NCBI GenBank assembly: GCA_000720995.1
Contig: JOEL01000001.1
Coordinates: forward strand, 1-64,000
Origin: Streptomyces celluloflavus
GTDB taxonomy: Bacteria > Actinomycetota > Actinomycetes > Streptomycetales > Streptomycetaceae
Length of the DNA stretch: 64,000 nucleotides
Direction: 5' to 3'
The notes under the pieces were generated by a model. It ran no database searches. It was not told the origin of the DNA and saw only the letters and a list, made by a program, of their open reading frames with translations. This document shows positions 1 through 64,000 of the stretch, in pieces (positions within the stretch are counted from its first letter, which is position 1; each line of letters opens with the position of its first letter). The position numbers and the translations under genes are program-made.

Positions 1-99
1 CACCGAACAGATCTGACCAACCATCAGCTATCTCATCCACCACGAAGCAAGCAACGACGACGACCGCATCGAGTCACGGAGTGTCGTTGCAGTACTAGG

Positions 100-1185
100 G
101 TGGCGGATACGAATCGGGAGGACGGTGAGGATCCGGTGCGGCGACGGCAGTTGCTGGCGAACCTCGCGGTCACGGCCGCCGCAGCAGCCGGTGCCCCGCT
201 GACCTCCGGCGGCAAGCCCCCGGTGCACGAAGCCGCGCTCGGCGACGTGCTCATCGGCCGACTCCGCGACGCGATGCTCGGCCTGCACCACGACATCGCC
301 GTCCCGCCGGCCGCCGCACTGCACACCGAGCTCGCGCGCGCCCTCGCCGACTTCCACACCTGCCGCTACGGCAGCCTCGCCGTACGCCTGCCCCGCCTCA
401 TCTGCGCGGCCCACGCACGCGCCACGGACGGCGACGGTCTCGAACACGGCGGACTGCTGGCCCGGAGCTACCTGCTGGCCACGCGCATGCTGATCAAGCT
501 CGACGAGCAGCAACTCGGCTGGATGGCCGCCGACCGCGCTCGTCAGACCGCCGATGCGAGCGGTGCCCCCTTGCTGGTCGCCGAAGCCGCCCGTCAACTC
601 GCCGTCCTGGCCCGCAAGGCGGGCTGGCACGGTCAGGCCATGTCCCTCGCTCTCACCGCCGCCGACCACCCCGGCCTGCGCAGTGGCGGACCGGCCTGCG
701 CGGCCGAGCGCGGTCTGCTGATCCAGTCCGCCGCCTACACCGCGGCCCGCGCCGGGGACGCGGACGGGATGCGTGAGCTGACCGACGAGGCCGCCGCCAT
801 CGCCGACGAGCTCGGCGGCACCACCTTGCTGCGGGACCACGGCGGCGGCTTCAGCCCCATCACCGTCCAACTCCACCTCGTCTCCGCCGAGAACTCCGCG
901 GGTGATCCCTCCGCCGCGCTCGCCGCAGCCCAGGCGGTGGCGCCGCGGAACCTGCCGAGCACCGAACGCCGGGCCCGCTACTACACCGACATCGCCACGG
1001 CATTCGCGCGGTGGAACCGCCGGGACGAGTGCATCCGCGCGCTGTTGGCCGCCGAGCACCATGCCCCCGAGGAGACCCACGCCCGCCCCGCGGTCAAGTC
1101 CCTGGTCTCCGGGCTGCTTGTCTCCGGGCGGACCACCACCGAACTCCGCGGGCTCGCTGCCCGTGTCGGCGTCCTCGCCCGATGA
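100..1185 (+). CDS. TPR-type C-terminal half of an XRE-like regulator, HTH part not seen
   Basis: The 361-residue product starts with GTG, has an RRRQLL stretch followed by an Ala-rich segment, and continues as alpha-helical TPR-like repeats rich in Ala/Arg/Leu (residues about 50-350). This matches the C-terminal sensor half common in Streptomyces XRE-family regulators, which normally follows an N-terminal helix-turn-helix. No HTH is visible. The frame stays open from the GTG to the window edge, but the upstream peptide is basic and low-complexity and its base composition is less GC-biased. The gene is therefore either a stand-alone TPR protein, a truncated regulator, or one whose true start lies outside the window. 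Function unknown; family call moderate. Confidence 0.55.
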   Translation: MADTNREDGEDPVRRRQLLANLAVTAAAAAGAPLTSGGKPPVHEAALGDVLIGRLRDAMLGLHHDIAVPPAAALHTELARALADFHTCRYGSLAVRLPRLICAAHARATDGDGLEHGGLLARSYLLATRMLIKLDEQQLGWMAADRARQTADASGAPLLVAEAARQLAVLARKAGWHGQAMSLALTAADHPGLRSGGPACAAERGLLIQSAAYTAARAGDADGMRELTDEAAAIADELGGTTLLRDHGGGFSPITVQLHLVSAENSAGDPSAALAAAQAVAPRNLPSTERRARYYTDIATAFARWNRRDECIRALLAAEHHAPEETHARPAVKSLVSGLLVSGRTTTELRGLAARVGVLAR

Positions 1186-1766
1186 CTCGCTTGGCGCGTA
1201 CGGCCGGGACGGCTCGGCATCTTCGCCGTACGCGCCAGACAGGCCCGCGGACCGACTTCCCGGGCCGGACGCAGTCCTTCTGCTCCCCCGGTGGGCTCGC
1301 CGTGCCGCATGGGCAGAGGACAGGGGGCCAATCCAGTACCACACCGCCCGCTTCCGCCTCGTGCCGCAACTCGCCAGGGCCCTCAACGTGCCGACCCGCC
1401 TCGTGTACAAGCCGGGCTCGGCCCGGATCGAGCTGCCCCGGCCCGCGAGTGCCGGTAAGTCGGTCGGGCGTGTCCCGGCCGATGACGTCATGCTCTCCTG
1501 AGTTTGTGGGCGGATCCGCGACCCGCCGCGCACGAGGCGGTCGAACGCTGGATGAAATTGGCGCGAACACGTCAAAAATCTTGAGGAGTCTGCCTTGCTC
1601 TCTTCAGGGGTGCGTGTCTCAATGGGCAGCGATTCAGGTCGCTGACCACCCATCAGATCCGGGTGTGGTCGGCACGGGGCCCGAGCCGCGGTCCCCGCGT
1701 GGCCGCCTGCCGCACCGTCTCTCCGACGGCCACGAGCCTGTCCCCCCACCAGAAGGCGGAACCCTC
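1186..1766. other. Gene-poor stretch of 580 bases
   Basis: No convincing gene. One plus-strand frame stays open to about 1501 (LARALNVPTRLVYKPGSAR is readable near 1370-1430), but it overlaps the preceding gene and has no start of its own, so it could be a gene remnant. Bases 1550-1620 are noticeably less GC-rich than the surroundings. An inverted repeat CAGCGA-N6-TCGCTG lies at 1627-1644, about 120 bases before the next gene, and could belong to its promoter region. Confidence 0.4.
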
Positions 1767-2234
1767 ATGAAACACGGCAAGCTCGGAATCGGCGCGGCGC
1801 TGGGCGTCGGGGTGGCTCTCGCGGGCACCCTCGCGATGGCGCCGGCCGCGGTCGCGGTGACGCCGACCACCGCCACCATCACGTTCGACTGCGGTCTGTA
1901 CGGCTCCGGTACGGCGACGCTCACGGCGAGCCAGAACGGGACGGCCGCGACCATCAGCCTGTCCACGTCGGCGATCACCGCGCCCATCGACGTCGGGGCG
2001 AACTCGGTCAGCTCCAAGCTCACCCTCACCAAGAACGGCTCCGGGACGACAGTGTTCAGCGGCAACTCCAACCCGGCGATCCCGTCCGGCAGCGCGGTCT
2101 CTACCGGTCCGCTCACCGGTACGGTCGCCGCGGGCGACAGCCTGACGGCGAAGTCGCTTCAGGTCGTGGTGTTCGGCGTGACGGCCACCTGTAACGCCAC
2201 CTCCGCGCAGTCCCCGGGCCCGTTCGTGTTCTGA
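1767..2234 (+). CDS. Small secreted protein of unknown function
   Basis: The product is 155 residues. It has a Sec signal peptide (MKHGKL, a hydrophobic core, AVA cleavage region near residues 25-30) and a mature part rich in Thr/Ser/Gly/Val with beta-strand-like alternation. Two cysteines, FDCGLYG near the N terminus of the mature chain and ATCNAT near the end, could form one disulfide. The start is fixed by the signal peptide and by AGAAGGCGGA seven bases upstream. No catalytic motif is visible. It ends at a strong hairpin terminator. Probably an exported beta-sandwich protein; the role is not recognised. Confidence 0.7.
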   Translation: MKHGKLGIGAALGVGVALAGTLAMAPAAVAVTPTTATITFDCGLYGSGTATLTASQNGTAATISLSTSAITAPIDVGANSVSSKLTLTKNGSGTTVFSGNSNPAIPSGSAVSTGPLTGTVAAGDSLTAKSLQVVVFGVTATCNATSAQSPGPFVF

Positions 2235-2254
2235 CGGCCGGCGGGGCGGCCGAG

Positions 2255-2286
2255 GTGCGGGGCCGTACGGCCGTACGGCCCCGCAC
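2255..2286. terminator. Bidirectional hairpin terminator
   Basis: A perfect 16-bp inverted repeat without a loop (GTGCGGGGCCGTACGG and its complement) sits between the convergent secreted-protein and permease genes, as expected for a shared factor-independent terminator. Confidence 0.75.
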
Positions 2287-2332
2287 CGCACCGGGCGGGC
2301 CCCGGCGCGGCCCGGCCGGGCCCGTACGGCCC

Positions 2333-3763
2333 TCAGGACCCGTCGCCCTCCCGGTCCGGTCCCGCCAGCTCGGAGCGGCGGTAGGAGTACGTGAAGTAGA
2401 CGACCAGGCCGATGACGAACCACACGGCGAACCGCACCCAGGTCTGCCACGCCAGGAAGGTGATCAGCCAGAGCGAGAAGACGACGCCGATCGCCGGCAC
2501 CACCGGCATCCCCGGCGTCCGGAACGTCCGCGGCAGCTCGGGGCGCTTGTAGCGGAGCACGATCACCGAGATACAGACGACCACGAACGCGAGCAGGATG
2601 CCGATATTGGTCAGCTCGGCGGCCTCCCCGATCGGCAGGAAGCCCGCGATGGCCGCCGACGCGACGCCGACGATCCAGGTCACCCGGGTCGGGACCTGGT
2701 GCCGGACGCTCGTCTTGGCGAACCACTTCGGCAGCAGCCCGTCCCGGCTCATCGAGAAGAAGACCCGGGTCACCCCGAGCATGAACGTGAACATGACGGT
2801 CAGAATGCCGATGATCGCGCCGACCGCGATGACATCCGCCAGCCGGTCCAGGCCCACCGACTTGAACGCCGTCGAGAAACCGCTCTCCGGGTTGATGTCC
2901 CGGTAGTTCTGCATGCCCGTCAGTACCAGGCAGGCCAGGACGTAGAGCACCATCGAGATCGCCAGCGAATACATGATCGCCTTCGGCATATGGCGCCGGG
3001 CGTCCCGGGACTCCTCGGCCGCGGTGCTCATCGCGTCATAGCCGAAGACCGCGAAGAAGACCGTGGCCGCACCGGTGAACGCGCCGCCGACCCCGAACGG
3101 GAAGAACGGGTGGTAGTTCCCGGTGTCGACGTGGAAGAAGCCGACGCCGATCACCACCAGCACCACCAGGACCTTCAAGCCCACCACGATCGTCTCGAAG
3201 CGCGCGGCGTTCTTGATGCCCAGGGTCAGCAGATAGGCGACCAGGAGACAGAGCGCCGCCGCGAAGAGGTCCACCCGGTGCCCGGGACCGGTTCCCGGCG
3301 CGCCCAGCAGCCACGCGGGCAGGTGGAGCCCCATCTCGCCGAGCAGAAAACTGAAGTAGCCGGAGATGCCGATCGCCACCACCGCGACGATCGCGGTGTA
3401 CTCCAGCAGCAGATCCCAGCCGATGAACCAGCCGGCCAGCTCGCCGAGGACCGCGTACCCGTAGGTGTAGGCCGACCCCGCCTTCGGGATCAGCCCGGCG
3501 AATTCGGCGTACGAGAAGGCGGCCGCCGCGCTCGCCACGCCCGCGATGAGGAAGGACAGCAGGACCGCGGGCCCGGCCTTCCCGTTCGCGACCGTACCGG
3601 CCAGTGTGAAGATGCCCGCCCCGATGATGCCGCCGACCCCGATGGCCGTCAGCTGCCACAGGCCCAGGACGCGGGTCAGCCGCGGGCCCGAGCCGCCTTC
3701 GGTCTCCTCGATGTGCTCGATCGGTTTACGGCGCCATACGCCCTGTCCCGCGCGCAGCCCCAT
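2333..3763 (-). CDS. APC-superfamily cationic amino-acid permease
   Basis: The 476-residue integral membrane protein belongs to the amino acid-polyamine-organocation (APC) family, CAT/YfnA-like branch. After a short cytoplasmic N terminus (about residues 1-35), TM1 carries the substrate-binding signature IGVGGIIGAGIFTLAG, then about a dozen hydrophobic segments including SYAEFAGLIPKAGSAYTYGY. The start is the ATG of MGLRAG; in-frame upstream extension reads as arginine/proline-rich non-coding sequence. It probably imports basic or neutral amino acids by proton or sodium coupling; the exact substrate cannot be read. It stands alone, divergent from dodecin. Confidence 0.88.
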   Translation of the reverse strand: MGLRAGQGVWRRKPIEHIEETEGGSGPRLTRVLGLWQLTAIGVGGIIGAGIFTLAGTVANGKAGPAVLLSFLIAGVASAAAAFSYAEFAGLIPKAGSAYTYGYAVLGELAGWFIGWDLLLEYTAIVAVVAIGISGYFSFLLGEMGLHLPAWLLGAPGTGPGHRVDLFAAALCLLVAYLLTLGIKNAARFETIVVGLKVLVVLVVIGVGFFHVDTGNYHPFFPFGVGGAFTGAATVFFAVFGYDAMSTAAEESRDARRHMPKAIMYSLAISMVLYVLACLVLTGMQNYRDINPESGFSTAFKSVGLDRLADVIAVGAIIGILTVMFTFMLGVTRVFFSMSRDGLLPKWFAKTSVRHQVPTRVTWIVGVASAAIAGFLPIGEAAELTNIGILLAFVVVCISVIVLRYKRPELPRTFRTPGMPVVPAIGVVFSLWLITFLAWQTWVRFAVWFVIGLVVYFTYSYRRSELAGPDREGDGS

Positions 3764-4001
3764 GCGTGATCCCTCCGTACCCTCCGGCGTGGTCCGACGG
3801 CGGCTCATCATGGTCCACCGGACGCGTCCGAGGAAGGCGCTGCGCCGGTCCGCGTCGCGCGCGCCGTCGGCCTCCGAGGGCGGGCGGTGGCCCCGGGGCC
3901 GCGTCCGGGGGCGGGTTCGCGGGTCGCGCGGGGTGTCGTTGTGAGGCACGGTAGGGAGAAGGGGATGCCCCGGTCGGCCCCACTGACGCAGGAGACCCTG
4001 T

Positions 4002-4220
4002 ATGTCGAACCACACGTACCGAGTGACAGAGATCGTCGGAACGTCTGAGGAGAGCGTGGACGATGCGATCCGGCGCGGGGTCAGCCGCGCGACACAGACG
4101 CTCAGGGGCCTGGACTGGTTCGAGGTCACACAGGTCCGCGGGCACCTGGTGGACGGCCGTATCGGCCACTATCAGGTCGGGCTGAAGGTCGGTTTCCGGC
4201 TGGAGGACGGGAAGTCCTGA
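4002..4220 (+). CDS. Dodecin, flavin-binding protein
   Basis: The 72-residue protein has the full dodecin pattern: MSNHTYRVTEIVGTSEES, then one helix (VDDAIRRGVSRA) and the strand WFEVTQVRGHLVDG with the flavin-stacking Trp, ending GHYQVGLKVGFRLED. Dodecins assemble as hollow dodecamers that store or buffer FMN, riboflavin or CoA and protect against light-driven flavin damage. GGAG lies about 8 bases before the ATG. The gene is divergent from the permease and convergent with a UspA gene, a stress-flavoured neighbourhood. Confidence 0.92.
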   Translation: MSNHTYRVTEIVGTSEESVDDAIRRGVSRATQTLRGLDWFEVTQVRGHLVDGRIGHYQVGLKVGFRLEDGKS

Positions 4221-4296
4221 GACCGCCGCCGGGTACGGACGCGGGGGCGCGCTCGGGGCGGCGAGCGGTCCCCCCACAGGCGCGGGCCCGGCGCCG

Positions 4297-4782
4297 TTAC
4301 GGGACGACGGTCACCGGCCAGCGCCCCGCCTTGACCAGACGGACCGCGACCGACCCCATGATGCGGTGCCCGGCCGACTCCGAGGCGCCGACCACCACCG
4401 CGTCGGCCGTCAGCTCGTCGGCCATCTGGACCATGCCGTTGTACGGATCGCCCCGCAGGGTGTGGAACTCCCAGCGCACGTCGTATATCCCCTGGAGTCG
4501 CTCCGTCGCCTTGCGGATCTCGGCCATCAGCTCCTCGGCCACCTCGCTGGTCGCGTCCACGACCGGGGCGCCCATCGCCGCACCGGCCGGCAGCACCGGC
4601 TGGACGTAGACCAGGACGAGCTTCGACGCCTGGCGCCTGGCCAGGCCGGCCGCGTACGCGGCGGCGCGCCACGACGAGTCCGAGCCGTCGATGCCGACGA
4701 CGATGACCTTCGGGCCGTCCGTTCCGCGCTCGAAAGGCGCGGGCGAGTTCTGCTCCACACCAGGGAGGTTATCCGTACACAC
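4297..4782 (-). CDS. Universal stress protein, UspA family
   Basis: Single-domain USP of 161 residues. VIVVGIDGSDSSWRAAAYAA forms strand 1 and helix 1, and VVVGASESAGHRIMGSVA near residue 130 is a variant of the ATP-binding G-x2-G-x9-G-S loop. The final strand is PVTVVP. Start is GTG with GGAGG ten bases upstream; about 25 residues precede the fold. Typical role: ATP-binding stress adaptor in the cytoplasm. In actinobacteria such genes are often under dormancy control, but I see no clear regulator box upstream here. Confidence 0.88.
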   Translation of the reverse strand: MCTDNLPGVEQNSPAPFERGTDGPKVIVVGIDGSDSSWRAAAYAAGLARRQASKLVLVYVQPVLPAGAAMGAPVVDATSEVAEELMAEIRKATERLQGIYDVRWEFHTLRGDPYNGMVQMADELTADAVVVGASESAGHRIMGSVAVRLVKAGRWPVTVVP

Positions 4783-4866
4783 GTGCTGGATGCCTCCCGG
4801 GCCGCGCGGGCGTGCGCCGCGGGTGTGCCGCGGGCCGTTCGGCGCGTGCCGCCGGGACGCTCCGGC

Positions 4867-5568
4867 CTAGGCCGGAGCCGGCGGCCAGCTGTCCGGGGAC
4901 AGCACGCCCAGTACGTACGCGCGGGCGACCAGCGCGGTGCGGCCCTGCACCCGCCAGCGGCGGGCGAGCCGGGTGAGGTGGTAGTTGACGCCGTCCACCG
5001 TCAGGCCGAGCGCGCCGCCGATCGCCGCCGTGGTGGCGCCGCCGGCCGCCAGCGCCAGAATCCGGGCCTCCACGGGGCTCACCGTGGCGGGCGGCGGGGG
5101 AGCGGCGTCGCGGACCCGCAGTAACGCCAGCAGCGCGGGCGGCCGTTTCGCCGGGTCGCCGACCGGATCGATCGTCAGCTCCCCTTCCCGTTCGCCGCCG
5201 TCGCCCCCGCTCCGCCACCGCACCTCCACCGGATAGCGCGAGCGGTGGCCCAGCCGCAGCGCCTCGGTCAGCCGGTGCAGCTGTGCTCGCGCCCGCGGGC
5301 GGAACAGGTCCAGCAGATTGCGGCCGCGCAACTGGCCGGGGACCGTGCCCCACTGCGCGGCCATCGCCGGATTGGCGACCAGCACCTCGCCGTCGGCCCG
5401 GCACACCGCGATCGGGGTGGGGATCCGGTCCAGCAGGATCAGGAAGTAGTTGTGCCAGGCGCTGTCCGGCTGCAGGCCGAACCCGTCCAGCGGGCCCCGC
5501 GCGGCGGGTGTCCCCGGCACGGTGGGCGCGCCTTCGTCCGCCGTGCCGCCGTCCGCCCCGTCGCGCAT
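4867..5568 (-). CDS. PAS-LuxR transcriptional regulator
   Basis: The 233-residue protein has an N-terminal PAS-like sensor (residues about 35-135; FLILLDRIPTPIAVCRADGEVLVANPA... with GTVPGQLRGRNLLDLF) and a C-terminal LuxR/GerE-type HTH (about 160-220; SPVEARILALAAGGATTAAIG then VDGVNYHLTRLARRW). The ATG is chosen because GGGAGGG lies five bases upstream; a longer frame would run into the divergent promoter. It is transcribed away from the P450-reductase gene with a 104-bp intergenic region holding an inverted repeat, so it probably senses a small molecule or redox state and controls that enzyme. Confidence 0.8.
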   Translation of the reverse strand: MRDGADGGTADEGAPTVPGTPAARGPLDGFGLQPDSAWHNYFLILLDRIPTPIAVCRADGEVLVANPAMAAQWGTVPGQLRGRNLLDLFRPRARAQLHRLTEALRLGHRSRYPVEVRWRSGGDGGEREGELTIDPVGDPAKRPPALLALLRVRDAAPPPPATVSPVEARILALAAGGATTAAIGGALGLTVDGVNYHLTRLARRWRVQGRTALVARAYVLGVLSPDSWPPAPA

Positions 5569-5611
5569 GTTCCCTCCCCGGCCCGCCCGCAAGAGCGGAC
5601 GGTGAAAAACC

Positions 5612-5629
5612 ACTGCACAATCATGCAGT
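5612..5629. promoter_or_regulatory. Inverted repeat between PAS-LuxR regulator and P450
   Basis: ACTGCACAATCATGCAGT consists of perfect 6-bp arms around 6 bases, in a locally AT-richer patch between two divergent starts. It is a candidate operator for the adjacent LuxR-type regulator. No binding data; position and symmetry are the only evidence. Confidence 0.45.
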
Positions 5630-5672
5630 TGCCGCGGCGGGCGGGGCACACCGGGCCGGTCACGCTGGAGAC

Positions 5673-8600
5673 ATGACCGACACCATCGCGCTCCCCGCGG
5701 ACGAACGCGCCGCCGACGGCATACCGGTCGCCGATATCTCGGCGACGGGTCTCACCGCGACCCCCCTCCAGCAGACCATGGACCTCGCCCGGATCCACGG
5801 CCCGGTCTTCCGGCGCCGGTTCGGCCACCGCGAGACGCTCTTCGTCTCCTCGCTGGACCTGGTCACCGAGGTCGCCGACGAGCAGCGGTTCGCCAAGGGC
5901 GTGCCGGCCGTGCTGGAGTACGTCCGGGAGTTCGCCGGGGACGGGCTGTTCACCGCCTACAACGACGAGCCGAACTGGGCCAGGGCGCACGCGGTCCTGA
6001 TGCCCGCCTTCGCGCTCGGCTCGATGCGTACGTACCACCCGGCGATGCTGAAGGTCGCCCGCCGGGTCATGGCGAGTTGGGACCGGCGGGCGGCCGACGG
6101 CACGGCCCTCGACGTCGCGGACGACATGACCCGGATGACGCTGGACACCATCGGGCTCGCCGGATTCGGCTTCGACTTCGAGTCGTTCGCCCGCGAGAGC
6201 GTGCACCCCTTCGTCGAGGCGATGGTGCGCTGTCTCCAAGGGAGCATGAAGAAGTTCAGCCGCGATCCCGACGCCGATCACACGGCGGAGGACGCGGCGT
6301 TGCGGGCCGACGCGGACTATCTGGCCTCCGTGGTCGACGAGGTGATCGCCGCCCGGACCGCGAGCGGCGAGACGCACGAGGACGATCTGCTGGGGCTGAT
6401 GCTCGGCGCCCGCGCGCAGGACGGCGGCGCCGCGGACGGCGGTCCCACCCTCGACCTGGCCAACATCCGCAACCAGGTCATCACCTTTCTGATCGCCGGG
6501 CACGAGACCACCTCGGGCGCGCTCTCCTTCGCGCTGTACCACCTGCTCAAGGACCCGGCCGCGCTGCGTATGGCGCAGCGTGAGGCCGACGCGCTGTGGG
6601 GCGACACGGCCGACCCCGACCCGTCCTTCGAGGACATCGGCCGGCTGCCGTTCACCCGGCAGGTCCTCAACGAGGCGCTCCGGCTGTGGCCCACGGCCGC
6701 CACCTTCAGCCGCCAGGCGCGTGCGGACACCCTGCTCGGCGGCCGCTATCCGGTGCGGGCCGGGCAGTTGGTCTCGGTGCTCACACCGATGCTGCACCGC
6801 GATCCGGTCTGGGGCGACAACCCCGAGCTGTTCGACCCGGCCCGGTTCGGCCCGGAGGCCGAGGCGGCCCGCTCGCCGCACGCGTACAAACCGTTCGGCA
6901 CCGGTGAACGAGCCTGTATCGGGAGGCAGTTCGCGCTGCACGAGGCGACCATGCTGCTCGCGCTGCTGGTGCACCGCTACCGCCTGACCGACCACACCGA
7001 CTACCGGCTGCGCATCAAGGAGACGCTCACCCTCAAGCCCGAAGGATTCACGCTCACCCTGACCCGGCGCGGCCCCGCGGACCGGGCCGCGGTCCGCGCC
7101 GCGCTGGCCGTACTCCCCGGCGCCGCCGCGAGCGCCGACGACACCGCGGACGAAGCCGGTCTGCCGGCCCGTGTCCGGCAGGGCATCGGACTGCTGCTGG
7201 TGCACGGCAGCAACTACGGCACCTGCCGCGAGTTCGCCGAGCGGCTCGCCGACGGGGCCGCCGGCCTGGGCTTCGCCGCCGACGTGGCGCCGCTGGACGC
7301 GTACGCGGACGGGCTGCCCGCCGACCGGCCCGTCGTCATCGTCGCCGCCTCCTACAACGGGCAGCCCACCGACGACGCGGCCGCCTTCGTGCGTCGGCTG
7401 GCCACCGCGCCGGAGGGCGCCGCGGCGGGTGTGCCGTACGCCGTCCTGGGCGTCGGCGACCGCAACTGGGCCGCGACCTACCAGCGGATACCGACCCTGC
7501 TGGACGAGCGGCTGGCCGCGCTCGGCGGCGAGCGCCTGCTGCCGCGCGCCGAGGCCGACGCCTCCGGCGATCTCCCCGGCACCGTCAAGGAGTTCGCCGC
7601 CGCGCTCCGCACCGAGCTGCTGACCCGCTACGGCGACCCGGAGAGCATCGGCGCGAGCGACCCGGCCGCCGCGGACACCGGCTACACCGTCACCGAGATC
7701 AGCGGCGGACCGCTGGACGCGCTCGCCGCCCGCCACGACCTCGTCGCGATGACCGTCACCGAGGCCCGCGACCTCACCGCGCCGCGGTGGCCGCGGCCCA
7801 AGCGGTTCCTGCGGATCGCGCTGCCCGACGGCGTGACCTACCGCACCGCCGACCACCTCGCCGTGCTGCCGGTCAACGCGCCGGCCGCCGTCGAGCGGGC
7901 CGCCCGCGCCCTCGGGGCCGACCTCGACACCGTCCTCGCGCTGCACACCCGCCGCCCCGGCCGGGACGCCCTCCCGGTGGACCGGCCGCTGACCGTACGC
8001 GAACTCCTCACCCACCACCTGGAGCTGGGCGCCCGCCCGGCCCCCGGACAGGTCGCGCTGCTCGCCGCGGCCAACCCCTGCCCGCCGGAGCGCGCGGCCC
8101 TGGAAGCCCTCCCCGAGGACGATCCGCGCACCCTGCTCGACCTCGTCGCGGCCCACCCGGCGCTGGCCGGCGCGCTGAGCTGGCCGGTGATCCTGGAACT
8201 GCTGCCGCCGCTGCGCATCCGGCACTACTCCCTGTCGTCCTCGCCCGCCACCGACCCCCGGCACGCCGATCTGATGGTCGCGCTGAAGCCCGGCGGCACC
8301 GGCTCGGGGTATCTGCACGGGCTGCGGCCCGGTGACACCGTCCTGGCCCGCGTACAGCCCTGCCGTGAGGCGTTCCGGCTCGACCCCGCCGACCCCACCC
8401 CGCTGATCATGGTCGCCGCCGGTACCGGTCTCGCGCCCTTCCGCGGCGTCGTCGCCGACCGCCTCGCCGCGGGCCCGAGCGGACCCGCCCGGCTCTACTT
8501 CGGCTGCGACGACCCCGACGCCGACTTCCTGCACGCCGCGGAGCTCGCCGCCGCCCAGGAGGCCGGGGCCCTCTCCCTGCACCCCGTCTTCAGCGCCCGC

Positions 8601-8849
8601 CCCGAGCACGGCCACCGCTACGTCCAGCACCGCATCGCCGCCGAGGCCGACCAGGTGTGGGAGCTGCTGGAAGCCGGTGCGCGGGTCCATGTCTGCGGCG
8701 ACGGCAGCCGGATGGCACCCGGCGTCCGGGCCGCCTTCCGCGCGCTGCACGGCGAGCGCACCGGCGCCTCGGCGCAGGAGTCCGAGGCATGGCTGCGCGA
8801 GCTGACCGCCGCCGGCCGCTATGTCGAGGACGTCTACGCGGCGGGCTGA
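5673..8849 (+). CDS. Self-sufficient CYP102-type P450:NADPH reductase fusion
   Basis: The 1058-residue product is co-linear with P450 BM3 (about 1050 residues). P450 domain, about 1-460: I-helix AGHETTSGALSFALY, ExxR in NEALRLWP, haem loop FGTGERACIGRQFALHEA with Cys415 as thiolate ligand. Residues matching BM3 Arg47 and Phe87 appear as Arg53 and Phe93 (AGDGLFT); Tyr51 appears as Phe. FMN domain from about 505 (LLVHGSNYGTCREF, ASYNGQPTDDA), FAD domain (IRHYSLSSSPATD), NADPH domain (LIMVAAGTGLAPFRG, LYFGCDDPDAD). Expected reaction: NADPH- and O2-dependent subterminal hydroxylation of medium/long-chain fatty acids or related lipids, in the cytoplasm. Starts at ATG preceded by CTGGAG. Confidence 0.95.
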   Translation: MTDTIALPADERAADGIPVADISATGLTATPLQQTMDLARIHGPVFRRRFGHRETLFVSSLDLVTEVADEQRFAKGVPAVLEYVREFAGDGLFTAYNDEPNWARAHAVLMPAFALGSMRTYHPAMLKVARRVMASWDRRAADGTALDVADDMTRMTLDTIGLAGFGFDFESFARESVHPFVEAMVRCLQGSMKKFSRDPDADHTAEDAALRADADYLASVVDEVIAARTASGETHEDDLLGLMLGARAQDGGAADGGPTLDLANIRNQVITFLIAGHETTSGALSFALYHLLKDPAALRMAQREADALWGDTADPDPSFEDIGRLPFTRQVLNEALRLWPTAATFSRQARADTLLGGRYPVRAGQLVSVLTPMLHRDPVWGDNPELFDPARFGPEAEAARSPHAYKPFGTGERACIGRQFALHEATMLLALLVHRYRLTDHTDYRLRIKETLTLKPEGFTLTLTRRGPADRAAVRAALAVLPGAAASADDTADEAGLPARVRQGIGLLLVHGSNYGTCREFAERLADGAAGLGFAADVAPLDAYADGLPADRPVVIVAASYNGQPTDDAAAFVRRLATAPEGAAAGVPYAVLGVGDRNWAATYQRIPTLLDERLAALGGERLLPRAEADASGDLPGTVKEFAAALRTELLTRYGDPESIGASDPAAADTGYTVTEISGGPLDALAARHDLVAMTVTEARDLTAPRWPRPKRFLRIALPDGVTYRTADHLAVLPVNAPAAVERAARALGADLDTVLALHTRRPGRDALPVDRPLTVRELLTHHLELGARPAPGQVALLAAANPCPPERAALEALPEDDPRTLLDLVAAHPALAGALSWPVILELLPPLRIRHYSLSSSPATDPRHADLMVALKPGGTGSGYLHGLRPGDTVLARVQPCREAFRLDPADPTPLIMVAAGTGLAPFRGVVADRLAAGPSGPARLYFGCDDPDADFLHAAELAAAQEAGALSLHPVFSARPEHGHRYVQHRIAAEADQVWELLEAGARVHVCGDGSRMAPGVRAAFRALHGERTGASAQESEAWLRELTAAGRYVEDVYAAG

Positions 8850-8975
8850 GGCCGCCCCGGGTTCCGGCGGGCGCGGGACTGGATCTCCGTGCCCGCCGGG
8901 GCCAAGGTGGCAGTGCGGCCGACGGGGCCGCACCGCCCGGCGGCGACGCCGGCGGCCGACCGGGGGGGAGACGAT

Positions 8976-10154
8976 ATGACCAAAGCCCTGATCATCGGAG
9001 GCGGCATAGCGGGGGCGGTGACCGCGATGGCCCTGCACAAGGCGGGCATCGACGCGGAGCTCTTCGAGGCGTACCCCACCGGCGCGGACGACGTCGGCGC
9101 CTTCCTCGTCGTCTTCGCCAACGGCCTCGAAGCGCTGCGGGTGATCGACGCGCACGGCCCGGTGGTGGCGGCCTCCTTCCCCGCGCAGCGGGTACGCGTC
9201 CTGGACGACCACGGCGAGCAGCTGGGGGAGCGCCCCATCGCGGGCACCGGACAGGGCACCGGCCTCGGCCCGCGCACCCTGCGGCGCGCCACGCTCTACC
9301 AGGTGCTGCACGCCGAGGCGGCCCGGCGCGGTATCGCCGTCCGGCACGGCAAGCGGCTGACCGGCGCCGAGACCGTGCACACCGCGCACGGCACCAAGGT
9401 GGTGGCGGCGTTCGCCGACGGCAGCCGCGCCGAGGGCGATCTGCTGATCGGCGCGGATGGCGTGCACTCCGTCACCCGCGGTCTCCTCGACCCGGCCGCG
9501 CCGCGCCCCCGCTACACCGGCCGGAACACCGTCTGCGGTTACACCCGCGACACCGCCGCGCAGCTCGCCCCGGACACCTACACCATGATCTTCGGCAGGC
9601 GGGCGTTCTTCGGCTGCACCCGCGCCCCCGACGGCGAGATCTGGTGGTTCGCGAACGTCCCGGGCACCGAGCGGGACGCCGGTTCGGGGGCCGTCCCCGC
9701 CGCCGAATGGCGCCGCCGGACCGCCGCCCTCTTCGCGGACGACGACACCCCGGCCGCCGGTCTGGTCCGCGCCACCGACCGCGTCGTCGCCTCCGGGGCC
9801 TACGACCTCGCGACCACCCCCACCTGGTACGACGACACCATGGTCATCCTCGGCGACGCCGCGCACGCGGCCGCGCCCAACGCCGCCCAGGGCGCCTCGA
9901 TGGCGATCGAGGACGCCCTCGTCCTCGCCATCTGCCTGCGCGACCGGCCGGATCCGCGCAGCGCCTTCGCCGCGTACGAGGAACTGCGCCGGGAGCGGGT
10001 GGAGAAGGTCGTCGCGGCCAGCGCGGGGATGGCCGCACTCGCCGCGCCGGGGCCGGGCGGCCGCCCGGCGCGCCCGGCGCCGCCCGAGCGCCGTACGGCG
10101 GACGGCAGCGCGGGCGCCGACGACTGGCTGACGGGCTACCGCATCGCGTGGTGA
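8976..10154 (+). CDS. FAD-dependent aromatic-ring type monooxygenase
   Basis: The 392-residue protein has the class A flavoprotein monooxygenase layout: GxGxxG Rossmann motif at the N terminus (ALIIGGGIAGAVTAMAL), the DG-type motif LLIGADGVHSVTRG near residue 160, and the GD motif MVILGDAAHAAAPNAAQGAS near residue 290. It fits the PHBH/salicylate-hydroxylase superfamily. Substrate unknown. The ATG follows a GGGGGGGAG ribosome site, 126 bases after the P450 fusion on the same strand, so cotranscription is possible but not required. The C terminus overlaps the convergent DUF2165 gene by 19 bases. Confidence 0.87.
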   Translation: MTKALIIGGGIAGAVTAMALHKAGIDAELFEAYPTGADDVGAFLVVFANGLEALRVIDAHGPVVAASFPAQRVRVLDDHGEQLGERPIAGTGQGTGLGPRTLRRATLYQVLHAEAARRGIAVRHGKRLTGAETVHTAHGTKVVAAFADGSRAEGDLLIGADGVHSVTRGLLDPAAPRPRYTGRNTVCGYTRDTAAQLAPDTYTMIFGRRAFFGCTRAPDGEIWWFANVPGTERDAGSGAVPAAEWRRRTAALFADDDTPAAGLVRATDRVVASGAYDLATTPTWYDDTMVILGDAAHAAAPNAAQGASMAIEDALVLAICLRDRPDPRSAFAAYEELRRERVEKVVAASAGMAALAAPGPGGRPARPAPPERRTADGSAGADDWLTGYRIAW

Positions 10155-10762
10155 GACGGCGGCTCGGCGGACGGCCCGCCGAGCCGCCGGACCGGGTCCG
10201 GCAGGTGGACGACCAGCAGCGCGATCCCGGCGACGGTGAGGTTCCGGGTCGCCGCGTCCAGCCCGTTCCACTGCTTGGACTGCCACATCGCGAACCACTC
10301 GCCGCCGACCGCCAGGAACCCCGCCCCGAACAGCAGCAGCACCATCAGCAGCCCGGCGGTGGCCGTCTGCCGGGCCCGGCCGGTGCCGCCGCCGCGCAGG
10401 GCGCCGCACCACCGCACGGTGGCCAGGCCCAGCACCACCGCGGCCACCGTCTCCCAGGCGATGACCGCCACATACGCGGCGTCCTGGAGGCCGGGCGAGG
10501 TGACGGCCCGCCACATCAGGTGCGGGTCCCGGAACGTGGTGTCCATGGCCAGCACATGGCGGACGAACTCCCGGTTGGTGCCGAAGTCGGTGAGGTTGCC
10601 GAAGGCGATCAGCGCCATGGTGAGCGCGACCGTCCCCGTGAGCACCGTCGCCGCGAGCGGCAGCGCCCGGGACGCCTCCCCGGTACTCGTCCGCCCTCCC
10701 GGGCGCGGACCGCCGCCTCGTCCGTCCGGCTGCCTGCCCGTCTCCGACTCCTCAACGCCCAT
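10136..10762 (-). CDS. DUF2165 family small integral membrane protein
   Basis: The product is 208 residues: a disordered Gly/Arg-rich N terminus (about 1-33) followed by four hydrophobic segments. The stretch FGNLTDFGTNREFVRHVLAM and DTTFRDPHLMWRAV are hallmarks of DUF2165. Family function is unknown. The gene overlaps the 3' end of the convergent monooxygenase by 19 bases. Start is the ATG of MGVEESE; a later start nearer TM1 is possible because the first 30 residues are low-complexity. Confidence 0.8.
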   Translation of the reverse strand: MGVEESETGRQPDGRGGGPRPGGRTSTGEASRALPLAATVLTGTVALTMALIAFGNLTDFGTNREFVRHVLAMDTTFRDPHLMWRAVTSPGLQDAAYVAVIAWETVAAVVLGLATVRWCGALRGGGTGRARQTATAGLLMVLLLFGAGFLAVGGEWFAMWQSKQWNGLDAATRNLTVAGIALLVVHLPDPVRRLGGPSAEPPSHHAMR

Positions 10763-10880
10763 GCGCCGTCCCTCTCCTGATCAACTTCGCCGGCAACTCC
10801 CGTACGCTGCTGCCCACTCGGCCGGTGCGCGAACCGACGCGGGACCGGGCCGGCCACCGAACCAGGGGAGAGCGGGGCAG

Positions 10881-11915
10881 ATGAGCGGAATACGGAGCGT
10901 GGGGACGGTCGCCGTCGCGGCGGCGGCGATGATGGCGGTGACCGCGCCCGCGAGCGCCGAACCGGCCGGTCCGGCCTACGACGCCGCCACCTCGGTGGGC
11001 GTCCACAACGCCTACGAGAAGGGCAAGTACCCCTATTTCGCGGACGCGTTGGACTCCGGCGCCGCGCTCGTCGAACTCGACGTCTGGACCAACGGCCTCG
11101 GCTCGTCCTGGCGGATATCGCACAGCAACCCGTTCGGGAACAACAGCAACTGCGTGAACGCCTCGACCGCGTCGGAGCTGCGCACCAACAAGCGCGACCA
11201 GGGCCTCGGCGGCTGCCTCGCCGATATGAAGGCATGGCACGACGCCCACCCCGGCCACCGCCCCGTCGTCGTCAAGGTCGAGATGAAGGACGGATTCAAC
11301 GCCAAGGGCGGCCGCGGGCCCGCCGAGTTCGACGCGCTGGTGCGCGGGAAGCTGGGCGACGCGGTCTACGGCCCCGGCGACCTGACCGCGGGGCACGCCA
11401 CACCGGACGAGGCGGTGCGGGCCGGCGGCTGGCCCACCCGCGACCGGCTCGCCGGCAAGTTCCTGTTCGAGCTGATCCCGGGCACCGTCGAGGAGCACAA
11501 CCCGTTCGACGACCTGTGGACCGACGTGGAGTACGCCACCCATCTCAAGGAGCTCGCGGCGCGCGGCCGGCTGGCAGGGGCGGCCGCCTTCCCCGCGGTG
11601 CACGGCGCGGCCGCCGGCGACCCCCGCGAACGCTACGCCGATCCGGCCCTGCGCCCCTGGTTCGTGGTCTTCGACGGGGACGCGGCGACGTATCTGAACG
11701 GCGGTATCGACACCGCCTGGTACGACGCCCGCCACTACCTCCTGATCATGACGGACGCGCAGAAGGTCCCGCCGGTCATCGACGGCACCCGGCCGACCGA
11801 GGCCCAGGCGCTGGCCCGGGTCGCCCAACTCGCCGCCGCGCACGCCAGTTTCGTCACCGCCGACTGGTATCCGCTGCCGTCCGTCCTCAAGACCGTGCTG
11901 CCGCGCGGCGCCTGA
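10881..11915 (+). CDS. Secreted PI-PLC-like phosphodiesterase (Ca2+-dependent type)
   Basis: The 344-residue exported protein has a signal peptide ending in PASAEP (residue about 26) and a TIM-barrel-like PI-PLC X domain. Active-site candidates are His in SVGVHNAY and His in WRISHSNPFG; ELDVW and KVEMKDGF supply acidic barrel-strand ends that could bind calcium; the C-terminal half contains FLFELIPGTVEEHNPF. Likely hydrolyses phosphatidylinositol or another phosphodiester outside the cell. ATG follows a GGGGAG-rich leader. This sequence type is different from the Tat-exported PI-PLC at 13280-14182. Confidence 0.82.
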   Translation: MSGIRSVGTVAVAAAAMMAVTAPASAEPAGPAYDAATSVGVHNAYEKGKYPYFADALDSGAALVELDVWTNGLGSSWRISHSNPFGNNSNCVNASTASELRTNKRDQGLGGCLADMKAWHDAHPGHRPVVVKVEMKDGFNAKGGRGPAEFDALVRGKLGDAVYGPGDLTAGHATPDEAVRAGGWPTRDRLAGKFLFELIPGTVEEHNPFDDLWTDVEYATHLKELAARGRLAGAAAFPAVHGAAAGDPRERYADPALRPWFVVFDGDAATYLNGGIDTAWYDARHYLLIMTDAQKVPPVIDGTRPTEAQALARVAQLAAAHASFVTADWYPLPSVLKTVLPRGA

Positions 11916-11943
11916 GGGGCGGCCGGCGGGGCGGCGCACCCGG

Positions 11944-12987
11944 CTACCCGGTGGCGCGCCGGTAGAGCGCGGCGATCTCCGCGCCGAACCGGCTGCTGTA
12001 GGACGTGGTGTCGTCGCCGCCCCCGTCCAGTCCGCCGACCACCCCGATCAGCGAACCGGTGCCGGTGGCCCGGTCGAGGTCGGTGAGCATCGGCCCGCCA
12101 CTGGTCCCGTTCGGGAAACCCGCGCAGGCGAACCGGAGCTGGGTCGGGCTCTGGGCGTCCGCGGTGTGCCGGCAGCCGACCGGCTGCTCCAGATCGTTGG
12201 GGTAGCCGGTCAGCTGCGCCGGGCGGCCGGCCGGCGCGTCGAACCGGATCCGTTCGGCGCCGGTGACGTCCTGGATCCGGGGGCGCGCCCCGCCCGCCGC
12301 GCGGACCCGGAGGAACGCCACGTCGTAGTCCGGATCGCGGTCGTTGACCCAGCGCGGATCGATCTCGATCCGGGTGGGCACCCACAGGCCGTACGGCACG
12401 ACGCCGTCGTGGTAGCCGGGCGCGAACACCAGCCGGGTGCGGAAGCCGCCGTCGTGGACGCAGTGCGCGGCGGTGACGACGAGGTCCCCCGCCGGGGAGT
12501 CCACCACGCTCGCGGTGCAGTGGTGCGGGGCGTCGCCGTCGTCGCCGGGGGCGAAGAGCGCGCCGATCGGCGGTGCGGCGGCGGTCGGCGTCGCGGTCAG
12601 CGGCCGGGACGCCGGCAGCGGGGCGGACGTACCGGCCCGGGACGCAGCCACCGGCGGGCCCGGCCGTTCCGTGTACGGTCCGGCGCGCACCGCGGCGGCG
12701 GCCGCGTCACCGTCCGCCGGCCGCGCGGTGTAGGTGCCCCGGACGGTGTCCCCGGACGCCAGGAACTCCTCGGACGCCAGGGTCCGCACCACGAGCAGCA
12801 CGCCGCCCGTGACCGCCGTCACGAGCGCGAGGGCGAGCACGGTGCGCAGCGGGCGGCCGGCGCGTTCGTGCCAGGGGCCGGCCGGCCCGGTACCGGTCGG
12901 CGCCGGGGACCCGGCCGCGTCGCGCCCGTGCTCCATGGGGGCGGGCTCACGCTCGCTCGTATCCACCAGCCGCCGCCCTCGCCGCAT
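11944..12987 (-). CDS. Membrane-anchored trypsin-like serine protease
   Basis: The 347-residue product has a cytoplasmic N terminus, one TM helix (TVLALALVTAVTGGVLLVV, about residues 48-67), a low-complexity Pro/Ala linker and an extracytoplasmic chymotrypsin-fold domain. The triad is visible: His in VVTAAHCVHDGG, Asp in DPDYDVAFLRV, Ser in NGTSGGPML. Three cysteines besides the HC cysteine could form disulfides. The start is uncertain: GTG at 12966 has GAGGG about ten bases before it, and ATG at 12936 is also possible. Cell-surface protein or peptide processing is likely. Confidence 0.85.
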   Translation of the reverse strand: MRRGRRLVDTSEREPAPMEHGRDAAGSPAPTGTGPAGPWHERAGRPLRTVLALALVTAVTGGVLLVVRTLASEEFLASGDTVRGTYTARPADGDAAAAAVRAGPYTERPGPPVAASRAGTSAPLPASRPLTATPTAAAPPIGALFAPGDDGDAPHHCTASVVDSPAGDLVVTAAHCVHDGGFRTRLVFAPGYHDGVVPYGLWVPTRIEIDPRWVNDRDPDYDVAFLRVRAAGGARPRIQDVTGAERIRFDAPAGRPAQLTGYPNDLEQPVGCRHTADAQSPTQLRFACAGFPNGTSGGPMLTDLDRATGTGSLIGVVGGLDGGGDDTTSYSSRFGAEIAALYRRATG

Positions 12988-13021
12988 CAGCCGGCGCGGG
13001 CCCGTCGGACGGCCGGGGGCG

Positions 13022-13067
13022 GCACCGGAGTCGGATATTCCTTTTATTCTGATGCATTCCGGTGCAT
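13022..13067. promoter_or_regulatory. AT-richer patch with nested inverted repeats
   Basis: Upstream of the protease gene, GCACCGGA (13022-13029) pairs with TCCGGTGC (13058-13065). Inside it ATGCA-N6-TGCAT (13052-13067) forms a second repeat around a TTTTATTCTGATG tract. The low-GC composition and symmetry suggest the promoter/operator of the minus-strand protease; no precise -10/-35 pair is assigned. Confidence 0.35.
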
Positions 13068-13279
13068 AAGGGTTGGCTGGTGACCGGTGCCGCGGCGGAA
13101 CGGGGGACCGGGGCGCGGGCGCCGGTCCGCCGTCCGGAGCGGTCCCGCGGCCCCGCGCCCCCGGTCACGCACCCGGAAGCCGGCCGGTCCGGCGGCCGCG
13201 GTGCGCCCGCCGATGTCACCCGGTCGGCCGATCGCCCGGACGCCCCAATGACCCGGCCGGCCGGGCCCTGGTGTGCTTC

Positions 13280-14182
13280 CTACGCCGCCAGGTTGTGCCG
13301 GATCAGCGTCTCGGCCAGGCCGAACTCGTTGGGGAAGTCCATCGGGACGATGCCAAGGCCCGTCCAGCCGCTCGCCCCCGAACCCGCCAGCAGACTCTTG
13401 ACCTGAGGGTTGAGCCGGTCGGCGTTGGAGCGGGGCGGCAGCAGGGCCGCGGTGCTGACGTAGTTGACGAACAGCTTGCCGGGCTGCGCGACGGCCTTGC
13501 GGAACTGCGCCTCGATCTTCGGGTACTTCCCGAACGGCTCGGTCATGTAGTCGTCCTGGATGTCGAAGAGCTCCGGATCGGCGTACCGGACGCCGCCCAG
13601 CCCGTCGGAATCCGCCAGCAGCACCACCTTGCCGCGGGCCTGACCCAGCGTCGGCAGACCGCCCTCCAGCCGGAACAGCGACCGGTAGCCCTTGTCGTCC
13701 AGATAGATGTCGAAGATCCGGCGGAACTCCTCGGCGGCGACCTCCGAGTACTCCTGCTTGACCCGCATCAGCACCGTTTCCGACGGGTGCGCCCGCAGGA
13801 ACGCCCGGCAGGCGTTGAGGACGTCACCGAACATCAACTCCTGGTAGAAGGCCCCGTGGTGGATGGCGAAGACGCTCTCGATGGCCCGGCAGCGGACGTC
13901 CAGGAAGCGGATCCCGCTGTTGAGCTGGGCGTCGATGGCGGTGTTCTGACAGGCGACCCAGGGGCCGCCGATCCGGGCGCCGGAGTCATGGGTGCCGGGG
14001 ATGGACAGTCGCTGTACGGGGGTGGCGTCGCCGAGTCCCGCCATCCAGTCCTGGACGGACAGGACGGTCGGCCCGCGCCCGGTGGCCCCCGCGGTGAACT
14101 GCCCGCTCCCGACGCCCGCCAGCACTCCCGCGGCCGACAGCACCGCTGTGCTCCGGAGGAAACTCCGTCGATCCAGCCCCAT
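13280..14182 (-). CDS. Tat-exported phosphatidylinositol-specific phospholipase C
   Basis: The 300-residue protein starts MGLDRRSFLRSTAV, a textbook twin-arginine signal. The mature part matches bacterial PI-PLC: RLSIPGTHDSGARIG with the first catalytic His, GIRFLDVRCR, and AIHHGAFYQ with the second His; ETVLMRVKQEYS and VVLLADSDG continue the barrel. Expected reaction: cleavage of phosphatidylinositol to diacylglycerol and inositol phosphate outside the cell. The ATG is chosen for the Tat motif and an upstream AGGGG; longer in-frame sequence is non-coding in character. Size is close to the roughly 300-residue Bacillus enzymes. Confidence 0.9.
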   Translation of the reverse strand: MGLDRRSFLRSTAVLSAAGVLAGVGSGQFTAGATGRGPTVLSVQDWMAGLGDATPVQRLSIPGTHDSGARIGGPWVACQNTAIDAQLNSGIRFLDVRCRAIESVFAIHHGAFYQELMFGDVLNACRAFLRAHPSETVLMRVKQEYSEVAAEEFRRIFDIYLDDKGYRSLFRLEGGLPTLGQARGKVVLLADSDGLGGVRYADPELFDIQDDYMTEPFGKYPKIEAQFRKAVAQPGKLFVNYVSTAALLPPRSNADRLNPQVKSLLAGSGASGWTGLGIVPMDFPNEFGLAETLIRHNLAA

Positions 14183-14350
14183 GGCGCAACCCCTGCCCCT
14201 CGTGTCGGCGCGCCGCACGGCTGCCCCGGTGCGAACGCGTGATCGGAGCATCGAACCATACGCACGCCGGACGCGGCACCCGGCCGCCGGACCTCAGGGG
14301 CCCACCGGCCGGGACCGGCCATACCAGGGGCCGTTATCGGCCGCCGCCCG

Positions 14351-15313
14351 TCAGTCGCGGAAGGCGAGCGACAGCGCGAAGCGGTCCTTGTCGTCCGTCC
14401 ACCAGTGGGCCAACGTCAGCCCGGCTGCGGCGAGTTCGGCACGTACGCCGCTCTCGCGGAACTTGGCGGAGACCTCCGTCCGCAGCTCCTCGCCCGCCGC
14501 GAAGGTGACTGCCAGGTCCACGCCGGGGATCTTGACGGTCAGGTCCCTGCGGGCCCGCAGCCGCATCTCGATCCACTCGTTCCCGGCGTCCCAGAGCGCG
14601 ATATGGGCGAAGTCCGCCGGATCGAAGTCGGCGCCCAGCTCCCGGTTGACGACGTGGAGGACGTTCTTGTCGAACGCGGCCGTCACGCCCCGCGCGTCGT
14701 CATAGGCGGCGACGAGCGTGGCCTCGTCCTTGACCAGATCGGTGCCGAGCAGCAGGGCGTCGCCCGGGGAGAGCAGATCGTGCACCGCGCGCAGGAAGAC
14801 CGACCGCTCCCGGGGCAGCAGATTGCCGATGGTGCCGCCGAGGAAGGCGAGCAGCCGCGGACCGGGTACCGCGGGCAGCGGGATGCCCCGCTGGAAGTCG
14901 GCGACCAGCGCGTGCACGGTGAGACCGGGATACTCGGCGAGCAGCGCCTCGCCCGCGGCCGTCAGCGCGGACTCGCTGACGTCGACGGGCACGTAGGTGT
15001 GCAGCTCGGGCAGTGCGCCGATGAGGTGGCGGGTCTTGTCGGACGAGCCGGAGCCCAGCTCGATGAGGGTGCGCGCGCCGGTGGCCGCGGCGATCCGGGC
15101 GGCGCGGGCGCGCAGGATCTCCCGCTCGGCGCGGGTGGGGTAGTACTCGGGCAGCGTGGTGATCTCCTCGAACAGCTCGCTGCCGCGGGCGTCGTAGAAC
15201 CACTTCGGCGGCAGCTGCTTGGGCGTACGGGTCAGCCCCTGGACGACGTCGGCGCGCAGTGCGGCCGTGGTGGCGTCGGCGGGGAGGGTGCGGGTGATGC
15301 TGAGGGGGCTCAC
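14351..15313 (-). CDS. egtD: EgtD, L-histidine N-alpha-methyltransferase
   Basis: The 320-residue enzyme has the usual EgtD length. It shows PPKWFYDARGSELFEEI near the N terminus, the SAM-binding motif LIELGSGSSDKTRHL and LAFLGGTIGNLLPRE. It converts histidine plus three SAM to hercynine (trimethylhistidine), the first step of ergothioneine synthesis. The GTG start overlaps the egtC stop codon as GTGA, so translation is coupled. Last gene of the egtABCD operon; no egtE beta-lyase follows it. Confidence 0.95.
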   Translation of the reverse strand: MSPLSITRTLPADATTAALRADVVQGLTRTPKQLPPKWFYDARGSELFEEITTLPEYYPTRAEREILRARAARIAAATGARTLIELGSGSSDKTRHLIGALPELHTYVPVDVSESALTAAGEALLAEYPGLTVHALVADFQRGIPLPAVPGPRLLAFLGGTIGNLLPRERSVFLRAVHDLLSPGDALLLGTDLVKDEATLVAAYDDARGVTAAFDKNVLHVVNRELGADFDPADFAHIALWDAGNEWIEMRLRARRDLTVKIPGVDLAVTFAAGEELRTEVSAKFRESGVRAELAAAGLTLAHWWTDDKDRFALSLAFRD

Positions 15314-16065
15314 GTGGCGGGCTCCTTGAGCGGGGTGAGCTGGACGTCGGTGCCGGTGGCGCGGAGCAGGGTGCCGTTGGGGACCTCGGTCCAGTGGGGG
15401 GAGTCGTCGTACGGCTCGGAGGCGATCACGGTGCCGCCGCCGGGCACGGACCGCCGGAAGAGGGTGTCGCCCCAGGTGGTGGCGGCGATGGAGGTGCCGT
15501 CGGTGAGCAGCAGGTTGAGCCGGGAGACCGGTGCCGCCGCCGCCACGGCCGTCACGGTGGCGGCCAGCGCCGCGCCGGGGTCGGCACCGCTCGCCATCCG
15601 GTGCTGGACGAGCGCCCACAGGAACGCCGCGTCGCAGCGGGCCTCCATCCGCAGCAGCTCCACCGGCGGCAGCTCGGCCGCCAGGCCGGCGAGCGAGCCG
15701 GGCCAGCCGCGCACCGCGCCGTTGTGGCTGAAGAGATACCGGCCGGCGGCGTACGGTGCGGCCGCCGCCTCGGCGTCCGCGCCCGCCTCGGTGGCATCGC
15801 GTACGGCGGCCAGCAGCGCGCCGGTGCGCACCACCCGCGCCAGGTCGGGCAGCGATTCATCGGCCCAGATCGGCCCGGCCCTGCGGTAGCGGGCCGGCAC
15901 CGGGTCGCCCGGCGCGTACCAGCCGACGCCGAACCCGTCCGCGTTGACCGTGCCGTGCGCCTGGTGGCGCGGCGCCCAGGACTGCCGGTACAGGCCGTCC
16001 GGCGGGTCCAGCACCACCTCGCCGAACGGTATCGCCGGCCCGATGTATGCGATGTGGCGGCACAT
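15310..16065 (-). CDS. egtC: EgtC, gamma-glutamyl hercynylcysteine sulfoxide hydrolase
   Basis: The 251-residue class II glutamine amidotransferase-fold protein begins MCRHIAYIG, with Cys2 as N-terminal nucleophile after Met removal. NADGFGVGWY and RYLFSHNGAVRGW are the expected amidotransferase motifs. It removes the glutamate from gamma-glutamyl-hercynylcysteine sulfoxide. Its stop overlaps the egtD start; 76 bases separate it from egtB. Confidence 0.93.
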   Translation of the reverse strand: MCRHIAYIGPAIPFGEVVLDPPDGLYRQSWAPRHQAHGTVNADGFGVGWYAPGDPVPARYRRAGPIWADESLPDLARVVRTGALLAAVRDATEAGADAEAAAAPYAAGRYLFSHNGAVRGWPGSLAGLAAELPPVELLRMEARCDAAFLWALVQHRMASGADPGAALAATVTAVAAAAPVSRLNLLLTDGTSIAATTWGDTLFRRSVPGGGTVIASEPYDDSPHWTEVPNGTLLRATGTDVQLTPLKEPAT

Positions 16066-16141
16066 CAGCGCTCGGCCTCCTCGGGCGTGCTGCCGCGCTC
16101 CGGCCGGCGCCCCGCGGGCCGGTCCGGTCCGGCCGCGGGCC

Positions 16142-17461
16142 TCATACGCCCGCCGCCGGACCGGCGTCCCGGGCGGTGCGGAACCCGGCGAAGATCTGCC
16201 GCCGCACGGGCAGGTCCCAGTTGCGGAACGTGCCCCGGCAGGCGACCGGATCGACGGCGAACGACCCGCCGCGCAGCACCTTGTGCGCGGGGCCGAAGAA
16301 GACCTCCGAATACTCCCGGTAGGGAAACGCGGCGAAGCCCGGATAGGGCAGGAAGTCGCTCGCCGTCCACTCCCACACATCGCCGATCAACTGCCGTATG
16401 CCCAGCGGCGACTGGCCCTCCGGGTAGCTGCCGACCGGGGCGGGCCGCAGATGCCGCTGGCCGAGGTTGGCGTGCGCCGGGGTCGGGTCCGCGTCGCCCC
16501 ACGGGTAGCGCCGCGCCCGCCGGGTGGCCGGATCGTGCCGGGCGGCCTTCTCCCACTCGGCCTCCGTCGGCAGCCGCCGCCCCGCCCAGCGCGCGTACGC
16601 GTCCGCCTCGTACCAGCTCACATGGAGCACCGGTTCGTCCGGCGGCACCGGCTCGGTCACCCCGAACCGGCGGCGCAGCCACCGGCCGCCCTCCTGCCGC
16701 CAGAACAGCGGCGCGCGCAGCCCGTGCTCCCGCACCTGCGCCCAGCCCGCCCCGGCCCACCAGCGGGGGTCGTCGTAGCCGCCGTCCTCGATGAAGCGCA
16801 GGTAGGCGCCGTTGCTGACCGGTGTGGTGTCCAGCAGGAAGGCGGGCAGCAACCGGCGGTGCGCGGGCCGCTCGTTGTCCAGCGCCCACGGCTCGGTGGA
16901 GGTGCCCATGGTGAACGGGCCGCCGGGAACCAGGACTTCGGCCGGCAGGATGCCGTCGGAGGTGACCGGCGGGTCGGGCGCGCCCAGCACGGCCGGACCG
17001 CGGCGCAGCTGATGGGTGATGAGCATGGTCTCGTCGTGCTGTTGCTCATGCTGCGCGATCATGCCGAAGGCGAAGCCGGCGTCCAGCAGCGGATCGCCGC
17101 GCAGCGGGGTGCGCGCCAGGATGTCCAGCACCCGGCCGCGGACCTCACCGGCGTAGCCGTGGGCCTCGGCGGGCCCCAGCAGCGGCAGCGACGGCCGCGC
17201 GGCGCGCGGATGCGCGAAGGCGTCGTAGACGGAGTCGAGGTCCGGGCGCAGCGCGTCGCGGCCGCCCACGGTGCGCAGCAGCCACTGCTCCTCCTGGTTG
17301 CCGATGTGCGCCAGGTCCCACACCAGCGGGGACATCAGCGGGGAGTGCTGCGCGAGGAGATCCCCTTCCTCGACGCAGGTGGTCAGCAGCCGGGTGCGGT
17401 CCCGGGCGGCGTGCAGCGCCACGGCCGCGCGCTCCCGGAGCGTCTCGGGATCGATGGTCAC
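16142..17461 (-). CDS. egtB: EgtB, hercynine oxygenase (sulfoxide synthase)
   Basis: The 439-residue non-haem iron enzyme has an N-terminal DinB-like half with the iron-binding histidines in VWDLAHIGNQEE and MIAQHEQQHDETM. The C-terminal FGE-sulfatase/lectin-like half includes VPGGPFTMGT, RLPTEAEWEKAAR, GDVWEWTASDF, KVLRGGSFA and GFR near the end. It joins hercynine to gamma-glutamylcysteine using oxygen. GTG start forms a GTGA overlap with the egtA stop, supporting translational coupling. Confidence 0.95.
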   Translation of the reverse strand: MTIDPETLRERAAVALHAARDRTRLLTTCVEEGDLLAQHSPLMSPLVWDLAHIGNQEEQWLLRTVGGRDALRPDLDSVYDAFAHPRAARPSLPLLGPAEAHGYAGEVRGRVLDILARTPLRGDPLLDAGFAFGMIAQHEQQHDETMLITHQLRRGPAVLGAPDPPVTSDGILPAEVLVPGGPFTMGTSTEPWALDNERPAHRRLLPAFLLDTTPVSNGAYLRFIEDGGYDDPRWWAGAGWAQVREHGLRAPLFWRQEGGRWLRRRFGVTEPVPPDEPVLHVSWYEADAYARWAGRRLPTEAEWEKAARHDPATRRARRYPWGDADPTPAHANLGQRHLRPAPVGSYPEGQSPLGIRQLIGDVWEWTASDFLPYPGFAAFPYREYSEVFFGPAHKVLRGGSFAVDPVACRGTFRNWDLPVRRQIFAGFRTARDAGPAAGV

Positions 17462-18792
17462 GGGCTGTCCTTCCCTGGGGTGAGGTCGCCGTCGGGTGCG
17501 GTGCCCGCGGCGTGCGGGTGGTGCGGAGTGCCGGGGTCGGCGTCCGTCCCGGACAGGGCGTCGAGGTGGTCGTCGGCGGGGCAGCGGCCGCGTGCCACAT
17601 ACCGCTCGGTGAACTCCGCGACGGCGGCCTGCACACCGGGGGAGCCGCCGAGCCGCGGCAGGGCCTCCTGCGCCGCCGCGAAGCAGGCCACGGCCGCGGC
17701 GTGCAGTTCGGGATCGGTCAGTGCGCCGCGGGCGGCCCGCCGCCACAGCGGATTGCGCGGCGCCGGCCGCGTACCCGCCGTCTCCGCGAGGGGTTTGACG
17801 ATGCGGTAGGCCCGCTCGGCGGCCTCCTGATCGTCGAAGAGCGCGGCCGTCACGGCCAGCGGCACGATCCAGCCGCCGTCGCCCGCCTGCGCGTCGATCA
17901 TGCGCAGTTCCAGATGGCCGCGCGGCCGGACCGGCGGGAAGAGCGTGGTGACGTGGTAGTCGAGATCCGCCCGGGTGGGGGGCCGGGGCACGCCCGTACG
18001 GACCCACTCGCGGAAGGTGAGGCCCTCGGGGGCGTCCCAGGGCCCGTCCTCGGCGCGGATGCACATCACCGGGGCGTCCAGGGCGTAGCGGACCCAGGCG
18101 CTGCGCGGGTCCGGGTCCTGGGGCGGGGCGAGCGTACGGGCCGGATCGAGCTGGGACCAGATGACCTGGCGGGTGGTGCGGTAGCCCGTCGGACAGCCCT
18201 CGCTGAACGGCGAGTTGGCGAACGCGGCGGCCAGCACCGCGCCCAGCAGATGGGCCAGCAGCCAGCGGCGGCCGTGCCCGAGCGGCCCCGGCTCCTCGTA
18301 CCCGGCGTCCACGCACACCTGCACGGACGCGGTGGCGGCCATCATCTGCCGGCCGGCCCCGCCCCAGCGGTCGAAGTACGCCTCCATGGCGTCGTAGCGC
18401 GGCTCCGTCCGCACGCGGTGCGGGGGGTGCCACGGGTTGTGGCCGTGCCCGGCCAGGCTCAGCCCCCGGTCGAGCATGGCCGGGCGCACCAGTGCGAGGT
18501 CGGCCGCCATGGCGTCGATACAGGAGGTGAGGGAGGTGGCGGGCAGCGAGCTGAGCTCCAGCTGACCGCCGGGTTCGAAGGTGAGCAGTGAGTTGAGGGG
18601 GAGCGCGCGCAGTGCGGTGGCCGCGGCGTGCAGCCGGGCCGGTTCGACGGGGCTCCGGGGCTCGCGCGCGTCGTGGACCAGCCATTCGATCTCGACACCG
18701 AGGCGCCGCGGCGGGCCCGTCTTGAAACATATTCCGCGCAGGTGGGCTTCGAGCTCCGCTTCCGTCTCCGCCGGCAGTGCGGGCTGTTCCAT
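17458..18792 (-). CDS. egtA: EgtA, glutamate-cysteine ligase
   Basis: The 444-residue product is the actinobacterial GshA-like ligase making gamma-glutamylcysteine for ergothioneine. Recognisable parts: GVEIEWLVHD, LTFEPGGQLELSS, ASVQVCVDAGYEE and GHLELRMIDAQ, typical of the GCS2-type glutamate-cysteine ligase fold. The ATG is preceded by GAGGGGAGAGG at good spacing. First gene of the operon; its product feeds EgtB directly. Confidence 0.93.
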   Translation of the reverse strand: MEQPALPAETEAELEAHLRGICFKTGPPRRLGVEIEWLVHDAREPRSPVEPARLHAAATALRALPLNSLLTFEPGGQLELSSLPATSLTSCIDAMAADLALVRPAMLDRGLSLAGHGHNPWHPPHRVRTEPRYDAMEAYFDRWGGAGRQMMAATASVQVCVDAGYEEPGPLGHGRRWLLAHLLGAVLAAAFANSPFSEGCPTGYRTTRQVIWSQLDPARTLAPPQDPDPRSAWVRYALDAPVMCIRAEDGPWDAPEGLTFREWVRTGVPRPPTRADLDYHVTTLFPPVRPRGHLELRMIDAQAGDGGWIVPLAVTAALFDDQEAAERAYRIVKPLAETAGTRPAPRNPLWRRAARGALTDPELHAAAVACFAAAQEALPRLGGSPGVQAAVAEFTERYVARGRCPADDHLDALSGTDADPGTPHHPHAAGTAPDGDLTPGKDSP

Positions 18793-18836
18793 CGGTTTCC
18801 TCTCCCCTCCCGGGTGGCGGCGGATGTGCCGCACTC

Positions 18837-18866
18837 CACCTAAGCGGCTGCGGAGGCCGTGCTCAA
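18837..18866 (-). promoter_or_regulatory. Candidate egtABCD promoter
   Basis: Read on the minus strand, TTGAGC (18866-18861), 18 bases and TAGGTG (18842-18837) form a plausible sigma70-like -35/-10 pair about 45 bases before the egtA start. Weak -10; assignment by eye. Confidence 0.35.
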
Positions 18867-18996
18867 GGGGACCTGCGTGCGGTGGACGCGGCGGACGGGC
18901 GTCCTCCGGGGGAGCGGTCCGGTAAGGGGAGGGGACCGGCGGGCGGGGGACGCGGCGCCCGCGCGGCGCCGGGGCGGCCCTGGCGCCGCCGCCGGG

Positions 18997-19017
18997 CCCC
19001 GCGGACGGGCCGCGGGG
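18997..19017 (-). terminator. Hairpin downstream of the aminotransferase
   Basis: CCCCGCGG-N5-CCGCGGGG lies 68-88 bases beyond the minus-strand aminotransferase stop and upstream of the egtA promoter region. It is a likely transcription terminator insulating the two units. Confidence 0.45.
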
Positions 19018-19084
19018 TCAACGGGACGGCGCCGGGCGCGGCCTGCGTCCGTTCGGGTGGTGGGCCGCCGCGGCGGCCGTCACC

Positions 19085-20296
19085 TCATTGGCGGTAGCCC
19101 GCCAGGAAGCGGCCGATCCGGCTGATCGCCGCGTCCAGGTCGTCGGCGTGCGGGAGGGTGAGGATGCGGAAGTGGTCCGGGCGCGGCCAGTTGAAGCCGG
19201 TGCCCTGGACGACCTGGATCTTCTCCCGCAACAGCAGGTCCAGGACGAACTTCTCGTCGTCGTGGATCCGGTGCACGGCGGGGTCCAGCCGGGGGAACGC
19301 GTAGAGCGCGCCCTTCGGTTTGACGCAGGAGACGCCCGGGATCTCGTTGAGCCGCGCCCAGGCCCGGTCGCGCTGTTCGCGCAGCCGCCCGCCCGGTCGG
19401 ACGAGGTCCTGGATGCTCTGCCGGCCGCCGAGCGCCGCCTGGATGGCGTACTGCGCGGGCGCGTTCGGGCACAGCCGCATGGAGGCCAGGGTGCCCAGGC
19501 CCTCCAGATAGTCGGCGGCGTGCTGCTTGGGGCCGGAGACGACCAGCCAGCCGGAGCGGAACCCGGCGACCCGGTAGGACTTGGACAGGCCGCTGAAGGT
19601 CAGGCACACCAGGTCCGGGGCGAGGACCGCGACGTGGTGGTGGACCTCGTCGTCGTACAGGATCCGGTCGTAGATCTCGTCGGCGAAGACCATCAGCTGG
19701 TGGCGGCGGGCGAGATCGAGCATGCCCTCCAGGAGTTCCCGCGGATAGACGGCGCCGGTGGGGTTGTTGGGGTTGATGATGACCATCGCCCGGGTCCGGT
19801 CGGTGATCTTCGAGGCGAGGTCGTCGAGATCCGGCAGCCAGTCCGCGGACTCGTCGCACATGTAGTGCACGGCCTTGCCGCCGGCGAGCGCGGTGACCGC
19901 GGTCCACAGCGGGAAGTCGGGGGCCGGGATGAGGACTTCGTCGCCGTCGTCGAGGAGTGCCTGGACCGCCATCGAGATGAGCTCGGATACGCCGTTGCCC
20001 AGGTAGACGTCGTCAACGCCGACGTCCGGCAGCCCGTTGTGCTGGTAGTGCTGCACCACCGCGCGGCGGGCGGACAGGATGCCGCGGGAATCGGTGTAGC
20101 CGTGGGCCCGGGAGAGATTGCGGATCACGTCCTGGAGGATCTCCTCGGGCGCCTCGAAGCCGAACACCGCCGGATTCCCGGTGTTCAGCCGCAGCACGCT
20201 GTGGCCCGCCTCCTCCAGTGCGTCCGCGTGCCGGATCACCGGCCCCCGGATCTCGTAGCAGACGTCGGCCATCTTGTTCGACTGCTTGAACTGCAT
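19085..20296 (-). CDS. Pyridoxal-phosphate aminotransferase, AlaA-like
   Basis: The 403-residue fold-type I class I/II aminotransferase includes VLRLNTGNPAVFGFEAPEE, INPNNPTGAVYP, VFADEIYDRILYDD and the PLP-lysine loop SGLSKSYRVAGFRSGW, plus the substrate-carboxylate arginine in HFRILTLPH. Best match in memory is the alanine-synthesising transaminase AlaA/YfbQ, which begins with similar FKQSNK and EIRGPV segments. ATG follows GGGAGG. Divergent from an HxlR regulator with two palindromes between them, so probably repressed or activated by it. Confidence 0.87.
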   Translation of the reverse strand: MQFKQSNKMADVCYEIRGPVIRHADALEEAGHSVLRLNTGNPAVFGFEAPEEILQDVIRNLSRAHGYTDSRGILSARRAVVQHYQHNGLPDVGVDDVYLGNGVSELISMAVQALLDDGDEVLIPAPDFPLWTAVTALAGGKAVHYMCDESADWLPDLDDLASKITDRTRAMVIINPNNPTGAVYPRELLEGMLDLARRHQLMVFADEIYDRILYDDEVHHHVAVLAPDLVCLTFSGLSKSYRVAGFRSGWLVVSGPKQHAADYLEGLGTLASMRLCPNAPAQYAIQAALGGRQSIQDLVRPGGRLREQRDRAWARLNEIPGVSCVKPKGALYAFPRLDPAVHRIHDDEKFVLDLLLREKIQVVQGTGFNWPRPDHFRILTLPHADDLDAAISRIGRFLAGYRQ

Positions 20297-20381
20297 GGGG
20301 CGGCCTCCCGGTCCTCGCCCACCGCGCGGCGCGGCGGCTTCCGTGTTCCTGGTTCTTCCGTGTTCGCTGATTCCCTCACCG

Positions 20382-20418
20382 TACTTGGTTTTCCCAAGTA
20401 GCGACTTGGAAAATCCAA
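20382..20418. promoter_or_regulatory. Two palindromic operator candidates between aminotransferase and HxlR genes
   Basis: TACTTGGTTTTCCCAAGTA (20382-20400) is a perfect repeat with 7-bp arms. TTGGAAAATCCAA (20406-20418) repeats the same TTGG/CCAA theme. HxlR proteins bind such AT-centred palindromes as dimers. Both lie within 40 bases of the regulator start, so autoregulation and control of the aminotransferase are likely. Confidence 0.65.
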
Positions 20419-20433
20419 TCACATGTCTATGCT
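20406..20433 (+). promoter_or_regulatory. Leaderless promoter of the HxlR gene
   Basis: TTGGAA (20406-20411), 16 bases, TATGCT (20428-20433). A start point six to seven bases downstream would coincide with the ATG at 20440, giving a leaderless mRNA. No Shine-Dalgarno is present before this ATG. The -35 lies inside the second palindrome. Confidence 0.5.
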
Positions 20434-20439
20434 GGTGTC

Positions 20440-21084
20440 ATGCCGCGCCGAAGCTATGACCAGTACTGCGCCGTCGCCCGAGCCCTGGACGCCGTCGGCG
20501 ACCGCTGGACGCTCCTCATCGTCCGGGAGCTGCTGGGCGGGTCCCGGCGCTACACCGATCTGCACGCCGATCTCCCCGGCGTCAGCACCGACATGCTCGC
20601 CTCCCGCCTCAAGGACATGGAACGGGACGGTCTCGTCACCCGCCGCCGCCTCGCCCCGCCCGGCGCCGTCACCGTCTACGAACTGACCGCCCGCGGCCGC
20701 GCGCTGCGGCCCGCGCTCACCGCCCTCGCCGACTGGGGCGCCCCCGCCCTCGGAGAGCCGCGCCCCACCGACGCGGTGCGGGCCCACTGGTTCGCCGTGC
20801 CACTGATGGCCCGGCTCGCCCGGCACTTCACCGACGGCACCGCGGTGGTCGGCGTCGCCCTGGACGAGGGGGAGTTCCACGTCCTCCTCGGGCCGGACGC
20901 CGTCGGCACCGCGGACGGCCCCCGGTACGCCGACGGCCCGGCCGAGCGCCCGGACGTCCTCCTGCGGATGGACGCCGCGACCTGCGCCGCCGTCGCCGAC
21001 GACCGCCTCCCGCTCGACCGGGGCATCGCCGCCGGCCGGATCGCGCTCACCCGGCCCGACGCGCCGGGCGCCGGCCCGGCCTGA
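20440..21084 (+). CDS. HxlR-family regulator with SCP2-like C-terminal domain
   Basis: The product is 214 residues. The N-terminal winged helix shows the HxlR pattern: YCAVARALDAVGDRWTLLIVRELLGG, RYTDLHADLPGVSTDMLASRLKDME, DGLVTRR. The C-terminal 95 residues resemble the sterol-carrier-like domain common on actinobacterial HxlR proteins (RMDAATCAAVADDRLPLDRGIAAGRI), a likely ligand pocket. It controls its own region through the palindromes upstream and probably the divergent aminotransferase. Confidence 0.87.
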   Translation: MPRRSYDQYCAVARALDAVGDRWTLLIVRELLGGSRRYTDLHADLPGVSTDMLASRLKDMERDGLVTRRRLAPPGAVTVYELTARGRALRPALTALADWGAPALGEPRPTDAVRAHWFAVPLMARLARHFTDGTAVVGVALDEGEFHVLLGPDAVGTADGPRYADGPAERPDVLLRMDAATCAAVADDRLPLDRGIAAGRIALTRPDAPGAGPA

Positions 21085-21290
21085 CACCGCGCCACCACCG
21101 CGCCGCGGGCGGCCCGTCGGCCACCGGGATCCGGTGCCGCATGGGAAAACGTCCGCCTTCCGCCGTGCAGGCCGACGCACCTGGGGGCTCGACGTACGAC
21201 GGCACACCCCACGACGAGAGGGCGAGCGACTCACGGTGCGCTCTTGACAGTGACTTCACCGTCGGGCGAGATGGTGAGCGCGCAGGGGGC

Positions 21291-21809
21291 GTGACCGTCG
21301 AGTCGGGGGTGCACACGGTGGCAGAGGGCGGCGTTCCGGACTGCGTCGAGATACTGGAGCGCTGGAGCCGGGGCTTGCAGATGCTCCATGTGGCGCACAA
21401 CATCGCCTCGGAGCGATTCGATCACTGGAACCGCGTCAGCGGCATCACCACGGCCATGCTGTCCGCCGTCGTCGGTACGACGCTCTTCGCCTCACTCTCG
21501 GCCTCCGGCCTCACCGGTGTCCGTGTGGTGGCCGGTGTTGCCAGCCTGCTGACGGCCGCGCTCAGTGCCGGGCAACTGGTCTGGAACTACCCCGAACTCG
21601 CCTCGCGCCACCGAGCCGCCGCGGTGCGCTACGCGGCCCTCCGCCGACAGGTGGAACTGCGGCTGGCGAACCGGGACCAGCTGACCGGGACGGACGTCGA
21701 CGCCACGTCGTCCGCGTGGGAAGAGGTCGAGCAGTCGGCCCCACAGCTGCCGATCGGTGTCCGCCGCCATGCCAGGAGAGAGATCGCAGGCGTCCCGCCA
21801 CGCCCCTGA
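21291..21809 (+). CDS. SLATT-domain two-TM protein
   Basis: The 172-residue protein reads: RWSRGLQMLHVAHNIASERFDHWNRVSG, two adjacent TM helices (ITTAMLSAVVGTTLFASLSA and VRVVAGVASLLTAALSAG), then an amphipathic helix LVWNYPELASRHRAAAVRYAALRRQVE. This is the SLATT layout, predicted to be a pore-forming effector often linked to nucleotide-second-messenger defence (SMODS, SLOG). GTG at 21291 is chosen after AGGGGG; a longer start at 21141 looks non-coding. TTGACA at 21244 could be its -35. No cyclase or sensor gene is adjacent. Confidence 0.7.
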   Translation: MTVESGVHTVAEGGVPDCVEILERWSRGLQMLHVAHNIASERFDHWNRVSGITTAMLSAVVGTTLFASLSASGLTGVRVVAGVASLLTAALSAGQLVWNYPELASRHRAAAVRYAALRRQVELRLANRDQLTGTDVDATSSAWEEVEQSAPQLPIGVRRHARREIAGVPPRP

Positions 21810-21966
21810 GCACCGCACTTGGCGACACCGCACACCCCGTCAGGCGGCGCCCCCGGCACGGCATCCCCCGTGCGGCGGAGCACGGACACACGGGGGACGG
21901 CGCGGCGGCCGTCCGTTCGGCGGCACCCGCGGGGCGCCGGCGCCAACGGCGGGCGACGCTCGGGCA

Positions 21967-23091
21967 ATGGACCTGGTATCAGCACCCCGGGCACGCACCG
22001 GACTCGCGCTCCTGCTCGCCGCGGTGACGCTCGCCGGACCCCTGACCCCGGCGGCCGCCGCCGCGCCGGGCACCGGCGGGCGGCACCGGGCCGTGGGCAC
22101 CGCCGCGCCCGTCGCCCCGGCCGGGGCCGCCTCCGCCGCGCGGCGCACCGGCTCGGCCTGGCTGCCCTACTGGGGCGACACCGACGCCGCCTACCGCGAC
22201 GCGGTGCGCCACGCCGGCCAGCTGCACACCGTCAGCCCCTTCTGGTACGAGGCGTCGGCCACCGAGGTCAAAGGCCAGGAGGGCGCCGGGCGGCGCGACA
22301 TCATCGACGGGCTGCACCGGGCCGGCCTCGCGGTCGTGCCCACCGTCACCGAGACCCTCGACGCCGCCGCCATGGCCGAGCTGACCCACGACCCGCGCCG
22401 CCGCGCCGCACATCTCGACGCGCTGCTGGCGACGGTACGCAGCCGCCCGTACGACGGGATCGACCTGGACTACGAGACGATGGCCGCCACCGGCGACGAG
22501 GCGACCCGCGAACGCGTCCGGACCGGCTACGACACGCTCACCACGGAGCTCTGCGCCCGTCTGCACGCCGACGGCAGACAGTGCGTGGTCACCGTGCCGC
22601 CCCGGGCCCGTGGCACGGCCGCCGCGTTCGACTACCCGCACCTCGGCGAGGTCGCCGACACGGTGCGCATCATGGGCTACGACCTGCACTGGTCGGGCGG
22701 TCCGCCGGGCCCGCTGGCCGCCACGGGCTGGTACGAGGAGTTCCTGCGCTACGCCACCGCGACCGTCCCGCGGGAGAAGATCGAGGTGGCGTTCCCCGGC
22801 TACGGCTGGGACTGGGTCAAGGGATCCACCGCCAGGGCGACCCATGTGACATGGCGGGAGGCGGAGGCGCTGCGCGAGCGCGAGGGCGCCGAGCGCCTCT
22901 TCGACACCGCCTCCGGCACCCCGCACTTCGGCTACCGGCGCGACGGCGCCGACCACGAGGTCTGGTACCAGAACGCGCGCGGCGTCGCGGCCCATCTGCC
23001 GCTGCTGCGGAAGTACGGGGTGCGCGGCACCGGCCTATGGGCGCTCGGGTTCGAGGACCCGGACATGTGGGCCGTGCTCCGCGGCGAGTAG
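21967..23091 (+). CDS. Secreted glycoside hydrolase family 18 protein
   Basis: The 374-residue product has a signal peptide (hydrophobic LALLLAAVTLAGPL, AAA cleavage region near 35). The GH18 barrel carries the catalytic motif YDGIDLDYE near residue 165, where the last Glu is the proton donor; VRIMGYDLHWS and the late GTGLWALGFEDP also fit. The organisation resembles spore/cell-wall YaaH-type glucosaminidases more than large chitinases: no carbohydrate-binding module is present. The 3' end overlaps the convergent regulator by 57 bases. Confidence 0.85.
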   Translation: MDLVSAPRARTGLALLLAAVTLAGPLTPAAAAAPGTGGRHRAVGTAAPVAPAGAASAARRTGSAWLPYWGDTDAAYRDAVRHAGQLHTVSPFWYEASATEVKGQEGAGRRDIIDGLHRAGLAVVPTVTETLDAAAMAELTHDPRRRAAHLDALLATVRSRPYDGIDLDYETMAATGDEATRERVRTGYDTLTTELCARLHADGRQCVVTVPPRARGTAAAFDYPHLGEVADTVRIMGYDLHWSGGPPGPLAATGWYEEFLRYATATVPREKIEVAFPGYGWDWVKGSTARATHVTWREAEALREREGAERLFDTASGTPHFGYRRDGADHEVWYQNARGVAAHLPLLRKYGVRGTGLWALGFEDPDMWAVLRGE

Positions 23092-23931
23092 CCGCAGCGC
23101 CGCCTCGGACGGCGAACCGTCCGCCGCCGTGTACATCAGCAGGCCCTGCCCGGAACCGTCCGGCGTCTGCATCATCTCGAAGTCCAGCTCCAGATCCCCC
23201 ACCAGCGGATGGTGGAAGTGCTTGGTGCCGTAGGTGCAGTTGCTGACGGCGTGCCGCGGCCACAGGCCGCCGAACTCGGTGCTCTTCATCGACAACTCGC
23301 CGATCAGCTCGGCGAGTTGCTGGTCGTCGGGATGCTGCCCCGCGGCCACCCGCAGCGCGGAGACGGCCCGGCGCAGCTCCTCGTCGCGGTCCGGGTACAG
23401 CTCGCGGGTGTGCGGGTCGAGGAAGAGCAGCCGCTGGGTGTTGGGGCGGTCCAGCGGCCGGCCGGGGCTCTCGAAGTCCAGATGCCCGGCGGTCAGGGCG
23501 TGCCCCAGGCGGTTCCAGGCGAGCACCTCGAAGCGCGGGCCGAGGGCGAGCGCCGGCACCCCGTCGAGGGCGGCGAGCAGCTGCCGCACACCGGGGCGGG
23601 CCTTGTCGGGGCGGACCACGGGGCGCCGGCGGGTGCGCGCGGGGCGGGCCAGTTCGCGCAGATGCGCCCGCTCGTCGGCGGTCAGCCGCAGTGCGCGGGC
23701 CAGCGCGTCCAGCACGCCCTCGGAGGCGTTGTGGCTCTGCCCCTGTTCGAGGCGGGTGTAGTACGCGACGCTCACGCCGGCCAGCTGGGCGAGCTCCTCG
23801 CGGCGCAGCCCCGGGACGCGGCGGCGCGCCCCGTAGGAGACCAGCCCGACGTCCTCCGGCTGCAACCGGGCGCGGCGGGTGCGGAGAAAGTTCCCCAGCT
23901 CGGCGGGTGTGTCGATGGCGGGTGAGTCCAT
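23035..23931 (-). CDS. XRE-family regulator with MmyB-like ligand domain
   Basis: The product is 298 residues. The N-terminal HTH (residues about 10-85) contains GLRREELAQLAGVSVAYYTR and LEQGQSHNASEGVLDALARA. The C-terminal domain contains LGPRFEVLAWNRLGHAL, LLFLDPHTRELYPD and the late TAADGSPSEAALRLLA, the MmyB-like pattern. Such proteins often bind fatty acyl ligands and repress an adjacent oxidoreductase gene, consistent with the divergent quinone oxidoreductase/acyl-CoA dehydrogenase operon. Confidence 0.9.
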   Translation of the reverse strand: MDSPAIDTPAELGNFLRTRRARLQPEDVGLVSYGARRRVPGLRREELAQLAGVSVAYYTRLEQGQSHNASEGVLDALARALRLTADERAHLRELARPARTRRRPVVRPDKARPGVRQLLAALDGVPALALGPRFEVLAWNRLGHALTAGHLDFESPGRPLDRPNTQRLLFLDPHTRELYPDRDEELRRAVSALRVAAGQHPDDQQLAELIGELSMKSTEFGGLWPRHAVSNCTYGTKHFHHPLVGDLELDFEMMQTPDGSGQGLLMYTAADGSPSEAALRLLAAEHGPHVRVLEPERP

Positions 23932-24019
23932 ACCGGCCAGTCTCGTGCATCGGACGGCCGGCCGCCTGACCCTGTCGGTAGCAGGGTCGCGGCGGCGTAC
24001 CGGAGAGTGTTCCCTCAGC

Positions 24020-24039
24020 CATACCGACCGCTTAGTATG
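24020..24039. promoter_or_regulatory. Imperfect palindrome upstream of the ACAD operon
   Basis: CATACCGACCGCTTAGTATG has CATAC/GTATG arms with partial inner symmetry, midway between the divergent XRE regulator and the oxidoreductase operon. It also matches the style of TetR operators seen at actinobacterial acyl-CoA genes. Candidate operator only. Confidence 0.45.
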
Positions 24040-24102
24040 CCGGTGGCGAGGGGCCGCCGGGCCCCGCGCCGCCCGCGTATCCGAGGTCTGGGGAGGCACC
24101 AG

Positions 24103-25134
24103 GTGAAGGCATGGCGCGTACACGCGAACGGCGAACCGCGGGCGGTGATGCGGCTGGACGACGTGCCGGATCCCCAGGCGGGCCCCGGCCAGCTGCTGCT
24201 GCGGGTACGGGCCGCCGGCGTCAACTTCCCCGACGCGCTGCTCTGCCGCGGCCAGTACCAGGTGCGGCCGCCGCTGCCGTTCACCCCGGGCGTGGAGATC
24301 TGCGGCGAGGTACTGGCCGTGGGCGCGGGCGCGACCGGTGCGGTCGGGCAGCGCGTACTGGCCCAGCCGGCGCTGCCACAGGGCGGCTTCGCCGAACTCG
24401 TGGCCGTCGACGCGGCGACCGTACGCCCGGCCCCCGAGGCCCTGGACGACGCCGAGGCCGCGGCGCTGCACATCGGTTACCAGACGGGCTGGTTCGGACT
24501 GCACCGCAGGGCCCGGCTCCAGCCGGGGGAGACGCTGCTGGTGCACGCCGCGGCGGGCGGTGTCGGCAGCGCCGCCGTCCAGCTCGGCAAGGCGGCCGGC
24601 GCGCACGTCATCGGCGTGGCCGGCGGCGCGGAAAAAGCCCGCATCGCCCGGGAACTGGGCTGCGATGTCGTCCTCGACCGGCGCACCGACGACATCGTCG
24701 CCCGGGTCAAGGACGCCACCGGCGGGCGCGGCGCGGACGTCGTCTACGACCCGGTCGGCGGCGACGCCTACGCACAGTCCGCCAAATGCGTCGCCTTCGA
24801 GGGCCGTATCGTCGTCGTCGGCTTCGCCGGCGGCACCGTCCCCACTCCCGCCCTCAACCACGCACTGGTGAAGAACTACTCGATCCTGGGCCTGCACTGG
24901 GGCCTCTACCTCACCAAGGACCCGGCCGCGGTCGACGCCTGCCACGAGGAGCTGACCGAGCTCGCCGCGCGGGGCGCCGTCAAACCGCTCATCGGCGGCC
25001 GGGTCCCGCTGGCCGGCGCCGCCGAGGCCGTACAGCGCGTCGCCGACGGCCGGTCCACCGGCCGGCTCGCCGTCCTGCCGGGCGCCGCCCCCGGCACCCT
25101 GCCCGCCCTGCCCGATACGGAGGACGTGCGATGA
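24103..25134 (+). CDS. NADPH:quinone oxidoreductase, zinc-independent MDR family
   Basis: The 343-residue enoyl-reductase/QOR-like protein has GroES-like half GVNFPDALLCRGQYQ and PFTPGVEICGEVLAVG, and Rossmann half LVHAAAGGVGSAAVQLGKAAGAHVIG; no zinc-ligand cysteines are visible. Start is GTG six bases after GGGAGG. ATGA overlap with the next gene indicates an operon with two acyl-CoA dehydrogenases, so it may reduce an unsaturated acyl or quinone intermediate of the same catabolic route. Confidence 0.9.
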   Translation: MKAWRVHANGEPRAVMRLDDVPDPQAGPGQLLLRVRAAGVNFPDALLCRGQYQVRPPLPFTPGVEICGEVLAVGAGATGAVGQRVLAQPALPQGGFAELVAVDAATVRPAPEALDDAEAAALHIGYQTGWFGLHRRARLQPGETLLVHAAAGGVGSAAVQLGKAAGAHVIGVAGGAEKARIARELGCDVVLDRRTDDIVARVKDATGGRGADVVYDPVGGDAYAQSAKCVAFEGRIVVVGFAGGTVPTPALNHALVKNYSILGLHWGLYLTKDPAAVDACHEELTELAARGAVKPLIGGRVPLAGAAEAVQRVADGRSTGRLAVLPGAAPGTLPALPDTEDVR

Positions 25135-26312
25135 CCGACGCCGAGGACCTGCGCCGGCGCACCGCGGAACTGCTCGCCGCGCACCCGCCCGCCACCACCG
25201 CACCGCTGGACTTCCTGCGCGCCCGCTTCGACGCGGGACTCGCCTGGATCCACTACCCCGAGGGGCTCGGCGGGCTGGACGCGCCGCGCGCCCTGCAACC
25301 GGTCGTGGACGCCCTCCTGGCGGACGCCGGCGCCCCCGGCAACGACCCGGGCCGCAACGGCATCGGCCTCGGCATGGCCGCGCCCACCATCCTGCGCTAC
25401 GGCACCGACGAGCAGAAGCGGCGCTTCCTGCGCCCCCTGTGGACCGGTGAGGAGGTGTGGTGCCAGCTCTTCAGCGAACCCGGCGCCGGCTCCGACCTCG
25501 CGGCCCTCGCCACCCGCGCGCGGCGCGTGGACGACGGCTGGGTGGTCGACGGCCAGAAGGTCTGGACGTCCGGCGCCCACCAGGCCCGGTGGGCGATCCT
25601 GCTCGCCCGCACCGACCCCGGCCTGCCCAAGCACCGCGGCATCAGCTACTTCGTCTGCGATATGACCGCCCCCGGGGTGGATGTCCGGCCGCTGCGCCAG
25701 ATCACCGGCGAGGCCGAGTTCAACGAGGTCTTCCTGACCGGCGTCGCGATCCCCGACACGCACCGCCTCGGCGAGGTCGGCGAGGGCTGGCAGGTCGCGC
25801 GGACCACGCTGATGAACGAGCGGGTCGCCATCGGCGGCGCCCGCATCCCCCGCGAGGGCGGCATGATCGGCCTCGCCGCCGCCGACTGGCGCGCCCGCCC
25901 CGCACTGCGCACCCACGACCTGCACCAGCGGCTGCTGACGCTGTGGGTGGACGCCGAAGTGGCCCGGCTGACCGGCGAACGGCTGCGCCAGCAACTGGCC
26001 AAGGGGCAGCCGGGACCCGAGGGTTCGGGCATGAAGCTGGCCTTCGCCCGGCTCGCCCAGCAAATCAGCGGCTGGTCGGTGGAGTTCCTCGCCGAGGACG
26101 GGCTGACGTACGACGACTGGATGCTGCGCCGCCCCGAGAGCGTCGACTTCACCGGACGGCAGGCCGGCTACCGCTATCTGCGCGCCAAGGGGAACTCCAT
26201 CGAGGGAGGCACCTCCGAAGTGCTGCTCAACATCGTCGCCGAACGCGTCCTGGGGCTGCCGCCCGAGCCGCGTACCGACAAGGACGTCGCGTGGAAGGAC
26301 CTCCCCCGATGA
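25131..26312 (+). CDS. Acyl-CoA dehydrogenase, large subunit type
   Basis: The product is 393 residues with ACAD features: WCQLFSEPGAGSDLAAL and DGQKVWTSGAHQARWA for flavin contacts, MNERVAIGGARIP, and the C-terminal KGNSIEGGTSEVLLNIVAERVLGLP. It overlaps both neighbours by the ATGA arrangement. Adjacent, unequal ACAD pairs in actinobacteria (for example the steroid side-chain FadE pairs) form alpha2beta2 enzymes; this gene carries the fuller motif set. It oxidises an acyl-CoA to the enoyl-CoA; substrate unknown. Confidence 0.9.
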   Translation: MTDAEDLRRRTAELLAAHPPATTAPLDFLRARFDAGLAWIHYPEGLGGLDAPRALQPVVDALLADAGAPGNDPGRNGIGLGMAAPTILRYGTDEQKRRFLRPLWTGEEVWCQLFSEPGAGSDLAALATRARRVDDGWVVDGQKVWTSGAHQARWAILLARTDPGLPKHRGISYFVCDMTAPGVDVRPLRQITGEAEFNEVFLTGVAIPDTHRLGEVGEGWQVARTTLMNERVAIGGARIPREGGMIGLAAADWRARPALRTHDLHQRLLTLWVDAEVARLTGERLRQQLAKGQPGPEGSGMKLAFARLAQQISGWSVEFLAEDGLTYDDWMLRRPESVDFTGRQAGYRYLRAKGNSIEGGTSEVLLNIVAERVLGLPPEPRTDKDVAWKDLPR

Positions 26313-27460
26313 CCACCGACCCGACCGCCCCGGGGTCCGCCCCCGACCTCCTCTACTCCGAGGAGGAGGACGCGCTGCGCGCCGCCGTACGCGCCCTGCT
26401 CGCCGACCGCGCCGATCCGGCCACCGTGCTGGCCGGCCTGGAGTCGGAGACCCCGTACGACACCGGACTGTGGCGCGCGCTCGCCACCGATATCGGCGCC
26501 GCCGGTCTGCTGGTCCCCGAAGCGCTCGGCGGACAGGGCGCGAGCGCCCGCGAAGCCGCCGTCGTCCTGGAGGAACTGGGCCGCGCCGTCACCCCCGTGC
26601 CCTATCTGACCAGCGCGGTCCTGGCGGTGACCGCCCTGCTGGGCTGCGACCCGGCTGCTGGGGAGCCCGCCGGGCTGCTCGCCGCGCTCGCCGCGGGCCG
26701 GACCGTCGGCGTCCTCGCCGTGCCGCTGCCCACCGCGCCGGACGGCGCGGCCTTCGAGGGCGTGCGCGCCGCCGCGGACGGCACGCTGACCGGCCGGGTC
26801 ACCTCGGTCGCGGACGCCGCGGCCGCCGGGCTGCTGCTCGTCCCGGCCCAGGGCCCCGGCGGACCCGCCCTCTACGCGGTCGAGGCCGCCTCGGACGGCG
26901 TACGCACCGACACCGTCACCCCCCTCGATCTCACCCGCCCCCTGGCCCATATCACCTTCGACGGTGCCCCCGGCCGCCTCCTGGCCACCGGGGACCGGGC
27001 CCGTACCGCCGTCGCGCACGCCCTGCTCACCGGCGCCGGACTGCTCGCCTCGGAGCAGCTCGGCGTCGCCGAATGGTGTCTGGCCGAGACCGTCCGCCAC
27101 ACCGCGCAGCGCACGCAGTTCGGCCGCCCGGTCGGCTCCTTCCAGGCGCTCAAACACCGCATGGCCGCCCTCTGGCTGGAGGTCGCCTCGGCCCGCGCCG
27201 CCGCCCGCGGCGCCGCGGGCGCGCTGGCGACCGGCGGTCCGGACGCGCCGGTGGCGGTGGCCGTGGCCCAGGCGTACTGCGCGCCGGTGGCGGTGCACGC
27301 CGCCGAGGAGTGCGTCCAGCTGCACGGCGGCATCGGCATGACCTGGGAACACCCGGCGCACCTCTTCCTCAAGCGGGCCAAGACCGACGAGATCGCCCTC
27401 GGCACACCGGGGCGGCACCGGGAGGCGCTGGCGGGACTCGTCGATCTGGCCGCGCCGTAG
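26309..27460 (+). CDS. Acyl-CoA dehydrogenase, partner subunit
   Basis: The 383-residue ACAD-fold protein has an N-terminal helical domain, a divergent beta-domain with little of the usual SEPxAGSD motif, and a well kept FAD-binding C-terminal helix region (RTQFGRPVGSFQALKHRMA, CVQLHGGIGMTWEHPAHLFLKRAK). The usual C-terminal catalytic Glu context is absent. This pattern fits the non-catalytic or half-site partner in a heteromeric ACAD. The ATG overlaps the previous stop, so the two are translated together. Confidence 0.88.
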   Translation: MTTDPTAPGSAPDLLYSEEEDALRAAVRALLADRADPATVLAGLESETPYDTGLWRALATDIGAAGLLVPEALGGQGASAREAAVVLEELGRAVTPVPYLTSAVLAVTALLGCDPAAGEPAGLLAALAAGRTVGVLAVPLPTAPDGAAFEGVRAAADGTLTGRVTSVADAAAAGLLLVPAQGPGGPALYAVEAASDGVRTDTVTPLDLTRPLAHITFDGAPGRLLATGDRARTAVAHALLTGAGLLASEQLGVAEWCLAETVRHTAQRTQFGRPVGSFQALKHRMAALWLEVASARAAARGAAGALATGGPDAPVAVAVAQAYCAPVAVHAAEECVQLHGGIGMTWEHPAHLFLKRAKTDEIALGTPGRHREALAGLVDLAAP

Positions 27461-27512
27461 GGGAGGCGACTGCGTTGTAGGGGGGCGACCGTGTCGTACG
27501 GATAACGGGGGA

Positions 27513-27542
27513 GCGGGGGCGCCGGTTCCCGGGCGCCCCCGC
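27513..27542. terminator. Bidirectional hairpin terminator
   Basis: GCGGGGGCGCC and GGCGCCCCCGC flank an 8-base loop between the ACAD operon and a convergent gene. Confidence 0.75.
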
Positions 27543-27548
27543 CGCCCG

Positions 27549-28127
27549 TCAGCGGGTGAGGGCGAACTCCGGGCTGAAGTCGCCCAGCACGCCGTCGTCC
27601 GTGGCCACCTCCAGCGAGTACGCGGCGCCCGGCGAGACGCGGGGCAGGGTCACGAGCACCTCGCCGGCCGGACCCGAACCCGCCCGGGGCGCGACCTTCG
27701 CCAGCCGCTCCGGCTCCGCGCCACCGGTGTCCGTGTCCAGCCAGACGTCCACGCTCTTGCCGGTGCCGTTGCGCCAGGCCACGGTGATGCTGCCGGTCAT
27801 CCGGAATCCGGCCGCGGCGTCCGCGGGCGACGGGGACGTCACCTCGATCCACCGCATCGGCTCGGCGTCCGCGGCACGGAAGGAACCCTGGGCGCGCGGT
27901 GCGGGGGCGGGCCGGTAGTCGGCGGGGGAGCGGCTCCCGGCGGCGGGCGCGGTGCCCGACGTCCGGGCTCCGGGACCGGCGTGGCCGGTGCGCGCGCCGA
28001 CGGCGGTGACGCCCGTACCGCCCGGCGCGGAGCCGGAGTGGGACGGCACCAGCGCGAGTATCAGCAGCGAGGCACTGGCGGCGGTGGCGACGGTGGCGGC
28101 GACGGCTATGGGGGTGGCCCTGCGCAT
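27549..28127 (-). CDS. Exported hypothetical protein
   Basis: The 192-residue product has an N-terminal hydrophobic segment (IAVAATVATAASASLLILAL), a Gly/Pro/Ala-rich linker (residues about 35-85) and a beta-rich domain with WIEVTSPSPADAAAGFRM, VAWRNGTGKSVDVWL and YSLEVATDD, which looks like a fibronectin/Ig-like sandwich. No catalytic residues are evident. ATG follows GAGG at six bases. Anchored or secreted; family not recognised. Confidence 0.65.
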   Translation of the reverse strand: MRRATPIAVAATVATAASASLLILALVPSHSGSAPGGTGVTAVGARTGHAGPGARTSGTAPAAGSRSPADYRPAPAPRAQGSFRAADAEPMRWIEVTSPSPADAAAGFRMTGSITVAWRNGTGKSVDVWLDTDTGGAEPERLAKVAPRAGSGPAGEVLVTLPRVSPGAAYSLEVATDDGVLGDFSPEFALTR

Positions 28128-28337
28128 GGTGGCCTCGTTTCCTCGGTAAGGAGGGACGAGCCGGAACATCCCCGGTGACCTTGATCATCAAAAACGGCGC
28201 GCGGCGTGATCACTCGCATGGTCACCTCCTGCCCGGCGGCCCCCGCGCGCCGCCGAAGACCCCGCGGAAGAACCGGGTGGAGCGCCACGGGGAAACTTAT
28301 TCCGTCGCGAATGGGTGGTTCGGGTAGCGTCTTAGCC

Positions 28338-29702
28338 ATGAAGACCGCAACTCGTGCCCTGACCTGGCCGGTGCTGCTACTGGTCGCAGCCATTTTGGCG
28401 ATGGTCACCGCACTGGCCCCCCAAGCCCATGCCGCCGGCGGACTTGACGAAGCCGCGGCCGCCCTCAAGAAGAGCCCGGTCTACGTCGACCCACGGGCCA
28501 CCGGCACGTTCTCCACCGCGGAAGCGGACGCGCTGGCCAAGAAGATCAAGGACTCCGGTAAGCCGGTCTTCGTCGCCGTGCTGCCGCAGGCCGCCGAGTA
28601 CCCGCCCGCGTCACTGCTGGCCAACCTGCGCACCAAGGTCGGCATCAGCGGCGTCTACGCCGTCGAGCTGGGTGACGGCTTCAACGCCGGCGCCGACCCC
28701 CGGGTGATGTCGCGGAACTCGGTCCACAACCTCGTCGGCGCGGTCAAGGGCTCCCAGTACAAGACCGTCGGCGAACGCCTGAACAGCTTTGTCGACACGG
28801 CCGGCGCGCAGGCGTCCGGCCACGCCCCCGCCGGCTGGGACGGCGGCGGCAGCGGCAGCGGCGGCACCGGCGCGGCCATCGGTATCGGCGCGCTGGTCGT
28901 CGTCGGTGGCGGCGGCGCGTACGCCCTCGCCCGCCGCAACCGCAAGAAGAAGGAAGAGCAGGAGCGCGCCGCGCTGGAAGACCTGCGGGTCGTCGTGGAC
29001 GAGGACATCACCGCCTTCGGTGAGGAGCTGGACCGGCTCGACTTCACCCCCGGCGAGCGCGGCGCCGACGACGCGATGCGCGCGGACTACAGCCACGCGC
29101 TGGACGCGTACGAGAGCGCCAAGTCGGCGATGGCGGCGGCCCGGCGCCCCGACGACGTCCAGGCCGTGACCAAGGCGCTGGAGGACGGCCGGTTCTCGCT
29201 CGCCACGCTCGCCGCGCGACGCGAGGGCAAACCGCTGCCCGAGCGCCGGGTGCCCTGCTTCTTCGACCCCCGGCACGGCCCGTCGATCGTGGACGTCCAG
29301 TGGGCGCCCGACGGCGGCGCGGCGCGCACCGTACCGGTCTGCGCGGCGGACAAGACCCGGCTGGACGAGGGCCTGGAGCCGATGACCCGTACGGTCCGGA
29401 CCGAGCACGGTGACCGCCCCTACTGGGACGCGGGCCCGTCCTACGGCCCCTGGGCCGGCGGCTACTTCGGCGGCAGCATGCTGCCCGGCCTCCTGATGGG
29501 CACCATGCTCGGCAGCATGATGATGTCGTCCCCCGCCCACGCCGCCGGCTTCGGCGGCCCCGGTGGCGTCGAGGGCGGGGAGTTCTCCGGCTCCGACTTC
29601 AACCCCGGTGACTTCTCCGGCGGCTTCGGCGGCGGCGGTTTCGGGGGTGACGGCGGCGGCTTCGGCGGCGGCGACGGGGGGTTCGGCGGCGGCGACTTCT
29701 GA
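28338..29702 (+). CDS. Membrane protein with extracytoplasmic N domain and Gly/Phe-rich tail
   Basis: The product is 454 residues: signal peptide (MKTATRALTWP, cleavage near AHAAG), an extracytoplasmic domain (about 33-165) loosely like TPM-type sensory/phosphatase domains (SPVYVDPRATGTFSTAEADALAKKI), a TM helix (GAAIGIGALVVVGGGGAYAL, about 178-197), and a basic cytoplasmic stretch RRNRKKKEEQERAAL. A conserved-looking soluble region with CFFDPRHGPS follows, and the last 45 residues are a low-complexity GGFGGG-type tail. Such proteins recur in Streptomyces without known function. ATG start has no strong ribosome site. Confidence 0.7.
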   Translation: MKTATRALTWPVLLLVAAILAMVTALAPQAHAAGGLDEAAAALKKSPVYVDPRATGTFSTAEADALAKKIKDSGKPVFVAVLPQAAEYPPASLLANLRTKVGISGVYAVELGDGFNAGADPRVMSRNSVHNLVGAVKGSQYKTVGERLNSFVDTAGAQASGHAPAGWDGGGSGSGGTGAAIGIGALVVVGGGGAYALARRNRKKKEEQERAALEDLRVVVDEDITAFGEELDRLDFTPGERGADDAMRADYSHALDAYESAKSAMAAARRPDDVQAVTKALEDGRFSLATLAARREGKPLPERRVPCFFDPRHGPSIVDVQWAPDGGAARTVPVCAADKTRLDEGLEPMTRTVRTEHGDRPYWDAGPSYGPWAGGYFGGSMLPGLLMGTMLGSMMMSSPAHAAGFGGPGGVEGGEFSGSDFNPGDFSGGFGGGGFGGDGGGFGGGDGGFGGGDF

Positions 29703-30181
29703 CCGGACCGGTCAGCGGCGCCACCCCGCGGGGGAGGCCCGGCGCATCCGGCGGATGCCACACGGCGCCGCCGGGCCCGCACCCCGTCCCGCCCTCCCAT
29801 CGGCCCGGCCCGCATCGCGGCGCCGGGCCGACGCATGTGCGGCGGCGGACTCCGGCGTTCTTTCGCGTCCTCCTGAGGTCTCGCCTTCCGGGCGCGGCGC
29901 CCCGTCCCTGTCGTCCGTGGGCATCGCCCCGTCCTCACCCGGCTGACGGACATTCAGGTGCCGCGTGCCCGGATGGCGGCGCCCGAGCAGGGGACGTCGC
30001 CGGGTGCCACGGGGCGGCGGTGGTATGGGTACGGGCCGTGCGGGCCGGGGGCGAGGCGGCCACGGCCGGACGTCGGCGGGCCGGGAGACGCGGGGTCGCG
30101 CTCCTGCCGTCCGCCGCGCGGTCAAGGAGGCTCAGCACGTCGGACCCGACGTGCACTCGACACCGCGAGGAGACTTCCCCG
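29703..30181. other. Intergenic region, 479 bases
   Basis: No gene is supported. Two short hairpins are visible: CTGACCGG-A-CCGGTCAG at 29699-29715, overlapping the stop of the preceding gene, and GCATCCG-G-CGGATGC at 29744-29758. They may terminate that gene. The remainder is high-GC and includes the promoter of the following protease; I could not assign -10/-35 boxes. Confidence 0.4.
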
Positions 30182-31408
30182 ATGCAACGCCGCTTTCGCA
30201 AGGCCGCTCTCCGGGGCGTGAGCATGGCCGCCGTCCTGGCGGCCATCGGTACGTTCGGTCCGGCGCAGGCCGCACCGCAGCCCGGTCCGGCGCCCCGGTC
30301 CGCGCCGCGCGGCATGCTCGCCGCGCTCCACCGGGACCTCGGGCTGACGCCGGACCGGGCCCGCGCCCGGCTCGCGCAGGAGGCCGCGGCGCAGCGTGCC
30401 GCCGGTACGCTGCGCCGGGTGCTCGGCGCGCCGCCCGCCGGGATGTGGTTCGACAAGACGGCCGGCAAGCTCGTCGTCGCGGTCACCGGCGCCCGCGACG
30501 CGCGGCGCGTACGGGCCGCGGGGGCGGTGGCCAGGACGGTCCCGCACAGCCGCGCCGAACTCACCGGGCTGGCGCGGCGGATCGGGAGCCGGGCCGGCGA
30601 CGGAGTACCGGGCGTCACCGGCTGGGGCGTGGACGAGCGGGCCAACGGCGTCGTCGTCCGGACCACCCGCACCGGCCGCACCGCCGGGACCGACGCCTTC
30701 GAACGCGCCGCGCGGGAACTCGGCGCGCGCTCGGACATCCCCGTACGGGTCGAGCGCGGCGACCAGGCACCGCGTCAGGAGGGCGGGAGGGTCGTCGGCG
30801 GTGAGCGGTGGGAGCTCGGCGAGGACGGCAGCTGCTCCATCGGCTTCGCGGTGACCGGCGCGGCCGGCTTCCGGGGCTTCCTGACCGCGGGCCACTGCAC
30901 CCAGCAGCCCGATCAGCCCGCGTACGGCAGGGACGGCAGCCGCCTGGGGACCTCCAACGAGGGCGGGCGGCACAGCGTCAACGGACACGACGGCGACTTC
31001 GGGCTGGTCACCGTGGACCGGCCGGAGTGGAGTCTGAGCTCGGACGTGGCGGGCCAGGACGGGGCGCCGGTCGCCGTCACCGGTGTGCAGGAGGGCGTCG
31101 CGGGCACCTCCGTCTGTCACTCCGGGGACACCAGCGGCTGGCACTGCGGCGAGATCACGCTGACCGACCAGACCGTGGACTACGGCAATGTCGTCGTCGA
31201 CGGGCTGTCGTACACCAACGCCTGCTCGGCGCCCGGGGATTCGGGCGGCTCGTACGTGTCCCAGTCCGGCGCGCCGAAGGCGGTCGGGCTGCACTCCGGC
31301 GGCGGCCTCGCCACCTGCGCCGACGGCGGCGCCACCATCACCGTCTTCCAGCCGGTCGCGAGGGCGCTGGACCGGTGGCGGCTGCGGCTGAAGACGGGCG
31401 CGTCCTGA
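30182..31408 (+). CDS. Secreted S1 serine protease, streptogrisin/alpha-lytic type
   Basis: The 408-residue preproprotein has a signal peptide to about residue 31, then a propeptide (about 32-200; GLTPDRARARLAQEAAAQ, GMWFDKTAGKLVVAVTG), typical of the alpha-lytic prodomain that guides folding. The mature protease starts near VVGGERW. Triad: His in FLTAGHCTQ, Asp in GHDGDFGLVTV, Ser in SAPGDSGGSYV. Paired cysteines lie around the catalytic sites. GAGGAG lies nine bases before the ATG. Extracellular protein degradation, often growth-phase controlled in Streptomyces. Confidence 0.92.
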   Translation: MQRRFRKAALRGVSMAAVLAAIGTFGPAQAAPQPGPAPRSAPRGMLAALHRDLGLTPDRARARLAQEAAAQRAAGTLRRVLGAPPAGMWFDKTAGKLVVAVTGARDARRVRAAGAVARTVPHSRAELTGLARRIGSRAGDGVPGVTGWGVDERANGVVVRTTRTGRTAGTDAFERAARELGARSDIPVRVERGDQAPRQEGGRVVGGERWELGEDGSCSIGFAVTGAAGFRGFLTAGHCTQQPDQPAYGRDGSRLGTSNEGGRHSVNGHDGDFGLVTVDRPEWSLSSDVAGQDGAPVAVTGVQEGVAGTSVCHSGDTSGWHCGEITLTDQTVDYGNVVVDGLSYTNACSAPGDSGGSYVSQSGAPKAVGLHSGGGLATCADGGATITVFQPVARALDRWRLRLKTGAS

Positions 31409-31537
31409 CCGGGGCCCGGGGAAGCGGGAGAGGCCGGAGAGACCGGGACGCCCTGCCGTGCCGTGGGGCGCTCCGGGCCGGTCGCTGACATGGGCGATAT
31501 GCCCCCGAACCATGGCCACTCCTTTACGTGCTGTTTA

Positions 31538-31556
31538 ATTGCGAGGTATTCGCAAT
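31538..31556. promoter_or_regulatory. Nur box upstream of nikABCDE
   Basis: ATTGCGAGGTATTCGCAAT is a perfect palindrome with 7-bp arms and a 5-base spacer. It fits the Streptomyces Nur (Ni-responsive Fur-family repressor) pattern TTGC-N2-N5-N2-GCAA exactly. It lies 29 bases before the nikA start in an AT-rich island, where bound Nur-Ni would block transcription. Confidence 0.8.
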
Positions 31557-31584
31557 AACAGTCGATCTTCATCAGAGGTGTGGG

Positions 31585-33186
31585 ATGACAGCCCGGTCCG
31601 TACGGGGAGTGGCGGCCGCCGCGATGGCGGGCGCACTGGCGCTCGCGATGGCGGCCTGTTCGACGCCGGACGGCGGCCGCGGCGGTGGCGCCGCGGGGAG
31701 CAAGGACTCCGCCGTCGTCGGTATCGCCTACGAACCGGAGACGCTCAGCCCGCTGCTCGGCTACGGCAAGGACGGCAACTCCAAGATCTTCGACGGGCTG
31801 CTCACCCACGACGCCGCGATGAAGCTCAAGCCGGCCCTGGCCGCCGCGCTGCCCACGGTCTCCGAGGACGGCAAGACCTACACCTTCCCGCTGCGCAAGG
31901 GCGTGAAGTTCAGCGACGGCAAGCCCTTCACCGCCGACGACGTCGTCTTCACCTACGAAACGATCCTCGACGAGAAGACCAACAACGCCTCCAAGGCCGA
32001 GCTGGACGCCGTCGAGAAGGTGGCGAAGAAGGACGACCACACCGTCGTCTTCCGGCTGAAGTACCCCTACGCGCCGTTCGCCGAGCGCACCGTGCTGCCC
32101 ATCGCCCCGCGGCACATCGCGGGCGGACAGGACGTCAACAACGGCTCCTTCACGACCAAGCCGGTCGGCACCGGGCCGTACATCCTCACCAACTGGTCCA
32201 AGGGCGAGAAGCTCACCTTCAAGGCCAACCCCAACTACTGGGGCGGCGCGCCGAAGGTCAAGAACTTCACCATGGCGATCATCAAGGACGACGACATCCG
32301 GGCCACCCGCCTGCGCTCGGGCGACCTCGACGGCGCCATCCTGCCGCCCAACCTGGCCGCCACCTTCGCGTCGGGCCAGGGCAAGCAGACGCTGACCGCC
32401 AAGACCTTCGACTACCGCAACGTCACCCTGCCCAGTGCCAACCCGGTCACCGGTGACAAGGCCGTGCGGCAGGCGCTGGACGTCGCCGTGGACCGTGAGG
32501 CCATGGTCAAGGGCATCCTCAACGGCGCGGGCAAGCCCGCCTACGGCCCGGTGCCCACCGACAGCCCGTGGTTCGCCAAGGGCACCGAGCGTCCGCACGA
32601 CCTGAAGAAGGCGGAGCAGATCCTCGACGCCGCCGGCTGGCGCAAGGGCGACGACGGCGTCCGGGTCAAGGACGGGCAGCGCGCTTCCTTCACCCTCTGG
32701 TACCTCTCCGGTGACAAGCTGCGCCAGGAGCACGCGCTCGCCTTCGCCTCCGACGTCAAGAAGGCCGGCATCGAGGCCAAGGTCGAGTCCGGCACCTGGG
32801 AGGCCATCGAGCCGAACATGAAGAAGGACGCGGTGCTGGCCGGCGGCGGCAGCCCGGCCGACCCCGACTTCGACCAGTACCTGCTGCTGCACTCCTCGCT
32901 GGCCGGCGACGGCTTCAACAACATGTCGCGCTACGCGAACAAGACCGTCGACGAGCAGCTCGTCGAGGCCCGCCGCACCGACGACCCCGCCGCCCGCAAG
33001 GCCGCCTACGACACGGTCCAGAAGCAGCTCGTCGACGACCCCGCCTACACCTTCCTCACCCACATCGACCACCTCTATGTGATCGGTGACCGGTGGAAGA
33101 ACCTCACCACCCAGGTCGAGCCGCACGACCACGGCCTGGCCTCCGGCCCCTGGTGGAACGTAGAGGACTGGCAGCCGGCCACGTGA
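31585..33186 (+). CDS. nikA: Nickel-type ABC importer, solute-binding lipoprotein
   Basis: The 533-residue family 5 solute-binding protein has a lipoprotein signal with lipobox LAMAACS (Cys at about residue 24), then VVGIAYEPETLSPLLGYGKDG, TFPLRKGVKFSDGKPFTADDVVFTYE, GTGPYILTNW and the AVRQALDVAVDREAMVKGIL segment, all typical of the oligopeptide/nickel-binding class. It captures substrate outside the membrane for NikBC. ATG follows AGAGGTGTGGG. The Nur box upstream decides for nickel over peptides. GTGA overlap couples it to nikB. Confidence 0.85.
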   Translation: MTARSVRGVAAAAMAGALALAMAACSTPDGGRGGGAAGSKDSAVVGIAYEPETLSPLLGYGKDGNSKIFDGLLTHDAAMKLKPALAAALPTVSEDGKTYTFPLRKGVKFSDGKPFTADDVVFTYETILDEKTNNASKAELDAVEKVAKKDDHTVVFRLKYPYAPFAERTVLPIAPRHIAGGQDVNNGSFTTKPVGTGPYILTNWSKGEKLTFKANPNYWGGAPKVKNFTMAIIKDDDIRATRLRSGDLDGAILPPNLAATFASGQGKQTLTAKTFDYRNVTLPSANPVTGDKAVRQALDVAVDREAMVKGILNGAGKPAYGPVPTDSPWFAKGTERPHDLKKAEQILDAAGWRKGDDGVRVKDGQRASFTLWYLSGDKLRQEHALAFASDVKKAGIEAKVESGTWEAIEPNMKKDAVLAGGGSPADPDFDQYLLLHSSLAGDGFNNMSRYANKTVDEQLVEARRTDDPAARKAAYDTVQKQLVDDPAYTFLTHIDHLYVIGDRWKNLTTQVEPHDHGLASGPWWNVEDWQPAT

Positions 33187-34181
33187 GCGCCCTGACCTCG
33201 CTGCCCTGGGGTCCGATGGCACGCATGACGGGACGGCGGGTGCTGCTCGCCGTCCCGGTACTGCTCGCCGTCACGCTCGGGGTGTTCGCCATCGCCGCCG
33301 CCTCGCCCTTCGACCCGGTCCGGGCGTACGCGGGCACCGCCGGGCTCACCGCCTCGCAGGAGAACCTCGACCAGCTCCGGCACAACCTCGGCGTCGACCA
33401 GCCGCTGCTCGCCCGCTGGTGGCACTGGCTGACCGGCGCGCTCACCGGCGACCTCGGCGACTCCGCGACACTGCGCGCACCGGTCTCGCAGGTGATCGGC
33501 GAACGCATCGGCTGGTCCGCGCTGCTGTGCGCCCTCGCCTTCGTCATCGCCATCGCCGTCGGCACGCTGCTCGGCGTGCTGGCCGCCCGGCGGCGCGGCG
33601 GTCTGCTGGACCGCGCCGTCACCTCCGTCGCCTACGCGCTGGAGGCCGCCCCGCCGTTCTGGCTCGGCCTGCTCGCCGTCTGGCTGTTCGCGCTCAAGCT
33701 CGGGGTGCTGCCGGCCGGCGGGCTCACCGACACCGGCAGCGAGGTCGCCACGGCGGGGCAGATCGCCCGCCATGTCGTGCTGCCCGCCCTGGTGCTCGCC
33801 GTCTCCCAGCTCCCGTGGTTCGTGCTGTACGTCCGCCAGGGCGTCGGCGACGCGCTGGCGGAGGACCCCGTGCGCGGCGCCCGCGCGCGCGGACTGCGCG
33901 AGCGGACCGTACTGCTCCAGCACGCGCTGCGCTCCGGACTGCTGCCGGTGCTGACCCTGATCGGCTCGCGGGTGCCGGAGCTGATCACCGGCGCGCTGCT
34001 GGTGGAGACCGTCTTCAGCTGGCCGGGTATCGCCGCCGCCACGGTCGAGGCGGCGACCAGTGTGGACTTCCCGCTGCTGGCCGCGCTGACGGTGCTCGCC
34101 ACCGCCGCGGTCCTCGCCGGGAACCTGCTCTCCGATCTGCTGTACGGACTCGCCGACCCGAGGGTGGCCTTCGATGGCTGA
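33183..34181 (+). CDS. nikB: Nickel ABC importer permease NikB
   Basis: The 332-residue permease of the OppB/DppB type has a TM helix near the N terminus (VLLAVPVLLAVTLGVFAIAAA), a periplasmic loop, then five further helices with the EAA-like coupling loop EDPVRGARARGLRERTVLLQHALR. GTG start overlaps the nikA stop; its 3' end overlaps nikC by 8 bases, so all are one operon. Confidence 0.87.
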   Translation: MSALTSLPWGPMARMTGRRVLLAVPVLLAVTLGVFAIAAASPFDPVRAYAGTAGLTASQENLDQLRHNLGVDQPLLARWWHWLTGALTGDLGDSATLRAPVSQVIGERIGWSALLCALAFVIAIAVGTLLGVLAARRRGGLLDRAVTSVAYALEAAPPFWLGLLAVWLFALKLGVLPAGGLTDTGSEVATAGQIARHVVLPALVLAVSQLPWFVLYVRQGVGDALAEDPVRGARARGLRERTVLLQHALRSGLLPVLTLIGSRVPELITGALLVETVFSWPGIAAATVEAATSVDFPLLAALTVLATAAVLAGNLLSDLLYGLADPRVAFDG

Positions 34182-35085
34182 CACCGACACCACCACTTCC
34201 GGCACGGGCCCGGCCACGTCCGGTACCGCCACGTCCGGCGGGCGGGCCGCGGACGGCCGCGGCAGACGCGCCGTACGGGTGGGGGTCTCGGCCGCCCTGA
34301 CGGCCGCCGTCGTCCTCGCCGTCCTGGTCGTCCCCCTGCTGTTCCCGCTGGACCGACAGGCCGTGGACCTGGCCGCCAAGCTTCAGCCGCCGTCCCTCAC
34401 CCACCCCTTCGGCACCGATGAGGTCGGCCGCGATCTGCTGCTGCGCTGTGTCTACGGACTGCGCGTCTCGCTGCTGGTCGGCGTCGTCGCGGCGCTGGCC
34501 GCCACCGTCATCGGCACCGCGGTCGGCGCGCTGGCCGGCGCGCTCGGTGGCTGGGCCGACCGCGCGGTGATGCGGGTGGTGGACCTCTTCTCGTCCGTGC
34601 CGCATCTGCTGCTCGGCATCTTCATCGTGGCGATGTTCCGGCCCGGTGTCTGGCCGGTGATCATCTCGGTCGCGCTGACGCACTGGCTGTCGACCGCGCG
34701 GATCGTACGGGCCGAGGTGCTCTCGCTGCGCTCACGCCCGTACATCGACGCCGCGGTCTCCGGCGGCGCCTCGCGCTGGCGGGTGACGGTCCGCCATCTA
34801 CTGCCCGGTGTGCTGCCGCAGGCCGGACTCGCCGCGGTGCTGATGGTGCCGCACGCCATCTGGCACGAGTCCGCGCTGTCCTTCCTGGGCCTGGGGCTGC
34901 CCGCCCACGAGGCGAGCCTGGGCATCATGGTCAACGCCGCGCGCGGCTCGCTGCTGGCCGGCGACTGGTGGCCGACGCTCTTCCCCGGCGTGTTCATCAT
35001 CGTCCCCACCCTCGCCATCGCGGGCCTGGCCGGCGCCTGGCGCGAACGGATCAACCCACGCCGCCGATCGGAGCTGATGCTGTGA
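34174..35085 (+). CDS. nikC: Nickel ABC importer permease NikC
   Basis: The 303-residue OppC/DppC-type permease has a disordered Thr/Ser/Gly N terminus (about 30 residues), six predicted TM helices, HPFGTDEVGRDLLLRCVYGLR and the coupling-loop segment DAAVSGGASRWRVTVRHLLPG. It pairs with NikB to form the channel. Overlaps both neighbours. Confidence 0.87.
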   Translation: MADTDTTTSGTGPATSGTATSGGRAADGRGRRAVRVGVSAALTAAVVLAVLVVPLLFPLDRQAVDLAAKLQPPSLTHPFGTDEVGRDLLLRCVYGLRVSLLVGVVAALAATVIGTAVGALAGALGGWADRAVMRVVDLFSSVPHLLLGIFIVAMFRPGVWPVIISVALTHWLSTARIVRAEVLSLRSRPYIDAAVSGGASRWRVTVRHLLPGVLPQAGLAAVLMVPHAIWHESALSFLGLGLPAHEASLGIMVNAARGSLLAGDWWPTLFPGVFIIVPTLAIAGLAGAWRERINPRRRSELML

Positions 35086-36212
35086 ACGCGCCCGCAGACA
35101 CCGGGAGCCCGGCCGCTGCCGCGCCGCCGTCCGGCTCCCCGGCCCCCGTGCTGTCCGTCCGCGGGCTGTCGGTCCGCTTCGTGATGCGCGGCGGCCGGCG
35201 GATCGCCGCCGTCAGCGACGCGGCCTTCGACCTCGCGCCCGGCGAATGCCTGGCCCTGGTCGGCGAGAGCGGCTGCGGCAAGTCCGTGCTCGCCGCCGCA
35301 CTGCTCGGGCTGCTGCCGGGCAACGCCCGGACGGCGGGCTCGGCCCGGCTGAACGCCGCCGGCGGCACGGCGGGGCCGGACGCGGGGGACGGGGGCACGA
35401 TCGAACTGCTCACCGCCTCCGAGCAGGAGCTCGCCCGCACCGTCCGCGGCCGCCGGATAGGGCTCGTACCGCAGAGCCCCGCCGCGCATCTGACCCCGGT
35501 GCGCACGGTGCGGGCCCAGCTGGAGGAGACCGTACGGGAGCTGACGGGGGTCCGGCGGTCCGGGGCGCGTGCGGACGCGGAGCGGGCGGCCGACCGGGCG
35601 GCCTTCCCGCTCGATCACCTCGACCGCTATCCGCACCAGCTCTCCGGCGGCCTCGCGCAGCGCGCCGCCACCGCGCTCGCGCTCGTCGGGGACGCCCCGC
35701 TGCTGCTCGCCGACGAGCCCACCACCGGACTGGACCGCGATCTGGTGGAGCGCACCGTCGACGAACTGCGCCGGCACACCGACGACGGCCGCGCGCTGCT
35801 GATGATCACCCACGATCTGGCGGCGGCCGAGCGGATCGCCGACCGGGTCGCCGTCATGTACGCGGGCCGGATCGTCGAACTCGCCGACGCCCCCGCCTTC
35901 TTCGGCACCCCGGGCCCCCGCCATCCCTACGCCCGCGGTCTGCTCGACGCCCTCCCGGAGCGGGCCTTCCGGCCCATCCCCGGTATGCCGCCGGAGCTGG
36001 GCGCCCTCCCGGACGGCTGCGCCTTCGCCGCCCGCTGCGACCGCGCCACCGCCGCCTGCGAGGCGCTGCCCGTACCGGCCGACGGCGTCGCCTGCCACCA
36101 CCCGGTGGGGGCACCGCCCGCGGCACCCGGCGGACCCACCCCCGCCGAAGCCACCGAGCCCACCGGGGCCCAGCGGTCCGAGGAGGACGGCCGTCGTGCT
36201 CGAACTGCGTGA
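35082..36212 (+). CDS. nikD: Nickel ABC importer ATPase NikD
   Basis: The 376-residue ATPase has Walker A GESGCGKSVLAA, signature LSGGLAQRAATALAL, Walker B LLLADEPTTGLD, switch His in MITHDLAAAERIAD, and the oligopeptide/nickel C-terminal region with CAFAARCDRATAACE, whose cysteines resemble the metal-binding tail found in Dpp/Opp/Nik ATPases. GTG start overlaps the nikC stop as GTGA. Confidence 0.87.
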   Translation: MNAPADTGSPAAAAPPSGSPAPVLSVRGLSVRFVMRGGRRIAAVSDAAFDLAPGECLALVGESGCGKSVLAAALLGLLPGNARTAGSARLNAAGGTAGPDAGDGGTIELLTASEQELARTVRGRRIGLVPQSPAAHLTPVRTVRAQLEETVRELTGVRRSGARADAERAADRAAFPLDHLDRYPHQLSGGLAQRAATALALVGDAPLLLADEPTTGLDRDLVERTVDELRRHTDDGRALLMITHDLAAAERIADRVAVMYAGRIVELADAPAFFGTPGPRHPYARGLLDALPERAFRPIPGMPPELGALPDGCAFAARCDRATAACEALPVPADGVACHHPVGAPPAAPGGPTPAEATEPTGAQRSEEDGRRARTA

Positions 36213-36888
36213 CATCACCGCCGGCTACGAGCCGCGGACGCCCGTCGTCCGCGGCGTCTCGCTGACCGTCGCCGCAGGGGAGGCGGTCGGCCTGCTGGGG
36301 CCCAGCGGCTGCGGCAAGTCGACACTGGCGCGGGTCGCCGCGCTGCTGCACCGGCCGGACGGCGGGACGGTGACGCTGGACGGCGAGACCGTGACCGGCT
36401 GGCGGCACCGGGCACCGCGCCGCCAGCGCACCGCCTACGGCGTGCTCTTCCAGCAGCCCCGGCTCTCCGCCGACCCGCGGCTGCGGCTCGGCGAGCTGAT
36501 CGCCGAACCGCTGCGCGCGGGCGGCCGGCGCGCCGAAATAGCGGACCGGGTAGGGGAGTTGGCGCCGGTCGTCGGGCTCACCGACGAGCTGCTGCGGCGC
36601 CGTCCGCACGAGGTGAGCGACGGCCAGTTGCAGCGCGCCTGCCTGGCCCGCGCACTGGTGCTGCGGCCGCGCTGGCTGATCTGTGACGAGATGACCGCGA
36701 TGCTCGACGCGTCCACCACCGCCGCGCTGGTGGCGGTCGTGGAGTCCTACCGCCGCGAGAGCGGCGCCGGTCTGCTCGCGGTGGGCCACGACCGTACGCT
36801 GCTGGCCCGCTGGTGCGACCGCACGGTGCGCTGGGCGGACCTCACCGGGGCACCCGCCGCTCGCGCCGAGGCCCCCGCGGACCGCTGA
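36196..36888 (+). CDS. nikE: Nickel ABC importer ATPase NikE
   Basis: The 230-residue second ATPase has Walker A GPSGCGKSTLAR, Q-loop FQQPRLSADPRL, Walker B LICDEMTAMLD and switch HD in VGHDRTLLARW. The signature reads VSDGQLQRACLARAL instead of LSGGQ. It lacks the long C-terminal extension of NikD. GTG start follows AGGAGG and overlaps nikD by 17 bases. Last gene of the operon. Confidence 0.87.
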   Translation: MLELRDITAGYEPRTPVVRGVSLTVAAGEAVGLLGPSGCGKSTLARVAALLHRPDGGTVTLDGETVTGWRHRAPRRQRTAYGVLFQQPRLSADPRLRLGELIAEPLRAGGRRAEIADRVGELAPVVGLTDELLRRRPHEVSDGQLQRACLARALVLRPRWLICDEMTAMLDASTTAALVAVVESYRRESGAGLLAVGHDRTLLARWCDRTVRWADLTGAPAARAEAPADR

Positions 36889-36974
36889 TCACCCGCGCCT
36901 ACGATATGAGGCCAGTGGCCAGGGAGGTCCGGTCCGCCGGGCGGGCCGGTGCCTCGTGAGAGCGGGGAGCAGGC

Positions 36975-37451
36975 ATGACGGAAATGGAACGGACGGCGGG
37001 CGCGGCAGCAGGAGCGGACGGGGCGGCGCCGTTCGCCCTGGGGATCACCGTCCGCGGCTACGAGACGGACAGCCAGGGCCATCTCAACCAGAGTGTGTAC
37101 CTCCAGTACGCCGAGCACGCGCGCTGGTCGCTGCTCCAGGCGAGCGGCATCAGCCAGCGCACCATGGTGGACCGGCGGGTCGGCCCGGTGACGATCGAGA
37201 CGACCATCCGCTACCGGCGGGAGCTGCGGGCCGGCGACGAGACCGAGGTGAGCTGCGCCTTCGTCTGGGGCACGGGCAGGACCTTCCGGATCGAGCAGAC
37301 CGTCCGCACGGCGGACGGCACGGTGGCCGCCGAAGTGAGCGCCGTCTGCGGGCTGCTGGACCTCGACACGCGCAAACTGCTCGCCGATCCGCGGGCGTGC
37401 CTGCACGAGCTGGCGACCCGGCCGGGGCTGCTGGGCATCGACCCCGGCTGA
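36975..37451 (+). CDS. Hot-dog fold acyl-CoA thioesterase
   Basis: The 158-residue 4HBT/YbgC-like protein: YETDSQGHLNQSVYLQYAEHARWSLL is the active-site helix region, followed by IETTIRYRRELRAGDETEVSC. It hydrolyses an acyl-CoA or acyl-carrier thioester; substrate unknown. Usual length for the family. ATG follows GGGGAGCAGG. Confidence 0.82.
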   Translation: MTEMERTAGAAAGADGAAPFALGITVRGYETDSQGHLNQSVYLQYAEHARWSLLQASGISQRTMVDRRVGPVTIETTIRYRRELRAGDETEVSCAFVWGTGRTFRIEQTVRTADGTVAAEVSAVCGLLDLDTRKLLADPRACLHELATRPGLLGIDPG

Positions 37452-37776
37452 GGTCATGGGCCCGCCCCGGCGGCGGGCGGCGCCGTCCGCACCCCGCCGT
37501 CGCCCGCACCCGCCGCGGGCGAGGCGCGGGACGGCAGCGGCCGCCGGTGACGGCCGGGGCGGACGGGACCGGCGCCCGCCCGGCGCATTCCGCCGTGCGG
37601 GGCCGTGACGCAACCCGGCGGGCCGGTGGCCGGGTGCGAAGATTCCGGCGGACGGCAGGCGGGCGGCCGGCGGCGGGGCCGTGCGCCCGGTGCGGCCGTC
37701 CGCACCGGTCCGCTCCGGCGGCGCGGCCCGCGCCGCCGCCCCGCACCGACCCACCGCACCCCCGACGGAGGCACCC
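37452..37776. other. Intergenic region, 325 bases
   Basis: Very GC-rich and without a supported gene. From 37609 it stays open in the frame of the following kinase; a GTG at 37681 would add a 32-residue Pro/Ala/Arg-rich extension to that protein. The ribosome site just before 37777 argues against it. Confidence 0.35.
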
Positions 37777-39285
37777 GTGTCCGACCCCCGCGTCCCCGAC
37801 CCCGACGGCGTCTGGCTCGGCCTCGACCTCGGCGCCGGGCACGCCCGCTGCGCCGCCGTCGACGGCACCGGCCGGCTCCTCGCCACCGCCGTCCGGCCGC
37901 TGACCGGCCGCCGCACGGGCAAGCGCCATGAACAGGACCCCGAGCAGTGGTGGACCGCGCTGTCCGCCGCCTGCCGGGAGGCCCTGGCCGGGCTCGACCC
38001 GCGGCGCATCCGGGGCCTGGCCCTCGCCGCCACGTCCGGGACGATCCTCCTCGCCGACGCCGACGGCACCCCGCTCACCCCGGGCCTGATGTACGACGAC
38101 GGGCGCGCCGCCGAGCAGGCCGCGGCCGTCGACGAAGCCGGGGGAGCCCTCTGGCGGCAGCTGGGCTACGGCACCATGCCGGCCACCTGGGCACTGCCCC
38201 GGCTCCGCTGGCTCCTCGACCAGCCCCCCGGCCGGGAGGCGGTGGCCGCCAAGGGGGTCCGGCTGCTGCACCAGGCCGACCTGATCACCTGGCGGCTGGC
38301 CGGACACCAGGTCGCGAGCGACTCCAGCCACGCCCTCAAGACCGGCTACCACCTGATCGAGGAGCGCTGGCCGGACGAGGTGCTGGACCGGCTCGACGTG
38401 CCCGAGGACCTGCTGCCCGACGTCGTCCGCCCCGGCACCGTGCTCGGCACCGTGTGCGCCGCGGCGGCCGGGGCCACCGGCATCCCCGAGGGCACCGCCC
38501 TCATCGCGGGGATGACCGACGGCTGCGCCGCCCAGATCGGCGCAGGAGCCCTCGCACCGGGCGCCTGGCACCTCCTCCTCGGCACCACCTTCGCCGTCAA
38601 GGGCAGCAGCCCGCACCTCGTCCGCGACCCGGCCGGCGTCGTCCACTGCCACCGGGCACCGGGCGGGAACTGGCTGCCGGGTGGCGCCTCCGGCAGCGGC
38701 GCGGGCGTCATCTCCCCGTACTTCCACGGTGCGAACCTCGACGCCCTCACCGAGCGGGCCGCCGCCCTGGACCCGGACGCGATCGTCTACCCGCTGGTCT
38801 CCACCGACGGTGAGAGCTTCCCGTTCCGCGCCCCGGACGCCGAACCCTTCCTGCTCGGCGAAGTCCCGCACCGCGCCGCCGAGTTCCACGCCTATCTGCT
38901 CGGCGCCGTCTGCCTCGAACGGCTCTCCTTCGACTACCTCGATCTCCTCGGCGCCCCGGTCGACGGCCCCCTCACCGCCACCGGCGAGGGCACCCGCAAC
39001 CCGTACTGGTGCCGGCTGCGCGCCGATGTCCTGGGGCGCTCCGTCCACCTGCCGGAACGGTCCGGGAGCGCCCTCGGGATGGCGGTCCTCGCCGCCACCT
39101 CCGCCGGCACCGGGCTCGACGAGGCGGCTGCCGCCATGGTCCGCCCCGGCGAGGAGATCCGGCCGCGGGCGGCCCGCACCGCCCGCTACCTTCCCGCCTA
39201 CCTCCGCTTCATCGATGAACTCACCCGCCGCGGCTGGCTCGCCGAGGCCGTCGCCGACCACGCACGCGAGCGCGCGGGCCGGTGA
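37777..39285 (+). CDS. FGGY-family carbohydrate kinase (xylulokinase-like)
   Basis: The 502-residue sugar kinase has the N-terminal ATPase-fold motif WLGLDLGAGHARCAAVD, the catalytic-loop region GLALAATSGTILLADADGTPL then YDDGRAAEQ, the second half AGMTDGCAAQIGAGAL and the LLLGTTFAVKGSS phosphate-binding strand. Length equals xylulokinases. GGAGG lies six bases before the GTG; an upstream in-frame GTG at 37681 is possible. Probably phosphorylates a pentulose; exact sugar unknown. It ends at a strong terminator. Confidence 0.85.
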   Translation: MSDPRVPDPDGVWLGLDLGAGHARCAAVDGTGRLLATAVRPLTGRRTGKRHEQDPEQWWTALSAACREALAGLDPRRIRGLALAATSGTILLADADGTPLTPGLMYDDGRAAEQAAAVDEAGGALWRQLGYGTMPATWALPRLRWLLDQPPGREAVAAKGVRLLHQADLITWRLAGHQVASDSSHALKTGYHLIEERWPDEVLDRLDVPEDLLPDVVRPGTVLGTVCAAAAGATGIPEGTALIAGMTDGCAAQIGAGALAPGAWHLLLGTTFAVKGSSPHLVRDPAGVVHCHRAPGGNWLPGGASGSGAGVISPYFHGANLDALTERAAALDPDAIVYPLVSTDGESFPFRAPDAEPFLLGEVPHRAAEFHAYLLGAVCLERLSFDYLDLLGAPVDGPLTATGEGTRNPYWCRLRADVLGRSVHLPERSGSALGMAVLAATSAGTGLDEAAAAMVRPGEEIRPRAARTARYLPAYLRFIDELTRRGWLAEAVADHARERAGR

Positions 39286-39310
39286 CGGGCCCGGGTCCGG
39301 CCCCGAACGG

Positions 39311-39345
39311 CCGCAGGGCCACCCCGTCGTGGGGTGGCCCTGCGG
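39311..39345. terminator. Bidirectional hairpin terminator
   Basis: A 15-bp perfect stem (CCGCAGGGCCACCCC and complement) with a 5-base loop lies between the convergent kinase and lysX genes. Confidence 0.85.
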
Positions 39346-39366
39346 CAGACGTCCGCCGACGCGCGG

Positions 39367-42300
39367 TCAGCGGCGCCGTACCAGCGGGAACGGCAGCGTC
39401 TCGCGGATCGACAGCCCGGTGAGGAACATGACCAGCCGGTCCACGCCGATCCCCAGGCCACCGGTCGGCGGCATCGCATATTCGAGGGCCTGCAGGAAGT
39501 CCTCGTCCAGCTCCATCGCCTCCGGGTCGCCGCCGGCCGCCAGCAGCGACTGCGCGGTGAGCCGGCGCCGCTGCTCCACCGGGTCGGTCAGCTCCGAGTA
39601 GGCGGTGCCCAGCTCGGTGCCGAACGCCACCAGGTCCCAGCGCTCGGCGAGCCGCGGGTCCACCCGGTGCTGCCGGGTCAGCGGGGAGACATCGGTGGGG
39701 AAGTCCTTGTAGAACGTCGGCAGCGTCGTCTTCTCCTCCACCAGCCGCTCGTACATCTCCAGCACGACGTCACCGCGGCCCATCTCCGGCTTCACCGGCA
39801 CCCCCGAGGCGTGGCACAGCCGGCGCAGCACCGTCGGATCGGTGTCCGCGTCGACCTCCTCGCCGAGCGCCTCGGAGATCGCGCCGTAGACGGTCTTCAC
39901 CGGCCAGATCCCCGAGATGTCGTGCTCGACCAGCCGCCCGTCGCGGTCCGCCTTGCGGGCGGTGGCGCTGCCGAACGCGGCGACGGCCGCCCCCTGGATC
40001 AGCTCCCGGGTCAGGTCCAGCATCACGTCGTAGTCGGCGAACGCCTGGTACGCCTCCAGCATCGTGAACTCGGGGTTGTGCTTGTAGGAGATGCCCTCGT
40101 TGCGGAACGTCCGCCCCATCTCGAAGACCTTCTCCATACCGCCCACGCAGAGCCGCTTGAGATACAGCTCCGGTGCGATGCGCAGATACAGATCGAGGTC
40201 GTAGGCGTTGATATGGGTCTGGAACGGGCGGGCGTTGGCGCCGCCGTGGATCTGCTGGAGCATCGGCGTCTCGACCTCCAGATAGCCGCGGTCGATCAGC
40301 CCCTGGCGCAGCGCCTGTACGGCCGTGCTGCGGGCCCGCAGGGTGTCGCGCGCGTCCGGCGAGACGACCAGGTCCACATAGCGCTGACGGACCTTGGCCT
40401 CCGGGTCGGACAGCCCGCGGCGCTTGTCCGGCAGCGGGCGCAGGCACTTGGCCGTCAGCCGCCACCGGGAGACGAACACCGTCAGCTCACCGCGTTCGCT
40501 GGTGCCGACCTCGCCCTCGGCCTCGACATGGTCACCGAGGTCCACATCGGCGCCGAAGCGCTCCAGCGCCTCGTCGCCGCTGCCGTCCCGGGTCAGTGCG
40601 ATCTGGAGATCGCCCGACCAGTCCCGCAGCACCGCGAAGAGCACACCGCCGTGGTCACGGGTGAGCAGCACCCGCCCGGCGACGGTGACGTTCTTGCCGG
40701 TACGGACCCCGCTCGCCAGGCCCGGGTACTCGTCGCGGACCTCGCCGAGGGTGTGCGTGCGCTGGACGCCCACCGGATACGGGTCGGTGCCGGCCTCCCG
40801 CAGCCGCTCCAGCTTGCGGTGGCGCACCCGCACCTGCTCGGGCAGCGCGGCCAGTTCCCGGTCCCGCTGCTCCTCCGCGGTGGCCGGTGCGTGGACCAGG
40901 CCCAGTTCGTGCAGGGACGGCAGACCCACGGTGCTGGCCGGGGCCAGCATCCGCTTCTTGTGGCCCTTGCCCCACAGCTTGCCCAGGCTCGGTACGGCCA
41001 CGAAGCCCTCGGCGATTCCGGAGGCCATGCCGATCCGGGCCAGCGCACCGCCGTCCGCGTAGCACAGGAAGCGCGGGTACCACTCGGGGTTGTACTTCGC
41101 GTTCGAGCGGTAGAGGGCCTCCAGCTGCCACCACTTGGAGAAGAACAGCAGCAGCCGGCGCCAGAACTTCAGGACCGGACCGGCGCCGATCCGGGCGCCC
41201 TCCTCGAAGGCGGACCGGAAGACGGCGAAGTTCAGCGAGATCCGGTGCACCCCGAGCTGCCCGGCCTGGCCGCACAGTTCGGCGACCATGAACTCCATGA
41301 CGCCGTTGGGCGCGGTGCGGTCGCGGCGCATCACGTCCAGCGAGATGCCGTCCTTGCCCCACGGCACGAAGGACAGCAGGGCGATCATCTTGCCGTCGCC
41401 GTCGAACGCCTCGGCCAGCAGGCAGTCGCCGTCCGCCGGGTCGCCGAGCCGGTCCAGCGCCATCGAGAAGCCGCGCTCGGTCTCGGTGTCCCGCCAGGCG
41501 TCCGCCCGGTGGATGACTTCCTGCATCTCCGCGTCGGAGAGCGCGGAGTGCCGGCGTACCCGGAACGTGGCGCCGGTGCGCTGCACGCGGTTGACGGCCT
41601 GCCGGGTCACCCGCATCTCGCGGCCGTCCAGGTCGAAGTCGTGGACGTGCAGGATCGCCTCGTCGCCGAGTTGCAGCGCGCCGAGGCCGCAGCGGGCGAA
41701 CGCCTTGGCGCCGTCCTCGCTCGCGCCCATCACGGCGGGCTGCCAGCCGTAGCGTCCGGCGACCTCCAGCCAGGCTTCGATGGCCGGTGTCCACGCCTCC
41801 CGGTCGCCGACCGGGTCACCGCTGGCCAGGCAGACACCGGCCTCGACGCGGTAGGTGACAGCGGCCTTGCCGCTGGGGGAGAAGACCACGGCCTTGTCCC
41901 GGCGGGTGGCGAAGTAGCCCAGCGAGTCCTGGTTGCCGTAGCGGGCGAGCAGCGCCCGGATCCGGGCCTCTTCGTCGCCGTGCAGCGCGGCCTCCATGCG
42001 CTGCGAGCGGAACAGCGTGGCCGCGGCGTTCAGCAGCGCCAGTGCGCCGAACAGCCCGAGCACGGTCATGATCCAGTGCGGCGGGTGCCCCTCGACGAAG
42101 CGGCCGCCGACCAGCCCGCCGCAGACGCGGTTGGCCGCCCACAGCAGGCGGTTGCCGCCGCCGCGCTCCAGCGAGCCGGGGAAGAGCGACACCAGTCCCC
42201 AGCCGATCATCACCGCGGCCGCCAGCCCGGCGGCCAGTACCAGCGTGGCCCGCAGGAACGCGCCGCGCCGGGTGATCGCGTAGAACTCGCGGTGCGAGAC

Positions 42301-42681
42301 GAGCAGCAGGATCAGCGCCCCGCCGCACAGCACCACGGAGAACGCGAACTCCCAGTAGCCCGCGGCCAGGAACAGTGCGTCCGCGAGGACGACCAGCGCC
42401 ATGTAGGCCACGACGAACCACAGGGCGACCCGTTTGCGCGCGGTCATCGCCGCGGCCAACAGGAAGAGGAACGCCGCGTACGCGAAGTTCGGCGCCACCG
42501 GGATGGTGAGGGTGTCCAGCCAGTAGATCACCGGTTGGAGCCCGCGCCGCAGCGGTCCGATCAGTGCTGTCAGGGCACAGAAAAGCCCCAGCACGCTGAA
42601 GATGATGGCGAAGCCATTGGGGACACGGCGCCGGAGGCGCCGCCACCCCGTGAGTTGATCCTGGTCCTGCACGGTGCTCAT
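39367..42681 (-). CDS. lysX: LysX, lysyl-phosphatidylglycerol synthase fused to lysyl-tRNA synthetase
   Basis: The 1104-residue fusion starts with seven or so TM helices (about 20-240), followed by the MprF-like DUF2156 transferase domain (about 240-600; [36 protein letters not shown]) and a class II LysRS (about 610-1104). The LysRS part has the OB-fold ([19 protein letters not shown]), motif 1 region [11 protein letters not shown], motif 2 [18 protein letters not shown] and motif 3 [15 protein letters not shown]. It charges tRNA-Lys and transfers lysine to phosphatidylglycerol, lowering membrane negative charge and giving cationic peptide resistance. ATG start; only 26 bases separate it from the transpeptidase upstream. 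Confidence 0.95.
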
Positions 42682-42707
42682 TCCGTCACATTAGGCTCTG
42701 AAGGGGG

Positions 42708-43919
42708 TCAGCTGTTTGACGAGAGGGCGCTGTATTTCTGCCACCGGGACCAGTCGACCGCCCAGTCGCCGATCCCGTTGTTCCGGTCGGCCTCGCCGCG
42801 CACGGAGGAGCCGGTGACCTCGAACGGGTCACCGACCTGGACCTTGCCGTACAGCCAGTCCGCGTCCGCGTCGGTCAGGCCGATGCAGCCGGCGCTGGCG
42901 TTGACCCGGCCGACCTTGTCCGCGTTCCAGGGCGCGGCGTGCGCGTACGTCCCGGAGTCGGTGAGCTTCATCGCGTCCCGGACCGTCCGGTGGTAACTGT
43001 CGCCCAGCCCCACGGTCTCGGAGTTCATATCGATGGTGCCCTCCTTCGCCATCAGCGGGAAGGTGCCCGTCCAGGTGGCATGGTCGCCGTCCGGTCTGCC
43101 CGCCGAGACGGGAATCCTTCTGGTCTCCTCGCCGTCCTCGACGAACGACAGGTACCTGCGGTCCAGGTCGACCTTGATCACCTGGCTGCGGCCGATGGTG
43201 AAGTGGAGATCGTAGTCCTTGCCGAAGTAGCGGCCGCCGCCGGAGTCCACGCCGTTCAGCTCGGCCCGGAGGCCGACCTCGGTGCCCGGCTTCCAGTACG
43301 TCTCGGGCCGCCAGTCGACGCGGTCCTTGCCGGAGTAGTCCTTGACCCAGCCCCACGATCCGGTCGTGCCGTTGTCGGTGGTGACCTTCAGCCGGCGTTC
43401 GACCGCGGCCCGGTCGGTCACCGGGAAGTCGAAGGTGATCATGATGGGCTGGGCGACGCCGACCGTGGCGCCCTGCGAGCCGGGGCTCAGCACCAGCTTG
43501 TTGAGCAGGTCCGCGGCGGCCGTGGTCAGCGACTCCTTGGCCTCGCCGGTGCCGCCCTGGGCGTTCTTCGTCCGGGCGAGGACGGAGTACTTGGTGTCCG
43601 GCGCGGTCTTCGCCCGGGACGTCCAGACGGTGCCGCCGGCCCCGAGGGTGCCGGCCAGCTGCCGGCCCTTGGGGTCGGCCACCGTCACCTCGGTGAGGAC
43701 CCCGCCGTGCGCCGTGACCTTCAGCCGGTCGCCGGCCTGCACCGTACGGGTGCCGCTCGCCGCTCCCAGGTCCACCTGCACCGGGGGGCCCTTGGGCGCC
43801 GATGCCGCGATCCCGCCGCACGCGGTGAGCGCACCGACGCTGACCAACGGCATCAGGGCCAGCGCGACATACCGCGACCGGACACGCCGGAACGGGCGGG
43901 CAGAGGGGGGCTGACGCAT
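42708..43919 (-). CDS. L,D-transpeptidase lipoprotein (YkuD)
   Basis: The 403-residue product has a lipoprotein signal with GALTACGG lipobox, two Ig-like domains (about 45-270; VQVDLGAASGTRTVQAGD, PIMITFDFPVTDRAAVE) and a C-terminal YkuD domain (about 275-395) with active-site TYAHAAPWN and ASAGCIGLT, where Cys is the nucleophile. It forms 3-3 peptidoglycan crosslinks. The ATG is chosen because the preceding in-frame 33 residues are not signal-like. Its position immediately upstream of lysX suggests a shared envelope-stress transcript. Confidence 0.92.
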   Translation of the reverse strand: MRQPPSARPFRRVRSRYVALALMPLVSVGALTACGGIAASAPKGPPVQVDLGAASGTRTVQAGDRLKVTAHGGVLTEVTVADPKGRQLAGTLGAGGTVWTSRAKTAPDTKYSVLARTKNAQGGTGEAKESLTTAAADLLNKLVLSPGSQGATVGVAQPIMITFDFPVTDRAAVERRLKVTTDNGTTGSWGWVKDYSGKDRVDWRPETYWKPGTEVGLRAELNGVDSGGGRYFGKDYDLHFTIGRSQVIKVDLDRRYLSFVEDGEETRRIPVSAGRPDGDHATWTGTFPLMAKEGTIDMNSETVGLGDSYHRTVRDAMKLTDSGTYAHAAPWNADKVGRVNASAGCIGLTDADADWLYGKVQVGDPFEVTGSSVRGEADRNNGIGDWAVDWSRWQKYSALSSNS

Positions 43920-44056
43920 GGAGGGGGCTTTCCGTCGGCGACGCGAGAGGCGTGGGGCGATGTCGGTCGCTAAGACGGTTGATCCCGGACTCCCGTTGCG
44001 GGGGGTGACGTGATACACGCCACGTTGTGCCGGGGGCGCCGGGAATGCCGGGGGCG

Positions 44057-44815
44057 CTACGGAAGGGCCGCCAGGGAGGCGAGCAGCAGCGCCGAGCAGA
44101 GCACTTCGAGCGCGCCGACCACCCCGACGCGCACCCCGCGGGCGGGCAGTGTCACGGCCCGTACGAAGAAGAGCGTGAAGACCGGCGCCAGCCAGGGGTC
44201 CATCGTGGTCGCGACGACGACCGCGACACCGTGATAAACGGCCGAGGCGACGCGATAGGGACGGCTCGCACGCTCCCGGATCATGGTTTTCACATAGAGA
44301 ATCGTGCCGGTGAAATACAGCAGACAGGCCACCGTGGCCGTCCAGACCGTGGAATCCAGCGCACCGCTTCCCAACCGGTAGGAAACGAGCAGCATGCCGC
44401 AGGCGGGGATCACCGCGACAATTCCGTTGAGCAGTGAACGTTCATTATTGCGGTACGCGTGGAACATATTGACCGCGAAGAACGGCACCGCGCACAGGGC
44501 CGCGACCAGCAGCCAGGGCCGGCCGGCGGCGAGCGGTGCGCCGAGCGCCGCACACGCCGCGCCGAAACCGGCCAGCGGCGCGAGATGGCGGCGCGGCGCC
44601 CGCGGATTACGGGACAGCCGGCGCAGCCGGACGTACTGCTGGGCGTGGTGGGCCGTGCCGTACGCGAGCAGCCAGACGGGCAGCAGCAGCGCGTGCCGGG
44701 CGGTGAATCCGCCCAGCAGGCCACCCGCCAGGAACGGTACGACGAGCATGGCCCAGGCGCCGTGCTGCTGGGGTATCCAGCGGCGGAGGGCGCGCCGCGC
44801 CGGCGAGATGGTCAT
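44057..44815 (-). CDS. YwiC-like membrane protein
   Basis: The 252-residue polytopic protein starts with the family hallmark RRWIPQQHGAWAMLVVPF and contains about seven hydrophobic segments. The last third includes VKTMIRERASRPYRVASAVYHG. Function unknown; in Bacillus subtilis ywiC lies in the narK-fnr-narGHJI anaerobic nitrate region. Here it is divergent from a radical SAM gene and may use a leaderless start, since a TATATT -10 ends 7 bases before the ATG. Confidence 0.82.
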   Translation of the reverse strand: MTISPARRALRRWIPQQHGAWAMLVVPFLAGGLLGGFTARHALLLPVWLLAYGTAHHAQQYVRLRRLSRNPRAPRRHLAPLAGFGAACAALGAPLAAGRPWLLVAALCAVPFFAVNMFHAYRNNERSLLNGIVAVIPACGMLLVSYRLGSGALDSTVWTATVACLLYFTGTILYVKTMIRERASRPYRVASAVYHGVAVVVATTMDPWLAPVFTLFFVRAVTLPARGVRVGVVGALEVLCSALLLASLAALP

Positions 44816-44822
44816 GCCCCCG

Positions 44823-44828
44823 AATATA
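44823..44828 (-). promoter_or_regulatory. Probable -10 of the YwiC-like gene
   Basis: TATATT on the minus strand, 7 bases before the ATG at 44815, so transcription would begin at or next to the start codon. The corresponding -35 (ATTTTT) is poor, as in activator-dependent promoters. Confidence 0.5.
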
Positions 44829-44850
44829 GACCGGACGATAAGAGAAAAAA

Positions 44851-44885
44851 TAAGTCCGAAAGACCCGGACCTAAGTCCCGGAAAT
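44851..44885. promoter_or_regulatory. DevR/OsdR-like boxes in the divergent promoter
   Basis: CCCGGACCTAAGTCCCGG (44864-44881) fits the DevR core GGGAC-N4-GTCCC with one mismatch (CGGAC-CTAA-GTCCC). A half-site TAAGTCCGAAA starts at 44851, exactly 21 bases from TAAGTCCCGGAAA at 44872, two helical turns. A second symmetric element, CCCGG-AAAT-CCGGG, lies at 44877-44890. Relative to the likely YwiC start the sites centre near -41 and -58, typical of DevR-type activation. Confidence 0.5.
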
Positions 44886-44983
44886 CCGGGGCGATATACC
44901 CGGTGAAGGGCGCCGGTGACGCAATTTCGGCGGCGTACAGTGCGAATGTTCCGAATTGCCGCAGCGACCTGTGGAGCCGTTTC

Positions 44984-46168
44984 GTGCCGAATAACCGCCT
45001 GGTCCGCCGCCCCCGCCACGACGTCGCCGAACGGCCCTTCATCGTCATCTGGGAGGCCACCCGGGCCTGCCCGCTGGCCTGCGCGCACTGCCGGGCCGAG
45101 GCGCAGACCGCCCGGCACCCCGGCGAACTCGGCACCGCGGACGCCCGCGCCGTCATGGACCAGATCGCCGCCTTCGGGCGCCCGAGCCCACTCTTCGTGA
45201 TCACCGGAGGCGACCCGTTCCAGCGCCCCGACCTGAACGAACTCGTGCGGTACGGAACGGGGTTGGGGCTGCGCGTCGCCGTCTCGCCGTCCGGCACCCC
45301 CACCCTCACCCGCGACCGCCTCGCCGCGGTCCGGGACGCCGGCGCGATCGCCCTCTCGCTCAGCCTCGACGGTTCCACCGCCGCACTGCACGACAGCTTC
45401 CGCGGCGTCCCGGGCGTCTACGGCTGGACCCTGGACGCCTGGCGGACCGCCCGCGAACTCGGCCTCAAGGTGCAGATCAACACCACCGTCACCCGCCACA
45501 ACCTCACCGACCTGGCCGATGTCGTCCGGCTGGTGCGCGACGAGGGCGCGATGCTGTGGAGCGCCTTCCTCCTCGTCCCCACCGGCCGCGGGCAGCAGCT
45601 CGCCGCGCTGTGCGCCACCGAGGTCGAGGACGTCCTGAACTTCGTCCACGACGCGGGCGCGGTGATCGCCGCCAAGACCACCGAGGGGCACCACTTCCGC
45701 CGGGTCGCCCTCCAGCGGGCCGTCCTGGACACCCTCGGTGAGGACCCGGCAGCCACCCTCGGGCTCGGCGGTCTCTACCGTCTGCTCACGGACCGGGCGG
45801 CGGAGCTGGGGCTGGACGCCGGCCGGGTACGGCGCCCGCCGATGGACGTCGGCTCCGGCCGCGGCTTCGTCTTCATCTCGCACACCGGCACCGTGCACCC
45901 CAGCGGCTTCCTGCCGCTGGACGCGGGCAACGTCAAGGACCGCCCACTCACCGAGATCTACCGCACCTCCGCGCTCTTCACGGCGCTGCGCGACCCGGCG
46001 CGACTCGGCGGCGCCTGCGGCGCCTGCGAGTTCCGCACCGTCTGCGGCGGCTCCCGGTCGCGCGCCTATGGCATCACCGGCGACCCGCTCGCCGCCGACC
46101 CGTGGTGCTCCTACCGGCCGGGCAGCTTCCCGCACCAGGACCGGCTGGCCGAGCTGCTCCCCACCTGA
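44984..46168 (+). CDS. Radical SAM/SPASM protein, TIGR04053-like
   Basis: The 394-residue protein has radical SAM Cys motif CPLACAHC within FIVIWEATRACPLACAHCRA, GGDPF and SLSLDGS in the barrel. A C-terminal SPASM region holds CGACEFRTVC followed by DPWC, ligands for an auxiliary iron-sulfur cluster. It resembles the haem-related branch (NirJ/AhbD relatives, TIGR04053). The GTG start is chosen for GGAG seven bases upstream. It is followed 56 bases later by a HemY/CgoX-like oxidase. Likely acts on a porphyrin side chain or on a peptide; porphyrin is favoured by context. Confidence 0.85.
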   Translation: MPNNRLVRRPRHDVAERPFIVIWEATRACPLACAHCRAEAQTARHPGELGTADARAVMDQIAAFGRPSPLFVITGGDPFQRPDLNELVRYGTGLGLRVAVSPSGTPTLTRDRLAAVRDAGAIALSLSLDGSTAALHDSFRGVPGVYGWTLDAWRTARELGLKVQINTTVTRHNLTDLADVVRLVRDEGAMLWSAFLLVPTGRGQQLAALCATEVEDVLNFVHDAGAVIAAKTTEGHHFRRVALQRAVLDTLGEDPAATLGLGGLYRLLTDRAAELGLDAGRVRRPPMDVGSGRGFVFISHTGTVHPSGFLPLDAGNVKDRPLTEIYRTSALFTALRDPARLGGACGACEFRTVCGGSRSRAYGITGDPLAADPWCSYRPGSFPHQDRLAELLPT

Positions 46169-46224
46169 GACGCGCCCCCGTCCGGTCATCCGTCCTCCGC
46201 ATCCCCCCTTGTCAGGAGCGCACT

Positions 46225-47688
46225 GTGAGCACCACGCCCGGTATACCGAAGACCGCCGCCACCCCGCGCCCGCCCCGGCACGCCGTGGTGATCGGCGGCG
46301 GGATCGCCGGCCTGGCCGCCGCCTGGCAGCTGCGCGAAACGGCCCCGGACGCGCTCCGCGTCACCGTCCTGGAGAGCGCGGACCGCGTCGGCGGCAAACT
46401 CTCCACCCGGACCCTCGCCGGCACCGTCCTCGACGACGGCTGCGAGTCGATGATGTCGCTGCGCCCCGAGGTGGTGCGGCTGGCCGAGGCGGTCGGCCTC
46501 GGCGGCGAGCTGCTGCCGCCCGCCGCCGCGCCCACCACCGTCTGGACCCGCGGCGCGCTGCGCGCCCTGCCGCCGGGCCATGTCATGGGCGTACCGACCG
46601 ACCCCGACGCGCTGGCCGCGACCGGACTGCTCTCCGCCGCCGGCGTCGACCGGCTCCGGCGGGAGCCCGCGCTGCCGGCCGTGCCCGTGGTGGGCGACAT
46701 CACCGTCGGCCGCTATCTCACCGACCGGCTCGGCCCGGAGACCGTCGACCGGATCGTCGAACCGCTGCTCGGCGGCATCTACGCCGGCCGCACCGAACTG
46801 CTCTCACTCGAAGCGGTGATGCCCCGGCTCCTGCCGTTCGCCCGCCGCGGTACCTCCCTCCTCGACGGGCTGCGCGCCGCCCGGCGGGACGCCCCGCAGG
46901 GCCCGCCGCCGCAGGTCGTCACCGGTCTGCGCGGCGGTGTGGGCCGGCTGCCCGCCGCCGTCGCCGCGTCCCTGGCCGGCAGCCGCGACGCGGAGATCCG
47001 CACCGGCACCCGCGTCGTCTCCCTGTGGCGCAGCGACCGGGGCTGGCACATCCTCGCCGAGACCGGTCAGGGCCCACTGGAACTCATCGCCGACGCCGTG
47101 GTGCTGGCACTGCCCGCGCACCCCGCCGGCCGGCTGCTCGCCCCGCACGCGCCCGCCGTGGCCGGTGAACTGTCCGGCTACGGCTACGCCGCCACCGCCG
47201 TCGTCACCCTCGCCTTCGACCGGCGTACGCTGCCCGCCGTCCCGCGCGGCAACGGCTTCCTCGTCCCGCCCGTCGACGGCCGCACCGTCAAGGCCGCCAC
47301 CTTCACCAGCAACAAATGGAGTGCGGTGGCCGAGGCCGATCCGGGCACCTTCCACCTGCGCACCTCCATCGGCCGGTTCGGGGCGGCCGAGGACCTGGCG
47401 CGGTCCGACGACGAACTGGTCCGCCGCTCGCTGGCCGACCTGGGCGACGCGCTCGGCGGCCCGCTCGGCGATCCGTCCGACGCCGCCGTCACCCACTGGC
47501 CCGACGGGCTGCCGCAGTACACCGTCGGCCACCAGGAGCGCGTCGCCCGCATCCGGTCCGGGATGGCGCACCTCCCCGGCCTGGCCGTCTGCGGTGCCGC
47601 GTACGACGGAGTCGGGGTCGCGGCGTGCGTCGCGAGCGGGCAGCGGGCGGCGGCCGAGGTCCTGACGGCGGTCGACGCGGGCCGGTGA
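46225..47688 (+). CDS. hemY: HemY/CgoX-type (copro)porphyrinogen oxidase
   Basis: The 487-residue FAD enzyme has N-terminal VVIGGGIAGLAAAWQL and VLESADRVGGKLST, middle RIVEPLLGGIYAGRTELLSLEA (very typical of the HemY/PPOX family) and C-terminal LPGLAVCGAAYDGVGVAACVASG. In actinobacteria such enzymes oxidise coproporphyrinogen III in the coproporphyrin-dependent haem route (the older name hemG is often used). GTG follows AGGAG. A hemQ/chdC decarboxylase does not follow, suggesting this may be a second, specialised copy. Confidence 0.87.
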   Translation: MSTTPGIPKTAATPRPPRHAVVIGGGIAGLAAAWQLRETAPDALRVTVLESADRVGGKLSTRTLAGTVLDDGCESMMSLRPEVVRLAEAVGLGGELLPPAAAPTTVWTRGALRALPPGHVMGVPTDPDALAATGLLSAAGVDRLRREPALPAVPVVGDITVGRYLTDRLGPETVDRIVEPLLGGIYAGRTELLSLEAVMPRLLPFARRGTSLLDGLRAARRDAPQGPPPQVVTGLRGGVGRLPAAVAASLAGSRDAEIRTGTRVVSLWRSDRGWHILAETGQGPLELIADAVVLALPAHPAGRLLAPHAPAVAGELSGYGYAATAVVTLAFDRRTLPAVPRGNGFLVPPVDGRTVKAATFTSNKWSAVAEADPGTFHLRTSIGRFGAAEDLARSDDELVRRSLADLGDALGGPLGDPSDAAVTHWPDGLPQYTVGHQERVARIRSGMAHLPGLAVCGAAYDGVGVAACVASGQRAAAEVLTAVDAGR

Positions 47689-47765
47689 CCCGCAGTGATC
47701 ACCTGATCGGAGTACCCGGAGTCGAACCGCATATACCGCGAAATACGCCAAACTGGCCGCCCCCT

Positions 47766-47783
47766 GCCGCCTGATCAGGCGGC
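47766..47783. promoter_or_regulatory. 18-bp perfect palindrome before the small membrane protein
   Basis: GCCGCCTGATCAGGCGGC ends 16 bases before the ATG at 47800, directly adjoining the GAGGAGG ribosome site. Further TGATCA/CTGATC copies occur at 47696-47710. It may be a hemY terminator, an operator, or an RNA hairpin tuning translation of the next two genes. Confidence 0.45.
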
Positions 47784-47799
47784 GTCGAGGAGGTGTGCC

Positions 47800-47994
47800 A
47801 TGGTGATCTCCCTCTCGGTCATCCTCTTGCTGGTGATCTTGACTGTCATTTTCCTGCGCGGCGGAAAGCTCAAGCTCTCGCACGCCCTGGTCTGCGTGCT
47901 GCTCGGCTTCTACCTCGCGAGCAGCAGCTTCGCACCGGACATCCACAACGGTCTGGGCAGTGTCGCGGATGCGGTGAGCAGCGTGCGCCCGTGA
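47800..47994 (+). CDS. 64-residue single-TM or double-TM membrane protein
   Basis: The sequence starts MVISLSVILLLVILTVIFLR, a TM helix, then a short basic loop GGKLKLS and a second hydrophobic stretch HALVCVLLGFYLASSSFAP. The tail DIHNGLGSVADAVSSV is amphipathic. Strong ribosome site GAGGAGGTGTGCC. Its stop overlaps the GTG of the NarK-like gene (GTGA), so the two are translated together. Family not recognised with certainty; it may be an accessory or assembly subunit of the transporter. Confidence 0.75.
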   Translation: MVISLSVILLLVILTVIFLRGGKLKLSHALVCVLLGFYLASSSFAPDIHNGLGSVADAVSSVRP

Positions 47995-49202
47995 CCCTGT
48001 CGGCCTTCCGGAACCTCCTGCTCGCCACCATCGGTTTCGCCGTGACCTTCTGGGCGTGGAACCTCATCTCCCCGCTCGGCAACGACTTCCGGACCAGCCT
48101 GGGCCTGACCCACTTCGAGGAGTCGGCGCTGGTGGCCGTGCCGGTACTGGTCGGCTCGCTGGGCCGGGTGCCGGTCGGCGCGCTCACCGACCGCTACGGC
48201 GCCCGGGTGATGTTCCCGCTGATCTCCGCGCTCACCGTCATCCCCGTGCTGCTGCTCATCCCCGCCAAGTCCTACCCCGCGCTGCTCGTCGTCGGATTCC
48301 TGCTCGGCCTGGGCGGCACCACGTTCGCCATCGGCATCCCGCTCGTCAACGGCTGGTTCCCGCCCGGTAAACGCGGTCTGGCGCTGGGCGTCTTCGGTAT
48401 GGGCATGGGTGGCGTCGCCCTCTCCGGCTATCTGACCCCGCGCATCCACCGGTACGACGAGAACCTCCCGTACCTCGTCGTCGCCATCGTGCTGGCCGCC
48501 TACGCGGTGTGCGCCGCGCTGCTGATCAACGACAACCCGGACCGGCCGGTCCCGCAGTCCTCCCTCGGCACCCGGCTGGGCCAGGCCGGCCGGCTCCGGG
48601 TCACCTGGGAACTGGCCGCGCTGTACGCGATCGGCTTCGGCGGCATCGTCGCGTTCGGCGTCTATCTGCCGACGTACCTGGAGAACGCCTACCACCTGGA
48701 CACCACCGACGCGGGCACCAAAACGGCCGGATTCGCGGTGGTCGCCGTCATCTTCCGGCCCATCGGCGGCTGGCTCTCGGACCGGGTGCACCCGGCGGTG
48801 GTCACCGCCTGGGCGTTCGGCGGGGTCGCGGTGCTCGCCGTCGTCCAGGCATTCGGACCGGCGCTGAACCCCACCGGAACGATCGCCTTGCTGCTCATGG
48901 CGGCCGGCCTGGGCGCTTCCAGCGGCTCGGTCTTCGCGCTGGTCTCGCGGGTGACGCCGCAGGCCCAGGTCGGCAGCGTCACCGGCATCGTCGGCGCCAT
49001 CGGCGGCCTCGGCGGCTTCGTACCGCCGCTCCTGATGGGAGCGGTCTACAGCGGTACGGGGTCCTACTCCATCGGCCTCATGCTGCTCTCCGACCTCGCC
49101 CTGGCCGGCTGTGTCTACGCCGCCGGCCGGATGCGCACCGTGGGCACCACCCCCATCGACACCACCGCCCCCACCCGCACCGGCGGTGCCTTCCCCGCAT
49201 GA
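47991..49202 (+). CDS. NarK-like MFS nitrate/nitrite transporter
   Basis: The 403-residue 12-TM major facilitator starts ATIGFAVTFWAWNLISPLGNDF as in actinobacterial NarK. TM4-5 carry the glycine-rich stretch GFLLGLGGTTFAIGIPLVNG then WFPPGKRGLALGVFGMGMGG, a nitrate/nitrite porter (NNP) signature, and RPIGGWLSDRVHP near 260 is the repeat-2 loop. Probably exchanges or imports nitrate and nitrite. Coupled translation with the small membrane protein; same strand as the radical SAM and HemY genes. Confidence 0.85.
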   Translation: MTLSAFRNLLLATIGFAVTFWAWNLISPLGNDFRTSLGLTHFEESALVAVPVLVGSLGRVPVGALTDRYGARVMFPLISALTVIPVLLLIPAKSYPALLVVGFLLGLGGTTFAIGIPLVNGWFPPGKRGLALGVFGMGMGGVALSGYLTPRIHRYDENLPYLVVAIVLAAYAVCAALLINDNPDRPVPQSSLGTRLGQAGRLRVTWELAALYAIGFGGIVAFGVYLPTYLENAYHLDTTDAGTKTAGFAVVAVIFRPIGGWLSDRVHPAVVTAWAFGGVAVLAVVQAFGPALNPTGTIALLLMAAGLGASSGSVFALVSRVTPQAQVGSVTGIVGAIGGLGGFVPPLLMGAVYSGTGSYSIGLMLLSDLALAGCVYAAGRMRTVGTTPIDTTAPTRTGGAFPA

Positions 49203-49260
49203 CCTCGCCCGCCGGTCGTCCGCCGGCCTGCCAGCAGGATCTGGACGGCCCGAAGGCCGG

Positions 49261-50508
49261 TCAGGAGGACCGCGAGGAGAAGACCCCGATGCCGTTCGCG
49301 ACCGGCCGCTCCGCACCGCCCGACGGATGGTTGCGCACCGTCACCTGCCGGCTGTCCGGGTCGCGGGTGACCAGCGTGGCCGACCCGCCGCCGTCCAGAT
49401 CGACCGCCTCCCGCGCGCCCAACTCGCCCATCAGAAGGGCCAGTTCGCGCACCGTAAGACCGGCCTGACCGGCCGCCCCGTCCAACGAGAGCAGATAGAG
49501 CACCCGGCCGCCGGGCCCGAACCCGGCCGCGGTGCGCACCGCGACGGCGTCCGTGTCGAGACCGTCCACCGGCCGCGCGTCCCGCAGGACCGGGAAACCG
49601 CCGATCGCGAACCGCAGCGGACCGGCCCCCCGGCTCACGAGGCGGTGGCCGACCCCGACCGGATCGCCCGGACGTAGCCTGCGCAGTTGCCGGGCCCCCT
49701 CCTCCCGGCCCACCAGCACCACGCTCCCCGCGGCGACCCCGCCGCCGCCCGGCCGCTGTGCGAGCGCCGTCACCCGGCCGTGCCGGACGGTCACCTCGGC
49801 GGTCTCCGTACTGCACGGCGCCGCCCGGTCGGTGTCCGTACCGCAGGTGGCGCGCACCCGCGAGGCGGGGCCCCACCGTTCGGTGTACGCGCCGATGCCG
49901 TTCACCGGCAGCGCGAAGAGATTGAGCCCGCGCAGTGGCAGCGGCCCCCGGGCGGTCAGCACCGCACCGCGCAGCGTGAGCCGGTCGAGCCGCGCCCGGC
50001 GGTCGTAGCCGACACCGATGACGTCCTCGGTGGACGCGCCCGGCGGCAGGGCCGGGCCGAACCGCTGCCCGTCGGGCACCGCGCTCTTGAGCACCCGCCC
50101 GGCGGCGATCTCCGGTCCGTCCGGGGCGCCGGTCACCTCCACACCGGGGTGCTGGACCTCGACGATATGGAAGAAGTCTCCGTTGACGGCGCCCACCGCG
50201 CCCTGCGCGGCGGCCAGGCGGGACACCGGCGCCCGCGCGCCGACCACCCCCGGATGGAGCAGATCCACCGTGACCCGCGGATCGGCCAGATCGACCGTCA
50301 GCAGATGGCCGAGCACCGTGCCGCGCGGCACCGTCAGCCGGAATTCGCCGTACGTCACACCGGGCGCCACCGGCACCGCGGCCGCCCGGCGCAAGGTCTC
50401 GCCCGCGGCGGTGGCCGGTGCCCCGCCCGCCAGCGCGCCGCCGGCCAGCACCCCCCACGCCACCAGAACTGTCAGCACCGCGCGAACCCGGCCGAATCGC
50501 TGCCTCAC
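49261..50508 (-). CDS. Exported phosphodiester glycosidase (NAGPA domain)
   Basis: The 415-residue product has an N-terminal signal (VLTVLVAWGVLAGGALAGG). The C-terminal NAGPA-type domain has VGAVNGDFFHI, IGVGYDRRARL and the hallmark AVDLDGGGSATLV, ending GVFSS. The family uncovers phosphodiester-linked N-acetylglucosamine and in bacteria works on envelope or exopolysaccharide phosphodiesters. GTG start four bases after AGGGGG. Single gene, convergent with narK without a clear hairpin between. Confidence 0.87.
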   Translation of the reverse strand: MRQRFGRVRAVLTVLVAWGVLAGGALAGGAPATAAGETLRRAAAVPVAPGVTYGEFRLTVPRGTVLGHLLTVDLADPRVTVDLLHPGVVGARAPVSRLAAAQGAVGAVNGDFFHIVEVQHPGVEVTGAPDGPEIAAGRVLKSAVPDGQRFGPALPPGASTEDVIGVGYDRRARLDRLTLRGAVLTARGPLPLRGLNLFALPVNGIGAYTERWGPASRVRATCGTDTDRAAPCSTETAEVTVRHGRVTALAQRPGGGGVAAGSVVLVGREEGARQLRRLRPGDPVGVGHRLVSRGAGPLRFAIGGFPVLRDARPVDGLDTDAVAVRTAAGFGPGGRVLYLLSLDGAAGQAGLTVRELALLMGELGAREAVDLDGGGSATLVTRDPDSRQVTVRNHPSGGAERPVANGIGVFSSRSS

Positions 50509-50654
50509 GAGTCCCCCTGACGTCCCGCCAACTGTCCCATGTGCCCGGGGCGTTCACCACGAGCCGAAGTCGACGGGAATCCGTACATCCGCTGTACGGC
50601 GCCGTACGGGACGCCGCGCCCGGCGCGGGCGTCGCCGCGGGTGCGCCGCCCGCG

Positions 50655-51182
50655 CTACGGCAGGTGTCCGGCGGACCCGGCGTGCGCGGGCCCCGGGCCG
50701 TACGGCTCCGGCGGGCACTGGGCGCGCAGCTCGTCGAGTACCCGGCGCAGGTCCCCGGCCGGTACGGACGGCAGCAGCATGGCCACCGCCGTCAGCAGCC
50801 GGCCGAGGACGAACGTGGTGTCGGGGGTGGTGCGGACCAGGGCCCGTACCGCCTCGACATCGCCGTCCCGGAGCCCTTCGAGCAGCGTCACCACCCCGGG
50901 CGCCGCCGCCTCGTCGGTCTCCACCCAGCCCGGCTCGCCGGGTGTTTTGCGGGCCAGATGGTGCAGGACTCGGTCGGCGACATCGCTGCGGTACGCCTTG
51001 CGCACCGCCTCGTTGGCGACCCAGGCGAGAGCCGAGACCAGGTCCCGGCTCTCCTCTGCGGACATCTCCTCGGGGAGTGCCTCGTCGAACGCCTGCTGGT
51101 TGCCGTGCCGGAAGGCCAGGAGAAGGCGGCCCGCCTTGGCCTTCGCCGCAGCGACACTGATGTCTGATATCTCGCCACTCAC
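50655..51182 (-). CDS. Hypothetical protein, 175 residues
   Basis: All-helical, acidic, soluble protein with Ala/Leu/Glu-rich repeats resembling two HEAT/ankyrin-like helical pairs (LLLAFRHGNQQAFDEAL; LLEGLRDGDVEAVRAL have the same L-x-G-N/D-x2-A-x-E/R pattern). No family recognised. GTG start at 51182 follows TAAAGCTTTACGGGT on the minus strand, with no clear Shine-Dalgarno, so initiation may be leaderless. Flanked by exported-enzyme genes but has no signal sequence itself. Confidence 0.6.
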   Translation of the reverse strand: MSGEISDISVAAAKAKAGRLLLAFRHGNQQAFDEALPEEMSAEESRDLVSALAWVANEAVRKAYRSDVADRVLHHLARKTPGEPGWVETDEAAAPGVVTLLEGLRDGDVEAVRALVRTTPDTTFVLGRLLTAVAMLLPSVPAGDLRRVLDELRAQCPPEPYGPGPAHAGSAGHLP

Positions 51183-51252
51183 CCGTAAAGCTTAAAGGTG
51201 CGGCATGTGTCCCCGCAGGTACGGTACGGCCCCGGCGTCACTTGGCGGTCTG

Positions 51253-51867
51253 TCAGGAGTCCTCGATGACCAGCCGCATATAGCGGGCCCAGTCCCAGTA
51301 CTCGCCGGGGTCGGTGTGGTCGGTGCCGGGCACCTCGGCATGGCCGATGATGTGCTCGCGGTCCTTGGGGATGCCGTAGCGCTCGCAGATGGCGGCGGTC
51401 AGCCGTGCGGACTGCCGGTACAGCGCGTCGGTGAACCACTTCGGCTCGTCGATCCAGCCCTCGTGCTCGATGCCGATGCTGTGGGTGTTGTAGTCCCAGT
51501 TGCCGGCGTGCCAGGCGATATTGCGTTCGCTCACGCACTGGGCGAGGTAGCCGTCGGCGGACCGTACGACATAGTGGGCGGCCGCCTGGTGTGCGGGGTC
51601 CTGGAAGAGCCGGAGGGTGTCGGTGTACGTCTCCTGGGTCACATGCACCACGACCATCTCGATCGGGTACTGGGCCGGACGGTCGGCTTCGGTGTAGTTG
51701 GCGGGGCTGGCCGCGGACCAGTGGACGGGCGGATACGCCGCGAGGCCCGGCCCGGCGGGGCGCGCGGCCGCGCGGGCGGTGGCGAGCGGGGTGAGGGCGG
51801 CGGCCGCGGCGAGCGCGGCGGCGCCGGTGAGCAGCTGTCGGCGGGCGGGGTGGTGGCCGGACTCCAT
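51253..51867 (-). CDS. Tat-type exported N-acetylmuramoyl-L-alanine amidase (Amidase_2)
   Basis: The 204-residue product has RRQLLTG plus an Ala-rich core as Tat-like signal. The amidase-2 domain has zinc-ligand candidates His in MVVVHVTQET, His in GHAEVPGTDHTDPG, and the core SERNIAWHAGNWDYNTHSIGIEHEG. Cleaves the muramoyl-alanine bond of peptidoglycan. ATG chosen for AGGAG at six bases and for the signal; the extra upstream 14 residues are not needed. Confidence 0.9.
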   Translation of the reverse strand: MESGHHPARRQLLTGAAALAAAAALTPLATARAAARPAGPGLAAYPPVHWSAASPANYTEADRPAQYPIEMVVVHVTQETYTDTLRLFQDPAHQAAAHYVVRSADGYLAQCVSERNIAWHAGNWDYNTHSIGIEHEGWIDEPKWFTDALYRQSARLTAAICERYGIPKDREHIIGHAEVPGTDHTDPGEYWDWARYMRLVIEDS

Positions 51868-52035
51868 GGGAACTCCTGGCATGGTCAGATTTCGTCGCGT
51901 ACATGTCACGCAGCTGTGGTGCGTTCATCATGCGCAACAGGGCGCGGCCTGCCAAGGGAATGGCCGATCCGTCAATGGCTTGACCAAAGATGGAACAATG
52001 CAGGTCAGAAGTGGGAAACAAATGATCGGACGTCA

Positions 52036-52085
52036 CCCGGGTGCCGCGACCGGCCCCAAGACCGGGGACGGCGGCGGCACCCGGG
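52036..52085 (-). terminator. Terminator hairpin after the first encapsulin gene
   Basis: CCCGGGTGCCGC (52036-52047) pairs with GCGGCACCCGGG (52074-52085), with an inner CCGG/CCGG stem-loop. It begins 18 bases beyond the minus-strand stop. Confidence 0.6.
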
Positions 52086-52102
52086 CCCGGCCCGGTCGCC
52101 GG

Positions 52103-53518
52103 TCAGCGGCCGATCTCTACGTCCTCCAGGATGCCCAGCGCGTCCGGTACCAGCACCGCCGCCGAATAGTAGGCACTGACCAGGTACTTGATGACGGCTT
52201 GGTCATTGATGCCCATGAAGCGCACCGACAGCCCCGGCCGGTACTCGTCCGGGATGCCGGTCTGGTGCAGGCCGACCACACCCTGGTTCTCCTCGCCGAC
52301 GCGCAGCGCGAGCACCGAACTGGTCTGGTCCGGGCGGACCGGGATCTTGTTGCACGGCAGCAGCGGGATACCCCGCCAGGCCCGCACCACCGTCTCGTCG
52401 ATCTCCGCATGGGTGGGATAGATGCCCCGCGCGTTCCACTCCCGCCCGATGGCCGCGATCGTGCGCGGATGCGCCAGCAGGAACTGGGTCTTGCGGCGCC
52501 GGGACACCAGCTCGTCCAGATCGTCCGGGGTCGGCGGGCCGCTCCGGGGGTGGATGCGCTGGGTGAGGTCGGCGTTGTGCAGCAGCCCGAACTCGCGGTT
52601 GTTGACCAGCTCGTGCTCCTGGCGCTCGCGCAGCGCCTCGATGGTCAGCCGCAGCTGCTGGTCCAACTGGTTCATCGGGTCGTTGTAGAGGTCCGCGACC
52701 CGCGAGTGAATCTTCAGCACGGTCTGCGCGACGCTCAGTTCGTACTCGCGCGGCTCCCGCTCGTAGTCGACGAAGGTGCCCGGCAGCGACGGTTCGCCGA
52801 CATGGCCCGCGGCCACGTCGATGGCCGCCTCGCCGTGCTTGTTCCGGGCGGGCGCGAGCGCGGCGCGGTAGGTGTCGAGATGCCCGCGCAGCGCCGCCGA
52901 CCGGGCCAGCACCTCCTCGTACGCACCGCGCGGCAGCGTCAGGGCGGTCACCCGGGTCGCGGCCCGGACGGAGTGCTCCCACACCGTGTCCGGCGCCAGC
53001 AGCACCGCCTCGCCGACGGTGTCACCGCCGGCCAGCACACCGACCACGGTCTCGTCGCCGTACTTGCCGGCGGTGAGCCGGTCGAGCCTGCCGTGCGCGA
53101 TCAGGATGACCCGGTCGGCCGGCCGGCCCTGCTCGGTGAGGAGGTCACCGGGCGCGTACTCCTGCTGGACGAACCGGTCGGCCAGCGCCTCCAGCGTCGC
53201 GGCGTCCTCGAAGCCGTACAGCGGCGCCATCTCCCGCAGCTCCGCCGGGATCACCCGTACGTCCGGGCCCTGCGTGACGAACTCCACCCGGCCGTCGCCG
53301 AGGGTGTGCGTCAGCCGGCGGTTGACGCGGTAGGTGCCGCCGGACACCTGCGTCCACGGCAGGACGCGCAGCAGCCAGCGGGAGGAGATGCCCTGCATCT
53401 GCGGCGCGGTCTTGGTCGTCGTCGCCAACTGGCGGGCCGCCGTGGTGTCCAGGCTCGAACGGTCCTGCTCGACGCCGGCCGGCTGCGGGGCGGACGTCGG
53501 ATCCACCGATGTGGTCAT
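52103..53518 (-). CDS. Family 2B encapsulin shell protein with CNB domain (EshA-like), copy 1
   Basis: The 471-residue shell protein has a short flexible N terminus, then [23 protein letters not shown] and GGTYRVNRR, conserved N-arm and strands of the HK97-like capsid fold. A cyclic-nucleotide-binding domain follows (about 100-215; [20 protein letters not shown], phosphate cassette GEAVLL then VRAAT). The rest is capsid fold again ([22 protein letters not shown]-terminal [32 protein letters not shown]). The cassette Arg185 is kept, so cAMP or a similar ligand may bind the shell. AGGTGA precedes the ATG. 125 bases downstream of a paralogue. Confidence 0.92.
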
Positions 53519-53643
53519 GGAGAAAGTTCACCTGTTCCGAGGAGCATGTGCGGTGTCTGTATGTATGTGTCGTGTCCGCGGGCGATACGGGACACGGGAT
53601 ATGCGCGGCGTACGCGGGCGCCGCCGCGCGGGCCGCGGCCCGG

Positions 53644-55056
53644 TCAGCGGCCGATTTCCACGTCTTCGAGGACGCCGAGCGCGTCGGGCACCAGAATGGC
53701 CGCCGAATAGTAGGCGCTGACCAGGTAATTGATGACGGCGCGTTCGTCGACGCCCATGAAACGCACCGAAAGGCTCGGCTCGTATTCATCGGGAATTCCG
53801 CTGCGGTGCAGGCCGACCACGCCCTGGTTCTCCTCGCCGGTGCGCAGCAGCAGAACGGAACTCGTCCGCTCCTTCGTCACCGGGATCTTGTTGCAGGGGA
53901 AGATGGGCACACCGCGCCAGGACGGCAGTGAATGGCCCTGGAATTCGACCGCCGCCGGATACAGGCCGCGGGCGCTGCACTCCCGGCCGATCGCCGCGAT
54001 CGTCTTCGGATGGGCCAGCAGAAAGCCCGGGTCCTTCCAGACCGTCGCGAGCAGTTCGTCGAGATCGTCGGGGGTGGGCGGACCGCTGCGCGGACGGATG
54101 CGCTGGGTGAGGTCGGCGTTGTGCAGCAGCCCGAACTCCCGGTTGTTGACCAGCTCGTGCTCCTGGCGCTCGCGCAGCGCCTGGACGGTCAGCCGGAGCT
54201 GCTCCTCGACCTGGTTCATCGGGTCGCTGTAGAGGTCGCCGACCCGGGTGTGGGTGCGCAGCACGGTCTGCGCGACGCTGAGTTCGTACTCGCGCGGCGC
54301 CCGGTCGTAGTCGACGAACGTGCTGGGGAGGGCGGGTTCGCCGTGGTGTCCGGAGGCGACGGAGACCGCCGATTCCCCGCTCGCGTTCGCCGGCCGGGCG
54401 GGGCCTTGGCCGGCCGTCGCGAGGTGTGCGCGCAGTTCGGGGGAGCGGTCGATGACCTCCTGGGCGGCCGGCCGGGGCAGCTCCAGGGTGGTCACCCGCG
54501 TCACCGCCCGGTAGCCGAACTGCCCGCGCGCATCCGGGGCGGTGAGCGGTTCGTCGCCGAGGTGGTCGCCGCCGGCCAGCGCGGCGAGCACGGTCTCGTC
54601 GCCGTACTTGCCGGTGCCGAGCCGGTCCACCCGGCCGTGGACGATCAGCACCAGCCGGTCCCCGGGCGCGCCCGCCTCGGCGATCAGCTCGCCGGGGGCG
54701 TAGTCGTGCCGGACGAACCGCTCGCCGAGCGCCCTCAGCACCGCGGTATCGGTGACCTCCCGCAGCGCGGGCAGTTCGCGCAGTTCCTCGGGGATGATCG
54801 CGGCCTCGGTGCCGGTGATGTCGAAATCGATGCGCCCGTCGCCGACGGTGTACGCCAGCCGGCGGTTGACGCGATAGGTGCCACCGGCGACCTGCACCCA
54901 GGGCAGCAGCCGCAGCAGCCAGCGGGAGGTGATGCCCTGCATCTGCGGTGCGGTCTTGGTGGTGGTCGCCAGATTCCGCGCGGCGGTGGTGCTCAGACTC
55001 GACGCGGTAAGAGAGCCCTCAAGTTCTGGTAAAAACGATTCTTCACTAATCGTCAT
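53644..55056 (-). CDS. Family 2B encapsulin shell protein with CNB domain (EshA-like), copy 2
   Basis: The 470-residue paralogue of the neighbouring shell protein shares near-identical blocks [31 protein letters not shown] and [11 protein letters not shown], and the same C terminus LEDVEIGR. The CNB cassette is altered: GDEPLT-like sequence at 167-172 instead of GEAVLL, with RAVT (183-186). The central domain and linker ([14 protein letters not shown]) are the most divergent parts. Upstream gene of the pair, probably transcribed from the AT-rich promoter near 55190. It likely co-assembles into mixed 60-mer shells or forms a second shell. ATG with weak ribosome site. Confidence 0.92.
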
Positions 55057-55173
55057 GGTGTGGTGCCTGTTGCCTATCTCTCCGAAGGGTGCGAGGCGGC
55101 CGGTGCGAGGTCCGCTCCTCGTGGCCTTCGAGGAGGTTCACCGACACGGATTCACCGACGGCCCGCCGGACCG

Positions 55174-55202
55174 AAGATAGGGCTATGAATTTACCTGCAC
55201 AA
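55174..55202 (-). promoter_or_regulatory. Candidate promoter of the encapsulin genes
   Basis: On the minus strand TTGTGC (55202-55197), 17 bases, TATCTT (55179-55174). The start point would lie near 55167, giving a 5' leader of about 110 bases before the ATG at 55056. Confidence 0.45.
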
Positions 55203-55341
55203 TCCCTCGATAGGGTGGCATGGAATTATCTATTGATGGAAAGGTTTAGCAGTTTTCGGGACGGGGCAGCGTGCCGGGGCGCCCGCCTCGGCCGCACCAT
55301 CCGGGACGGCCCGTGGCGCACCGCCCGCGGACCGGCGGCCG

Positions 55342-55376
55342 CACCGCCCCGGTGCGCTCCATGGGCCGGGGCGGTG
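55342..55376 (-). terminator. Terminator after the AXE1 esterase
   Basis: CACCGCCCCGG and CCGGGGCGGTG form an 11-bp stem with a 13-base loop, 8 bases beyond the esterase stop on the minus strand. Confidence 0.6.
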
Positions 55377-55384
55377 ACGGCGGG

Positions 55385-56350
55385 TCAGCCGAACAGCTCG
55401 CGCAGGAACCGCAGCTCGGCCACCCGCTGCTCCCCGCCGCCCCCCTCATGGCCGTTGAACCGCCACACCCGAAGCTCCTTCTCGCCCGCGTAGTGGTGGT
55501 GCGCGGCGAAGACGGTGGACGGCGGCACGACCGCGTCCCGCAGCGCCACGCCGAAGAGTGCCGGGGCGCTCGCGCGGGCCGCGAAGTTCAGTCCGTCGAA
55601 GTGGTCCAGCGTCTCCAGGGCGGTGTCGACGCGGGTGCGCTCGCCCGCGAAGTAGCGCACGAGCTCGCCGTACGGGTCCGCGTCCGTGATGTCGAGCGCG
55701 CGCCGGATGTGCGACAGGAACGGCACGTCGAGCAGCGCGCCCGCCAGCCCGGGGACCAGGCCCGCCACCGCGAGGGCGGTCGCGCCGCCCTGGCTGCCGC
55801 CGGCGACCACTATCCGGTCGGCGTCCACCGCGGCGTGTCCGCGGGCCGCCTCCACGGCGCGCACGCCGTCGGTGAACAGCCGCCGGTAGTAGTAGTCATC
55901 CGGGTCGAGCAGACCCTGGGTCATTTTGCCGGGCACCCCGGGATGGGTGGCGGCGACCGGATCGGGGGTGTCGCCGGGCCGGTCGGGACCGCTCTGCCCG
56001 CGGGTGTCCATGACCAGCGTCGCGTACCCGGCGGAGGGCCACAGCAGCCAGTCGTGAGGCTTGAGCCGGCCACCGCCGTAGCCTATGTACTCCACCACGC
56101 ACGGCAGCGGTCCGGCGGCCGCCCGCGGGACCAGGAACCAGCCGCGGATACGGTGCCCGCCGAAGCCGGAGAACTCCACGTCGTAGGTGCGCAGCAGGGT
56201 GAGCCCGGCATCGGTCTCGGTGAAGCGGGCGTCGAGGTCGTGGGAGCGCGCCTCGTCGAGGGTGCGCTGCCAGAAGGCGTCGAATCCGGCCGGTTCGGGA
56301 CGCGGCGGACGGTAGGTGCGCAGCTCGTCCAGGGGAAGGTCGGTGAACAA
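55385..56350 (-). CDS. Acetylxylan esterase/cephalosporin-C deacetylase family (AXE1)
   Basis: The 321-residue alpha/beta hydrolase includes PEPAGFDAFWQRTLDEA, TLVMDTRGQSG, the nucleophile elbow VVAGGSQGGATAL (Ser), RDAVVPPSTVFAAHHHYAG with the Asp, and NGHEGGGG with the His, the full AXE1 triad arrangement. No signal peptide, so intracellular, removing acetyl groups from imported xylo-oligosaccharides or related esters. TTG start is supported by GGAGG six bases upstream. Confidence 0.9.
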   Translation of the reverse strand: MFTDLPLDELRTYRPPRPEPAGFDAFWQRTLDEARSHDLDARFTETDAGLTLLRTYDVEFSGFGGHRIRGWFLVPRAAAGPLPCVVEYIGYGGGRLKPHDWLLWPSAGYATLVMDTRGQSGPDRPGDTPDPVAATHPGVPGKMTQGLLDPDDYYYRRLFTDGVRAVEAARGHAAVDADRIVVAGGSQGGATALAVAGLVPGLAGALLDVPFLSHIRRALDITDADPYGELVRYFAGERTRVDTALETLDHFDGLNFAARASAPALFGVALRDAVVPPSTVFAAHHHYAGEKELRVWRFNGHEGGGGEQRVAELRFLRELFG

Positions 56351-56497
56351 GGAAAACCTCCGGGCCGTATGACGGTGTGCAAGGCGGTATGCCGACTGTG
56401 ATCAACCGTGTTCGCCGGTCGGATATTTCGGTCCGGGATTGTTCCAGGTTGGTCACCGTGGCGCCCAAAGCTCCGTAAAGAAGCGATCATTTGTGCC

Positions 56498-57352
56498 ATG
56501 AGCTTTCCTCCGCCTCCGTCCTCACCGCCGAACCAGCCCCCCCAAGGCAACCCGGGTGGCTTCGGCCCGCCGGCCGGCGGCTTCGGCCCCGGCCAGGGCC
56601 AGGGCCAGGGCGGTTACGGTCCGGGCGGCTACGGTCCCCCCGCCGGCAACCAGCCCCCCGGCAGTTTCGGCCCGCCCGCGGGCGGCTTCGGCCCCGGCGG
56701 CCCGGGAGGACCCGTCGGCGGCTGGCCGCCGCCCGGCCCGCCCGCCGGCGGCGGTGGCGGCAACGGCAAGACGATCGCGGCCATCATCGGCGGTGGCGTG
56801 ATAGCGGTGGCCGCCGTCGTCGTCTTCGTGGTGATGTCGCAAGGCAGCGACCCCGGCAAGAACCAGGCGGGGCCCGAGCACACCGCCACCGGCGCCACAC
56901 CGTCCGCGACGGACTCACCCACGCCCGCCGATCCCACGACACCGCCCGCGACGCCGACGGCGAGTACCGACATCGAGAGCATGATGCCGTCGCCCACCAA
57001 CGGCAAGATCCCGTTCTTCCAGCTGAAGCCGGGCGACTGCTACAACCTCCCGGCGGGCGGTGGCGGCAACAACGACTCGGCCTCCTGCAACGGCGCGCAC
57101 GACGCCGAGGTCGTCTCCACCCACCGGCTGGACACCGGCCTCACGAGCGAGGACGCCATCAAGGAGAAGGCGTCGGCGCTCTGCAAGAGCGACCTCCAGA
57201 GCAAGGCGGTCCGGCAGCCCGCCGGAACCGCCGAGGGCACCTACGTCCAGTTCCCCAACATGAGCGGCTACAAGCTCGGTATCAAGACCGTCAGTTGCAG
57301 TCTGACGGGCAACCGCACCGGCACCAAGAAGCTCACCAAGCCGCTCTCCTGA
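56498..57352 (+). CDS. Membrane-anchored protein with Pro/Gly-rich cytoplasmic N terminus
   Basis: The product is 284 residues: residues 1-90 are low-complexity PPxG and GFGPG repeats, then one TM helix (TIAAIIGGGVIAVAAVVVFVV, about 91-111), a Thr/Pro/Ser linker, and a C-terminal extracellular domain starting PFFQLKPGDCYNLP. The latter has four cysteines (GDCYN, SASCNGAHDAEVV, ALCKSD, VSCSLTG) as in the septum-formation/DUF4352-like exported domains of actinobacteria. Function unknown. ATG with no strong ribosome site. Ends at a strong terminator. Confidence 0.75.
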   Translation: MSFPPPPSSPPNQPPQGNPGGFGPPAGGFGPGQGQGQGGYGPGGYGPPAGNQPPGSFGPPAGGFGPGGPGGPVGGWPPPGPPAGGGGGNGKTIAAIIGGGVIAVAAVVVFVVMSQGSDPGKNQAGPEHTATGATPSATDSPTPADPTTPPATPTASTDIESMMPSPTNGKIPFFQLKPGDCYNLPAGGGGNNDSASCNGAHDAEVVSTHRLDTGLTSEDAIKEKASALCKSDLQSKAVRQPAGTAEGTYVQFPNMSGYKLGIKTVSCSLTGNRTGTKKLTKPLS

Positions 57353-57360
57353 GCCCGACG

Positions 57361-57387
57361 CCGCCGGGGCCGACCCGGCCCCGGCGG
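57361..57387. terminator. Bidirectional hairpin terminator
   Basis: CCGCCGGGGCCG-ACC-CGGCCCCGGCGG is a perfect 12-bp stem between convergent genes. Confidence 0.85.
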
Positions 57388-57391
57388 TGCG

Positions 57392-58312
57392 TCAGCGCTC
57401 AAGGCCGGCCGCCAGCCCGGCGATGGCGGCCGGGCCCACCCGGCAGCAGCCGCCGATGAGCCGGGCACCCGCCGCCGCCCAGGCGGCGACCCGGTCGGCG
57501 CTGAACTCCGGACTGCCGCACCACGCCCGCGCCCCGGCGTCCCAGCTCTCCCCGCTGTTGGGATAGACCACCACCGGTTTGCCCGTGATCCGCGCGGCGA
57601 GCGGGACCGCCCGGTCCGCGTCCCGCGGCGTACAGCAGTTCACGCCGACCGCGATCACTTCCGCGGCCTCCGCGGCCAGCGCGAACGCCTCCGTCAGCGG
57701 CTGCCCGGCCCGGGTGCGGTCACCCGCGATGCTGTAGGAGAGGTAGGCCGGTACCTCCAGTCCGCGCACGGCGCGCAGCAGCGCACGGGCCTCGTCGGTG
57801 TCGGGCACCGTCTCCAGCGCCAGCACATCGGGCCGCGCGGCGGCCAGCACGGCCAGCCGCGGACGGTGGAACCGCTCCAGCTCCGCCACCGACAGCCCGT
57901 AGCGGCCGCGGTATTCGGAGCCGTCCGCGAGCATCGCGCCGTACGGACCGGCCGACGCGGCGACGTACAGCGGTGCGGCCACACCGCCGGCCCGTGCCCG
58001 CCGGGCCGCCTCGCGCGCCAGCTCCACACTGCGGCCGAGCAGCACCGCGGCGTCCCCGGCACCGATGCCGCGCCGCGCGAACCCCTCGAACGTCGCCTGG
58101 TAGCTGGCGGTGATCGCGACCTGCGCCCCGGCCTCGTAGTACGCCAGATGCGCCAGGACGACGGCCTCCGGGTCCTCGGCGAGCAGCCGGGCCGACCACA
58201 GGGTGTCGCTCAGGTCGTGCCCGGCGGACTCCAGCTGGTTGGACAGCCCGCCGTCGAGGACGACCGGTCCCGCGGCCAGGGCGTCGGCGAGCGACGGGGA
58301 GACGCTGACCAC
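57392..58312 (-). CDS. mmuM: Homocysteine S-methyltransferase
   Basis: The 306-residue zinc-dependent barrel enzyme starts with VVLDGGLSNQLESAGHDLSD and has the zinc cysteines in VGVNCCTPRD and LIGGCCRVGP. ITASYQATFEGFARRG and ALETVPDTDEA are typical of MmuM/YagD. It transfers a methyl group from S-methylmethionine or SAM to homocysteine, giving methionine. GTG start downstream of GAGGTG. Convergent with the proline-rich membrane protein. Confidence 0.92.
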   Translation of the reverse strand: MVSVSPSLADALAAGPVVLDGGLSNQLESAGHDLSDTLWSARLLAEDPEAVVLAHLAYYEAGAQVAITASYQATFEGFARRGIGAGDAAVLLGRSVELAREAARRARAGGVAAPLYVAASAGPYGAMLADGSEYRGRYGLSVAELERFHRPRLAVLAAARPDVLALETVPDTDEARALLRAVRGLEVPAYLSYSIAGDRTRAGQPLTEAFALAAEAAEVIAVGVNCCTPRDADRAVPLAARITGKPVVVYPNSGESWDAGARAWCGSPEFSADRVAAWAAAGARLIGGCCRVGPAAIAGLAAGLER

Positions 58313-58351
58313 AGCTGCACCTCTTCCTCCGGCGGGTTCTCCCCGCCGCTC

Positions 58352-59224
58352 CTAGTCCTGCTGGACGGCCTGGATGTCCAGCTCGACCCGGATCGTAGCG
58401 CCGATCGCCGCGATGCCCCTGGCCAGCATCTTGCGCCAGTCCAGGGTGAAGTCCTCGCGGTGCAGTTCGGCGGCGGCCGTGCACGCGGTGCGGGTCTCGC
58501 CCCCCATGCCCGTACCGATGCCCAGATAGCGGGTGTCCAGCTGCACATTGCGGCTGACGCCGTGCAGATGCAGGACGCCCGGCACGGTCCAGCGGCTGCC
58601 GCCCTTGTGCACGAACCGCTCACCGGTGAACTGGAGCGTGGGGAACCGGGCCACGTCCAGGAACTCGGCGGAGCGCAGATGGTCGTCGCGCAGCTGCACG
58701 CCCGAATCGATGCTGGCCGCGTCGATGGTCACCTCGACCCGGGAGTCGCTCATCTGCTCGCCTATCCACAGCCCGCCCTCGAACCGGTTGAACCGGCCGT
58801 GGATCTCGGCCAGTCCGATGTGCCGGGCGGTGAAACGGATGGAGCTGTGGTCGGGGTCGAGCCGCCACCGGCCGGGGGCGGGCAGCTGCGGCGCGGGCGC
58901 CAGGTCCAGCGCGACCGGCCGCGGCGCCGTCCGCTCACCCGCCACGACCTCGGCGTCGAACCGCTCGGGTCGGAACCCGTCACAGGTGATCACGAGGTGG
59001 TACCCGGCCGGAGCCAGCGTCGCGGTCAGCCGCCCGTTCGGATCGGTCCGGCCGCGCATCACCTCCTGGCCCCCGGCGTCCCGGACCGAGACCTCGGCCC
59101 CGGCCATCGGCAGCCCGACGGGATCGTGGACGGCCAGATCCAGCGCCCCGGCACCACGAGGGAGGGGCGCCTGGGTGGCGTGCGGCGTACGGTCACGAAG
59201 GCGGTTCAGGAAGGCGAGCGCCAT
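58352..59224 (-). CDS. YceI-family protein with N-terminal carboxypeptidase-regulatory-like domain
   Basis: The product is 290 residues. Residues about 25-105 form a small beta-sandwich of the CarboxypepD_reg type (VHDPVGLPMAGAEVSVRDAGG, TATLAPAGYHLVITCDGF). Residues 115-288 are a YceI lipocalin-like barrel (WRLDPDHSSIRFTARHIG, DDHLRSAEFLDVARFPTLQFTG). YceI proteins bind isoprenoid or amphiphilic lipids. No signal peptide here, unlike the exported E. coli homologue. The fusion of the two domains is common in Streptomyces. Confidence 0.85.
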   Translation of the reverse strand: MALAFLNRLRDRTPHATQAPLPRGAGALDLAVHDPVGLPMAGAEVSVRDAGGQEVMRGRTDPNGRLTATLAPAGYHLVITCDGFRPERFDAEVVAGERTAPRPVALDLAPAPQLPAPGRWRLDPDHSSIRFTARHIGLAEIHGRFNRFEGGLWIGEQMSDSRVEVTIDAASIDSGVQLRDDHLRSAEFLDVARFPTLQFTGERFVHKGGSRWTVPGVLHLHGVSRNVQLDTRYLGIGTGMGGETRTACTAAAELHREDFTLDWRKMLARGIAAIGATIRVELDIQAVQQD

Positions 59225-59347
59225 GGCAGGACGGGCCTCTCGGTCGATAGTGGGGGGATTCGGAGATTGGCGGGCAATCAACTCCATCCTGTCATTGGTC
59301 CAGACCGGGCTTGCAGTCGGCTGCCATGCCACGACGAAACGTGACAT

Positions 59348-62693
<3,346 letters not shown>

Positions 62694-63989
62694 TCAGTCC
62701 GCCGCCGACAGCCCCGCGAGGGCGCCCGCCGGATCGTCCGTCGCCGGGCCCGCGGGTGCCCACCGGCCGTGCTCCTTGCGATAGGGCCACCAGCGCCCGT
62801 CCCGGCCGTACCGCAGCTGGGCGTCGCCGCCGGCCACCGTCCAGCGGTTGCGGTCGGCGCGCAGCCGCGGCCGGGGTTCGTCCTCCTCCCAGGCGGCGGC
62901 CAGCCGGCCGGTTGCGCGCGCCAGTGCGGCCGGATCCGGCGTCCACTCCTCCTCCAGGACGGCGAGCCCGGCCGTACCGCCCAGCTCCCAGGCCCGTACG
63001 GCGAGCGCCAGTCCCCGCGCATCGCGCCCCGAACCGGCCGCCAGCCGCTCCGCGACGGCCGCCTCGGGCCCGGTGCCCGCCAGCCGGACCGCGTCCTGCG
63101 CGGGCGTCAGGGCGGGCACCGGCGGCGTGTCCGCGTGCCGGTCGGCGAGCGCGTCCGCCAGCAGCAGCCGGGCGCGTGCCGCCGTGTCCCGGATGAGGAA
63201 CTCCAGGGCGGCCACGTCCACTCCGGGCGCGGGCGGGGTGCCGCCGCCGAGCGCCGGTGCGGCGCCCGGCGCCTCGACCGGCGGTGGCGGCGCGGGCAGC
63301 GGCGGCAGGATGTCGCGCGCCGCGTACGCCTCGACGGCCGGTACGCCCGCGGCCGGTGCCGCCGGCCCCGCTTCCGCGTCGGCCGGCATCCCGGCGCGGG
63401 CGGCGCTGCGTGCCTGGAGATCGTCCAGCAGCTCGTGCTCCCCGCGCCCGCGCAACAGCAGCAGCACGAACGGATCCTGGTCCAGCAGCCGCGCCAACTG
63501 GTAGCAGAGGGCGGCGGAATGCGCGCAGTGGTCCCATGCCTCGCAGCCGCACTCCGACTCCATGTCGCCGATGGACGGCAGGAGGCCGATCCCGGCGGCG
63601 GCCGCGTCCTCGACCAGATGTGGCGGCATATCGCGGTCCAGCAGCGCCGCGATGTGCCCGGCCCGGTCCGCGACCAGGTCCAGCAGACGGTCCCATTCCG
63701 CCGCGCTCAGCTGCTGGAGCAGCACATCGGCGCGGTACCGGGTGTGGTCCGGGTCCTGGACGATCGCGGTGATCCGGCCGGGGCGCACCGACACCGCGCC
63801 GACCGCACCGGCGCGGGCATGCCGGCGGCCCAGCCGCAGCTGCGCACCGTCCAGTGCGGTGTCCTCCAGCGCCTTGAGCCACGCCTGTCCCCACCAGCTC
63901 CGGGCGAAGGGGCCGCTCCGGGCGGCCGGCAGCGCGGCGAAGGTGCGTTCCCGCCCGTCGGGCGCGTTTCTCGTCTCCGGTGTGTTCAT
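62694..63989 (-). CDS. SWIM zinc-finger protein
   Basis: The 431-residue protein starts with RSGPFARSWWGQAWLKALED and carries a SWIM zinc finger CGCEAWDHCAHSAAL (CxCxnCxH) near residue 150. A helical linker region and a C-terminal WTVAGGDAQLRYGRDGRWWPY segment follow. In Streptomyces this family usually sits beside a SNF2/DEAD helicase, presumably a nucleic-acid complex; the partner would lie beyond the window edge. GGGAGCGAGCG precedes the ATG. Confidence 0.88.
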   Translation of the reverse strand: MNTPETRNAPDGRERTFAALPAARSGPFARSWWGQAWLKALEDTALDGAQLRLGRRHARAGAVGAVSVRPGRITAIVQDPDHTRYRADVLLQQLSAAEWDRLLDLVADRAGHIAALLDRDMPPHLVEDAAAAGIGLLPSIGDMESECGCEAWDHCAHSAALCYQLARLLDQDPFVLLLLRGRGEHELLDDLQARSAARAGMPADAEAGPAAPAAGVPAVEAYAARDILPPLPAPPPPVEAPGAAPALGGGTPPAPGVDVAALEFLIRDTAARARLLLADALADRHADTPPVPALTPAQDAVRLAGTGPEAAVAERLAAGSGRDARGLALAVRAWELGGTAGLAVLEEEWTPDPAALARATGRLAAAWEEDEPRPRLRADRNRWTVAGGDAQLRYGRDGRWWPYRKEHGRWAPAGPATDDPAGALAGLSAAD

Positions 63990-64000
63990 CGCTCGCTCCC

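Follow-up and report, generated by a model that had tools for sequence, protein, structure and literature searches.

A candidate haem-supply locus for hypoxic nitrate respiration in Streptomyces celluloflavus

Coproheme decarboxylation by ChdC/HemQ requires H2O2, and HemY-type CgoX uses O2 as oxidant in vitro. The haem b synthase AhbD (TIGR04545; HVO_2144 in H. volcanii), whose structure is unlike that of ChdC (PMC10965808), belongs to a siroheme-dependent pathway, and deletion of ahbD in H. volcanii is described, in the available part of the report, as strongly slowing growth under anaerobic conditions only, with haem rescuing the mutant wholly or partly (PMC5746218). In S. aureus, S. coelicolor cgoX complemented partially in air and not at all anaerobically, and on account of this failure the same paper calls for study of how Actinobacteria carry out the last reactions of haem synthesis (PMC6620371). 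According to one paper, streptomycetes do not grow in the absence of oxygen, yet S. coelicolor has three nitrate reductases, a situation termed the "anaerobic paradox" (PMC5069765). The Thermus denitrification island (nirSJM, nor genes and YwiC) includes a nitrite reductase and, by our reading of the annotation, NO reductase genes, and it places YwiC and the radical SAM protein TIGR04053 at most 6 kb apart. The S. celluloflavus locus described here pairs the same two proteins but differs from the Thermus island, which has a cd1-type nitrite reductase and no hemY match in its stretch.

Within the window (the whole 64-kb stretch of S. celluloflavus DNA that was analysed), the locus at 44057-49202 is read here, with a probability of roughly 0.72, as one half, providing haem, of a system for nitrate respiration that is induced by hypoxia. 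The features of this locus are:

44057..44815, minus strand: ywiC, YwiC-like membrane protein, 252 aa, ATG at 44815 (PF14256, 111 bits, cut-off 25)
44866..44879, no strand: putative DevR/OsdR-like hypoxia box CGGACCTAAGTCCC in the divergent ywiC/TIGR04053 promoter
44984..46168, plus strand: TIGR04053 radical SAM/SPASM protein, 394 aa (TIGR04053, 484 bits, cut-off 395)
46225..47688, plus strand: HemY2, HemY/CgoX-family oxidase, 487 aa (TIGR00562, 201 bits, cut-off 98)
47766..47783, no strand: perfect 18-bp palindrome GCCGCCTGATCAGGCGGC, a possible operator, 16 nt upstream of the next gene
47800..47994, plus strand: 64-aa membrane-like protein (no Pfam or NCBIfam match)
47991..49202, plus strand: NarK-like MFS transporter, 403 aa (MFS_1, 146 bits)

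Only 168 nt separate ywiC from the divergent TIGR04053 gene, which is followed by hemY2 after 56 nt; a further 111 nt precede the 64-aa gene, which overlaps the transporter gene by 4 nt. The neighbours on either side, a YkuD L,D-transpeptidase (42708-44018, minus strand) and a NAGPA phosphodiester glycosidase (49261-50508, minus strand), look unrelated to the module. The five frames, their order, spacing and overlap thus agree with the preliminary description of this DNA, and its identification of YwiC, TIGR04053 and HemY is borne out by profile scores above the respective cut-offs. It had also counted the 64-aa protein, which has one cysteine, as part of the module, and this did not hold, since the protein is not kept in related loci (one weak match, in L075, among 47 loci). 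The transporter is an MFS protein as proposed, but it scores 190 bits against a NarK family (TIGR00886) cut-off of 312; its label therefore leans partly on its 56-60% identity to transporters of other nar clusters, and its substrate would be nitrate or nitrite.

We examined TIGR04053 loci in two Streptomyces samples that share at least two genomes (L118 corresponds to G423:C4 and L149 to G392:C1), with genes in the relatives' loci called by a simple ORF caller. Loci L188 and L190 derive from a single MAG. The named sample, the best 80 of 145 relatives, comprises 29 Streptomyces and 51 non-Streptomyces loci. Within it, narG lies no more than 9 kb from TIGR04053 in all 29 Streptomyces loci, narGHJI is complete in 27 of them, and 16 have the order ywiC (reverse), narGHJI, TIGR04053, hemY (all forward), which we call type B. 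Among the 21 TIGR04053 loci found in 150 sampled Streptomyces genomes, narG falls in the ~20-kb stretch in 20 and the whole narGHJI in 18; the L064 stretch lacks narG, and in L060 and L065 narG is present but distant. At the genome level, narG occurs in 21/21 genomes with TIGR04053 versus 30/129 others (p 5e-12, with genomes treated as independent). The usual partner of TIGR04053 in Streptomyces is narGHJI, and the association of this core goes well beyond chance. By contrast with this conserved core, the exact five-gene layout of the window did not recur in any of the other loci examined. The 64-kb window contains no narGHJI, so the type-B arrangement with these genes between ywiC and TIGR04053 is lacking here; the S. 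celluloflavus narG genes are on contigs C23 and C12, and the C23 nar operon is of the type-B kind.

The genome also carries a second, housekeeping hemY that adjoins hemQ, as a search for such a copy revealed, so that the hemY of the window is not the only one. HemY2 has protoporphyrinogen oxidases as its best PDB matches and, like CgoX, is a member of the HemY family. It differs from the housekeeping proteins in joining a separate, mostly nar-linked HemY clade (support 100/100), within which its branch is long (0.58). The HemY proteins of type-C loci (L211 and L212, plus L202) group near the housekeeping clade and apart from HemY2, which suggests two separate recruitments of an extra HemY. Type-A locus stretches contained no hemY (0/14), and four further HemY paralogs (L197, L198, L201 and L210) had no nar or haem marker nearby. 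Genome G395 has both a HemQ-linked copy (L200) and a distant, long-branch copy (L215), G415 has a HemY near nar in a genome without TIGR04053, and G382 has HemY2 without nar or TIGR04053. Since only nine candidates were scored per genome, counts of second HemY proteins are lower bounds, and on that footing a second HemY occurs in 10/21 Streptomyces genomes with TIGR04053 versus 4/129 others (p 2e-7, with genomes treated as independent); with the same nine candidates, 14 of the 150 genomes gave no HemY. DUF1444, which we take to be the CgoN (YtpQ) family, matched in none of the 150 Streptomyces genomes. Together with the anaerobic failure of S. coelicolor cgoX, this leaves a role for an extra HemY to fill, and the context of HemY2 suggests that it would operate without O2.

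The promoter between ywiC and TIGR04053 contains the box CGGACCTAAGTCCC, with an inner dyad GGAC-N4-GTCC at 44867-44878. It is the top match in the whole window (13/14) to a DevR-like GGGAC-type palindrome, which we take to resemble the mycobacterial DevR box. Since this palindrome was modelled partly on that box and was written down after viewing type-B promoters, we also scanned with a matrix built exclusively on 16 type-B sites (taking, in L131, the aligned site rather than an overlapping top-scoring one), and the same box ranked first at 16.3, versus 11.4 for the next match. It sits similarly to GGGACCTAAGTCCC in L118 and L122, and the C23 type-B nar operon has the same kind of box upstream, as the best match in its stretch. 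A related GGGACC-N3-GGCCC form appeared in 7 of the 10 type-A/C gaps scanned (11 are listed, with L134 left out), while no box was seen near narG in the C12 nar stretch or above chance-like scores in the housekeeping hemY-hemQ stretch. A DevR/OsdR-type regulator may act at the putative box. The published OsdR consensus RGGGCCGNNCGGCCCY, allowing up to three mismatches, matched 132 times in the window versus 134 expected and had no match in the ywiC-TIGR04053 gap; it was rejected as the promoter site, with only the DevR-like palindrome fitting. Simpler dyads were not enriched in the window either (GGACNNNNGTCC, 6 versus 3.7 expected; GGACCTAAGTCC with up to two mismatches, 5 versus 3.3 expected), and the single exact match to GGACCTAAGTCC falls in the same gap.

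The absence of narGHJI, the long HemY2 branch and a layout unique among the loci examined could also be explained if the locus were a decaying remnant that had lost nar, its other genes being under relaxed selection or in other use and HemY2 a redundant oxidase. However, every frame and the catalytic cysteines are intact, the box is retained at a similar place, and the genome has a type-B nar operon with the same kind of box, making decay unlikely.

The match of the radical SAM protein to the NCBIfam equivalog TIGR04053 covers 366/366 model positions; AhbD is the second-best model, at 309 bits versus a cut-off of 500, and NirJ of haem d1 synthesis (TIGR04051) reaches 162 bits versus a cut-off of 515. 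Like AhbD, it has both cysteine motifs, the radical-SAM CX3CX2C at residues 29-36 and the auxiliary CX2CX5CX20C at residues 345-375, whose cysteines are invariant across 28 aligned sequences; the auxiliary spacing expected, CX2CX5CX20-21C, is the one described for the related NirJ (PMC10548856). The likeness to AhbD extends to a proposed anaerobic haem role and a denitrification neighbourhood in haloarchaea: HVO_2144 lies near nirK, blue-copper and norB genes, and the H. larsenii protein in the HVO_2144 gene order scores as TIGR04053 (502 bits). In contrast with siroheme-dependent AhbD, the Streptomyces protein would have to use the coproporphyrin pathway (HemY-HemH), and it coexists with HemQ.

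Outside Streptomyces, TIGR04053 recurs among haem genes. All ten named relatives scored there exceeded the TIGR04053 cut-off, with AhbD next. One operon (L088) reads hemE-hemH-hemY-hemQ-TIGR04053, and in L082 TIGR04053 is divergent from hemE-hemH in a genome with no HemQ match found. Among the best 80 of 145 relatives, hemH-hemQ-TIGR04053 occurs in 5/7 Actinomyces loci, TIGR04053-ahbC in ten Verrucomicrobiota loci, and norCB-hemE-hemH-TIGR04053-hemY in two MAGs without a local HemQ, where TIGR04053 holds the place of HemQ in the operon. With the queries used, haem markers were absent from 26 of the 51 non-Streptomyces loci in this set, for example in Cellulomonas, although four of these 26 had nar or NirK-like matches; in Thermus and haloarchaea the context is denitrification, with gene names partly read from annotation. 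In a draw across the phylum, 32/346 genomes scored above the TIGR04053 cut-off, and 28 of these 32 had a HemQ match (one weak) among the genomes listed, indicating that TIGR04053 usually accompanies HemQ rather than replacing it; no HemY was found in four of the eight genomes checked for it. The haem-operon context is partly known already, since a review (PMC10548856), with reference to Dailey 2015, states that ahbD colocalises with sets of hemY, hemH and hemQ.

Taken together, the best reading of these sequence data is that TIGR04053 is an oxygen-independent coproheme decarboxylase, a stand-in for peroxide-dependent HemQ with the same proposed substrate and product; HemQ itself is encoded elsewhere in the S. 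celluloflavus genome and not in the window. The earlier suggestion that the radical SAM enzyme substitutes for an oxygen- or peroxide-dependent haem step fits these operon contexts and the finding that loss of ahbD impairs H. volcanii growth only under anaerobic conditions (PMC5746218). PqqE and SkfB are the closest solved structures to TIGR04053, molybdenum cofactor is required by nar enzymes, and one 2.9-kb record places TIGR04053 beside an annotated molybdenum cofactor guanylyltransferase, so the protein might instead be a SPASM maturase of a peptide such as the 64-aa product, or might help to assemble a different nitrate reductase cofactor, for instance molybdenum cofactor. This seems improbable, as the candidate peptide has a single cysteine, is membrane-like and is not conserved, haem genes are recurrent neighbours of the family, and haem rescues the H. 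volcanii ahbD mutant. Least probable is a NirJ-type role in haem d1 synthesis, which would suit the position of Thermus TIGR04053, flanked by genes for an annotated nitrite reductase and for a cytochrome c, and, if gene order equates the two, the naming of the middle gene of nirSJM as NirJ for haem d synthesis in the available part of one paper (PMC7694296), but NirJ-type models score at most 190 bits against cut-offs of at least 500 and below the 309 of AhbD, NirS has no match in the 80 named loci (best 80 of 145 relatives), NirK is found in none of the 16 type-B loci, Streptomyces type-A loci carry a copper NirK-like enzyme, and TIGR04053 lies inside haem b operons.

Under the haem-supply reading, a DevR/OsdR-type regulator would turn on narGHJI elsewhere in the genome at low oxygen and, through the matching box, the divergent ywiC and TIGR04053-hemY2. 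HemY2 would oxidise coproporphyrinogen III to coproporphyrin III, with electrons presumably passing to a non-O2 acceptor, and the housekeeping ferrochelatase would insert iron. TIGR04053 would then cleave S-adenosylmethionine and convert two propionates of Fe-coproporphyrin III to vinyls, yielding haem b without the H2O2 needed by HemQ/ChdC. NarI, among other haem proteins, would receive this haem b, and the NarK-like protein would move nitrate or nitrite. The proposal of a coordinated low-oxygen haem/nitrate unit gains support at the level of gene content: of the findings named beforehand as refuting it, neither a lack of conservation nor a lone hemY was encountered, the core being conserved and a second hemY adjoining hemQ. 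As to its expression, the putative hypoxia box lies both in the divergent promoter and ahead of the C23 nar operon. A more tentative extension, which we regard as possible but doubtful, is that Actinomycetota have a full oxygen-independent coproporphyrin branch under a DevR/OsdR-type hypoxia switch, in which HemY2 is an anaerobic CgoX, TIGR04053 the decarboxylase and YwiC the electron link from HemY2, perhaps through menaquinone, to nitrate reductase; nitrate respiration would then both drive the making of haem and be served by it.

For each of the two missing haem steps the gene set offers a candidate, in a genus that is amenable to genetics, and, if the proposed reaction is correct, TIGR04053 would close a known gap in the air-free haem synthesis of Gram-positive bacteria. 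A literature search that lay mostly outside subscription journals returned no match for TIGR04053 by name and, among the matches listed, no title or abstract opening describing the gene set.

The orphan family YwiC gains a candidate pathway and a probable fold: its AlphaFold2 model (pLDDT 91) has UbiA-family prenyltransferases as nearest solved folds, so a UbiA fold is predicted as probable. The UbiA superfamily has two Asp-rich motifs for Mg-diphosphate, and no Asp at all is invariant or nearly so across a 16-sequence YwiC alignment. YwiC matches above 100 bits occur in 10/150 Streptomyces genomes (a count that excludes weak matches of 22-27 bits in 17 genomes, five of them above the cut-off of 25), and all ten genomes have TIGR04053, giving 10/21 versus 0/129 (p 3e-10, with genomes treated as independent).

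All five genes claimed by the preliminary description were found exactly at 44057-49202, within the window, which covers the opening 64 kb of contig 1 in a genome of 8.68 Mb and 193 contigs. Their starts, strands and family assignments are:

44815 (ATG), minus strand: ywiC, PF14256
44984 (GTG), plus strand: radical SAM gene, TIGR04053, 484 bits (cut-off 395)
46225 (GTG), plus strand: hemY, TIGR00562, 201 bits (cut-off 98)
47800 (ATG), plus strand: 64-aa gene, no match to the family models searched
47991 (GTG), plus strand: narK-like gene, MFS transporter, 190 bits (NarK cut-off 312)

The fifth gene had been called a NarK-like transporter; its MFS membership held, while its score fell under the NarK cut-off. 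The second-best family of the radical SAM protein was AhbD haem b synthase (309 bits, under the cut-off of 500), NirJ-type models scored 190 bits and below, and its top 26 matches in named genomes were all from Streptomyces (70-76% identity), the basis for placing the genome in this genus. YwiC, a family of unknown function, gave a confident structure model with a probable UbiA fold, and no Asp is invariant among its aligned sequences; this suggests a UbiA-like protein other than a normal prenyltransferase. A perfect 18-bp palindrome, GCCGCCTGATCAGGCGGC (47766-47783), lies just 5' of the 64-aa gene and may be an operator controlling a second transcript that includes the narK-like gene.

The observation of this gene group was confirmed, and the idea of oxygen-limited haem maturation coupled to nitrate handling was supported at its core. 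From context and homology, we infer that in Actinomycetota with the coproporphyrin pathway, TIGR04053 serves as the oxygen-independent coproheme decarboxylase; this is the most valuable single claim made here and is directly testable.

TIGR04053 exceeded its cut-off in 21 of 150 genomes of the genus. For the 20 loci other than the window's and one more from a phylum search (n=21), ~20 kb of surrounding sequence was fetched and genes were predicted with a simple caller. The core association of TIGR04053 with nar recurs across genomes, with narG inside 20/21 fetched stretches (whole narGHJI in 18/21) and within 9 kb in all 29 Streptomyces loci among the best 80 of 145 named relatives (whole narGHJI in 27/29). 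HemY was present in 17 of these 29 loci and YwiC in 16, and all 16 YwiC-positive loci also carried narGHJI and HemY. Three layouts account for the fetched loci. In type A (14/21), TIGR04053 is followed on the same strand by a copper-nitrite-reductase-like protein and a 148-aa protein; whole narGHJI lies within the stretch, divergent from TIGR04053, in 11/14, and nitroreductase (13/14), NarK-like (9/14) and hemerythrin (8/14) genes are nearby. Type B (5/21) has ywiC divergent from narGHJI-TIGR04053-hemY, and type C (2/21) has hemY, narK and narIJHG divergent from TIGR04053. The window resembles type B with narGHJI removed and a NarK-like gene added.

The 885-895-aa protein adjoining TIGR04053 in type-A loci (L058:6475-9162 and relatives) gave a cupredoxin match, and its C-terminal part resembles copper nitrite reductase, at 159 bits against a cut-off of 296. 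For a TIGR04053-like Streptomyces protein encoded beside a D-aminopeptidase gene (L100:8414-9622, 310 bits), the match begins only at profile position 31; the called frame does not contain the radical-SAM CX3CX2C stretch.

Across the 150 genomes, narG was found in 51 (21/21 with TIGR04053 versus 30/129 others; Fisher p 5e-12), a second HemY in 14 (10/21 versus 4/129; p 2e-7) and YwiC above 100 bits in 10, all with TIGR04053 (p 3e-10), shared ancestry being ignored in all three tests. YwiC lay away from TIGR04053 in 4 of the 10 YwiC-positive genomes.

A second hemY beside hemQ had been proposed as a check, and it was found: of the genome's two HemY proteins over cut-off, one is the window copy and the other, at C13:147689, directly adjoins the only HemQ (C13:146949). 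The genome has one strong TIGR04053, one strong YwiC and two narG genes over cut-off (C23:21706 and C12:175193), neither close to the module. In a maximum likelihood tree of 59 sequences, the window HemY grouped, with 100/100 support, with 21 type-B copies and one from genome G382, outside the clade of housekeeping HemY. The type-C copies lay closer to the housekeeping clade and are a separate recruitment. The G382 gene (L199) is a member of the window copy's clade found outside the module, as neither TIGR04053 nor narG was matched in that genome. In another genome without TIGR04053 (G415, L202), the second HemY is type-C-like and lies a few kb away from narI, a case of HemY being recruited to nar independently of TIGR04053.

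The ywiC-narG gaps of the 16 named type-B loci contain palindromes resembling GGGACC-W3-GTCCC, and in 11/16 the best of these outscores every position elsewhere in the locus. In the window, CGGACCTAAGTCCC (44866-44879) is the best match among all 64,000 places and falls within the 168-nt ywiC-TIGR04053 gap (0.26% of the window), although the pattern was picked after viewing relatives, which weakens this statistic and not the shared place. A matrix built from type-B sites only returned the same top place (16.3 versus 11.4 for the next). CGGACCTAAGTCCC lies 51 nt from the ywiC start, compared with 58 nt for GGGACCTAAGTCCC in L118 and L122. The same kind of box, a perfect GGGACCAAAGTCCC, occurs ~100 nt before narG in the C23 nar operon of the same genome (L108:8046-8059), where it is the top-scoring position of the 19.5 kb examined; a scan of the C12 nar operon found no such box before narG. 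The C23 NarG is closest to type-B NarG (21/21 type-B proteins at 73.8-75.2%, others at most 69.3% among the matches listed). GGGACC-N3-GGCCC forms were present in 7/10 type-A/C gaps scanned, and a study of S. coelicolor OsdR, the counterpart of mycobacterial DevR, gives a predicted site, AGGGACCTTCGGCCCC, before narG2 (PMC5069765). Taken together, these sequence features make the C23 nar operon and the window module look like a single regulon divided between two loci.

Outside Streptomyces, haem-pathway genes recur as neighbours. One actinobacterial genome has the order hemE-hemH-hemY-hemQ-TIGR04053 (L088); in another (L082, 94% complete), TIGR04053 and hemE-hemH are divergently oriented, hemY is close by, and a search of the genome for HemQ found none. 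HemY is just upstream of TIGR04053 in L078 and L080. Among the best 80 of 145 relatives, 25 of 51 named non-Streptomyces loci carried a haem-pathway marker, including hemH-hemQ-TIGR04053 in 5/7 Actinomyces loci, hemY adjoining TIGR04053 in Chloroflexota and Myxococcota, and norCB-hemE-hemH-TIGR04053-hemY in two MAGs (L169, L172), where TIGR04053 is in hemQ's place. Ten Verrucomicrobiota loci had TIGR04053-ahbC, two of them belonging to the same MAG. An AhbC assignment was model-checked for one locus, L095, where AhbC was the top-scoring family at 473 bits, under its cut-off of 650. With the queries used, no haem marker was found in the other 26, including Cellulomonas; 4 of these had nar or NirK-like matches. 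All ten of the 51 loci that were scored, nine with a haem marker and one from Cellulomonas without, scored above the TIGR04053 cut-off, at 426-510 bits, and had AhbD as the next-best family.

TIGR04053 adjoins an annotated nitrite reductase near a YwiC-like gene on a Thermus plasmid, a halocyanin gene on a Haloferax larsenii plasmid and nosZ on a Natronorubrum plasmid; from annotation, further neighbours are read as norCB in Thermus and as norB and nirK in H. larsenii. In Deinococcus ficus, the genes nearby are instead of the sirohaem and nitrite/sulfite reductase types. A 2.9-kb record labelled Campylobacter jejuni plasmid (L116, NZ_CP029056.1) has a mobA-like gene next to a TIGR04053 gene of 42% identity, which is odd for this species and perhaps contamination.

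Genetic data exist for Haloferax volcanii. According to PMC5746218, ahbD (HVO_2144) has nirK, blue-copper and norB genes in its vicinity, and its deletion left aerobic growth unaffected and strongly slowed anaerobic growth, whether by denitrification or by DMSO respiration; added haem restored growth on DMSO, and haem with DMSO partly restored denitrifying growth. In H. larsenii, where the gene order matches, the corresponding protein is TIGR04053 (502 bits), and the TIGR04053 control search returned an H. volcanii match at E 1e-80 or better. By synteny and elimination rather than from its own sequence, HVO_2144 is probably that match.
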